Source of the DNA: Bacteroidales bacterium
Lineage (GTDB): Bacteria; Bacteroidota; Bacteroidia; Bacteroidales; DTU049
DNA: 36,776 nucleotides
NCBI GenBank assembly: GCA_016937255.1
Contig: JAFGWG010000203.1
Coordinates: 1 to 36,776 of the forward strand
Direction: 5' to 3'
Shown: positions 1-36,776 of the stretch, one piece after another
Layout of the letters: every line of letters begins with the position of its first letter
How positions within the stretch are numbered: the first letter of the stretch is position 1
The notes under the pieces: model-generated
What the model saw: the letters and a program-made list of their open reading frames with translations, nothing else
Told to the model about the DNA's origin: nothing
Databases searched by the model: none
Position numbers and translations under genes: made by a program

Positions 1-110
1 TAACATGACAAAATAAATATGCTGCTTTTTATCTCATTTTTAATGATTTAATGAACTTGCGAAAGTTGAATAATTAATAGAAGTAATTTTACTGTTAAAA
101 CATATATGAT

Positions 111-128
111 ATCACATTATTGTGTGAT
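111..128. promoter_or_regulatory. Operator-like palindrome upstream of hipB
   Basis: ATCACA and TGTGAT are perfect inverted arms separated by six bases. A further half-site, ATCACATT, lies at 172-179 between the promoter box and the start codon. HipB-type antitoxins are known to repress their own operon by binding palindromes here, so this is the likely HipB operator (inference). The spacing differs from the E. coli hip operator. Confidence 0.5.
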
Positions 129-156
129 TTTTACGTAATTTATTAATCGAATTTAT

Positions 157-164
157 TATATTTG
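157..164 (+). promoter_or_regulatory. TAnnTTTG promoter box for the hip operon
   Basis: TATATTTG matches the Bacteroidota -7 box TAnnTTTG and lies 18 bases before the hipB start codon. The -33 element is weak. The hip palindrome lies upstream and a half-site lies just downstream, as expected for an autorepressed promoter. Confidence 0.55.
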
Positions 165-182
165 CACTAAAATCACATTAAA

Positions 183-395
183 ATGTCATTACAGGAAATC
201 GGTAACAGCATCAAGGAAAGAAGAAAAATACTGGGCATTACCCAACCGTATTTAGCTGAACTTGCAAACATTAGTGTGAATACCTTATATAAAGTTGAAA
301 GGGGACAAGGTAATCCTACAATAAAAGTGTTGCTAAAAATCACTGAAATTCTCGGATTGGAAATACAAACAGAAGTAAAAAACAAAATTAAATGA
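183..395 (+). CDS. hipB: HipB-like helix-turn-helix antitoxin
   Basis: A 70-residue protein made almost wholly of one XRE/HTH_3 domain: residues 5-60 carry the pattern IGNSIKERRK, LGITQPYLAELANIS and NTLYKVERGQGNPT typical of Cro/CI-type DNA readers. It has no extra C-terminal tail. It overlaps the next gene by four bases (ATGA), so the two are translationally coupled. Together with the next two genes it forms a HipB/HipS/HipT-type module. In this family the HTH protein binds the operon's operator and can hold the kinase. Whether this HTH protein or HipS is the neutralising antitoxin here cannot be told from sequence; in the characterised HipBST system HipS plays that part. Confidence 0.85.
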   Translation: MSLQEIGNSIKERRKILGITQPYLAELANISVNTLYKVERGQGNPTIKVLLKITEILGLEIQTEVKNKIK

Positions 396-778
396 GAGCT
401 GTAAATGTTTATTATAATAAAATCCATGCTGGAGTATTAATCGAAAACGACAGCAAGAATTATATCTTTGCTTATAATGATGACTATTTTGCTGATAGCC
501 AAAAGCCCGCTATTAGTTTAACGTTACCCAAGACAAGGCAAATGTATATTGGTTCATTTTTGTTCCCATTTTTTTTTAATATGTTAAGCGAGGGTGTAAA
601 TAAAAAATTACAAAGCCGTCAATTAAAAATAGACGAAAATGATAGTTTCGGACTGCTAATGCATACAGCAGAAAATGACACTATTGGAGCTGTTACTGTT
701 AAAAAACTAAACGAAGATGAATTACAAAGAATTGAAATATTGTCCCGGAACTCTGAAGGAAGGATTCTCGACATATAG
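392..778 (+). CDS. hipS: HipS-like protein (stand-alone HipA N-terminal subdomain)
   Basis: A 128-residue protein equal to the HipA N-terminal subdomain 1 made as a separate chain. The pattern FADSQKPAISLTLP, FLFPFFFNMLSEG and then DSFGLLMHTAENDTIGAV is characteristic of the HipA_N family. The last ~20 residues run past the usual family end and are read in a different frame from the start of the kinase gene, with 62 bases of overlap. I read this as a natural gene split, not a frameshift, because the next gene has its own start and an intact N-terminal region. In HipBST systems the HipS part neutralises HipT (established knowledge); its role here is inferred. Confidence 0.85.
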   Translation: MRAVNVYYNKIHAGVLIENDSKNYIFAYNDDYFADSQKPAISLTLPKTRQMYIGSFLFPFFFNMLSEGVNKKLQSRQLKIDENDSFGLLMHTAENDTIGAVTVKKLNEDELQRIEILSRNSEGRILDI

Positions 779-1724
779 CCCGGTATTTCTGCGTAAAATG
801 TTTAACGGAAAAAAAGTTTCGCATATTTTACCTTTTGAATCACCTCAAAAAAACGAAGATGTCGCTGCATTGTTCATAGAAAACAGAAAAAGAATCTCAT
901 TCTCAGGCGTTCAGGAAAAGTTAAGCATGATACTTGATAAAAACCATCTGCGACTTACAGAGAAGGATGAACAAGGAACATACATATTAAAGCCAATTCC
1001 AAGAGACTTGAAAAAAGTCACGCAAGTACCGGCCAATGAACACCTGACCATGCAAATAGCCCAGCAGGTTTATAACATCAATACGGCAACAAACGGAATT
1101 ATTTTCTTCAAAGACGGAACACCTGCTTACATAACAAAAAGATTTGATGTAAAAAATGACGGTGGTAAATGGGGAAAAGAAGATTTTGCATCACTTGCCG
1201 GGAAAACCATAGACAATTCCGGATCGGACTTTAAATATCAATATAGCTATGAAGAACTAGGATTATTAATACAAAAATACGTTCCAGCCTGGAGAGTTGA
1301 AATTGAAAAATACTTTTCCGTTGTTCTTTTCAACTATCTCTTTTCGAATGGAGATGCACACTTAAAAAACTTTTCCTTACTGGAATCACCAGCTGGCGAC
1401 TTCTTACTAAGCCCTATTTATGATCTTGTCAACACAAAGCTTCATGTAGATGACACCGACTTTGCATTAGACAAAGGCTTATTTGCTGATGATTATCAAA
1501 GTGAAAAATATAAAATAAACGGTCATGCCGGTAAAACTGATTTAATAGAATTCGGTAAGCGAATTGGTATTTCTAAAAACAGAATTGAAAATTTAATAGA
1601 ACCATTTCTTATAAAACACGCCTTGATTGAGACACTTGTTGAACATTCTTTTTTGGAAACAGCAAATAAAAGAGGGTATTTGCACAATTATAGCACCAAA
1701 CGGAATTACTTACTTGAGAAATGA
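717..1724 (+). CDS. hipT: HipT-like serine/threonine kinase toxin
   Basis: A 335-residue kinase with HipA C-terminal features. The N-terminus has a cysteine-proline motif (CPGTL, residues 9-13) followed by YSP and RKMFNGKK, as in Bacteroidota homologues. Residues 60-68 (ISFSGVQEK) form the loop that holds the regulatory serines in HipA/HipT. K92 in YILKP is the ATP lysine. NGDAHLKNF gives the catalytic Asp213 and Asn218, and IYDL gives the metal-binding Asp236, so the kinase looks intact. HipA phosphorylates the glutamyl-tRNA synthetase and HipT the tryptophanyl-tRNA synthetase; the target here is unknown. The start at 717 keeps the conserved CPGTL region; the next ATG would lose it. Confidence 0.85.
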   Translation: MNYKELKYCPGTLKEGFSTYSPVFLRKMFNGKKVSHILPFESPQKNEDVAALFIENRKRISFSGVQEKLSMILDKNHLRLTEKDEQGTYILKPIPRDLKKVTQVPANEHLTMQIAQQVYNINTATNGIIFFKDGTPAYITKRFDVKNDGGKWGKEDFASLAGKTIDNSGSDFKYQYSYEELGLLIQKYVPAWRVEIEKYFSVVLFNYLFSNGDAHLKNFSLLESPAGDFLLSPIYDLVNTKLHVDDTDFALDKGLFADDYQSEKYKINGHAGKTDLIEFGKRIGISKNRIENLIEPFLIKHALIETLVEHSFLETANKRGYLHNYSTKRNYLLEK

Positions 1725-1750
1725 TTCTTTACAAATAAACAAAAGAAGTC

Positions 1751-2332
1751 GTGTTCGCATTCAAATCCTTCATAGAAAAATATACACCCGTTTCCGAATC
1801 TGATTGGGAACTGATTGAAAACGTATTTGAAAGAAAGGAATGCAAAAAGCACGAATTCATTCTTGAAGAAGATCAGATTTGCAGACATTTTTGGTTTCTG
1901 GAAAGTGGATTGATACGGTTTTTCTATCATGTTGACGGAGAAGACATTACTAAAACTTTTACCATTGCGCCATTTGTATTCACATCCAGAATAAGTTTCA
2001 GAAAGCAGGAACCCGCCAATGAAGGGATTCAGGTTTTGGAAGATGCTATTATTTGGCAATGTTCGAAAGAAGGATACCTGCGTCTTGAAAAGCTTAACAG
2101 CTGGAATATTTTCATGCGAAAAATACTGAATGAGATACAGGAGTTTTCAGAAGTGTTTTACAAAGAAGCCAAAACCATGACAGCAGAAGCGAGGTACAGA
2201 AAACTGCTACAGGACTACCCTGCCGACCTTATTCAGAAAATTCCACTGAAACACATCTCGAGTCTTTTGGGTGTAGCACCTCAATCGCTGAGCAGAATTC
2301 GAAAAAAAGTGCATAAACCAAAAAAAACTTAA
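1751..2332 (+). CDS. Crp/Fnr-family transcriptional regulator
   Basis: A 193-residue protein with a cyclic-nucleotide-binding-like beta-barrel (residues ~10-110, with the pattern FILEEDQICRHFWFLESGLIR) and a C-terminal DNA-binding region (residues ~145-190, ending in LLGVAPQSLSRIRKK). The fit to the Bacteroidota Crp-family regulators that sit beside one target gene is good. The cAMP phosphate-binding Arg/Ser signature is not evident, so the ligand is unknown. The start is GTG at 1751; no ATG fits before the domain begins. It lies 26 bases after hipT. The hydrolase gene follows after 63 bases that hold a dyad at 2336-2351, its likely binding site. Confidence 0.8.
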   Translation: MFAFKSFIEKYTPVSESDWELIENVFERKECKKHEFILEEDQICRHFWFLESGLIRFFYHVDGEDITKTFTIAPFVFTSRISFRKQEPANEGIQVLEDAIIWQCSKEGYLRLEKLNSWNIFMRKILNEIQEFSEVFYKEAKTMTAEARYRKLLQDYPADLIQKIPLKHISSLLGVAPQSLSRIRKKVHKPKKT

Positions 2333-2335
2333 CAT

Positions 2336-2351
2336 AGGTGAATTTTTACCT
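2336..2351. promoter_or_regulatory. Dyad between the Crp-type regulator and the hydrolase gene
   Basis: AGGTGAA and TTTACCT are imperfect inverted arms (six of seven positions pair) with a two-base spacer. The site lies 4 bases after the regulator's stop codon and 45 bases before the hydrolase start. Crp/Fnr proteins bind two-fold symmetric sites of this size, so it is a candidate operator. This is inference from position and symmetry. Confidence 0.4.
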
Positions 2352-2395
2352 CTAACAGAATTCGGATTTTTGCATCGAAATAAAAACGCAATTCT

Positions 2396-3316
2396 ATGAC
2401 CTCCCTCCGCTCCAAAATATTCATAACCCTCATCCGTAACCGGCAGATTTTTAAAGGGAAACTGAAACGCAAAATTATTGACGACAGCTTTTCCGTAGAA
2501 AAATTCAGAGCCGGAATTGACAAAGCTTCTGCAAGAATGAAACTTGCAAAAGGTGTACATGCAGAAGAAACAGACATTGACGGAATGTATGCCGAATGGA
2601 TTATTCCCGAGAATCCACCTGAAAACAAAGTACTGCTCTATATTCACGGTGGAGGTTTTATTTCAGGATCCTGCCTCACTCACCGCATGCATGTCTCTAA
2701 ATTTGCCAAAGGCACAGGCCTTAAATCACTGCTTTTCGATTATCGCCTCGCACCCGAACACCCATTTCCCGCTGCAGTGGAAGATTGCGTAAAAGCATAT
2801 CAATATTTATTGGATCAAAGCTATAAACCGGAGAATATTGTAGTTGGTGGAGAATCAGCAGGCGCGACTCTTACGCTCGCACTCTTGCTCAAACTCAAAC
2901 TTCTTGCGCTTCCCTACCCCAAGGCTGCATTTTCCATTTCACCACTCACCGATGCAAGCTGCAGTGCAGATTCGTTCAACTACAACTACAAGCACGATGT
3001 AGCACCTAAAAACTCGTGGAAAATATGGACGGAAATGTATATTGCCGGGAATGATACCAAAGACCCTTTTCTTTCTCCGCAATTTGGCGATTTCAAAGGT
3101 ATACCACCAATACATTTATCCGTTGGCACTTTCGAAATTCACCTCGATGATTGCCGCAAAATGGCAGAAGTGTTAAAAAGAGATGGTGTAGAACTCACCT
3201 ACAAAGAATGGCCAAAAATGGTTCACGCTTTTCCATTGCTTTCGCCGCTGTTTCCTGAAGCCAAAAAAGCTATGGAGGAGATTTGTGGGTTTGTGCGAGA
3301 GAAATTAAATGACTAG
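2396..3316 (+). CDS. Alpha/beta hydrolase, HSL-type carboxylesterase
   Basis: A 306-residue enzyme of the hormone-sensitive-lipase branch of esterases. The oxyanion-hole motif HGGGF, the DYRLAPEHPFPAA block and the nucleophile elbow GESAG are all present. A late Asp in the LSVGTFEIHLDD region and the His in MVHAFPL complete a plausible Ser-Asp-His triad. There is no signal peptide, so it probably acts in the cytoplasm on short acyl esters; the substrate cannot be read from sequence. It lies just downstream of the Crp-type regulator with a dyad between them, which suggests induction by that regulator. Confidence 0.88.
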   Translation: MTSLRSKIFITLIRNRQIFKGKLKRKIIDDSFSVEKFRAGIDKASARMKLAKGVHAEETDIDGMYAEWIIPENPPENKVLLYIHGGGFISGSCLTHRMHVSKFAKGTGLKSLLFDYRLAPEHPFPAAVEDCVKAYQYLLDQSYKPENIVVGGESAGATLTLALLLKLKLLALPYPKAAFSISPLTDASCSADSFNYNYKHDVAPKNSWKIWTEMYIAGNDTKDPFLSPQFGDFKGIPPIHLSVGTFEIHLDDCRKMAEVLKRDGVELTYKEWPKMVHAFPLLSPLFPEAKKAMEEICGFVREKLND

Positions 3317-3398
3317 CCTAGAGCGTGCTTTTACCCCCTAAAAAGCAATCAAATATCAGCGTTTTTCAGTGTTCCATCCAAAATTTAACGCAAACTAA

Positions 3399-3429
3399 TT
3401 GCCAATCTACTCGCATTATCTTATTTTTG
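3399..3429 (+). promoter_or_regulatory. Bacteroidota-type promoter of the secreted peptidase gene
   Basis: TTG at 3399-3401 and TATTTTTG at 3422-3429 are separated by 20 bases, matching the TTG-N19-21-TAnnTTTG form of the primary sigma factor of this phylum. The start codon is 23 bases downstream of the box. Confidence 0.65.
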
Positions 3430-3451
3430 TACACTTGAATAATTGTTACTC

Positions 3452-6295
3452 ATGAAAAAACTATCTATTGTTTTAGTATTGGCTCTTTTTGCCTTGAATA
3501 TTAATGCGCAAAACGATCGTCCAAACGACAGCTATCTTGCTGAAGACATGGGGTATTTCACCAGTCTCATTCCAAGTGAATTTGGAATTATCGCCTCTAC
3601 CAACCAGGGAAATGAAATTTATCTTCTAAATGACAACACAATACAGCTATTGATTTCTGCTCCCGGATGTGGTCGCTATATGAATCTGCATACAGATGGA
3701 CAACACATTCTTTTCAAATACATCGATGAGAATTACAATCAGCAACCTGCAATGATTGAGCTGAGCACTGGCAAAATGGAAACATTAGCTGAGCCACAAT
3801 ATTTATGCGGACAGCCTATTTCAGCAAAAAACGGAGACCTGTTATTACCTTTTAACGGAAATCTGACTATTCAACGCCAGGATGGCAGCACAGAAAGCCT
3901 TTCCTACGGGAATTACAGTAATTACATGGCCATCAGTCCTAATGGAAAATGGATTTGTCACACCAATAATTCTGACGAGCCAATTCTGATCAATACTGAG
4001 ACTAAAGAAAGCACACAGCTCACAACCAGCACTGCATATCTACCGGCATTTTCTTATGATGGAAAATATCTTGCATGGGGAACTTCCCCTGAAAATGTTG
4101 TGATTTACAATATTGAAAACGGCCAAAGCAAAACTTTAACGGGTAATGCATTTTCATGGCATCCAAGCAAAAACACTATTGTTTTTCAGCAGAAGCAAAT
4201 CAAGGAATTTACATTGGAAGCAAGTCAGATATTGGAATACAATGCCGAAGCCAATTCTATTGCCCCATTAACCAATGGAAACGATATTGCCATGGATCCG
4301 GCATATGACAAAAGCGGAAACGTATATTACCACAACCAGACCGGTCTTGAGATTTTCAAAATTTCAAACGATCAGATTGAAAGCATGTACAAACACAGCG
4401 GGAATCTGAATCGTCATTTTTATGATCCTGTTCGCAGCACCCAAGCCAATACTTGTGTTCCGGGTTCTGTGCCTTATGTACATCAGGTTTATGATACACC
4501 ATCATGGCATGCCGGCTGGGGTTCCTGTGCGCCTACTACATCCATTATGGCGATTGCCTATTATAATCGTCTGCCGGAGTGGCCGGTAAGTGTTAGTCAC
4601 GGACAAACATGGGATCCACACATCAACAATTTTGGTTCTTATGTTGCCGATCGCTATCGTTTTAATGAATGGTATTATCAGGAGACAGCCGATGCTTATA
4701 GCACAACTGCCTACGGTGGCTACGGATACATGTGGAAAACCGGTTATAGCCCAAATTCCTCCATGAAAAACTACCTTCAGGCGCATTATATGGGATCAAA
4801 TCAGTTCTGGACTACTTCCTGTAAATACGATTCTACCATAAACGAAATTAATGCCGGGTATGTACATCCATTGTGTAATTACCTAACTGCAGCCGGACAT
4901 CTTACCCTTTGTATTGGATATGTTCAAGGACAACATACACTGGTTTTCAATGATCCTTATGGAGACAAAAACTCACCAGGCTATCCAAGTTATGATGGCG
5001 ACAGTGTTTACTATGACTGGCCCGGATACAATAACGGATTTGAAAACCTAGGTGGAGCAAATTCTTATATTGCATGGTCAACAGCAGCAAGAACCAGCGA
5101 ACCCAATTATAATGACACCATTATAGACAATAATTATTATGGTCACGGCTTTTTCATGAACAACGGCACTTTGGGTAGCCACATGCGTTATTTCCGAGAT
5201 TTTAATTCAGGCTATAACGGGCATACATGGTTTACACTGGGCATGGCAACCACCTCTGATATTTGTTATACCACTTGGACCCCAAATATTGCAGATACCA
5301 CATGGATGAGAATCAGTGCATATATTCCACCTGAAGGTTCAAACACACTTTCGGCCATGTATCACATCACATCACTAGCCGGAGACACCATGGTAACTGT
5401 GAGCCAAAATGCCAATAAAAATTCATGGGTTGATTTGGGTATTTATCAACTTATTCCAGGGGTCGCTTCCGTTTATCTAGGTGATAGTACAGGAGTTACC
5501 GGCGATTCCATTGCCTTCGATGCCATGAAATTTGAATATATTCCAATGCCAACAGCAAGTTTCTACGCCAACGAACAAAGCATTTGTGGCAATGACACCA
5601 TAATTTTCACTTCTACGGCACAAAACAACGATACTTTGTGGTGGGATTTCGATGGAGGCCAGTTAAACAATACCATTGGAAACAACTATTATGTCACTTT
5701 CCCATCTGCTGATGTATATAATATTACTCAATATGTTTCTGGAACTTATGGAAACGATTCCATGCTGATGAGCAACTATATCACGGTGTATGATAATGCC
5801 GTGGCTGCATTTACACCTACGTCAGATTCCGTTCCACTGGCTAATGCTTTGGTGGGATTTACCAATAATAGCACTGGAGCCGATATTTTCGACTGGAGTT
5901 TTGGCGATGGTATTTTCAGCACACAGCAGGATCCGTTTCACACATACAGCTCTGTTGGTATTTATGAAGTAAAACTCATCGCCACTTCTGCAGAATGTTC
6001 GTCAGATAGTACTACTCACATCATTCATGTGTATCAGGGCGCCGGAATTGATGAATTGGATGAAATTAATGTACTCCTCTACCCCAACCCCGCACAGGAT
6101 TTTGTGTATTTACTGAACAATGAAAACGAAGTATTGAATTGGCAATTGCATGATGCTTCCGGGCGTCTAATTCGGCAAGGTCTTCTACCGCAAGGTAAAT
6201 TGCAAATTGATATCAGTGATCTGGCCACAGGATTGTATACCATTCAGATTAGTGGAGAGAGTAAAGAGAATGTTTTTAGATTGGTAAAGGAATAA
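3452..6295 (+). CDS. T9SS-exported C39-like cysteine peptidase with propeller and PKD domains
   Basis: A 947-residue secreted protein. Residues 1-20 are a signal peptide ending in NINAQ. Residues ~25-310 repeat a TolB/WD40-like propeller pattern (for example ISPNGKWICHTNN, FSYDGKYLAWG). Residues ~335-520 form a papain-like C39-family domain: SVPYVHQ, Cys359 in GSCAPTTS, His483 in AGHLTL and the Asn/Asp pair ending at 501 in FNDPYG. Residues ~540-700 resemble a golvesin-C-type beta domain, followed by two PKD-like modules (~705-870, including WSFGDG) and a T9SS type A sorting domain (LYPNPAQDF to the end). It is probably a cell-surface or released peptidase. The ATG at 3452 is preferred to the in-frame TTG nine bases earlier. 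Its substrate is unknown. Confidence 0.85.
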   Translation: MKKLSIVLVLALFALNINAQNDRPNDSYLAEDMGYFTSLIPSEFGIIASTNQGNEIYLLNDNTIQLLISAPGCGRYMNLHTDGQHILFKYIDENYNQQPAMIELSTGKMETLAEPQYLCGQPISAKNGDLLLPFNGNLTIQRQDGSTESLSYGNYSNYMAISPNGKWICHTNNSDEPILINTETKESTQLTTSTAYLPAFSYDGKYLAWGTSPENVVIYNIENGQSKTLTGNAFSWHPSKNTIVFQQKQIKEFTLEASQILEYNAEANSIAPLTNGNDIAMDPAYDKSGNVYYHNQTGLEIFKISNDQIESMYKHSGNLNRHFYDPVRSTQANTCVPGSVPYVHQVYDTPSWHAGWGSCAPTTSIMAIAYYNRLPEWPVSVSHGQTWDPHINNFGSYVADRYRFNEWYYQETADAYSTTAYGGYGYMWKTGYSPNSSMKNYLQAHYMGSNQFWTTSCKYDSTINEINAGYVHPLCNYLTAAGHLTLCIGYVQGQHTLVFNDPYGDKNSPGYPSYDGDSVYYDWPGYNNGFENLGGANSYIAWSTAARTSEPNYNDTIIDNNYYGHGFFMNNGTLGSHMRYFRDFNSGYNGHTWFTLGMATTSDICYTTWTPNIADTTWMRISAYIPPEGSNTLSAMYHITSLAGDTMVTVSQNANKNSWVDLGIYQLIPGVASVYLGDSTGVTGDSIAFDAMKFEYIPMPTASFYANEQSICGNDTIIFTSTAQNNDTLWWDFDGGQLNNTIGNNYYVTFPSADVYNITQYVSGTYGNDSMLMSNYITVYDNAVAAFTPTSDSVPLANALVGFTNNSTGADIFDWSFGDGIFSTQQDPFHTYSSVGIYEVKLIATSAECSSDSTTHIIHVYQGAGIDELDEINVLLYPNPAQDFVYLLNNENEVLNWQLHDASGRLIRQGLLPQGKLQIDISDLATGLYTIQISGESKENVFRLVKE

Positions 6296-6299
6296 TCTT

Positions 6300-6347
6300 A
6301 CAACATCTCAGCGTTGTCAGCCATGGCTGATAACATGAGAGCGTTGT
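6300..6347. repeat. Covarying extragenic hairpin, family C copy 1
   Basis: On the plus strand the two halves are ACAAC-a-TCTCA-gc-GTTGT and ATAAC-a-TGAGA-gc-GTTGT, joined by a palindromic 12-base CAGCCATGGCTG. The outer arms, the middle five bases and the inner arms all pair, with one G-T, while gc stands opposite a on both sides. Read on the minus strand the half-unit is NCAAC-GC-N5-T-GTTRN, as in the other two copies. It starts five bases after the peptidase stop codon, so it may also shape the 3' end of that transcript. Confidence 0.75.
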
Positions 6348-6373
6348 ATTTGCAGTAAGCCAGTGCTGCAATT

Positions 6374-6428
6374 CCAACGCTTTGATGTCGCTATCAATGA
6401 AAGACCTTTCGCGACGCACCAATGTTGG
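6374..6428. repeat. Covarying extragenic hairpin, family C copy 2
   Basis: Halves are CCAAC-gc-TTTGA-t-GTCGC and GCGAC-gc-ACCAA-t-GTTGG with a 19-base loop beginning TATCA. Outer (CCAAC/GTTGG) and inner (GTCGC/GCGAC) arms pair fully; the middle five bases pair at three positions, so this copy is partly decayed. Length (55 bases) and loop length match copy 3. It lies between the secreted peptidase gene and the tatD promoter. Confidence 0.7.
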
Positions 6429-6471
6429 AAGGATTTTACTTCTTAGGCAACACCCTCCAAACATTATTCAT

Positions 6472-6479
6472 TATCTTTG
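6472..6479 (+). promoter_or_regulatory. TAnnTTTG promoter box for tatD
   Basis: TATCTTTG followed by CAAC lies 34 bases before the chosen ATG at 6514. It supports that start over the in-frame ATG at 6382, which would place the promoter inside the gene. Confidence 0.6.
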
Positions 6480-6513
6480 CAACAAATTAAAAACAGCACT
6501 GCAAAAAGGTATA

Positions 6514-7284
6514 ATGCAACTCATAGACACACACACTCATATATACCATGAAGATTTCGACGAAGATTTCGACGAAGTAGTACAACGCGCCAAAGATGTT
6601 GGTGTAGAAGCCATACTTTTCCCTGATATTGATTCAGGCTCCCGCAAAAAGATGAAAGACAGTGCAGCGAAATACCCTGATTTCATTTATACAATGCGTG
6701 GGCTACATCCAACAGATGTAAAAGAAAACTACAAAGCAGAACTGGAACTGGTTGAACAGGAGCTCAATGCACATGATGATATTATTGGTGTTGGCGAAAT
6801 TGGAATAGACTTATACTGGGACGAAACTTTCAAGAAGCAGCAGCAGGAAGCCTTTTCCATACAATTAGAAATGGCTGCAGAAAGAGATTTACCCGTAAGT
6901 ATTCATCAACGCAATTCTATGTCTGAAGTAATGGATATTTTACGCTTGTACAAAGGACGCATACGAGGTGTTTTGCATTGCTTCAGCGGAAATGTTTCCG
7001 AAGCAAAAGAAGCCATAGACATGGGATTTATGCTAGGTATTGGTGGGGTTTTAACCTTCAAAAATTCAGGCGTAATCGATATCGTGCAGCACAGTGGTAT
7101 TCAGAATCTTGTTTTGGAAACTGATGCTCCATATTTAGCACCCATACCACACCGAGGAAGACGCAACGAACCTGCGTACCTTGAGCTAATTTGTAATTTT
7201 CTCAGCACCGTAATGGGCGAAAGCGCTGAAGACACAGCCGCCATTACCACAGCCAATGCAAGAAGCATTTTTAAAACTGTATAA
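6514..7284 (+). CDS. tatD: TatD-family metal-dependent hydrolase (DNase)
   Basis: A 256-residue enzyme of usual family length. The metal ligands are visible: THTHIY near the N-terminus, the Glu in GVGEIGID, His in SIHQRN, His in LHCFSG and Asp in ETDAPYL. TatD proteins are cytosolic TIM-barrel metallohydrolases with 3'-5' DNA exonuclease activity used in repair and DNA turnover. The frame is open upstream to 6382, but that extra 44 residues has no family match, overlaps a repeat hairpin and lies ahead of the promoter box, so I start at 6514. Asparaginase follows after three bases, so the two are probably co-transcribed. Confidence 0.92.
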   Translation: MQLIDTHTHIYHEDFDEDFDEVVQRAKDVGVEAILFPDIDSGSRKKMKDSAAKYPDFIYTMRGLHPTDVKENYKAELELVEQELNAHDDIIGVGEIGIDLYWDETFKKQQQEAFSIQLEMAAERDLPVSIHQRNSMSEVMDILRLYKGRIRGVLHCFSGNVSEAKEAIDMGFMLGIGGVLTFKNSGVIDIVQHSGIQNLVLETDAPYLAPIPHRGRRNEPAYLELICNFLSTVMGESAEDTAAITTANARSIFKTV

Positions 7285-7287
7285 GCG

Positions 7288-8316
7288 ATGACAGAAACAA
7301 GAAAGGTGCTGGTGATTTATACCGGCGGAACGATTGGAATGATCATGGATGAAGAAAGTCAGTCGCTGGTTCCCATAGATTTTGAAAAGATTTTTCAGCA
7401 TATTCCTGTATTGGAAAGCATGAATGTGGAAATTGATCATGCCCAGATGGACGAAATTATTGATTCATCCGATATGAATCCGCAATTCTGGATTAAGCTG
7501 GTAGGAATAATTGAAAAGAACTATTTGGACTATGATGGATTTGTAGTGTTACACGGAAGCGACACCATGGCTTATACTGCTTCTATGCTCAGTTTTATGC
7601 TAGAAAATCTGAATAAACCTGTAATTTTAACCGGATCACAATTGCCTCTGGGCATGGTTCGCAGTGATGGGCGAGAGAATTTTATCAATGCTGTTGAAAT
7701 AGCATCAGCTTATGAAGAAGACACGCCGATAGTTCCTGAAGTTTGTATTTTTTTTGAAAACAGATTATTCAGAGGCAACCGCACTTCGAAATTCAATGCC
7801 GAGCATTTCGATGCTTTCATTTCGGGCAATTACCCGGTTTTAGCAGAAGTGGGCGTGCACATAAAATACAATAAAGTTTATATCAGAAAACCGGCATATA
7901 AAGCACTTAAGGCACATAAAAAACTCAGCAATGCCGTGGGAATTCTGAAATTATTTCCCGGAATTCCACTAAGCCTGGTCAATAACACATTGGCGCAAAA
8001 TGATTTAGAAATTGTAATTCTCGAGAGTTTTGGCGCCGGAAATGCACCTACAAACAAAGAATTCCTGGCTCTAATTGAAGAAGCCGGAAAGAAAAACAAA
8101 ATCATTCTCAATATCAGCCAATGCAAAAGCGGTGAGGTGGAAATGGGTCGTTATGCTACAAGCAAGAAGCTATTGGAACTTGGTGTTATCAGTGGTAGAG
8201 ACATGACAACTGAAGCGGCCTTAACAAAATCAATGTATTTATTAGGTGAAGGTTACCGTGATTCTGAACTGAAGAGACTCCTTCAGAAATCGATACGCGG
8301 TGAGATGAGTCAGTAA
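7288..8316 (+). CDS. ansA: Type I L-asparaginase
   Basis: A 342-residue asparaginase. The first catalytic threonine lies in YTGGTIGM near the N-terminus and the second in LHGSDTMAYTAS; the ILTGSQLPLG and RGNRTSKF blocks are conserved. There is no signal peptide, so it is the cytosolic type I form that hydrolyses asparagine to aspartate and ammonia. It starts three bases after tatD and probably shares its transcript. The C-terminal 100 residues hold the usual small domain, and the gene looks complete. Confidence 0.93.
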   Translation: MTETRKVLVIYTGGTIGMIMDEESQSLVPIDFEKIFQHIPVLESMNVEIDHAQMDEIIDSSDMNPQFWIKLVGIIEKNYLDYDGFVVLHGSDTMAYTASMLSFMLENLNKPVILTGSQLPLGMVRSDGRENFINAVEIASAYEEDTPIVPEVCIFFENRLFRGNRTSKFNAEHFDAFISGNYPVLAEVGVHIKYNKVYIRKPAYKALKAHKKLSNAVGILKLFPGIPLSLVNNTLAQNDLEIVILESFGAGNAPTNKEFLALIEEAGKKNKIILNISQCKSGEVEMGRYATSKKLLELGVISGRDMTTEAALTKSMYLLGEGYRDSELKRLLQKSIRGEMSQ

Positions 8317-8352
8317 TTTTCTGCATCAAAACAGTAAATACATAAAATAAAT

Positions 8353-8384
8353 TTGACTTTGCCATGTAAAATTTATTAATTTTG
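8353..8384 (+). promoter_or_regulatory. Bacteroidota-type promoter of the coiled-coil/zapA operon
   Basis: TTG at 8353-8355 and TAATTTTG at 8377-8384 are 21 bases apart, a good match to the phylum's TTG-N19-21-TAnnTTTG promoter. The ATG at 8406 is 22 bases downstream, whereas the in-frame TTG at 8382 lies within the box and cannot be the start. Confidence 0.65.
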
Positions 8385-8405
8385 CAATGGATAATACTGT
8401 TTTCA

Positions 8406-8693
8406 ATGAATGATTTTGACCAGATGATAAGGGATATTGGGGATAATATTCAGAAACTCATAGGTCAGAGAGATACAGCGAAGAAAGAATTATCTATTCT
8501 GATTGAGGAAAGCAATCGTTTGCAATTGGAAAATGACGAAAACCGGCAGCGTTTAAGACAAAAAGAAGAAGAGATGTCGGCTCAGAAAATGGGAAACGTC
8601 ATTGGACAAGCAGGAGATTTGCAATCGACCAGAAAAAAAGTGATGGATATTATACGGGAAATCGACACGTGTATTAAATTACTGGATGATTAA
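8406..8693 (+). CDS. Small coiled-coil protein upstream of zapA
   Basis: A 95-residue charged protein with heptad-rich helices across residues ~10-70 (many Glu, Lys, Gln and Leu) and no signal peptide or membrane segment. The stop codon overlaps the zapA start by one base (TAATG), so translation is coupled. A short coiled-coil gene directly before zapA recurs in Bacteroidota; by position and shape it may be a division partner of ZapA, comparable in size to ZapB, but no homology to ZapB is visible. Function not known. Confidence 0.75.
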   Translation: MNDFDQMIRDIGDNIQKLIGQRDTAKKELSILIEESNRLQLENDENRQRLRQKEEEMSAQKMGNVIGQAGDLQSTRKKVMDIIREIDTCIKLLDD

Positions 8694-8980
8694 TGAGTGA
8701 TCAGATCAACATATCGGTTCTCATTGCAGAACGTAAATACACTTTGTCGGTGGAAAGAAAAGATGAAGCAATAATAAGGCAAGCTGCTACAATGATAAAC
8801 GAGCGTATTAAGGAATATAGTCAACAATTTCAATACAAAGACAAACGAGATTTGTTATCTATGGTCACCTTAAGTTATACAGCAGCTTTACTTAAAGCAG
8901 ATACAAAAAGTGATGAAGAGTCGGAAAGCTTAAAAAAGGGATTATCTGACATACATCAGACTTTATTGGAGGCTGTTTAG
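8693..8980 (+). CDS. zapA: Cell division protein ZapA
   Basis: A 95-residue ZapA. The N-terminal half (INISVLIAERKYTLSVE, then EAIIRQAATMINERI) matches the ZapA globular domain, and the C-terminal half is the helical dimer/tetramer coil. ZapA binds FtsZ and bundles protofilaments at the division ring. It is coupled to the coiled-coil gene and followed by the 6S-like RNA and rny, the order seen in many Bacteroidota. Confidence 0.88.
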   Translation: MSDQINISVLIAERKYTLSVERKDEAIIRQAATMINERIKEYSQQFQYKDKRDLLSMVTLSYTAALLKADTKSDEESESLKKGLSDIHQTLLEAV

Positions 8981-9000
8981 TTCTTTGATACGAAAAAATA

Positions 9001-9204
9001 CTACCCGCATTATTCGTCGATTTTTGGTTGAATAAACTCAACAGATTTATTATTAGGGCAAGCTCATTGAGTCCTAAAGCAGGCCGCGTCCACCTTTGGT
9101 GGATTTACATATGTAACAGCGGAAACTTGAATACTCAGGCAGCCTTATAAGTGTTTTTATTGGGGTTTATGAAACCCTTTCGCGAATAATCGCGGGTTTT
9201 TTTT
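9001..9204 (+). ncRNA. ssrS: 6S-like RNA (6S-Flavo type) between zapA and rny
   Basis: The 240-base gap between zapA and rny holds a long-range pairing: ACCCGC-ATTATTCG at 9003-9016 is complementary, with one bulged base, to CGAATAATCGCGGGT at 9183-9197. It closes a rod of about 195 bases. Inside are GTTGA/TCAAC, CTC/GAG, TCCACC/GGTGGA and CCGC/GCGG helices and a palindromic TTACATATGTAA. A T-run follows at once. The size, closed-rod shape and zapA-rny position fit the 6S RNA of Bacteroidota, which binds RNA polymerase holoenzyme. I could not compare it with a covariance model, so exact ends and identity are inferred. Confidence 0.7.
9172..9204 (+). terminator. Intrinsic terminator at the end of the 6S-like RNA
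   Basis: CGCGA-ATAA-TCGCG is a tight hairpin flanked by pairing AAACC/GGTTT and followed by eight T. Its right side is the same stretch that pairs with the RNA's 5' end. An upstream GGGTTT-atg-AAACCC hairpin (9163-9177) overlaps it and competes. Confidence 0.65.
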
Positions 9205-9221
9205 ATTTAAACGAATTGACT

Positions 9222-10766
9222 ATGGATAATACAGTAATGTTGCTGGTCATTGAAATCGCTGTTCTGGCTCTCGCAATTCTTTTATGGGTTTTTGTTTTCA
9301 ACAAAAATGCTCAGCGAAAGAAAAAAATACTATTGGAAGATAGCCAGAAAGAAGCTGACATGATGAAGCAGAAGAAGATTCTGGAAGCAAAGGAGAAATT
9401 CCTGCAACTCAAAACTGATCATGACAGAAAAGTACAGGAAGGTGATAAGCGAATTCTCAATTTTGAAAACAAACTCAAACAAAGAGAAATCAACCTAAAC
9501 CAGAAAAATGAAGAGTATCAGCGCAAAAACAAAGAGCTGAATACACTTAAAGAGACTCTTAATAAGCAAAACGAAGCATTAACGAAGAAAAAAGAAGAGC
9601 TCGACCGATTCCAAAAACAAAGAATTCAACAACTCGAGACCATTTCAGGCTTATCAGCTGAAGAGGCTAAAGCCGAGCTGCTTGAGTCGCTGAAAGAAGA
9701 CGCTAAAACCGATGCCATGACTTATGTCAAAGACATTGTGGAAGAGGCCAAACTTAATGCAAACAAGGAAGCCAGAAAAATTGTTATTGAAACCATTCAA
9801 CGCACGGCTACAGATCATACTTCTGAAAATGCTGTTTCTTCTTTCCCTATTGAGAATGATGAAATTAAAGGACGCATTATTGGTCGCGAAGGGCGCAATA
9901 TTAAAGCGTTAGAAGCAGCTACAGGCGTAGAAATTGTTATTGACGACACCCCTGAAACCATTATTTTATCTGCTTTTGATCCGGTTCGTCGAGAAATTGC
10001 CCGCCAATCGCTTGAAAAACTGGTAGCCGATGGTCGTATTCATCCTGCCCGTATTGAAGAAGTTGTAAGTAAGGTGAAGAAAAATATCGAACAGGAAATC
10101 GCAGAAGTGGGCAAAAAAACCCTGATAGATTTGGGTATCCACAATATGAACCACGAGCTTGTTCGTTTAATTGGAAAAATGAAATACCGGTCATCTTATG
10201 GCCAGAATCTGCTGCAGCACAGTAAGGAAGTTGCTAACCTCTGCGCTACTATGGCTGCTGAGCTTGGATTAAGTCCAAAAATGGCAAAACGAGCCGGACT
10301 TCTTCACGATATTGGAAAAGTTCCCGATAATGAGCCAGATATGCCTCATGCTATGCTGGGAATGAAATTGGCAGAGAAATACAAAGAGCATCCTGATATC
10401 ATCAATGCCATTGGTTCTCACCACGAAGACATTGAAATGACTTCATTAATTTCACCTATTGTGCAGGTTTGCGATGCTATTTCAGGAGCACGCCCTGGAG
10501 CACGCCGTGAGGTTGTTGAATCGTATATCAATCGCTTGCAGGAACTTGAAGCTATTGCATTATCTTACGAAGGTGTTCAAAAAACTTATGCCATTCAGGC
10601 CGGACGCGAGCTTCGTGTAATTGTAGGTGCTGAGAAAATTAGTGATGACGCTAGCGCACAACTTTCACTCGATCTGAGCAAGAGAATTCAGGAAGAAATG
10701 ACTTATCCCGGACAAATTAAAATCACGGTTATCAGGGAAACCCGAGCCGTTGCCTACGCTAAGTAA
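9222..10766 (+). CDS. rny: Ribonuclease Y
   Basis: A 514-residue RNase Y of standard length. Residues ~5-27 form the membrane anchor, ~30-190 a long charged coiled coil, ~210-270 a KH domain ([16 protein letters not shown]), and ~330-430 the HD domain with His362-Asp363 in [10 protein letters not shown] and a second His pair in GSHHED. It is an endoribonuclease that starts mRNA decay at the inner membrane. The ATG at 9222 is preferred to a TTG six bases earlier. It probably has its own transcript start, since the 6S-like RNA terminator lies just upstream. A terminator follows at 10802. Confidence 0.95.
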
Positions 10767-10801
10767 AATAATTTCGTTTTATATTTTATTTACTTCTGTT
10801 T

Positions 10802-10831
10802 AAAGATCCTGCTTTGGTGGGATCTTTTTTT
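10802..10831 (+). terminator. Intrinsic terminator after rny
   Basis: AAAGATCC and GGATCTTT form an eight-base-pair stem with a ten-base loop, followed by a T-run. It lies 36 bases after the rny stop codon. Confidence 0.8.
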
Positions 10832-11161
10832 ATATTCAGAATGTTCACAATATTCAACAATGCACCAAAGCTACACAGTTATTTGGATTGAGCCATATCG
10901 GAGCATTAATTTTGTCCATTAAGCCAAGAAATATAGCTTTATTAAAAATCAAAGGTTAATTGCTCATAATAAAACCTTAATTTTGACAACCAAGAAGTTC
11001 ATCTTTGAAGCAATACAACAAGATTACATATAAAGCCCTCGCTTTCATTGCCCAAAAGGGGAAATATCTGATGTTTCTCTACATCTTCTCCGAGCTGTAA
11101 TTTCTTCACTACACTTTTTTCTCATACAATTTAGTATCAATTTATTGACTTTCAGAATTCA
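10832..11161. other. Gap with no feature found
   Basis: AT-rich sequence between the rny terminator and the radical SAM gene. I see no open frame of useful length, no tRNA shape and no repeat shared with the other gaps. It presumably holds the radical SAM gene's promoter, but no clear TAnnTTTG box stands out close to the start. Confidence 0.5.
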
Positions 11162-12406
11162 ATGGAAGAAATGTATAACTGGCTGAATTCGCTGATAAAC
11201 ATCAACAAAAGCGATTATGCCGAATGGACAGAGCTGAACTGGCTCAACCCGTATAATGTTGTTGAAGAACAGAAGAAAAGAACTGGGCTTCTCGATAGTA
11301 TTGGGGAAAAATTCCTTTTCAAAGACACCAAACCCTATTATAATGGCATTTCAAAAGGATGTTCCATTTGCGGTGCGGGAAAATGGTCGTGCCTGTTTAT
11401 CACCAATAAATGTAATGCCAACTGTTTTTACTGCCCAACAAAGCAAACCGATGATGAACCACCTGGCACCCATGGGCTTACATTCGAAACCGCAGAAGAC
11501 TATGCTGCATATGTGAATCATTTTGAGTTTAAAGGCGTGAGTTTTAGTGGTGGAGAACCCCTGCTCTATTTTGATCGCACGCTCGAATATCTTAAAGCCG
11601 TTCGGAAAAACTGTGATCCCGAAATTTACATTTGGATGTATACCAATGGGATTCTGGCCGACAGAGATAAATTTGAAAAACTTGCCGATGCCGGACTCAA
11701 CGAGGTGCGTTTCGATATTGGAGCCACAGGTTTCAGTCTGGATAAAATCGCTTTTGCAAAAGGAATAATCCCAATAATCACCATTGAAATTCCGGCAGTA
11801 CCCGAAGAAACAGAACGAATGAAACAGCTGCTGCCGGAAATTATTGAAGCCGGAGTCACAAATCTGAATCTTCACCAGCTAAGGCTTACGAGACATAATG
11901 TAAAAAAACTGGTTCAAAAAGGCTACACCATTATTCCTGCTGAAAGGCCGATTGTGCTGGAATCGGAACTTACAGCTTTGGAAATTCTGAATTATGCCAA
12001 AAACCAAAACCTGAATATCGGTATCAATTATTGCTCATTTCACTTCAAAAACAGATTTCAAAAAGCGGGTTTCAGAATAGAAATCGCCAAAGCATACGGC
12101 ATTGCCAAAGATTTTATCAGCGAAAACGGCTATATCAGAGTATTTACTAAAAACAGCATACGCTACGATCAGGTTCGCATTTTTGATCAAGACAATGGAT
12201 TTTCTAACCAAAAGGCGCTGAATATTGGAGGAAAAAACTTCTATCTGCTTTGCGAAAGCATGATGCCTGAAGAGAAACTAACTGATAACTTGTGCAGGCA
12301 AATTGAAGACCTCCTGAACAAAGAGCCCGAAACAGCTCCAGCAGTTTCCCTACTGTTCAGAATCTGGCAATTGGAGTATATTGAGCGGGGGCTGAGGGAG
12401 TATTAG
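11162..12406 (+). CDS. Radical SAM protein with an extra N-terminal cysteine cluster
   Basis: A 414-residue protein. The radical SAM cluster motif C-x3-C-x2-C is CNANCFYC near residue 83. Just before it, GCSICGAGKWSC supplies three further cysteines that could hold a second metal or zinc site. SFSGGEPLL is the GGE motif that binds the SAM amino group. The barrel continues through TNGI and the MKQLLPEIIEAGVTNLNLHQL region, and the last ~100 residues form a separate domain. Family relatives include PflA-like activases and peptide or cofactor modifiers, but no specific function can be assigned. It is a single gene, ending two bases before the convergent lipoprotein gene, so its partner is not visible locally. 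Confidence 0.8.
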   Translation: MEEMYNWLNSLININKSDYAEWTELNWLNPYNVVEEQKKRTGLLDSIGEKFLFKDTKPYYNGISKGCSICGAGKWSCLFITNKCNANCFYCPTKQTDDEPPGTHGLTFETAEDYAAYVNHFEFKGVSFSGGEPLLYFDRTLEYLKAVRKNCDPEIYIWMYTNGILADRDKFEKLADAGLNEVRFDIGATGFSLDKIAFAKGIIPIITIEIPAVPEETERMKQLLPEIIEAGVTNLNLHQLRLTRHNVKKLVQKGYTIIPAERPIVLESELTALEILNYAKNQNLNIGINYCSFHFKNRFQKAGFRIEIAKAYGIAKDFISENGYIRVFTKNSIRYDQVRIFDQDNGFSNQKALNIGGKNFYLLCESMMPEEKLTDNLCRQIEDLLNKEPETAPAVSLLFRIWQLEYIERGLREY

Positions 12407-12408
12407 TA

Positions 12409-12879
12409 TTACTCTCTGGCAAACTCAAGATGGTTCCCTGCAGATCCACCTACAAAATGCTCAACAACAAGATGATCATTTGTAATGGCCTTCACTTCGC
12501 AGGCATAAAAAATCTTTCCGTCATCGTCGTAAACCATGAGATATGAACCGTTATCATCAGCAACCACATTTTCAATATCTGCGGTAGTCGCCAGCGTATA
12601 ATCCTGATCCCAGTTTGAACTTCCTTCAACATAATTTTTGAATTTAGTTGCGGTAATTTCCATTTTATAGGTCGGGTCATTCACATCCTGCCAAGTGCCC
12701 AGCAACTGAAACCTTTGAGTTGATTCATCAATCTTGACAATAGGCTCATCATCATTTACAATCTCATCATTTACTGTGACTTCATCATCACTTGTCGACT
12801 GATCATTCTTTTTATTCTGATTACATGACACCATTACGCCCATGGCAAAAACCAATAATAAGAACTGTATTTTTTTCAT
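12409..12879 (-). CDS. Predicted lipoprotein of unknown function
   Basis: A 156-residue protein with a lipoprotein signal: MKKIQFLLL, a hydrophobic core and the lipobox MVSC at residues 16-19. An acidic linker rich in Asp, Glu, Asn and Ser follows (~20-50), then a globular part that looks like a small beta-barrel. Probably exported and anchored by its lipidated Cys. The frame is open further upstream, but the start at 12879 puts the signal peptide at the N-terminus and the promoter box TATCTTTG 15 bases upstream. It is convergent with the radical SAM gene. I do not recognise the family. Confidence 0.75.
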   Translation of the reverse strand: MKKIQFLLLVFAMGVMVSCNQNKKNDQSTSDDEVTVNDEIVNDDEPIVKIDESTQRFQLLGTWQDVNDPTYKMEITATKFKNYVEGSSNWDQDYTLATTADIENVVADDNGSYLMVYDDDGKIFYACEVKAITNDHLVVEHFVGGSAGNHLEFARE

Positions 12880-12893
12880 AAGATTTGTTTTTT

Positions 12894-12901
12894 CAAAGAT
12901 A
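12894..12901 (-). promoter_or_regulatory. TAnnTTTG promoter box for the lipoprotein gene
   Basis: On the minus strand TATCTTTG lies 14 bases before the chosen start codon. It supports the start at 12879, since the longer frame would run through it. Confidence 0.5.
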
Positions 12902-12922
12902 TGGAAATAAATTTTCTTCATT

Positions 12923-12975
12923 TCCGAGACATCTAATCATTCTACCCAGCGGGAGGCCATGAGTTCGTCCCAAAG
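12923..12975. repeat. Extragenic hairpin, family B copy 1 (decayed)
   Basis: Matches the copy at 22231-22280 at GACATCT near the left end and at 18 of 19 positions in GGAGGCCATGAGTTCGTCC near the right end (12952-12970). The outer stem pairs poorly, so it looks like an old copy. It lies between the divergent lipoprotein and dinB genes. Confidence 0.6.
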
Positions 12976-13012
12976 AAAAAATTTGCCCACCTCAACAATA
13001 ATAATTATATTT

Positions 13013-13034
13013 AAGTCGTCATATTTGACGACTT
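13013..13034. promoter_or_regulatory. Perfect palindrome overlapping the dinB promoter region
   Basis: AAGTCGTCA and TGACGACTT are perfect nine-base inverted arms around TATT. The site ends seven bases before the dinB start codon and includes CATATTTG, close to the TAnnTTTG box, so a bound repressor would block transcription. dinB genes are commonly DNA-damage regulated; which repressor binds here is not known. Confidence 0.6.
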
Positions 13035-13041
13035 TCTAATC

Positions 13042-14211
13042 ATGCGAAACATATTACATCTGGATCTCGACACTTTTTTTGTGTCTGTTGAGCGGTTACG
13101 CGACTCCTCTCTCATGGGCAAACCTGTTATTGTGGGCGGCACATCGGGACGCTCGGTGGTATCGGGGTGTAGTTACGAAGCCCGCTGCTTTGGGGTACAT
13201 TCGGGCATGTCGATAAAATTCGCCAGAAGACTCTGCTCCGACGCTGCATTTATCAGAGGAGACTTGGAGCAATACAGCTATTATTCACGCATGATTGGAG
13301 ATATCATACAAGAATCGGCACCCCTTTACGAAAAGGCCAGCATTGACGAGTTTTATCTCGACATCAGCGGAATGGATCGTTTTTTCGGGCTTATGAAATG
13401 GTCGCATGAGCTTCGCAACCGCATTATTTCTGAAAGTGGGCTTCCGATATCGTTTGGACTATCTGCAAACAAAACAGTATCTAAAATTGCCACAGGAGAA
13501 GCCAAGCCCAACGGAGAATTACAAATTGCAGACCAGCAAATTCAAGATTTTCTTGCTCCCCTACCCATTCGCAAGATTCCCATGCTGGGTAAAAAAAGCG
13601 ATCAGCTACTTCGTTCAATGGGTGTTTTCAATATTGGTACCCTGCGGCAAATTCCTCTGCCTCTGCTCGAAAACGCCATGGGTCTCAACGGGCGCATGAT
13701 ATGGGAAAAGGCCAATGGTATCGACAATGACCCTGTAATTCCTTACGAAGAAAGCAAATCCATTAGCACTGAAAGTACTTTTGAGAACGATATCAGCGAC
13801 CCTCATCTTATGGAAAGGCTTCTGCTCTCCATGAGTGAAAAACTAGCCTTCCGCTTACGTAAAAAAGACAAACTCTGCGGAGGTATTACCCTAAAAATAC
13901 GCTATGCCGATTATGATACCCATAGCATGCAAAAACGCATTCCATATACTGCCTTCGATCATGAAATTTTGGATACCGCCCGAATGCTTTTCAAAAAATT
14001 GTACAGCCGAAGACTGAGAGTACGCCTCATTGGCCTTCGGCTCAGCGAGTTAATTGGGGGCAATCAACAACTACATCTTTTCGATGATACCGAAGAACTC
14101 GGACGCCTCTACCAAAGCATGGATTATGTGCGAAAAAGATTTGGAGAAAAAGCAATTACCCATGCAGCTGGAATGGCAGTGTACAAAGAATTGAAAAATG
14201 AAAAAACTTAA
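13042..14211 (+). CDS. dinB: DNA polymerase IV (Y-family, DinB)
   Basis: A 389-residue Y-family polymerase. Asp8 in LDLDTFF and Asp102-Glu103 in SIDEFYLD are the metal-binding catalytic acids. YEARCFGV and the palm, fingers, thumb and little-finger order are complete. Near the C-terminus QQLHLFDD fits the QLxLF sliding-clamp binding motif. It copies past damaged bases with low fidelity. A perfect 9+9 palindrome sits over its promoter. Its TAA stop codon overlaps that of the convergent PurF-like gene by four bases (14208-14211). Confidence 0.93.
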   Translation: MRNILHLDLDTFFVSVERLRDSSLMGKPVIVGGTSGRSVVSGCSYEARCFGVHSGMSIKFARRLCSDAAFIRGDLEQYSYYSRMIGDIIQESAPLYEKASIDEFYLDISGMDRFFGLMKWSHELRNRIISESGLPISFGLSANKTVSKIATGEAKPNGELQIADQQIQDFLAPLPIRKIPMLGKKSDQLLRSMGVFNIGTLRQIPLPLLENAMGLNGRMIWEKANGIDNDPVIPYEESKSISTESTFENDISDPHLMERLLLSMSEKLAFRLRKKDKLCGGITLKIRYADYDTHSMQKRIPYTAFDHEILDTARMLFKKLYSRRLRVRLIGLRLSELIGGNQQLHLFDDTEELGRLYQSMDYVRKRFGEKAITHAAGMAVYKELKNEKT

Positions 14212-16106
14212 TACGCTCTTTCGTTGCGGCCTTCAACATAATTGATAAAGGAACGGCAAACCACTCTATTTCCGCCAGGAGTAGGATAATCACCAGTAAA
14301 ATACCAGTCTCCTGTACTATCAGGCAATGCTTTATGAAGAGTTTCAATGCTCTGAAAAACAACAGAAACCGTAGCTTTTGTACCTTTTGGAGTTACCAAT
14401 TCTGCAATTTTCTTAGAAATACGATCCGCTGTAAAAGGCTTGTATATTTTCTTTACAGGATTTTGCATTTGTTCTATTGGAAGTTCAAGTTGCTCCTTAC
14501 ATTCACGATAAACCTGATCGATAACATGTCCCTGATGGCTTTCTTTCAGCAAATCAATTGTTGCTCGGAATGCAATAAAATCTGAGAGCTTAGCCATATC
14601 AATTCCGTAGCAATCGGGGTAACGAATTTGAGGAGCAGAAGAGGCAACCACAATAGATTTGGGTTCCAACCGATCGAGAATCTTAATAATACTTTGTCTC
14701 AGGGTAGTTCCACGAACAATAGAATCATCTATTACAACCAGATTATCTTCAAAAGAGCGAACAATGCCATACGTTACATCATAAATATGAGTCACTAAAT
14801 CATCTCTTTCCTTATCGGTTGTAATAAAAGTACGATGTTTCATATCTTTAACCGCCACCGTTTCAGCGCGAGGGTGCAGAGATAAAATTTCTGCAATACT
14901 CTCTGCATCTGGTTTTTCAAGTGCCAGAATTTGATCACGCTTCACCTCATCTGCAAAATCGAGCAAAGAGGCATAGAGGCCCATAAAAGCCACCATTGAG
15001 GTATTGGGGATATAAGAAAACACCGTATTCTTTATATCATAATCGATGGCTTTTAATACTGCGGAAGCCAATAAACGACCAAGTTTTTTGCGCTCACGAT
15101 AAATTTGCTGGTCGGTTCCCCGTGAAAAATATATATGCTCAAAGCTGCAATGTTTTTTAGGTGCTTCAGGAGTAATTCGAATATGCTGAAAAGCACCATT
15201 CTTTTTAACAATAAGAGCATGTCCCGGCTCAAGTTCCTGAATTTCTTCAGCTTTTACATTAAAGGCAGTCATAATAGCCGGTCGCTCGGAAGTAGCTACT
15301 ACTATTTCATCATTTGAATAAAAAAACGCTGGTCTTATTCCCGATGAATCGCGCATAACAAAAGCATCTCCATGACCAATTAAGCCACTGAGCACATAAC
15401 CACCATCCCAACCATTAGATGCATTTTTCAAAACCTTCTCCACATTCAAATCTGCTGAAATAATAGAAGAGATCTCTATTCGGGAAATACCCTTTTGTTT
15501 TTCCTGTTGATATATCCGATCATTTTCCTCATCGAGATGATAACCAATCATTTCCATAATGGTAACGGTATCACTGGTTTCAACAGGATGTTGACCCAAT
15601 TTCACAAGATTTCCAAAAAGTTGATCGACATTAGTAAGATTAAAGTTACCGGCCAGAATCAGACTACGAGTTTTCCAATTATTTTGTCTCAATTGAGGAT
15701 GAACATTCTCAATATCATTTTTCCCGAATGTACCATAGCGCAAATGCCCCAAAAAAACTTCCCCGCTAAAAGGGATATATTCTTTCAAGAACACAGGATC
15801 ATAGAAGCGGGAGGAATTACTGACTTTCATATCCTTAACTGGGGCAAATGCTTCCTTAAAAAGATCAAGAATTGGAGATCCGCTATTACTTCTAAGGCGA
15901 TCAATATAGGTTTTACCAGGTGCTACATCAAGCTTCAGAGAAGCAATTCCTGCCCCATCCTGCCCACGATTATGCTGTTTCTCCATCAAAAGATACATTT
16001 TCTCAAGACCCCAAAACGGATTCCCGTATTTAGAAACATAGTACTCCATTGGTTTTAGCAGCCTGAGAAAGACAATGCCGCATTCGTGTTTAATCTGATC
16101 GCTCAT
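14208..16106 (-). CDS. PurF-like class II glutamine amidotransferase / phosphoribosyltransferase, long form
   Basis: A 632-residue protein, longer than the ~470-510 residues of housekeeping PurF. Cys9 in HECGI would be the N-terminal nucleophile after removal of eight residues. QHNRGQDGAG and GHLRYGT fit the glutaminase domain (~9-300). VVIDDSIVRGTT near residue 460 is the PRPP-binding loop. The last ~100 residues are an extension that ends in a basic tail. Bacteroidota often carry this long form beside a normal purF, and its role is unsettled; it may transfer ammonia to PRPP or to another sugar phosphate. Promoter box on the minus strand at 16129-16136. Convergent with dinB. Confidence 0.85.
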   Translation of the reverse strand: MSDQIKHECGIVFLRLLKPMEYYVSKYGNPFWGLEKMYLLMEKQHNRGQDGAGIASLKLDVAPGKTYIDRLRSNSGSPILDLFKEAFAPVKDMKVSNSSRFYDPVFLKEYIPFSGEVFLGHLRYGTFGKNDIENVHPQLRQNNWKTRSLILAGNFNLTNVDQLFGNLVKLGQHPVETSDTVTIMEMIGYHLDEENDRIYQQEKQKGISRIEISSIISADLNVEKVLKNASNGWDGGYVLSGLIGHGDAFVMRDSSGIRPAFFYSNDEIVVATSERPAIMTAFNVKAEEIQELEPGHALIVKKNGAFQHIRITPEAPKKHCSFEHIYFSRGTDQQIYRERKKLGRLLASAVLKAIDYDIKNTVFSYIPNTSMVAFMGLYASLLDFADEVKRDQILALEKPDAESIAEILSLHPRAETVAVKDMKHRTFITTDKERDDLVTHIYDVTYGIVRSFEDNLVVIDDSIVRGTTLRQSIIKILDRLEPKSIVVASSAPQIRYPDCYGIDMAKLSDFIAFRATIDLLKESHQGHVIDQVYRECKEQLELPIEQMQNPVKKIYKPFTADRISKKIAELVTPKGTKATVSVVFQSIETLHKALPDSTGDWYFTGDYPTPGGNRVVCRSFINYVEGRNERAY

Positions 16107-16128
16107 GAAAACCGATTTTATTACATGG

Positions 16129-16136
16129 CAAAAATA
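16129..16136 (-). promoter_or_regulatory. TAnnTTTG promoter box for the PurF-like gene
   Basis: On the minus strand TATTTTTG lies 22 bases before the start codon. A clear -33 TTG at the usual distance is not seen. Confidence 0.5.
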
Positions 16137-16291
16137 CTGAAAATGCCCGAATCATTTCTCTAAAAGTCAATAAGATCTCAAATCGATGAAAAATTGACCC
16201 ATTGTAGTTGCAAATCCTTTAAAATCTCGTTATTTTTTAGCACCTTTGTTGACTAATAAACAATGCGTTTTTCAGGTCTCTTCTAAAAATT

Positions 16292-18118
16292 ATGTCAGAT
16301 CGCACGAAATATTCTCACAGAAAAGTATTTTTCTATCTATTATTTGCAATTGTAATTGTAATTTTTGCAATCAAACTCATTTTTATTCAGTTGCTTGACG
16401 ACTCATTTAAAGAATCTGCTGATAACAACGCTCTGCGCTATATTTACGAATACCCTGCTAGGGGATTAATCTACGACCGCAACGGAAAAATCCTAGTTTA
16501 CAATAAAGCCACTTTCGATCTTATGGTGGTTCCCCGCGATGTAGAGGCGTTCGACACGCTATCACTTTGCAATATCCTTAATCTACCAAAGGAAAAATTC
16601 GTTCAGGAGCTTAACAAGGCCATACAGTATTCTGGATATTTACCTTCGGTTTTCGAGAGCAATCTTACACCACAGACCTATAGTTTATTTCAAGAAAAAA
16701 AATATCTTTTCCCGGGGTTTTTTATTCAGGGAAGAACCATTCGTACATATCCCATTCCGATTGCAGCTCACACCTTAGGCTATATAGGAGAAGTTTCTCA
16801 AAAAATTCTCGATGAAGACGATTACTATCGTTCCGGAGATTATATTGGCATAAGCGGACTTGAAAAATCGTACGAAGAAGTTTTACGTGGAAGAAAAGGG
16901 CTAAGAGTTGTACTTGTTGATGTTCATAATCGAGTTCAGGGAAGCTATATGAACGGAGCTCATGATGAGATTGCCTTGGCGGGCAAGAATCTTTTCACCA
17001 GTCTCGATGCTGAATTGCAAATCTACGGTGAATCATTAATGGTTAATAAAAGAGGTGGCATTGTAGCCATTGAACCAGCCACAGGAGAGATTCTTGCAAT
17101 AGTTAGCAGTCCTACTTACGACCCCAATTTATTGGTTGGTAGAGATCGCTCTGAAAATTATATTGCTCTTCTCAATGATGCTGCCAACAAACCATTGTAC
17201 AACAGAACAATCATGACCCGATATCCACCTGGAAGCACTTTCAAGCTAGTCAACGGCTTGGCGGCTTTGCAGGAAGGTATCATTGATCATAATACTGCAT
17301 TCGGATGTCCCGGCGGATATTCTCTTGGTAATCACGTAATTGCTTGTCACGGACATCCCAATCCTCTACGCATAGAAGGTGCCGTGCAATACAGTTGTAA
17401 TACTTGGTTTTGCTGGGCATTTAAGAAATTTGTTGATAGTAAAAAATTTACTTCAAGCCGTGAGGGCTATGATCGCTGGCGAAGATATATCATGAACCTA
17501 GGTTTTGGTCGTCAGTTGGGTATTGATCTCCCCAACGAATTTGGTGGTTTTGTTCCAGAAGTAGAATTCTACGATAAAATGAAAGGCAATCGCAACTGGC
17601 GCGCCAATTCAATAATTTCAATAGCTATTGGCCAAGGAGAAATTGGGGCTACTCCTCTTCAACTAGCCAATATGGCGGCGATAATTGCCAACCGAGGGTA
17701 TTATATCACGCCACATATTGTTAGTGCTATTGGTCATCCCGACTCTTTGAATCTTGAAATGATGGAAAGACATGAAACGGGGATTGACCGAGAATACTTT
17801 CAATATATCGTTGATGGAATGGAAATGGTAGTGCAAGCGGGTACTGCGCCGATTGCAGCTATTGCTGGAACAACAGTTTGCGGAAAAACTGGAACAGCTC
17901 AGGATCCACCACGAAAGAACCACTCTGTTTTTATCGCATTTGCGCCAAAAGACGATCCTCAAATAGCAATTGCAGTACTGGTAGAGAACTCGGGATTTGG
18001 GGCACAATTTGCAGCTCCTATTGCCAGCCTCATGATTGAATACTATATGTACCGTAAAATCGGTCGAAAAGATCTTGAATGGGAAATGCTTAATTCAAAT
18101 ACCTTAAAGCAATATTAA
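16292..18118 (+). CDS. mrdA: Penicillin-binding protein 2 (elongation transpeptidase)
   Basis: A 608-residue class B PBP. One membrane segment at residues ~12-34 is followed by the dimerisation region (ARGLIYDRNG) and the transpeptidase domain: Ser315 and Lys318 in PGSTFK, Ser368 and Asn370 in YSCN, and Lys532 in GKTGTAQ. It cross-links peptidoglycan during side-wall growth together with RodA, whose gene overlaps its stop codon by one base. In many Bacteroidota mreB, mreC and mreD lie directly upstream; here the upstream gene is the divergent PurF-like gene, so mreBCD must be elsewhere. Confidence 0.93.
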   Translation: MSDRTKYSHRKVFFYLLFAIVIVIFAIKLIFIQLLDDSFKESADNNALRYIYEYPARGLIYDRNGKILVYNKATFDLMVVPRDVEAFDTLSLCNILNLPKEKFVQELNKAIQYSGYLPSVFESNLTPQTYSLFQEKKYLFPGFFIQGRTIRTYPIPIAAHTLGYIGEVSQKILDEDDYYRSGDYIGISGLEKSYEEVLRGRKGLRVVLVDVHNRVQGSYMNGAHDEIALAGKNLFTSLDAELQIYGESLMVNKRGGIVAIEPATGEILAIVSSPTYDPNLLVGRDRSENYIALLNDAANKPLYNRTIMTRYPPGSTFKLVNGLAALQEGIIDHNTAFGCPGGYSLGNHVIACHGHPNPLRIEGAVQYSCNTWFCWAFKKFVDSKKFTSSREGYDRWRRYIMNLGFGRQLGIDLPNEFGGFVPEVEFYDKMKGNRNWRANSIISIAIGQGEIGATPLQLANMAAIIANRGYYITPHIVSAIGHPDSLNLEMMERHETGIDREYFQYIVDGMEMVVQAGTAPIAAIAGTTVCGKTGTAQDPPRKNHSVFIAFAPKDDPQIAIAVLVENSGFGAQFAAPIASLMIEYYMYRKIGRKDLEWEMLNSNTLKQY

Positions 18119-19380
18119 TGGAAAACAGAGATGTCAGCAGATTCGGAATTGATTGGTGGGTTTTACTCACCTATCTGGCTCTGATAGCCATCGGCTGGTT
18201 TAATATTTATTCGGCTACATATAGTAGTGAACATCACAGTATTTTCGATATTAATGTTAGTTATGGCCGCCAAATGGTTTGGATATCTTCATCCATTTTA
18301 CTGGCATTAATAATTCTACTCCTCGATCCAAGAGTCTTTCCTCGAATCAGCATGCCCACATACGCCGTTGTATTATTCATGTTGCTTGTTGTTCTTGCAT
18401 TAGGCTCTGTAATTTCTGGTTCAAAATCGTGGATAGATGTGGGTGCAGGTGTTCGGCTTCAACCCTCAGAATTTGCTAAATATGCCGTAGCTTTAATGGT
18501 TGCAAAATATGCAAGCTCCTCCAATTTTGGATTCGATATATGGAAACAACGCCGAAACCTGATTCTGATAATTTTCTTCCCCGCAGCATTGGTGCTTTTA
18601 CAGGGAGATACCGGTTCTGCGGTTGTATTTGGATCTTTCATATTCCTCTTTTACCGACTGGGAATGAAAGGGTTTTATCTATTTCTCATTCTTTGGACCA
18701 TTATTCTTTTTGTTGCCACACTCCTGATCAAACAAATGATACTCCTGCTTATCCTTTTTGGAATTGCATCGCTTTTAACATACCTTAGTCGTAAAAAACG
18801 GGAAGATGTTATTCGTTTACTCACGCTATTATTTATTTCCATACTTTTTGTACTCAGCGTTAATTATATCTTCGAAAAAGTTTTACGACCTCACCAAAAA
18901 GACCGTATCAATGTTTTAATTGGAAAAGACTACGATCCTCATGGCTCCGCATATAATGTCGATCAGTCACTTATTGCAATAGGTTCGGGTGGTTTTACCG
19001 GAAAAGGATTTCTCAATGGCACTCAAACCAAATATGATTTTGTTCCAGAACAAAGTACAGATTTTATTTACTGTACAGTTGGCGAAGAATGGGGGTTCCT
19101 AGGAAGTATGACGGTGCTACTGCTTTACCTTTTTCTACTGATCCGATTGGTTATTATTGCAGAAAGACAGCGATCGGATTTTGCAATATATTATGCCTAT
19201 TCTATTATGGGCTTTTTCTTCATCCACTTTTTTGTGAATATTGGAATGACCATTGCGTTGGTACCGGTAATTGGTATTCCACTGCCATTTCTTAGTTACG
19301 GCGGCTCTTCTCTTTGGGCATTCACCATAATGCTTTTCACTTTGCTCAAACTTGATATGCATAGAAATCAGGTTATATAA
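18118..19380 (+). CDS. rodA: Rod shape-determining protein RodA (SEDS glycosyltransferase)
   Basis: A 420-residue membrane protein with about ten hydrophobic segments. SEDS signatures are present: GSKSWIDVG followed by QPSEFAK, the LLQGDTGSA loop, and near the end PFLSYGGSS. RodA polymerises glycan strands from lipid II and works with PBP2. The start codon overlaps the mrdA stop (TAATG), so the pair is made in a fixed ratio. The segment at residues ~180-270 with several extra hydrophobic stretches is longer than in E. coli RodA. Confidence 0.93.
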   Translation: MENRDVSRFGIDWWVLLTYLALIAIGWFNIYSATYSSEHHSIFDINVSYGRQMVWISSSILLALIILLLDPRVFPRISMPTYAVVLFMLLVVLALGSVISGSKSWIDVGAGVRLQPSEFAKYAVALMVAKYASSSNFGFDIWKQRRNLILIIFFPAALVLLQGDTGSAVVFGSFIFLFYRLGMKGFYLFLILWTIILFVATLLIKQMILLLILFGIASLLTYLSRKKREDVIRLLTLLFISILFVLSVNYIFEKVLRPHQKDRINVLIGKDYDPHGSAYNVDQSLIAIGSGGFTGKGFLNGTQTKYDFVPEQSTDFIYCTVGEEWGFLGSMTVLLLYLFLLIRLVIIAERQRSDFAIYYAYSIMGFFFIHFFVNIGMTIALVPVIGIPLPFLSYGGSSLWAFTIMLFTLLKLDMHRNQVI

Positions 19381-19389
19381 TTTCATAAA

Positions 19390-19947
19390 ATGAAACGACT
19401 CTTTATTGCTATCCCTTTTCAAGTCAAAGAAAACTTCATTCGTGAATGGAACGAAATTAAAAAATTGCTAATCGGTGAAAACATCAAGTGGATTCCTGAA
19501 AAGAATCTGCATCTCACTCTTAAATTCTTGGGCGAAACTCCTGACGAAAAAGTTCCAGAATTAGCAAAGATTATTGACCGTAGCTTTCAGAATATCAAAC
19601 CTAAACTCATTTACTGGAATAAGATTGGCATTTTTGGATCTAAATACAAACCCAAAGTTATTTGGTTAGGATGTAAAGAAGAAGATTATATCAAAGACTT
19701 GTATCAAAACCTAAAAAATAATTTGGAAGCCGCAGGGTTTGTTTACGACAGACAAAATTTTGTACCTCATATTTCGCTGAGTCGATTAAAGAATTCAATA
19801 GACAAAGAAAAGCTTGAGAACATGATCAATAGTTACCGTGATATAGAAATACAAAGGAGCGAAATCAACGAAATTATACTCATGGAAAGCATTTTAAAAC
19901 CAAAAGGAGCAGAATACAAGATACTACATCGAAAGAAAATGAGTTAG
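19390..19947 (+). CDS. thpR: RNA 2',3'-cyclic phosphodiesterase (ThpR, 2H family)
   Basis: A 185-residue member of the 2H phosphoesterases. The two His-x-Thr/Ser motifs are LHLTLKFLGE near residue 40 and PHISLSRLK near residue 140. These enzymes open 2',3'-cyclic phosphates on RNA ends and can ligate 2'-5' in vitro. It starts nine bases after rodA and is probably on the same transcript. lptB follows after 42 bases with its own promoter box. Confidence 0.88.
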   Translation: MKRLFIAIPFQVKENFIREWNEIKKLLIGENIKWIPEKNLHLTLKFLGETPDEKVPELAKIIDRSFQNIKPKLIYWNKIGIFGSKYKPKVIWLGCKEEDYIKDLYQNLKNNLEAAGFVYDRQNFVPHISLSRLKNSIDKEKLENMINSYRDIEIQRSEINEIILMESILKPKGAEYKILHRKKMS

Positions 19948-19959
19948 ATAAAAAATGGC

Positions 19960-19967
19960 TATTTTTG
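19960..19967 (+). promoter_or_regulatory. TAnnTTTG promoter box for lptB
   Basis: TATTTTTG lies 22 bases before the lptB start, in the only gap of more than ten bases within the 16292-21401 run. No good -33 TTG is seen, so this may be a secondary promoter. Confidence 0.45.
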
Positions 19968-19989
19968 AAACTGAAAAACAACACTGCCA

Positions 19990-20727
19990 ATGAAATTAAG
20001 GGCCGAGAATATTGTGAAACGTTACCGTAAACGAACGGTAGTTAAAGGGGTTTCCTTCGAGGTAAATCAGGGTGAAATTGTTGGGTTACTTGGTCCCAAT
20101 GGTGCCGGTAAAACCACGTCTTTTTACATGATTGTGGGGTTGATTAAACCCAATGATGGAAAAGTATTTCTCGAATCACAAGAAATTACAGATTACCCAA
20201 TGTATAAACGCTCACAATTGGGTATTGGATATTTGGCTCAGGAAGCAAGCGTATTTCGTAAACTTAGCGTGGAAGACAATATCATGGCAGTGCTTGAATT
20301 TACATCACTCAGCCGGCCGGAACGAAAAGACAAACTCGACAGCCTTCTTGATGAATTTGGTCTTCAGAAAATAAGAAAAAGCAAAGGCATACAACTTAGT
20401 GGTGGAGAACGTCGCCGTACAGAAATTGCCAGAGCCTTAGCCGTTGATCCAAAATTCATGCTACTAGATGAACCGTTTGCGGGAGTTGACCCTATTGCTG
20501 TTGAAGACATTCAGGGCATTGTTGCAGGACTGAAAAAGAAAAACATCGGAATATTAATTACTGATCACAATGTACATGAAACATTAAGCATAACCGACAG
20601 AGCTTATTTGCTTTTTGAGGGTAATATTCTAAAATCTGGTACTGCCGAAGAACTAGCTAAGGATGAGCATGTTCGCAGAATCTATCTTGGCCGAAACTTT
20701 GAGTTACGGAGAAATACAACAGAGTAA
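19990..20727 (+). CDS. lptB: LPS export ABC transporter ATP-binding protein LptB
   Basis: A 245-residue ABC ATPase of LptB length. Walker A is GPNGAGKTT, the signature is LSGGERRR, and Walker B is [13 protein letters not shown]; the switch His lies in ITDHNVHE. The [11 protein letters not shown] stretch after Walker B is typical of LptB. It powers extraction of lipopolysaccharide from the inner membrane with LptF and LptG, which are not in this window. trmD follows after two bases, so the two are co-transcribed. Confidence 0.93.
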
Positions 20728-20729
20728 AA

Positions 20730-21401
20730 ATGCGCATCGATATTCTCACTATATTTCCTAAAATGCTTGAAGGGCCTTTCTCCCTTTCTATTATTAAACG
20801 TGCGGTGGATAAGGGAAAAGCTGAAATTCATCTGCATAATATTCGTGATTTTGCTACCGACAAGCATAATCGTGTAGATGACTATCAGTTTGGCGGTGGT
20901 GCAGGCATGGTGATGATGGCAGAGCCCATAATTCTGGCTATTGAAAGCCTACAAAAGGAAAGAAAATACGATGAAATTATCTTTCTCACCCCAGATGGAG
21001 AAGTTTTGAATCAAGGCATAGCCAATCAGATGAGCATGGGTGAAAATATTATGATGCTTTGCGGGCATTATAAAGGCATTGACGAGCGCATTCGGGATCA
21101 TTTCATTACCAGAGAAATCTCTATTGGCGATTACGTTCTAAGCGGTGGCGAACTGGCTGCAGCAGTTTTAACCGATGCCATTATCAGACTCATTCCAGGT
21201 GTATTGAATGATGAAACATCTGCGCTAAGTGATTCATTTCAAAACAATATACTTTCTGCACCGGTATATACCCGACCAGCTGAATTCCGGGGTTGGAAGG
21301 TACCAGAGGTCTTGCTGAGTGGAAATGATAAGCTTATACTAGAATGGCGACAAGAACAAGCTGAAGAAAGAACAAAAAATAGAAGACCCGATATTTTATA
21401 A
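20730..21401 (+). CDS. trmD: tRNA (guanine-N1)-methyltransferase TrmD
   Basis: A 223-residue SPOUT methyltransferase. The knotted SAM site is marked by the [12 protein letters not shown] and [13 protein letters not shown] blocks, and FGGGAGMVM is the conserved N-terminal loop. It methylates G37 of tRNAs to keep the reading frame. In many bacteria trmD sits with ribosomal genes; here it is paired with lptB, two bases after its stop. The C-terminal end is shorter than the ~255 residues of E. coli TrmD, as is common in Bacteroidota. Confidence 0.94.
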
Positions 21402-21502
21402 TTGCGAGCCCGCATTGTATGGTAGCAAAAGAAAAATCTCTTCATAATAATGTGAAATTCAGATATTAGCGCATCTATTGTCTCGAACCAAGTTTCTGTC
21501 TA

Positions 21503-22024
21503 ATGAGAAAATCCTTATTATTTCTATTTGCGCTACTGTTTTCGAGCATCTTTTCTCTGAATGCTCAAAATGATTGTAGTATTTGTAAATCTGTAGAAAA
21601 GGGAAAATTTAATAAAATTGAGCATTTCATTAAAAAAGAAGTTCGCAAGTACAAAAACGGTATTGAATTTTTTAACGGACCCGGAAGCGGAATGCAGGTT
21701 AGTCATTCCGAAGATATGGACACTATTTGCGAAAAATTGAGGCAATTTCCATGTGTTGAAGATGCCTATTGGGACAAATGTGCAATGAAAGCTTCAATTT
21801 ATCCAGGTTGGGCAGTTATTGGTGTAAGGCTTAAAACAAATAATGGTGTTGTTGAAAAATGCTTTCATATTCAAATGGGAACAATGGGCAATGTCAATTT
21901 CTTTGGTTGCAAGTTTCATGTTTTTAAGTACAGAAGCATACTGAAGTACAAAAAAATGTATGATTGTGAAGGATTTATTGAAAAAGAAAGAGAGAACTGC
22001 AAGAAAGAAAAATTAAATCACTAA
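21503..22024 (+). CDS. Exported cysteine-rich protein of unknown function
   Basis: A 173-residue protein with a clear signal peptide (residues 1-21, ending LNAQ). The mature part has nine cysteines, starting with a CSICKSV pair, which points to disulfides or metal binding in the periplasm or outside. No known domain is evident, and there is no T9SS sorting domain or lipobox. It is alone between trmD and a repeat-rich gap. I do not recognise the family. Confidence 0.7.
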   Translation: MRKSLLFLFALLFSSIFSLNAQNDCSICKSVEKGKFNKIEHFIKKEVRKYKNGIEFFNGPGSGMQVSHSEDMDTICEKLRQFPCVEDAYWDKCAMKASIYPGWAVIGVRLKTNNGVVEKCFHIQMGTMGNVNFFGCKFHVFKYRSILKYKKMYDCEGFIEKERENCKKEKLNH

Positions 22025-22064
22025 GCTGTTATAAAATATTCATTATTCAATTTATAGATAATTG

Positions 22065-22128
22065 TTCGTCTCTTAGAGATCAGTCCTGAATTCGTGCGGT
22101 AGTAAAACCTTGAAGATTTGAGCGGCGG
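22065..22128. repeat. Family D repeat, copy 1
   Basis: A 64-base unit beginning TTCGTC..TTAGAG and ending GTAGTAAAAC-CTTGAAGATTTGAGCGGCGG. It aligns end to end with 23328-23392, and its last ~20 bases also occur at 23565-23591. Confidence 0.6.
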
Positions 22129-22194
22129 AGGAATTTGACACTTACATCGCTAGAATTCATTGAAAAGTACAGCATAACGTATAATAGTACTTTT

Positions 22195-22221
22195 CGTCAC
22201 TCAGAGCCTGTCGAAGAGTGG
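22195..22221 (+). repeat. Family A hairpin, copy 1
   Basis: CACTC and GAGTG form a stem around the loop AGAGCCTGTCGAA. The copies at 23721-23747 and 27126-27150 keep the loop but change both stem strands together. Confidence 0.65.
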
Positions 22222-22230
22222 CAGGCAAAA

Positions 22231-22280
22231 TCCCGGACATCTCATCGTCCGAAAATAGGAGGTCATGAGTTCGTCCGGGA
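22231..22280. repeat. Family B hairpin, copy 2
   Basis: TCCCGGAC and GTCCGGGA are perfect outer arms; CTCAT and ATGAG pair inside them with a small bulge. The interior shares TC-ATCGT-CCGA and GAGTTCGTC with the copies at 12923-12975 and, inverted, 23655-23699. Confidence 0.65.
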
Positions 22281-22415
22281 CACTGCAGTGTGAGCATGAA
22301 GGGTTGCAGACGAGAATTTGTATACTTTTCGCCACATAGAGAGCCATTGAAGAATATTTTTCATCAGACAAAAGTGCTTTCTATTGAAGAATTTCTTATT
22401 TTTATCAAAAAATAA

Positions 22416-23270
22416 ATGAGATCCATAGTATTAATCTTTCTGGTGCTCACTATTAGTACCAGAGCACAAAATGACAATATGACAACTATACCCGGTGAAA
22501 TACCCTTTAGCTTTCCAATAGTGAAAGAATGTAAAGCCGTTGACGGCGAATTTGTATTAAGTCCATCTAGGGCTTTTCTCGATGATGCATTTGCCAAAGA
22601 TGGAAAAGCCATAATGATTTGGTACCAGAATCTAATGGCAAAAACCGACACCAATGAATCAACCATTAAGCAGATTTCGGGCGAAGTACAGATTCCGAAC
22701 TCTCTTATAATTCCCATTCCTGCTGGTGCAACAGCAAAGAAAGGTGATTTTATTCTCACTACTTGGCAATCGGGGTCGGGTATGCAACGCGCAATTGTTG
22801 TAGATGACAATGATCCGTCGGCTCCCATTGTGCATTATCTAGATCTTTCATGGGATAACCCAGCTAAAAATAAGGATGGAATACCAATTGGACAAATGCG
22901 GGAGCCAAACAAACCCAATACATTTACTCTTCTAAATGAAGATTGGCAGGCTGGTAGTAGCATTGCAATTAAGAACGGCACACAGTTTTCTCTTGGTATT
23001 CTGATTTCAAAAAGCGAGGACAAAGTTCTTTATCTGAAAAGTGCTATGCTAAATGTGGCCGACAGTAGCCAATGTTTCTTGATTGATTATCCTGAGAAAC
23101 TCAAGGAAGGTGATCAAGTTTTCGCTCCCATGTATGGCACATATAAGCCTGGAAAAGTAGTCAAATATGACGAAGAAATGGGTCGGGTATGGGTAGATGT
23201 GGAATTTGCCGGCAGCACAAAAGAAGTTGTTATTTCTGTTCTTGATGTATTGATGACTCTACCTGAATAA
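22416..23270 (+). CDS. Exported protein of unknown function
   Basis: A 284-residue protein with a signal peptide (residues 1-18, ending TRAQ). The mature protein has no cysteine-rich or repeat part except a single Cys near each end. Residues ~230-280 (EGDQVFAPMYGTYKPGKVV, then VWVDVEFAG) look like an SH3/Tudor-like small barrel, and residues ~95-125 have a similar spacing (KKGDFILTTWQSGSGMQRA), so the protein may hold two such barrels. No catalytic motif is seen. Flanked on both sides by repeat-rich gaps. Not a family I recognise. Confidence 0.7.
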   Translation: MRSIVLIFLVLTISTRAQNDNMTTIPGEIPFSFPIVKECKAVDGEFVLSPSRAFLDDAFAKDGKAIMIWYQNLMAKTDTNESTIKQISGEVQIPNSLIIPIPAGATAKKGDFILTTWQSGSGMQRAIVVDDNDPSAPIVHYLDLSWDNPAKNKDGIPIGQMREPNKPNTFTLLNEDWQAGSSIAIKNGTQFSLGILISKSEDKVLYLKSAMLNVADSSQCFLIDYPEKLKEGDQVFAPMYGTYKPGKVVKYDEEMGRVWVDVEFAGSTKEVVISVLDVLMTLPE

Positions 23271-23327
23271 GACTTTTTATTGAACTGTTCAAATTAATTC
23301 TTACTTCAATTTCTATTTAAATAATTT

Positions 23328-23392
23328 TTCGTCATTTAGAGGAACTGTCCTTATTACGCGCTGTAGTAAAACGTTGAAGATTTGAATGGCGG
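23328..23392. repeat. Family D repeat, copy 2
   Basis: A 65-base unit aligned with 22065-22128: TTCGTC..TTAGAG at the start, GTCCT in the middle and GTAGTAAAAC-GTTGAAGATTTGAATGGCGG at the end. It leads straight into the inverted-repeat segment at 23397. Confidence 0.6.
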
Positions 23393-23396
23393 CTTT

Positions 23397-23535
23397 TCAT
23401 CATTCCGTCGTCCATCGAGCACAATCCTTTTACAAATGCGAAGATGGTCAAGGAATCGTTGAAAAAGTAGTTCAGCCAACGACTCCATGACGACCATATT
23501 TATATTCAATTGTCTGGTCGACGATGGAGTGATGG
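23397..23535. mobile_element. Possible MITE-like segment with imperfect terminal inverted repeats
   Basis: The 16 bases at 23397-23412 and the reverse complement of 23520-23535 agree at 13 positions (core CATCA-TCC-TCGTC). The 139-base segment has no gene. It lies between two family D copies. No flanking target duplication is clear, so a mobile origin is only a possibility. Confidence 0.35.
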
Positions 23536-23564
23536 CTTCATTCATCAAGCTTGTCAGGTTTTGG

Positions 23565-23591
23565 AAACCTTGAATGTTTGAGCGGCGGAGG
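23565..23591. repeat. Family D repeat, copy 3 (3' part)
   Basis: AAACCTTGAATGTTTGAGCG followed by GCGGAGG matches the end of the unit at 22065-22128 with two differences. The 5' part of the unit is missing or too decayed to see. Confidence 0.5.
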
Positions 23592-23654
23592 CATTGTTCC
23601 AATTACAAAGAGTGGCAAATGATAATCTGCAAGTATATTTCAACGAGTTTCCTT

Positions 23655-23699
23655 GCAGACGAACTCTTGATCCCCTTCGTCGAACGAAGACTTGTCTGC
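23655..23699. repeat. Family B hairpin, copy 3 (inverted)
   Basis: GCAGAC and GTCTGC are perfect outer arms. Read on the minus strand the interior TC-TCGT-CG and GAGTTCGTC match copy 2, while the outer stem has changed from CCGGAC/GTCCGG on both sides. Confidence 0.6.
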
Positions 23700-23720
23700 G
23701 CAACAGAATGTTATTCTCAG

Positions 23721-23747
23721 TCATGCTTCGACAAGCTCTGCATGACG
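23721..23747 (-). repeat. Family A hairpin, copy 2
   Basis: On the minus strand TCATGC and GCATGA pair around the loop AGAGCTTGTCGAA, which differs from the loop of copy 1 at one base. Confidence 0.65.
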
Positions 23748-23866
23748 GCTGTTTCTTAACCCAAAGTCATGCTTCCAGCTTGATTCTAAAGATTCCTTTT
23801 TCAGTTTTCAGCAATACTATTTTAATAATTCCCAACGTTTGCATTAGAAGTACTTGTAATTTTAAT

Positions 23867-23874
23867 TAGTTTTG
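23867..23874 (+). promoter_or_regulatory. TAnnTTTG promoter box for the EEP/uvrB operon
   Basis: TAGTTTTG lies seven bases before the start codon of the EEP gene. That leaves almost no leader, so the transcript may be nearly leaderless or another promoter may be used upstream. Confidence 0.4.
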
Positions 23875-23881
23875 TAAAACG

Positions 23882-25018
23882 ATGTGGGGAAATAAGAAAA
23901 AAAAAAGCGAAGGATTGGTGTGGCGGCTATTATGGCTGATTTGCCTTATTTTTGTATTTCTATTGCTCATTGCCAATATCTCCCCTCTGATTGCACCAGA
24001 TAGATTTTGGGTTCCGGCCTTTATGGGTCTTGCCTACCCGGCATTAGTAGTTATTACATTTATTTTCTCAATTGTTTTGGCCATTAAAAATGTTCGTAAA
24101 GCCATTCTACCGCTTTTAGCAATATTTAGTGGCTTTGGATTATTGAACCACAGTTTTTCTTTCAGAAATCACAGCATGAACTTCCCTGAGGAAGAAACTG
24201 AGCTCAAAATAATGACTTATAATGTAAGACTATTTGACCTCTATTCTTGGAAAGACCCTGGGAAAATTAAGGATTCAATTGTAGAGTACGTGCATGAAAT
24301 AAAGCCTGATGTATTGTGTATGCAAGAATTCTACAAAGACACCAGTAATGCATTCAATACTGAAGAAGCATTTTTAGAACATAAGCATTTCATATTCAAG
24401 CACATAGACTATTTCCAGATTAAATATGGAATTTATCATTTTGGTTTGGCAATGTTTTCAAAATACCCCATCATAAACAGTGGAAGCATTAAAAATGAGA
24501 ATGGAAAAATAAGTGGCAATTATGTAATCTGGTCTGACATTGTAGTAAATGAAGACACGATAAGAATTTATAATACTCATTTGCAATCTATAAAATTCTC
24601 TGCTGGAGATGAAGAATTATTTGCAAGCCAAACCAGCCTTTCCAAGGATGATTTTAGAGAACAGTCTGGAAATTTGATGCGCAAGTTAAAATCGGCATTT
24701 ATTGCTAGAGCAAGGCAGGTAAGATTTATTAAAGAGGAACTGGAAGAGTGCCCGCATCCATATTTTATATGTGGAGATTTCAATGATACACCGGTGTCTT
24801 ATGCCTACAGAATTATGCGGGGCAATTTGAGAGATGCATTTCTGGATGCTGGTTCAAGAGGATTTGGCAAAACCTACAGAGGCATATATCCATCTTTCCG
24901 AATAGACTACATTTTTTATCCTGAAGAATACGAAGCTTCAAATTTTACAATTGGAGAGAAGAAATTCAGTGATCATTTTCCCGTTTACTGCAATTTCAGG
25001 AAGAAGAAAGAAGAATGA
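23882..25018 (+). CDS. Membrane-anchored endonuclease/exonuclease/phosphatase (EEP) family protein
   Basis: A 378-residue protein with three hydrophobic segments at residues ~14-35, 43-65 and 70-85, then an EEP domain. Visible catalytic marks are the Asn in TYNVRLFD, the Glu in CMQEF, the Asp/Asn in CGDFNDTP and the final His in SDHFPV. The family cleaves phosphodiester bonds in nucleic acids or lipid head groups; membrane-anchored forms are common in Bacteroidota and their substrate is not known. It overlaps uvrB by four bases. A run of ten A at 23897-23906, codons 6-9, is a likely slippage site. Confidence 0.85.
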   Translation: MWGNKKKKSEGLVWRLLWLICLIFVFLLLIANISPLIAPDRFWVPAFMGLAYPALVVITFIFSIVLAIKNVRKAILPLLAIFSGFGLLNHSFSFRNHSMNFPEEETELKIMTYNVRLFDLYSWKDPGKIKDSIVEYVHEIKPDVLCMQEFYKDTSNAFNTEEAFLEHKHFIFKHIDYFQIKYGIYHFGLAMFSKYPIINSGSIKNENGKISGNYVIWSDIVVNEDTIRIYNTHLQSIKFSAGDEELFASQTSLSKDDFREQSGNLMRKLKSAFIARARQVRFIKEELEECPHPYFICGDFNDTPVSYAYRIMRGNLRDAFLDAGSRGFGKTYRGIYPSFRIDYIFYPEEYEASNFTIGEKKFSDHFPVYCNFRKKKEE

Positions 25019-27021
25019 AAGATTTTAATCTCATCTGCAGTTTTTCTCCAACGGGAGATCAGCCGGAAGCTATTCGTGAACTAACGGAAGGTATTCTCCG
25101 CGGAGATCAGTTTCAGACATTATTAGGCGTTACAGGATCGGGCAAAACCTTCACGATAGCCAATGTATTGAACGAAGTAAAACGTCCTACGCTGGTGCTC
25201 AGCCACAATAAAACTCTTGCTGCACAGCTTTACTCTGAATTCAAACAGTTTTTTCCCGATAATGCGATTGAATACTTCGTTTCTTATTATGATTACTATC
25301 AACCGGAAGCCTATCTTCCCTCTTCAGACACTTTCATTGAAAAAGATCTAAGCATTAATGAGGAAATTGAAAAATTTCGCCTTTCTGCCACTTCTGCTTT
25401 ATTGAGCGGGCGCAGAGATGTTATTGTGGTGTCTTCTGTTTCTTGCATTTACGGTATTGGAAACCCTGAAGATTTCACTGCCAATGTTATGCGTTTGCAT
25501 AAAGGAATGAAAATTTCCGTTCAAATGGTTTTAAATAATTTGGTTGCAGCCTTATATTCTCGTGATGATATTGGATTTAAACGTGGTAGTTTCCGCCTGC
25601 GGGGTGATACACTGGATGTTTTTCCGGCCTATGCAGATCATGCTTTGAGAATAATTTTCTGGGACGATATTATTGAAAGCATTGAATCTTTTGATCCTGT
25701 AAATGGAAAAAGAATTGAAAAACTTGAAGATACAGCTATATTCCCTGCCAATATATTCATGACTACCAAAGATAAACTTGGGCAAGCGCTGAATGAAATT
25801 TATGTTGATTTGGGAAAACAGAGTGATTTCTTTAAGCAAATTGGTAAAGAAGCAGAAGCCAAGAGACTGGAAGATAGGGTTAATTACGACCTTGAAATGA
25901 TGAATGAACTCGGCTACTGCTCAGGAATTGAAAATTATAGCCGCTATTTTGATGGACGAAAACCGGGCTCCAGACCTTTCTGCTTACTTGACTATTTCCC
26001 GGATGATTATCTTATGATTATTGATGAAAGTCACGTGAGTATCCCTCAGGTTCGAGGCATGCATGGAGGAGACCGATCTCGCAAACAGGTATTAGTAGAT
26101 TATGGATTTCGACTACCGTCTGCCATGGATAACCGTCCTTTGAAATTTGATGAATTTGAATCCATGATGAATCAGGTGATTTTTGTTTCGGCAACACCTG
26201 CCGATTATGAGTTCATGAGATGCGACGGAATTTTCACAGAACAGGTTATTCGTCCGACAGGAATTCCTGAACCCGAAGTTATTCTGCGTCCATCTTCCAC
26301 TCAGGTTGATGATTTGCTGAATGAAATTTCCTTAAAAAAAGGTTTGGATGAAAGAATTCTAATTACTACGCTAACCAAGCGCATGGCTGAAGAGCTAACC
26401 AGTTATTTAATTGAATTGGATATTGCCGTTAAATACATCCATTCCGATGTGGATACTATGGAGAGAATTCAGATTCTTCAGGAACTTAGAGAAGGGGTTA
26501 TTCAGGTTCTTGTAGGTGTAAACCTACTTAGAGAAGGTCTTGATTTGCCAGAAGTCACACTGGTGGCTATTTTAGATGCGGATAAAGAAGGATTTTTAAG
26601 AAATGAACGTAGCTTAATTCAAACAGCGGGTCGTGCTGCTCGAAATATTAAAAGCAAGGTGATTCTTTATGCAGATAAAACTACAGATTCGATGAAGCGA
26701 ATGATGAGTGAAACTGAAAGAAGAAGACGTAAACAACTGGAATACAATACAAAAAATAATATTACACCCGAAAACATTATTAGAAAAGACTATTCCGCAT
26801 TTGGAACATCCGCAAAGGCAGGCTCACAAACATATAGCGAATCGGGACAAGAAAATCTTCAGGCAGCCGATCCTCTTGTGGCATATATGTCGAAGGATGA
26901 CATTAAAACGCAAGTAAAAAGACTTCAGAAAGAGATGGAAAAATCGGCCAAAGAGTTGGATTTTGTTACGGCAGCAAGAATAAGGGACGAGATGCTGGCT
27001 ATGAAAAGGATGCTGAGCTAA
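25015..27021 (+). CDS. uvrB: Excinuclease ABC subunit B
   Basis: A 668-residue UvrB of normal length. Walker A is GVTGSGKT near residue 40; the beta-hairpin that clamps DNA follows at YYDYYQPEAYLP; the helicase motif II is IDESH; motif VI is QTAGRAARN. The last ~40 residues are the UVR motif (LEKEM-like KRLQKEMEKSAKELDF) that binds UvrC. It verifies damage in nucleotide excision repair after loading by UvrA. Its ATG overlaps the stop of the EEP gene, so the two are coupled. Confidence 0.96.
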   Translation: MKDFNLICSFSPTGDQPEAIRELTEGILRGDQFQTLLGVTGSGKTFTIANVLNEVKRPTLVLSHNKTLAAQLYSEFKQFFPDNAIEYFVSYYDYYQPEAYLPSSDTFIEKDLSINEEIEKFRLSATSALLSGRRDVIVVSSVSCIYGIGNPEDFTANVMRLHKGMKISVQMVLNNLVAALYSRDDIGFKRGSFRLRGDTLDVFPAYADHALRIIFWDDIIESIESFDPVNGKRIEKLEDTAIFPANIFMTTKDKLGQALNEIYVDLGKQSDFFKQIGKEAEAKRLEDRVNYDLEMMNELGYCSGIENYSRYFDGRKPGSRPFCLLDYFPDDYLMIIDESHVSIPQVRGMHGGDRSRKQVLVDYGFRLPSAMDNRPLKFDEFESMMNQVIFVSATPADYEFMRCDGIFTEQVIRPTGIPEPEVILRPSSTQVDDLLNEISLKKGLDERILITTLTKRMAEELTSYLIELDIAVKYIHSDVDTMERIQILQELREGVIQVLVGVNLLREGLDLPEVTLVAILDADKEGFLRNERSLIQTAGRAARNIKSKVILYADKTTDSMKRMMSETERRRRKQLEYNTKNNITPENIIRKDYSAFGTSAKAGSQTYSESGQENLQAADPLVAYMSKDDIKTQVKRLQKEMEKSAKELDFVTAARIRDEMLAMKRMLS

Positions 27022-27509
27022 GAGTAGCTGGTTGTAATTTATTATTGTTCGCAGATTTTGATTTGTGGAAGGTGAAATGGTGGAAAGTGGAATGGACCAC
27101 TGACTCACAAAGGTTTCTTAGCCACGGATACTTCGGCAGGCTCAGTACAGGTGCACGAATATTTTTTTGTCCACAGACCTTTCACGCAAGGCGTGAGGAC
27201 GCAGATTTGACAGATTACATAGATTCATACTCCATACCGCCTTTGGCGGCATTATTTAAGCTGATGTTCTGCATAACGCCCAAGGGCATCTTCACGCCTT
27301 GCTTGACAAAAATGCTTGAGCCACAGATTGCTTGCTATCATCAGGTTAGCAACTGATAATTCATAAGATTCAGTACAGGTGTATGTGATTCTTTGGATTT
27401 AACCGCGTAGAACGCTAAGAATTATCGTAGAGGTCGCAGAAGGTGAATACAGAGCAAAAATGATTGTGAGAGCGAAAAGGAGGCGTGGACGGTGTGTTAT
27501 TTAACTAGG
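27022..27509. other. Repeat-derived gap
   Basis: No gene is visible. Small hairpins follow one another: CACGC-AAG-GCGTG (27183-27195), CCGCC-TTT-GGCGG (27237-27249) and GCCC-AA-GGGC (~27280). GCAAGGCGTGA near 27187 and TCACGCCTTGC near 27293 are perfect 11-base inverted repeats. A family A hairpin lies at 27126-27150, and 27402-27445 has a decayed CGC-GAGAACGC-type phrase in a short irregular tandem. Confidence 0.5.
27126..27150 (-). repeat. Family A hairpin, copy 3
   Basis: On the minus strand GTACT and AGTAT pair (one G-T) around GAGCCTGCCGA, the same loop core as copies 1 and 2 with a different stem. Confidence 0.55.
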
Positions 27510-27941
27510 TCATTGTATCTTTTCGAATTCCAAAACAATATTGCACCAGTTCTCTGCTCTTTTTTTCATGTCTTCTTCAGTATCTAGTCTTGAGTAATAA
27601 GCGGAAATATGGATTTCATTGTTTCTATTTGACACAAAATAAGGTGGGATTTTAGCTCCCTCATTGTTGTCAATAATAATAATTCGTCTGAAATCTTGAC
27701 AATCTTCAAGCAAAACTAAGTATGTACCAAAAGAAACTTCTAATGAAAAAGATTCCTTATCAGATAGCAATCTTTCTGAATTTTTTACCTGCTCCCCATG
27801 ATCCTCAATATAAGAGGCAATAGAATTAAAATTCTCTATCGTTAGGCAATTATCCTGTTGCTCGTTTGATTCGTCGATTGCCTTGTGACTAGTACATCCT
27901 ATTGTTAATGTTAAGAGTATATAAAAACAAATTGTATTCAT
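27510..27941 (-). CDS. Small predicted lipoprotein of unknown function
   Basis: A 143-residue protein. Residues 1-16 are a lipoprotein signal with lipobox LTIGC (Cys16). The mature part starts with a polar linker and continues as a mixed alpha/beta domain with a charged C-terminal helix. No motif identifies the family. It has no clear neighbour: repeats lie on both sides. Length and codon use look like a true gene. Confidence 0.65.
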   Translation of the reverse strand: MNTICFYILLTLTIGCTSHKAIDESNEQQDNCLTIENFNSIASYIEDHGEQVKNSERLLSDKESFSLEVSFGTYLVLLEDCQDFRRIIIIDNNEGAKIPPYFVSNRNNEIHISAYYSRLDTEEDMKKRAENWCNIVLEFEKIQ

Positions 27942-28160
27942 GATTTTTGTTTTAAGCTTGTGTTTAAGTCGTTTATGCGAGCACCTTGAAACTCAAAAAG
28001 GTAAACGTTATTTCTTCAAAAATATTCAATTTATCTTAGAAAACATTGAAAAGGGGGAGAAATTTTTGGTTTTGTTTGAATGGATGGGGTGTGCTGCTGG
28101 GATAGATATGGAGAAAAGCATATTGGTGGCTGGTTTTTGAGGTGAAGGTTTTGGGGAGAG

Positions 28161-28188
28161 GTAGAGACAAGGCATGCCTTGTCTCTAC
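28161..28188. repeat. Perfect 28-base palindrome
   Basis: GTAGAGACAAGGCA and its exact reverse complement TGCCTTGTCTCTAC abut with no spacer. The right half recurs in decayed form at 28311-28325 (GCATGCCTTGTCT), as part of a 42-base direct repeat. Confidence 0.8.
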
Positions 28189-28240
28189 GGGGTGGGTGGA
28201 AAGCTGCGGTGAGAGGGGCTGAAAACCGTTTAAATAACCG

Positions 28241-28295
28241 CCAACGCTCCGATGTCGGGTTATCATTATTATTCTGGCCGACGCTCGGATGTTGG
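28241..28295. repeat. Covarying extragenic hairpin, family C copy 3
   Basis: Halves are CCAAC-gc-TCCGA-t-GTCGG and CCGAC-gc-TCGGA-t-GTTGG, with a 19-base loop containing TATCA. Outer, middle and inner five-base arms all pair perfectly; gc stands opposite t on both sides. Total length and loop length equal copy 2 at 6374-6428, 22 kb away. Confidence 0.8.
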
Positions 28296-28353
28296 CTATT
28301 TTGATAGAAAGCATGCCTTGTCTTTTCAGAGTGGATGGATGGCTGCGGCGAGG

Positions 28354-28482
28354 CTACTCTGCCGACTTCTGTTCCAAGGCCTCTACCCTCTCCAATAAAT
28401 TATCAATAATTTGCTATTGGCTTTCAATCTACTTTTGCAGTTGACTCACAATCGCGGCATGAATCGGAGCTATTATCGGCCT
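28354..28482 (-). pseudogene. Decayed C-terminal end of an S74-chaperone fibre gene
   Basis: Read on the minus strand this gives RRPIIAPIHAAIVSQLQK, stop, IESQ, stop, then QIIDNLLERVEALEQKSAE and a final stop. The end matches the C-terminus of the intact fibre protein at 33011-34597 (QQIIDDLLKRVEALENSGSE), and the PIHAAI part fits the end of S74 chaperone domains. Two in-frame TAG codons stand where the intact gene has Gln codons. No repeat region or signal peptide remains upstream. It is a remnant of a gene of the family found at 33011-36776. Confidence 0.75.
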
Positions 28483-28537
28483 CCGAAGTATAAACATTTA
28501 GATCGCGGCCTTCTTAGGCATATTAATTTTATCTTTT

Positions 28538-28545
28538 TACTTTTG
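28538..28545 (+). promoter_or_regulatory. TAnnTTTG promoter box for the SDR gene
   Basis: TACTTTTG lies 42 bases before the SDR start codon at 28588 and after the S74 remnant. It supports starting the SDR at 28588. Confidence 0.45.
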
Positions 28546-28587
28546 TACATCACATTTCTTTGCACAATAAGTCATCATATTATATAC

Positions 28588-29385
28588 ATGACAAATTTTA
28601 AGAACAAAACGGTCTGGATTACCGGAGCTTCATCTGGGATTGGTGAATCACTTGCAGAAGAGTTTGCCCGGGAGGGTGCACGAGTGATAATATCGTCGCA
28701 TGAAGCTACTGAACTGGAAAGAGTTAGAAAAAAGCTGGAACCAATCTCAAAAGAGGTTTTCCCTGTTGTTTTCAATCTGGCGAATCCCGATGAGGTAAAA
28801 ACAACAGCCGAAAAAGTATTGAAGGAATATGGAAGAGTAGATGTGCTGATGAACAATGGAGGAATTTCCCAACGTTCAACGGTAATCGACACACCTATTG
28901 AAATTGACAGACGGATTATGGAGATTGATTTCTTCAGCGGGGTGATTCTTACTAAAGTCTTATTGCCAAAGATGATTGAGAATGGGTATGGTCAGTTTGG
29001 CATTACAAGCTCTATCTCAGGAAAATTTGGATTCCCTCTACGCAGCGCATACGGAGCAGCAAAGCATGCTTTATTCGGATTTTATGGAAGCCTGAGAGCC
29101 GAGAACAGCAGCAAAGGCATCAAAGTAACAATCTTTAGTCCAGGAAGGGTAAAAACGAAAATTTCTATTCATGCTTTGGAAAAGGATGGCAAGGAACATG
29201 GGAAAATGGATTCCGGTCAGGCTAAGGGAATTTCACCTAAAAAATGCGCACGCAAAATGATCAGGGCGATGAAGCGGGGTAGAAAAGATGTGCTGATAGG
29301 CGGCGTAGAGCTGGTCATGGTTTGGATTCACAAGTATTGCAAATGGCTCTTTTACAGGATTGTGGGAAAAATAAAAGCAGCTTAA
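28588..29385 (+). CDS. Short-chain dehydrogenase/reductase
   Basis: A 265-residue classical SDR. TGASSGIG near residue 12 binds the nucleotide, NNGG is the structural motif, and Ser in ITSSISG with Tyr/Lys in YGAAKHA form the active site. The basic, hydrophobic C-terminus (VMVWIHKYCKWLFYRIVG) could touch the membrane, as in SDRs acting on lipids. The frame is open further upstream to 28411, but that part runs through the S74 remnant and the promoter box, so I start at ATG 28588. The substrate is unknown. The PlsC-like and VOC genes that follow suggest a lipid role. Confidence 0.88.
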   Translation: MTNFKNKTVWITGASSGIGESLAEEFAREGARVIISSHEATELERVRKKLEPISKEVFPVVFNLANPDEVKTTAEKVLKEYGRVDVLMNNGGISQRSTVIDTPIEIDRRIMEIDFFSGVILTKVLLPKMIENGYGQFGITSSISGKFGFPLRSAYGAAKHALFGFYGSLRAENSSKGIKVTIFSPGRVKTKISIHALEKDGKEHGKMDSGQAKGISPKKCARKMIRAMKRGRKDVLIGGVELVMVWIHKYCKWLFYRIVGKIKAA

Positions 29386-29544
29386 TTTCTTTGAAAAGTC
29401 TTACAGACTAAAAGGAAAATCATACTTATGCAGAGGAACTTCAAAAGCGAATAATTCAATATAATATCTTTGTCAAATGGGATTGCTTAATTAGGGAAAG
29501 AATGACTCTTAGTTAATTCATTTTCAAACGTTTACATTCATTCT

Positions 29545-30918
29545 CTATCCTATAACCTTATCAGTATCTTCAATAATCTCTTTTCTTAGAACCAACAGGC
29601 TGACAGCAAGTTTATCACCCTTATTCACTAGTCTTCTAAAATGAGAACCTCGTACACTTTTTTTCCAGCTGAAATACCAGTATAGAGCAAACTTTCCAGC
29701 AGGAAATAAGGATAGAAGGTATGCGACCCATATCCACCATGGACCAGTTAAAAGGCCAACCAACAAAGTTTGTAAAAGATAGAAAACCGGGAAAGTTACC
29801 AGCATTCCAAGACCCATTTTTACGGAGCTGTGAAATTGCAGATCCTTAATCTTTCTAGCCATTCTGACAGGCAGAAAGTATGGCCCCAAGTTATTAATGA
29901 ATCCGTAGAGAAATATTGGAAAAGTGATTAGTAAAGAAAAGAAACGCCAGAGTGATTTTCCAAATCCATACCCTTTGTCTCTGACTACCCAGTCACGAAT
30001 TTCAAGTTTCTTAATGCCATCCAAGTATTTTATTACTTTTTCTGAAATCTCGGAGATGGGCTTCTCATCCCTCAGAAGCTGAGCGTCAAGACGACTAATC
30101 ATCTCTTTATCAGCAAGGAACTTATCCCGTTGTTTCCTACCCTTGATCCCCAAATTCTCCCGCATCTTCATATTAAAGATTGTACGTAGACCCATATAGG
30201 TGTCATAATATGTTTCGGATTCAATATGAATCATAAGCGGTTTCAGCTCCTCAGTCAGTCTATTTCTAAGTTGATTTATAGCCTTAGCCGGATTTTCAAG
30301 ATATTGATCCCAATATTCAGCCACCTCAATGGGTTTGCCGTAATTAATAAAGAGATCCTGATTCTGTTTCACATAGTCCTGAAAATCAATACCCATAGGT
30401 ACTATTTTTATGTATGATTGATTCCCTTTTGGCTCCTGCGCTTTAAAAGCGATACGAAACATCCCCTTAACCAGAGGTTTCAATCTGCGATAATGGCCAT
30501 GGCTTCCCTCAGGCATCAGGCAGAGATAATGATTGCGGTGAAGTACATCTACGGTGATATCAAATATCTCTGAGTTCTTGCCGAGTTCAGCAGCACCATC
30601 TCGAATTCTGAAAACAGGAAGCATTTTGAGACCATTAAGAACTTTTGCCAAGAACTTTTTTCTAAAAATATCAGATCTTGCCAGAAATACAACATCCTGC
30701 CCACAAGAAAAAAGCACGATAAGTGCGTCCATCAATGCATTCTGATGATTCGGTGCAAAAATCACGGGCTCCTTCTTGGGAATATTTTCATATCCATTAA
30801 CCTCAACTTTTCCATAGTATTGAAAAAAAACACGCCTGACATAATATCTTAGCGGAGGGTAAACCACGCTTCCTTTATCAACACGTTTCTTAGCACCAGG
30901 AATATTGGATTTGACCAT
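29545..30918 (-). CDS. PlsC-type acyltransferase, long Bacteroidota form
   Basis: A 457-residue protein. The acyltransferase domain fills residues ~30-270. His58 and Asp64 in NHQNALMD give the catalytic pair with five residues between, against four in classical PlsC. PEGSHG (136-141) replaces the usual EGTR block. The C-terminal third has two or more membrane segments (~335-355, ~375-410). It probably acylates a lysophospholipid or a related lipid at the inner membrane. Transcribed divergently from the VOC gene and convergent with the SDR gene. The exact acyl acceptor cannot be told. Confidence 0.82.
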   Translation of the reverse strand: MVKSNIPGAKKRVDKGSVVYPPLRYYVRRVFFQYYGKVEVNGYENIPKKEPVIFAPNHQNALMDALIVLFSCGQDVVFLARSDIFRKKFLAKVLNGLKMLPVFRIRDGAAELGKNSEIFDITVDVLHRNHYLCLMPEGSHGHYRRLKPLVKGMFRIAFKAQEPKGNQSYIKIVPMGIDFQDYVKQNQDLFINYGKPIEVAEYWDQYLENPAKAINQLRNRLTEELKPLMIHIESETYYDTYMGLRTIFNMKMRENLGIKGRKQRDKFLADKEMISRLDAQLLRDEKPISEISEKVIKYLDGIKKLEIRDWVVRDKGYGFGKSLWRFFSLLITFPIFLYGFINNLGPYFLPVRMARKIKDLQFHSSVKMGLGMLVTFPVFYLLQTLLVGLLTGPWWIWVAYLLSLFPAGKFALYWYFSWKKSVRGSHFRRLVNKGDKLAVSLLVLRKEIIEDTDKVIG

Positions 30919-30946
30919 AGCAAGTGATTTTCGAGATTCAATCTAG

Positions 30947-30954
30947 CAAATATA
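30947..30954 (-). promoter_or_regulatory. TAnnTTTG promoter box for the acyltransferase gene
   Basis: On the minus strand TATATTTG lies 28 bases before the start codon. A TTG lies 23 bases further upstream, slightly too far for the usual -33. Confidence 0.5.
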
Positions 30955-31009
30955 GAAGTTTTTGACTTTGTGAGATGCAAGGATGAAGCTTCAGACTACA
31001 AAAAAATAC

Positions 31010-31017
31010 TATCTTCG
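31010..31017 (+). promoter_or_regulatory. Near-consensus promoter box for the VOC gene
   Basis: TATCTTCG differs from TAnnTTTG at one base and lies 23 bases before the VOC start. The sequence around it (TATCTTCGCAAC) resembles the tatD box TATCTTTGCAAC at 6472. Confidence 0.4.
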
Positions 31018-31040
31018 CAACAAATTGAATACAGCTTGTT

Positions 31041-32132
31041 ATGCAAAGAAAAATAATTTCAGGAATTCAGCAGATTGGGATTGGAGTAAAAGATGTAAAT
31101 GAAGCCTGGCGTTGGTATATAGAGCACTTCGGGATGAATATTCGCATATTTGAAGAGAAGGCAAAGGCAGAATATATGTTGCCATACACTAACGGGGAGT
31201 CAAAAGAACGTCATGCTGCACTGGCAATCAACATGATGGGCGGTGGTGGATTTGAGATATGGCAGCATACAGAACGAGTTCCTGAAGCTCCAAAATTTGA
31301 GATAAAACTTGGTGATCTCGGAATCTTTGCTGGCAAAATCAAGACCCCGAATGCCCATGCATCATATTTGCAATTCAAGCAAAATGAATCTGCCTTGACA
31401 CTTGTTGAAAATGATCCAGGTAATCGTGAGCATTTCTTTGTTAAAGATCCTTTTGGAAATATTTTCCAAGTTGTTAAAGAGAAGGAATTCTTTATGTTCA
31501 ATTCAAAGAAAGCCACTGGCGGAACATATGGAGCCATTATTGGGACAACAAACCCTGATGAAGCGATGAAGCTTTATAAAGATATACTGGGATACGACCA
31601 GGTGGTATATGACAAAGAGGGTATATTTGATGATTTAAAAGGCATCCCGGGCGGAGAAAATAAATTCAGACGTGTACTTCTCCGGCACAGCAAGAATCGT
31701 CAAGGTGCCTTTGCAAAACTATTCGGGCCAACTGAGATAGAACTTTTTGAAGTAAAAGACAGGAAACCAGAGAAGATTTTCAAGGATAGGTTATGGGGCG
31801 ACTTTGGCTTTATTCATTTATGCTTTGACGTCTCAGGCATCAAGTTTCTGAAGGAAGAATGCGAGCAAAAAGGATTTCCATTTACTGTAGACAGCGATGT
31901 TCATCCCGAAGGGAAACCTTTTGATATGGGTGAAGCTGCTGGCCATTTTGCCTATATTGAAGATCCCGATGGCACACTCATTGAATTTGTCGAGACCCAT
32001 AAGATCCCGCTGATTAAAAAGCTTGGCTGGTATCTCAACCTTAGCAAACGCAAGAATCCCGAAGAGAGTTTACCGGTATGGATATTAAAGTCGATGCGGT
32101 TTATGAAAGTAAGTCCTAACAAGTTAAAGTAA
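31041..32132 (+). CDS. Two-domain VOC (glyoxalase/dioxygenase) family protein
   Basis: A 363-residue protein with two vicinal-oxygen-chelate units, residues ~8-150 (IQQIGIGVKDVNEAWRWY) and ~160-315 (GAIIGTTNPDEAMKLYKDI). The two-domain layout resembles 4-hydroxyphenylpyruvate dioxygenase. His in GFIHLCFD and Glu in GTLIEFVE are present in domain 2, but the first-strand His of each unit is replaced (Gln in IQQI, Tyr/Gly in TYGA), so a full three-ligand iron site is not seen. It may be a lyase, an isomerase or a binding protein. The last ~45 residues form a basic tail. Divergent from the PlsC-like gene. Confidence 0.8.
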   Translation: MQRKIISGIQQIGIGVKDVNEAWRWYIEHFGMNIRIFEEKAKAEYMLPYTNGESKERHAALAINMMGGGGFEIWQHTERVPEAPKFEIKLGDLGIFAGKIKTPNAHASYLQFKQNESALTLVENDPGNREHFFVKDPFGNIFQVVKEKEFFMFNSKKATGGTYGAIIGTTNPDEAMKLYKDILGYDQVVYDKEGIFDDLKGIPGGENKFRRVLLRHSKNRQGAFAKLFGPTEIELFEVKDRKPEKIFKDRLWGDFGFIHLCFDVSGIKFLKEECEQKGFPFTVDSDVHPEGKPFDMGEAAGHFAYIEDPDGTLIEFVETHKIPLIKKLGWYLNLSKRKNPEESLPVWILKSMRFMKVSPNKLK

Positions 32133-32332
32133 CACCCTGATCGACAATTTATTACTCCCCACCAACAGAATCAATATACATGAGATTCCTAGTACTGGAG
32201 TTTGTCTGCCGTGGCAAATATTGGAGAAACAAGCTATGAAGGATCATGAGTCAATAAAGAAACCATTTATTAATTACGGACTAAGCCATATATGAAAAGC
32301 TCAAATAATAGATATTAGAAAGGTGAGCGGCC

Positions 32333-32929
32333 CTACTCTCCTGATTTCGCTTCCAACGTCTCTACCTTATCTAGAACATCAATTTCGAATACATATTGAA
32401 TCCGCATTTTCTCAATCCCATTATTATCCAAATATTTCTCCCATTTTTCCTTATACTTTGGAGTTAAAATTTTGGGTAAAAGAGCCCCTCCAATCGTAAA
32501 TATTATACCAATGAATAATGCTAGTAAAAATTTCATTCCTACTGAATCAAATCCATTTCCATTCATAAAATATCGTAAGGCCAGTAAGCAAGAAACAATA
32601 ATTATTATTAATCCCAAAAGCGTGTTCCAATAGTAGTATTTGAATCTTTTTGAAGCAACAATAATTACCAATAAACCAAGCCAGATTATACCCAGTGTTG
32701 GCCTGTAAAAAGATAATATTGTTATGATAGAAACAAAAACCAAATACAGGTTATTCCAAATACCATATTTCTTCAACCGCGTTACTGAAGGTGTAAAACG
32801 AACAATTTCTGCAATCATTTTTCTGTTTTGGAATTCGCCAACCATTTCATCGTATACTTCTTGTTTAGATTTTCCCTGACCGATTAATTCTTTCACTAGC
32901 TTCTGTATCTCTGTTTTGTCTACTTTCAT
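32333..32929 (-). CDS. Predicted membrane protein of unknown function
   Basis: A 198-residue protein. Residues 1-50 form a soluble helical part with a GKSKQEVYDEMV segment. Four membrane segments follow at about 57-74, 77-93, 102-120 and 134-155, then a basic cytoplasmic tail (~160-198). No known family is evident. It lies 82 bases downstream of the fibre genes on the same strand and might be read from their transcript. Confidence 0.7.
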   Translation of the reverse strand: MKVDKTEIQKLVKELIGQGKSKQEVYDEMVGEFQNRKMIAEIVRFTPSVTRLKKYGIWNNLYLVFVSIITILSFYRPTLGIIWLGLLVIIVASKRFKYYYWNTLLGLIIIIVSCLLALRYFMNGNGFDSVGMKFLLALFIGIIFTIGGALLPKILTPKYKEKWEKYLDNNGIEKMRIQYVFEIDVLDKVETLEAKSGE

Positions 32930-33010
32930 TTTTCATTACTTGTTTATGTTATTATTGCAGATTTCAAATATCTGGAGGATTTACAAACAAATACTCAAAA
33001 CATTAAGCCG

Positions 33011-34597
33011 TTATTTTTCTGAACCACTATTTTCTAGCGCCTCTACCCTCTTCAATAAATCATCAATAATTTGCTGCTGCTGGCTATTGATCTGCTTTTG
33101 CTTATCAATTTCTACTTTTTGCTCTTCTATAATTACCTGCTGTTCCTGCGTAGCTTTTACCAGAGGTACTACGAATTCGGCGTAGCGGAGGCCGTAATGA
33201 GATTTATCATTTTGAGGAGCATCAATTCCACTAAAGTCGTAACCAATGCTCTGAGCTGCTTTTTCAACATCCTGAGCGATAAAACCACTGAACCTCATCT
33301 CTGACTTCCCAGAATCATCTTTTATCCTTACTGAATCTGGAATTTGGAGAAAGTCATCTATTTTTACAATATTCAAATTATATGTAACTGGTTCTAGTAA
33401 CATTATAAAATCTAACCCGGGAATATCTTCTTGTACATTTTCTTTGAAGCGAGAATCTGAAATATTGGACCAGTTGGCATAACCACCGATGCTTGAACTC
33501 GCGCTATTCCCTATTCTTACTTGATTATCAGCGGTAGGCTGAGCCAAACATCCGAGTGCAGTTGAATAATTATAATTTCCACTTTGAAAAGCAAAACAGC
33601 CAAGAGCAGCATTATAAAGACCAGTGGTATTTGCATATAATGAAAACAGCCCAACTGATGTATTATTATACCCTGTTGTATTGACCCTTAATGCATATCT
33701 TCCCATTGCAGTGTTATCAAAACCGGTCGTGTTTTCATATAAAGATAAATATCCATATGCCGCATTGAAGTCTCCGTCTAGATTATTATAAAGAGCTTTA
33801 TACCCTGCAGCTGTATTACCATTTCCAGTTGTATTATAAAACAATGTCAAAGGACTTAATGCCGAATTAACGTATCCACTTGTATTATAATAAAGAGACT
33901 GATAGCCCAGAGCAAGATTATGATATCCAGTAGTAATGTTTGAGCCTGCATAACTTCCTATGACTGTATTACAATAACCGGTTATATTATTATACAAACA
34001 ACTTGCTCCGACTGCAACATTATCAACTCCATAAGTGTTATTTTTCCCTGAGTTATTACCCACAAAAACATTCCTGTTATTGGTATGTGAATCATTTTCC
34101 CCAGCACCAGTACCGATGAAAACACTGCCACCCGTATTGAGGATTTCAATTTGCCCATGAGTTGTAAATCTTACCGATTCAGTATTATTCACTTTTATCA
34201 TGAAGTCTTCATCATCAGTGGTACCAATAAAATCTCCTCCAGAATGAGTACCGTTGTTTCCTTTTAGTGACCAAACGCTTTCTTCAGAATTATTATCTGA
34301 AATTAACATAGACCAACTAGGAAAAGCTGGAGTACCAGCATTATAATAAAAACCACTCGGCATAAAGATACTGCCTGTATGATACACCAACAAAGAAGTT
34401 GCTGGTGAGAAAATGGTAAAATCATCACTAACTGACCGCAAAGCTACTCTTGGAATCAAAATCCCCTTATCAGAATACTGCACTTCCAATCCGGCAGATG
34501 GATCGGGTGCAAATGCGGTGGAACCTATGCCAACATTCTGCCCGTGAAGACAGAATGTTGAAATCAATATCGAAATAATAATAATTGTTCTTCTCAT
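33011..34597 (-). CDS. Exported fibre protein with 17-residue head repeats and S74 chaperone domain
   Basis: A 528-residue protein. Residues 1-19 are a signal peptide (ending CLHGQ). Residues ~20-175 are a non-repeated part with DFIGTTDDEDFM and FVGNNSG. About ten 17-residue repeats follow (~180-350) of the form N-T-T-G-x-x-N-T-A-x-G-x-x-x-L-x-x, like the stacked beta-rolls of YadA heads. Residues ~375-480 form an S74-type intramolecular chaperone domain; SDSRFK supplies the Ser and Lys of the self-cleavage dyad. A coiled coil with Gln-rich heptads ends the protein. It is probably a trimeric surface or released fibre. The upstream paralogue ends 12 bases before it. Confidence 0.85.
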   Translation of the reverse strand: MRRTIIIISILISTFCLHGQNVGIGSTAFAPDPSAGLEVQYSDKGILIPRVALRSVSDDFTIFSPATSLLVYHTGSIFMPSGFYYNAGTPAFPSWSMLISDNNSEESVWSLKGNNGTHSGGDFIGTTDDEDFMIKVNNTESVRFTTHGQIEILNTGGSVFIGTGAGENDSHTNNRNVFVGNNSGKNNTYGVDNVAVGASCLYNNITGYCNTVIGSYAGSNITTGYHNLALGYQSLYYNTSGYVNSALSPLTLFYNTTGNGNTAAGYKALYNNLDGDFNAAYGYLSLYENTTGFDNTAMGRYALRVNTTGYNNTSVGLFSLYANTTGLYNAALGCFAFQSGNYNYSTALGCLAQPTADNQVRIGNSASSSIGGYANWSNISDSRFKENVQEDIPGLDFIMLLEPVTYNLNIVKIDDFLQIPDSVRIKDDSGKSEMRFSGFIAQDVEKAAQSIGYDFSGIDAPQNDKSHYGLRYAEFVVPLVKATQEQQVIIEEQKVEIDKQKQINSQQQQIIDDLLKRVEALENSGSEK

Positions 34598-34609
34598 AAT
34601 GGCAGCTCT

Positions 34610-36776
34610 CTAATTCTGCATGAGCTCTTTTAGCTCATTAATTTGTTTCTGAAGTGATTCTAATTGCTGATTAAGCTCAATATTTTCCTCTTCGAGATTA
34701 TCAATTCGAGTGTTCTGATCCTCGATAATTACCTGCTGTTCTTGAGTGGCTTTTACCAATGGCACAACAAACTCAGCATAACGAAGGCCGTAGAAATCGT
34801 GCTCATTTTCAGGCTTGGTCACTCCACTGAAATCAAATCCAACCTGATTCGCCGCTTCTTCTACTTCCTGGGCAATAAATCCGGTAAAAGTTGTTTTTTC
34901 TATGTCATATTTCCCTTCATATTCCAAACTATCAACTTTACCCAGAATTTCATCTTGCTTATCCTTATCGAAATTATAGGTAACAGGACGCAGTTTCATA
35001 ATAAAATCGAGACCGGAAACATTTTCCTGAACATTGGTTTTTATTCTTCCATCTGAAAGATTTGACCAGGAAACCTGCCCCCCAATACGGGTTATGGATG
35101 TATTACCAATACGAATTCGGTTTGATGCGGTAACTACTGCATTGTAACCGAGAGCCATTGAATTGGTTTGATTGGATAGAGTTACATCAGCATTATACCC
35201 CAACGCCGTATTTGCATCACCTGTTTCAAGTGTATAAAATAAATATGCTCCTAATGCAGAGTTATATGACCCACTAGTATTGTTATACATAGCTGCTGTT
35301 CCTATAACTGTATTTTGAGTACCACCGGTATTATCATTTAATGAGTATGAACCTATCGCAGTATTATCGCTACCTATTACACATGATGTCATAGCATTAA
35401 CCCCGATAGCAACATTATTTGATCCAAACAAGAATTGAGGATCAAGACTATATAGTGCTTTATAACCAATTGCGATATTAACTCCTCTTTCATCTTGCGT
35501 AAATAACGCGCTATCTCCAATGGCAACACTATAATCTCCGGTAGTATTGTTGTATAAAGAATTTCGACCAATTGCAACATTTGAATACCCACTTGTATTC
35601 GTAAAAAGTGTTTTACTACCAATTGCGGTATTATTGGAAGCCGTATTATTGAACAATGCACTGTCACCCACTGCTACATTATTATGTCCCGATGAATTTT
35701 TCTGCAAAGAAGATGTACCTACAGCCACATTACTGTATCCGGATGAATTTGTCATTAGAGCCTGGTTACCAATAGCGGTATTCGTTGAACCAGTAGAATT
35801 AATGGCCAGTGAATAATTACCAAGTGCGGTATTATTTGATCCGCTTGAATTAAATAACATTGAATTATAGCCCACCGCAGTGTTAAAATGACCAGTATTG
35901 TTTGTATAAAGTGCATACAAACCGTTGGCAGTATTGCCATGACCGGTAGTATTCAGATATAAAGAATGATCTCCGGTGGCAGTATTATAATAACCTGTGG
36001 AATTGGTATATAATGAAGAATTTCCTATAGCCGTATTGCCATATCCACTTGTATTGGAATACATTGATTTACTTCCTAGGCCTGTGTTTCCAGAGGCTGT
36101 GTTTTTGTATAAACTACTATCGCCAACAGCAACATTATTATGCCCTGAAACGTTTGTATAGAGACTCTTCACACCAATCGCAACATTCGAATATCCTGTT
36201 GTATTAGATGCCATCGTTCGATAACCTATAGATGTATTATTATTTCCTAAAGAGTTAAACGACATTGAGGATACTCCAAGAGAAACATTACCAGAACCGG
36301 TTGTATTAAAAGCCATAGAATTATACCCAACGGAAATATTATCATCACCACCATCCGTTGAGTATAGAGAATACCCACCAATAGCAATATTACTGTTTCC
36401 ATTTACATTTTGCCTAAGGGCATCATAACCGATTGCAATATTCTCATTTGAAGTAAGATTGTCATTCTCTCCGGCATTTTCTCCAATAAATACAGAATAT
36501 CCGGTGTTCAATATCTCTAATCGTCCAGATGAAGTAAGTCTTACATGCTCGGTATTATTGGTTTTGAAAACGAGATCCTGTGCGTCTGTAGTTCCGATAA
36601 AATCAGTACCGGCTGAAGTTCCGGCATTCCCTCCGTGATTCCAGTCGTTTCCGCCTTCAGTATCATAATTGCTTAGATCTGGAGTGCTAGTCAGATTATT
36701 ATAATTACCGTCAAAATCATCGGTTACGTCTGTGTCCCAATTGGTAAAATTCGGAGTATTTGTAAGATCATTGTAA
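34610..36776 (-). CDS. Large fibre protein with ~25 head repeats and S74 chaperone domain (5' end outside the window)
   Basis: The frame is open to the window edge; 721 residues are visible. The N-terminal visible part (YNDLTNTPNF, NYNNLTSTPDL) has spacer repeats seen in phage-like and surface fibres, then DFIGTTDAQDLVF as in the downstream paralogue. About 25 repeats of 17 residues follow (34.9-36.4 kb), most as N-x-x-G-x-x-N-x-A-x-G-x-x-x-L-x-x. Two units have 16 residues and one 21. The end is an S74 chaperone domain with the SDGRIK dyad and a long coiled coil. An internal TTG at 36511 is not the start. Probably secreted and trimeric, like its neighbour. Confidence 0.85.
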   Translation of the reverse strand, partial: YNDLTNTPNFTNWDTDVTDDFDGNYNNLTSTPDLSNYDTEGGNDWNHGGNAGTSAGTDFIGTTDAQDLVFKTNNTEHVRLTSSGRLEILNTGYSVFIGENAGENDNLTSNENIAIGYDALRQNVNGNSNIAIGGYSLYSTDGGDDNISVGYNSMAFNTTGSGNVSLGVSSMSFNSLGNNNTSIGYRTMASNTTGYSNVAIGVKSLYTNVSGHNNVAVGDSSLYKNTASGNTGLGSKSMYSNTSGYGNTAIGNSSLYTNSTGYYNTATGDHSLYLNTTGHGNTANGLYALYTNNTGHFNTAVGYNSMLFNSSGSNNTALGNYSLAINSTGSTNTAIGNQALMTNSSGYSNVAVGTSSLQKNSSGHNNVAVGDSALFNNTASNNTAIGSKTLFTNTSGYSNVAIGRNSLYNNTTGDYSVAIGDSALFTQDERGVNIAIGYKALYSLDPQFLFGSNNVAIGVNAMTSCVIGSDNTAIGSYSLNDNTGGTQNTVIGTAAMYNNTSGSYNSALGAYLFYTLETGDANTALGYNADVTLSNQTNSMALGYNAVVTASNRIRIGNTSITRIGGQVSWSNLSDGRIKTNVQENVSGLDFIMKLRPVTYNFDKDKQDEILGKVDSLEYEGKYDIEKTTFTGFIAQEVEEAANQVGFDFSGVTKPENEHDFYGLRYAEFVVPLVKATQEQQVIIEDQNTRIDNLEEENIELNQQLESLQKQINELKELMQN
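35549..36205 (-). repeat. Higher-order duplication inside the large fibre gene
   Basis: The four-repeat block at 36005-36205 (units containing GYSNVAIG, GHNNVAVGDSSLY, NTASGNTGLGSK, NTSGYGNTAIG) recurs at 35549-35749 (GYSNVAVG, GHNNVAVGDSALF, NTASNNTAIGSK, NTSGYSNVAIG). Both keep the shortened 16-residue unit at the same place. The offset is 456 bases, nine repeat units, so the array grew by copying blocks. Confidence 0.7.

Follow-up and report, generated by a model that had tools for sequence, protein, structure and literature searches.

Double-bulged, covarying hairpins as probable REP-like sites of a divergent RAYT clade in Bacteroidales

The DNA window analysed here (36,776 nucleotides, contig JAFGWG010000203.1 of the Bacteroidales genome GCA_016937255.1) carries several copies of a hairpin that belongs to a real, covarying and dispersed repeat family. 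We consider it highly probable that these hairpins are REP-like elements, i.e. multicopy DNA palindromes that are the cognate sites of a RAYT clade in this group of Bacteroidota. Most likely, they are DNA handles recognised and spread by a single-strand DNA transposase. On the best reading, the RAYT clade in question is divergent, is missed by Pfam and does without the canonical GT[AG]G foot.

Two models were used to search for copies. The first (R1) was built from nine hand-picked copies in which both halves are readable, and the second (R2) from 41 matches in three genomes (E up to 0.001; sources L124 and L130 left out). In the window, R2 recognises six copies at four places, namely two doublets (6299-6429 and 23396-23536) and two single hairpins (22233-22278 and 28240-28296):

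6300-6347, minus strand: hairpin copy 1, left member of the first inverted doublet (R2 50.0 bits, match 6299-6348)
6349-6372, no strand: doublet spacer of 24 nt between the model matches
6374-6428, plus strand: hairpin copy 2, right member of the first inverted doublet, with partly decayed N5 (TTTGA/ACCAA; R2 53.8 bits, match 6373-6429)
22233-22278, minus strand: single hairpin, a family member missed by the first-pass annotation (R2 25.4 bits, E 9.4e-5)
23396-23463, minus strand: left member of the second inverted doublet, also missed at first (R2 33.3 bits, E 4.6e-7)
23475-23536, plus strand: right-hand hairpin of the second doublet, in its ACGA version (R2 54.4 bits; R2's own building alignment includes it)
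28241-28295, plus strand: hairpin copy 3, single, with N5 fully paired (R2 54.3 bits, match 28240-28296)

The first-pass annotation had named three of these hairpins, numbered here as copies 1 to 3. All three are real, and their coordinates, lengths (48, 55 and 55 nt), loops, GTTAT arm and N5 pairs, N5 being the variable five-base code, were confirmed; only the count was too low. The strand of copy 1 also had to be corrected: its motif lies on the minus strand, and copies 1 and 2 therefore form an inverted doublet. Near copy 3, the window also contains a perfect 24-nt palindrome (AGAGACAAGGCATGCCTTGTCTCT, 28163-28186), with a partial copy on the other side of this single hairpin (28310-28326).

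In its general form, the family hairpin has a 5-bp stem with a 2-versus-1 internal loop at either end, the two loops being mirror-placed, and each half has the core ACG-N-TNNNA-TGT. In the host genome, the exact half-unit was found 17 times, versus once for a reversed control pattern. With two mismatches allowed, the result was hardly better than the control (143 vs. 127 matches), and this loose pattern by itself therefore proves nothing. The nine hand-picked copies fold into a hairpin of 19 pairs in which both junctions have a single bulged base; 93.3% of their cells are paired, and they show 25 two-sided changes, with a covariation of 0.389 vs. 0.115 after shuffling (none of 500 shuffles as high). 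Pairing reaches 92.2% in an alignment of 39 model matches, which includes two wrong-strand rows and some decayed ones. In the 41 matches from three genomes, 93.8% of cells are paired and 126 two-sided changes were counted (shuffled mean 35.4; none of 500 as high), this alignment being model-fitted and hence leaning towards its own structure. Further half-units and N5 complementarity above chance thus speak against the coincidence that the first-pass annotation had itself considered, and the strong two-sided covariation of the 9-copy and 41-copy sets bears out its suggestion of selection on a folded molecule.

The two junctions are far less variable than the stems. A junction G faces T in all 41 copies on one side; on the other, T faces G in 36 and the remaining 5 have C-G. 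The base bulged after the junction G is free, on the 5' side (C 12, A 11, G 18) as on the 3' side (C 12, A 17, T 4, G 8). The second base of the GC named earlier thus does not generalise, GC being one version only. Match length ranges from about 31 to 97 nt, and loop length from 4 to more than 50 nt. We had expected the strand with G-T junctions to fold better as DNA, and this was wrong: the other strand is the more stable one in 32 of the 41 copies.

As RNA, the top strand gives a good fold in which both junctions form G-U pairs, as would suit a transcription terminator or a structured RNA that works after transcription. We nevertheless regard this explanation as very improbable. One-sided changes of G-U type are rare (4 cells vs. 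126 two-sided changes in the 41 copies, junction pairs left out), many copies form inverted doublets, and no Rfam family matched at the hairpins at gathering score. Moreover, the hairpins lie on either strand relative to the neighbouring ORFs, which, read by eye, are codirectional, convergent or divergent, which argues against a terminator or a strand-bound RNA. The protein-binding RNA that had been offered as one possible function is disfavoured on the same grounds. Elsewhere in the host genome, a TPP riboswitch match over the Rfam gathering score lies on contig C184 (L134:4872-4965).

The shape of the halves could also point to a double-stranded binding or recombination site, for instance integron attC-like, and not to a RAYT substrate: each half is near-palindromic and the outer arms resemble CAAC/GTTG boxes. 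This we hold to be extremely unlikely, as the varied N5 sequences pair between halves and the junction mismatch is conserved, features that are meaningful only in a folded strand, and the copies are scattered over many contigs. An integron attC was itself set aside after a comparison with attC boxes by eye.

We then considered the abundance of the family, for which a search of the genome and its relatives had been suggested at the outset. R1 gave 39 matches in the host genome (G000) at E up to 1, and R2 gave 60, half of them (30) belonging to R2's building alignment. Among relatives, R2 found 32 copies in G006, 2 in G008 and at least 130 in G004, where 150 of the 1342 candidates were scored, and none in the other 11 of the 15 genomes tried. 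Hairpins are thus carried by 4 of the 12 genomes of the host family. In an order-wide R2 scan with stricter filters, for which 18 candidates were scored per listed genome, 3 of 295 genomes had matches at E up to 1e-4, i.e. G000 and two genomes of another family (G173 and G265). A broad pattern scan returned 8 genome stretches, two of them from an Acetofilamentum MAG and the other six apparently chance or direct repeats when read by eye, as well as 5 viral stretches. Three IMG/VR viral contigs (L143, L144 and L147) have in common a short hairpin-like stretch fitting the pattern (CAACGGTTGAATGTTTGATGTCAAACGGTTCAATGTTG).

The hairpins sit mostly or wholly between genes. Fifteen of the 27 places examined overlap no ORF of at least 70 aa, and the other 12 overlap mechanically called, putative ORFs. 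These are short (74-149 aa) except at 6299-6429, where the overlap is with the TTG-start extension of a longer ORF at 6382 that has an ATG downstream of the doublet. The host assembly is 96% complete, in 254 contigs, two of which (C110 and C203) end within what seems to be one hairpin copy; the repeats may therefore break the assembly, and copy counts may be low.

The close pairs of copies share one arrangement among the 150 matches listed of 224, where all 37 pairs with a gap of up to 60 are minus-then-plus. This uniformity carries less weight than it seems to, as 29 of the pairs come from G004, where aligned doublets are near-identical; 7 come from G000. Judged by its sequence arrangement, such a set of two inverted copies with a short spacer is a REPIN/BIME-like doublet. 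The opposite order, plus-then-minus, occurs between neighbours at RAYT loci.

Some doublets lie within larger repeats. Three copies of a MITE-like unit of about 260-318 bp with TGAGGTGTTCAA ends were found in the host genome (contigs C166, C229 and C104), the C229 copy with an apparent 8-bp target duplication. In G004, GAGGCTGTCTCAAAA borders 7 of 11 aligned doublets at both ends with up to 4 mismatches, and an eighth was recognised by eye; hairpin doublets inside units with GAGGCTGTCTCAAAA-like inverted ends were seen in both G004 and G006. These GAGGCTGTCTCAAAA-ended units may account for the high copy number of G004. As many G004 doublets are inside another repeat, a different transposase may be responsible for how numerous and how uniformly arranged they are. 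It could accordingly be argued that ordinary DDE-type MITEs, with their terminal inverted repeats, carry the hairpins along as passengers, the RAYT link being secondary, the more so as the two host doublets on C166 and C229 occupy the same place inside units of about 290-318 bp with inverted ends. We find this unlikely. The third copy of the same unit, on C104, is without the hairpins and has other palindromes there. Furthermore, in a search for these two end types within 130 nt of the host doublets and singles (up to 2 mismatches for TGAGGTGTTCAA, 4 for GAGGCTGTCTCAAAA), TGAGGTGTTCAA was present on both sides in only these 2 of 28 places (C166 and C229) and GAGGCTGTCTCAAAA in none, so that neither of these two terminal repeats is general to the host copies. 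Neither end was found on both sides at any of the five RAYT loci described below, 20 nt being visible to the left of that on G006:C243.

The association with RAYT genes speaks for REP-like elements. Reading ORFs beside hairpins in relatives revealed a 210-aa protein encoded on G006:C243, with a minus copy on one side and a plus copy on the other. When R2 was applied to 39 loci, four genes from these two genomes of the host family proved to be flanked by hairpins on either side, namely those at G006:C243, G006:C144, G004:C9 and G004:C42 (the upstream match of the last is weak, E 0.87). A fifth flanked locus, G173:C75, belongs to another family of the order; its homologue is 50% identical and also has hairpins on both sides. 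This locus was found because R2 had first singled out G173. G173 has another homologue, outside the clade, which is accompanied by one R2 hairpin on a single side. Palindromes thus flank a Y1 HUH transposase gene at five loci in three related genomes. The first-pass annotation had proposed a substrate for a REP-type single-strand transposase and the search for a RAYT/Y1-type gene in the same genome: the gene with hairpins on both sides exists in relatives, whereas no RAYT flanked by the double-bulge hairpin was found in G000, the homologues whose flanks were read carrying other hairpins or none.

Several other RAYT homologues in G000 and G004 adjoin other hairpins, as seen by eye. RAYT homologues or RAYT-like genes of G000 lie beside palindromes of their own, e.g. 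AAACCTGTCAGGTTT (C139), TGTCAGACGACCTT (C64), GACGCACTCAGG (C142) and CGTAGATTGTATCTACG (C85 and C51). The Y1_Tnp genes (PF01797) of G000 and five relatives were also tried as partners, and scanning 20 such loci with R1 gave only two weak matches (E 0.25 and 2.3); those of G000 have other hairpins or none alongside. However, the four genes with flanking hairpins in G004 and G006 are all absent from the Y1_Tnp results, and this apparent refutation arose because the Pfam search passed over the right proteins.

At G006:C144, the downstream neighbour is a copy in which both hairpins and the first codons of the gene are kept and most of the gene is deleted (98% identity over 156 nt and 98% over 59 nt). 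To judge from these sequences, an internal deletion of this kind could be the origin of the doublets that lack a gene. A tandem duplication by recombination explains the G006:C144 case equally well.

The G006:C243 protein has no match in Pfam. All five proteins scanned, four of them from flanked loci, match the NCBIfam model NF047646 (REP_Tyr_transpos) with E from 3.7e-7 to 2.2e-14 (4.9e-11 for the G006:C243 protein); their scores of 30.1-53.6 bits are significant by E-value, and none of the five reaches the curated cut-off of 80 bits. A profile of 23 homologues found E. coli TnpArep (4er8, E 2.6e-6) as its only PDB match up to 0.01. H56, H58 and Y150 are invariant in all 23 aligned sequences, which thus have the HUH motif and the single tyrosine (Y..NP) of RAYTs, in the forms NH[FY]H and YI[NH]xNPVKH. 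Homologues are present in 17 of 59 genomes. In the host family, they occur in the same 4 of 12 genomes as the hairpins, and the other 8 have neither; as related genomes are not independent, no probability is attached to this co-occurrence. G027, G035 and G058 have homologues and no R2 matches, while in G265 (78% complete) hairpins are present and no homologue was found.

In a tree with four flanked RAYTs, these form one group (support 82/83). With G173 added (26 rows), the five flanked RAYTs require two changes, forced by strong branches, and a single clade for all flanked RAYTs was therefore given up. The tree neighbours of G173, from G027 and G058, have hairpins of the same mirror 2/1+1/2 build, with G for T at a junction (by eye). 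Perfectly paired hairpins of this build were sought on either strand of 450-nt flanks. Six were found, next to 5 of the 14 wider-clade genes scanned (a set that includes the C218 pseudogene, absent from the tree), and none next to 13 other genes; in the same two sets, parallel controls gave 0 and 0, the plain 1/1 build 1 and 12, and the 2/2 build 3 and 2. A looser scan of the 14 clade genes yielded 46 mirror, 10 parallel, 19 1/1 and 19 2/2 hairpins, with about 3 expected for mirror from shuffled sequences; a single locus with tandem palindromes (G004:C17) accounts for 12 of the 46. For the 13 other genes, the numbers were 16, 14, 20 and 7, respectively, with about 6 from shuffled sequences. 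This looser scan counts some palindromes twice, once under each reading, and includes some matches that are A/T-rich noise. The mirror build looks general for the wider RAYT clade.

These hairpins resemble the REPs and REPINs (BIMEs) of E. coli, with TnpAREP, in being multicopy, intergenic, imperfect palindromes that occur as inverted doublets and flank a Y1 HUH gene, as far as described in the texts of PMC6006769 and PMC8266576. According to the text of PMC8266576, both unpaired bases within the stem and the GTAG-type foot of canonical REPs matter to E. coli TnpAREP, the former being needed and the latter crucial for its activity. The canonical GT[AG]G tetranucleotide, defined as lying 0-2 nt 5' of the hairpin, is found in 1 of 41 copies on the top strand and in none on the bottom strand, even within 8 nt. 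Since this guide is absent, we place the hairpins in the REP/RAYT kind and not among canonical REPs. Further differences are the two mirror-placed 2/1 internal loops in place of one bulge, the match and loop lengths given above, and a protein too divergent for Pfam Y1_Tnp. In the text of PMC6006769, TnpAY1 subclasses 2.4 and 2.6 are likewise RAYTs of Bacteroidetes, and subclass 2.6 genes are said to have atypical secondary structures on their flanks, copies of which occur elsewhere in the genome; on text and table of that source, however, the motifs NH[FY]H and YI[NH]xNPVKH fit neither table row exactly. Members of IS200/IS605 share the Y1 transposase and hairpins near both ends (in part after the text of PMC6006769). 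In contrast to IS200/IS605 ends, the gene-nearest hairpins are inverted at the host-family loci, and the proteins carry the RAYT-type Y..NP motif. No description of the double-bulge hairpin was found in the open-access texts searched, among them PMC6006769, PMC8266576, PMC3733652 and PMC12306157.

By analogy with E. coli TnpAREP, the enzyme would most likely bind the folded single strand and read its two junctions, each with a mirror-placed bulge of 2 versus 1 nt. Such reading of the junctions would explain why their letters are fixed while the stem letters change in pairs. The RAYT would cleave and mobilise the single-stranded hairpin, one particular strand being used, and a cognate RAYT presumably is, or used to be, active in the organism from which the window comes. 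As a speculation, a dimer would fit the helix with its mirror symmetry. A more far-reaching proposal, which we put forward only tentatively and think doubtful, is that this RAYT clade reads its hairpins through the two mirror-placed bulges, probably as a symmetric dimer and with no guide tetranucleotide, and that the unit of minus hairpin, RAYT and plus hairpin is itself mobile, giving REPIN-like doublets by internal deletion.

According to the text of PMC6006769, RAYT units do not appear to move as wholes, a question on which the deletion derivative at G006:C144 bears. If our reading is true, a RAYT clade with foot-less, double-bulged hairpins would offer a test of substrate choice without a guide, and whether paired bulges replace that guide would become a testable question. 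It would also explain a conserved class of hairpins in Bacteroidota, found beside proteins that the Pfam Y1_Tnp search passed over.
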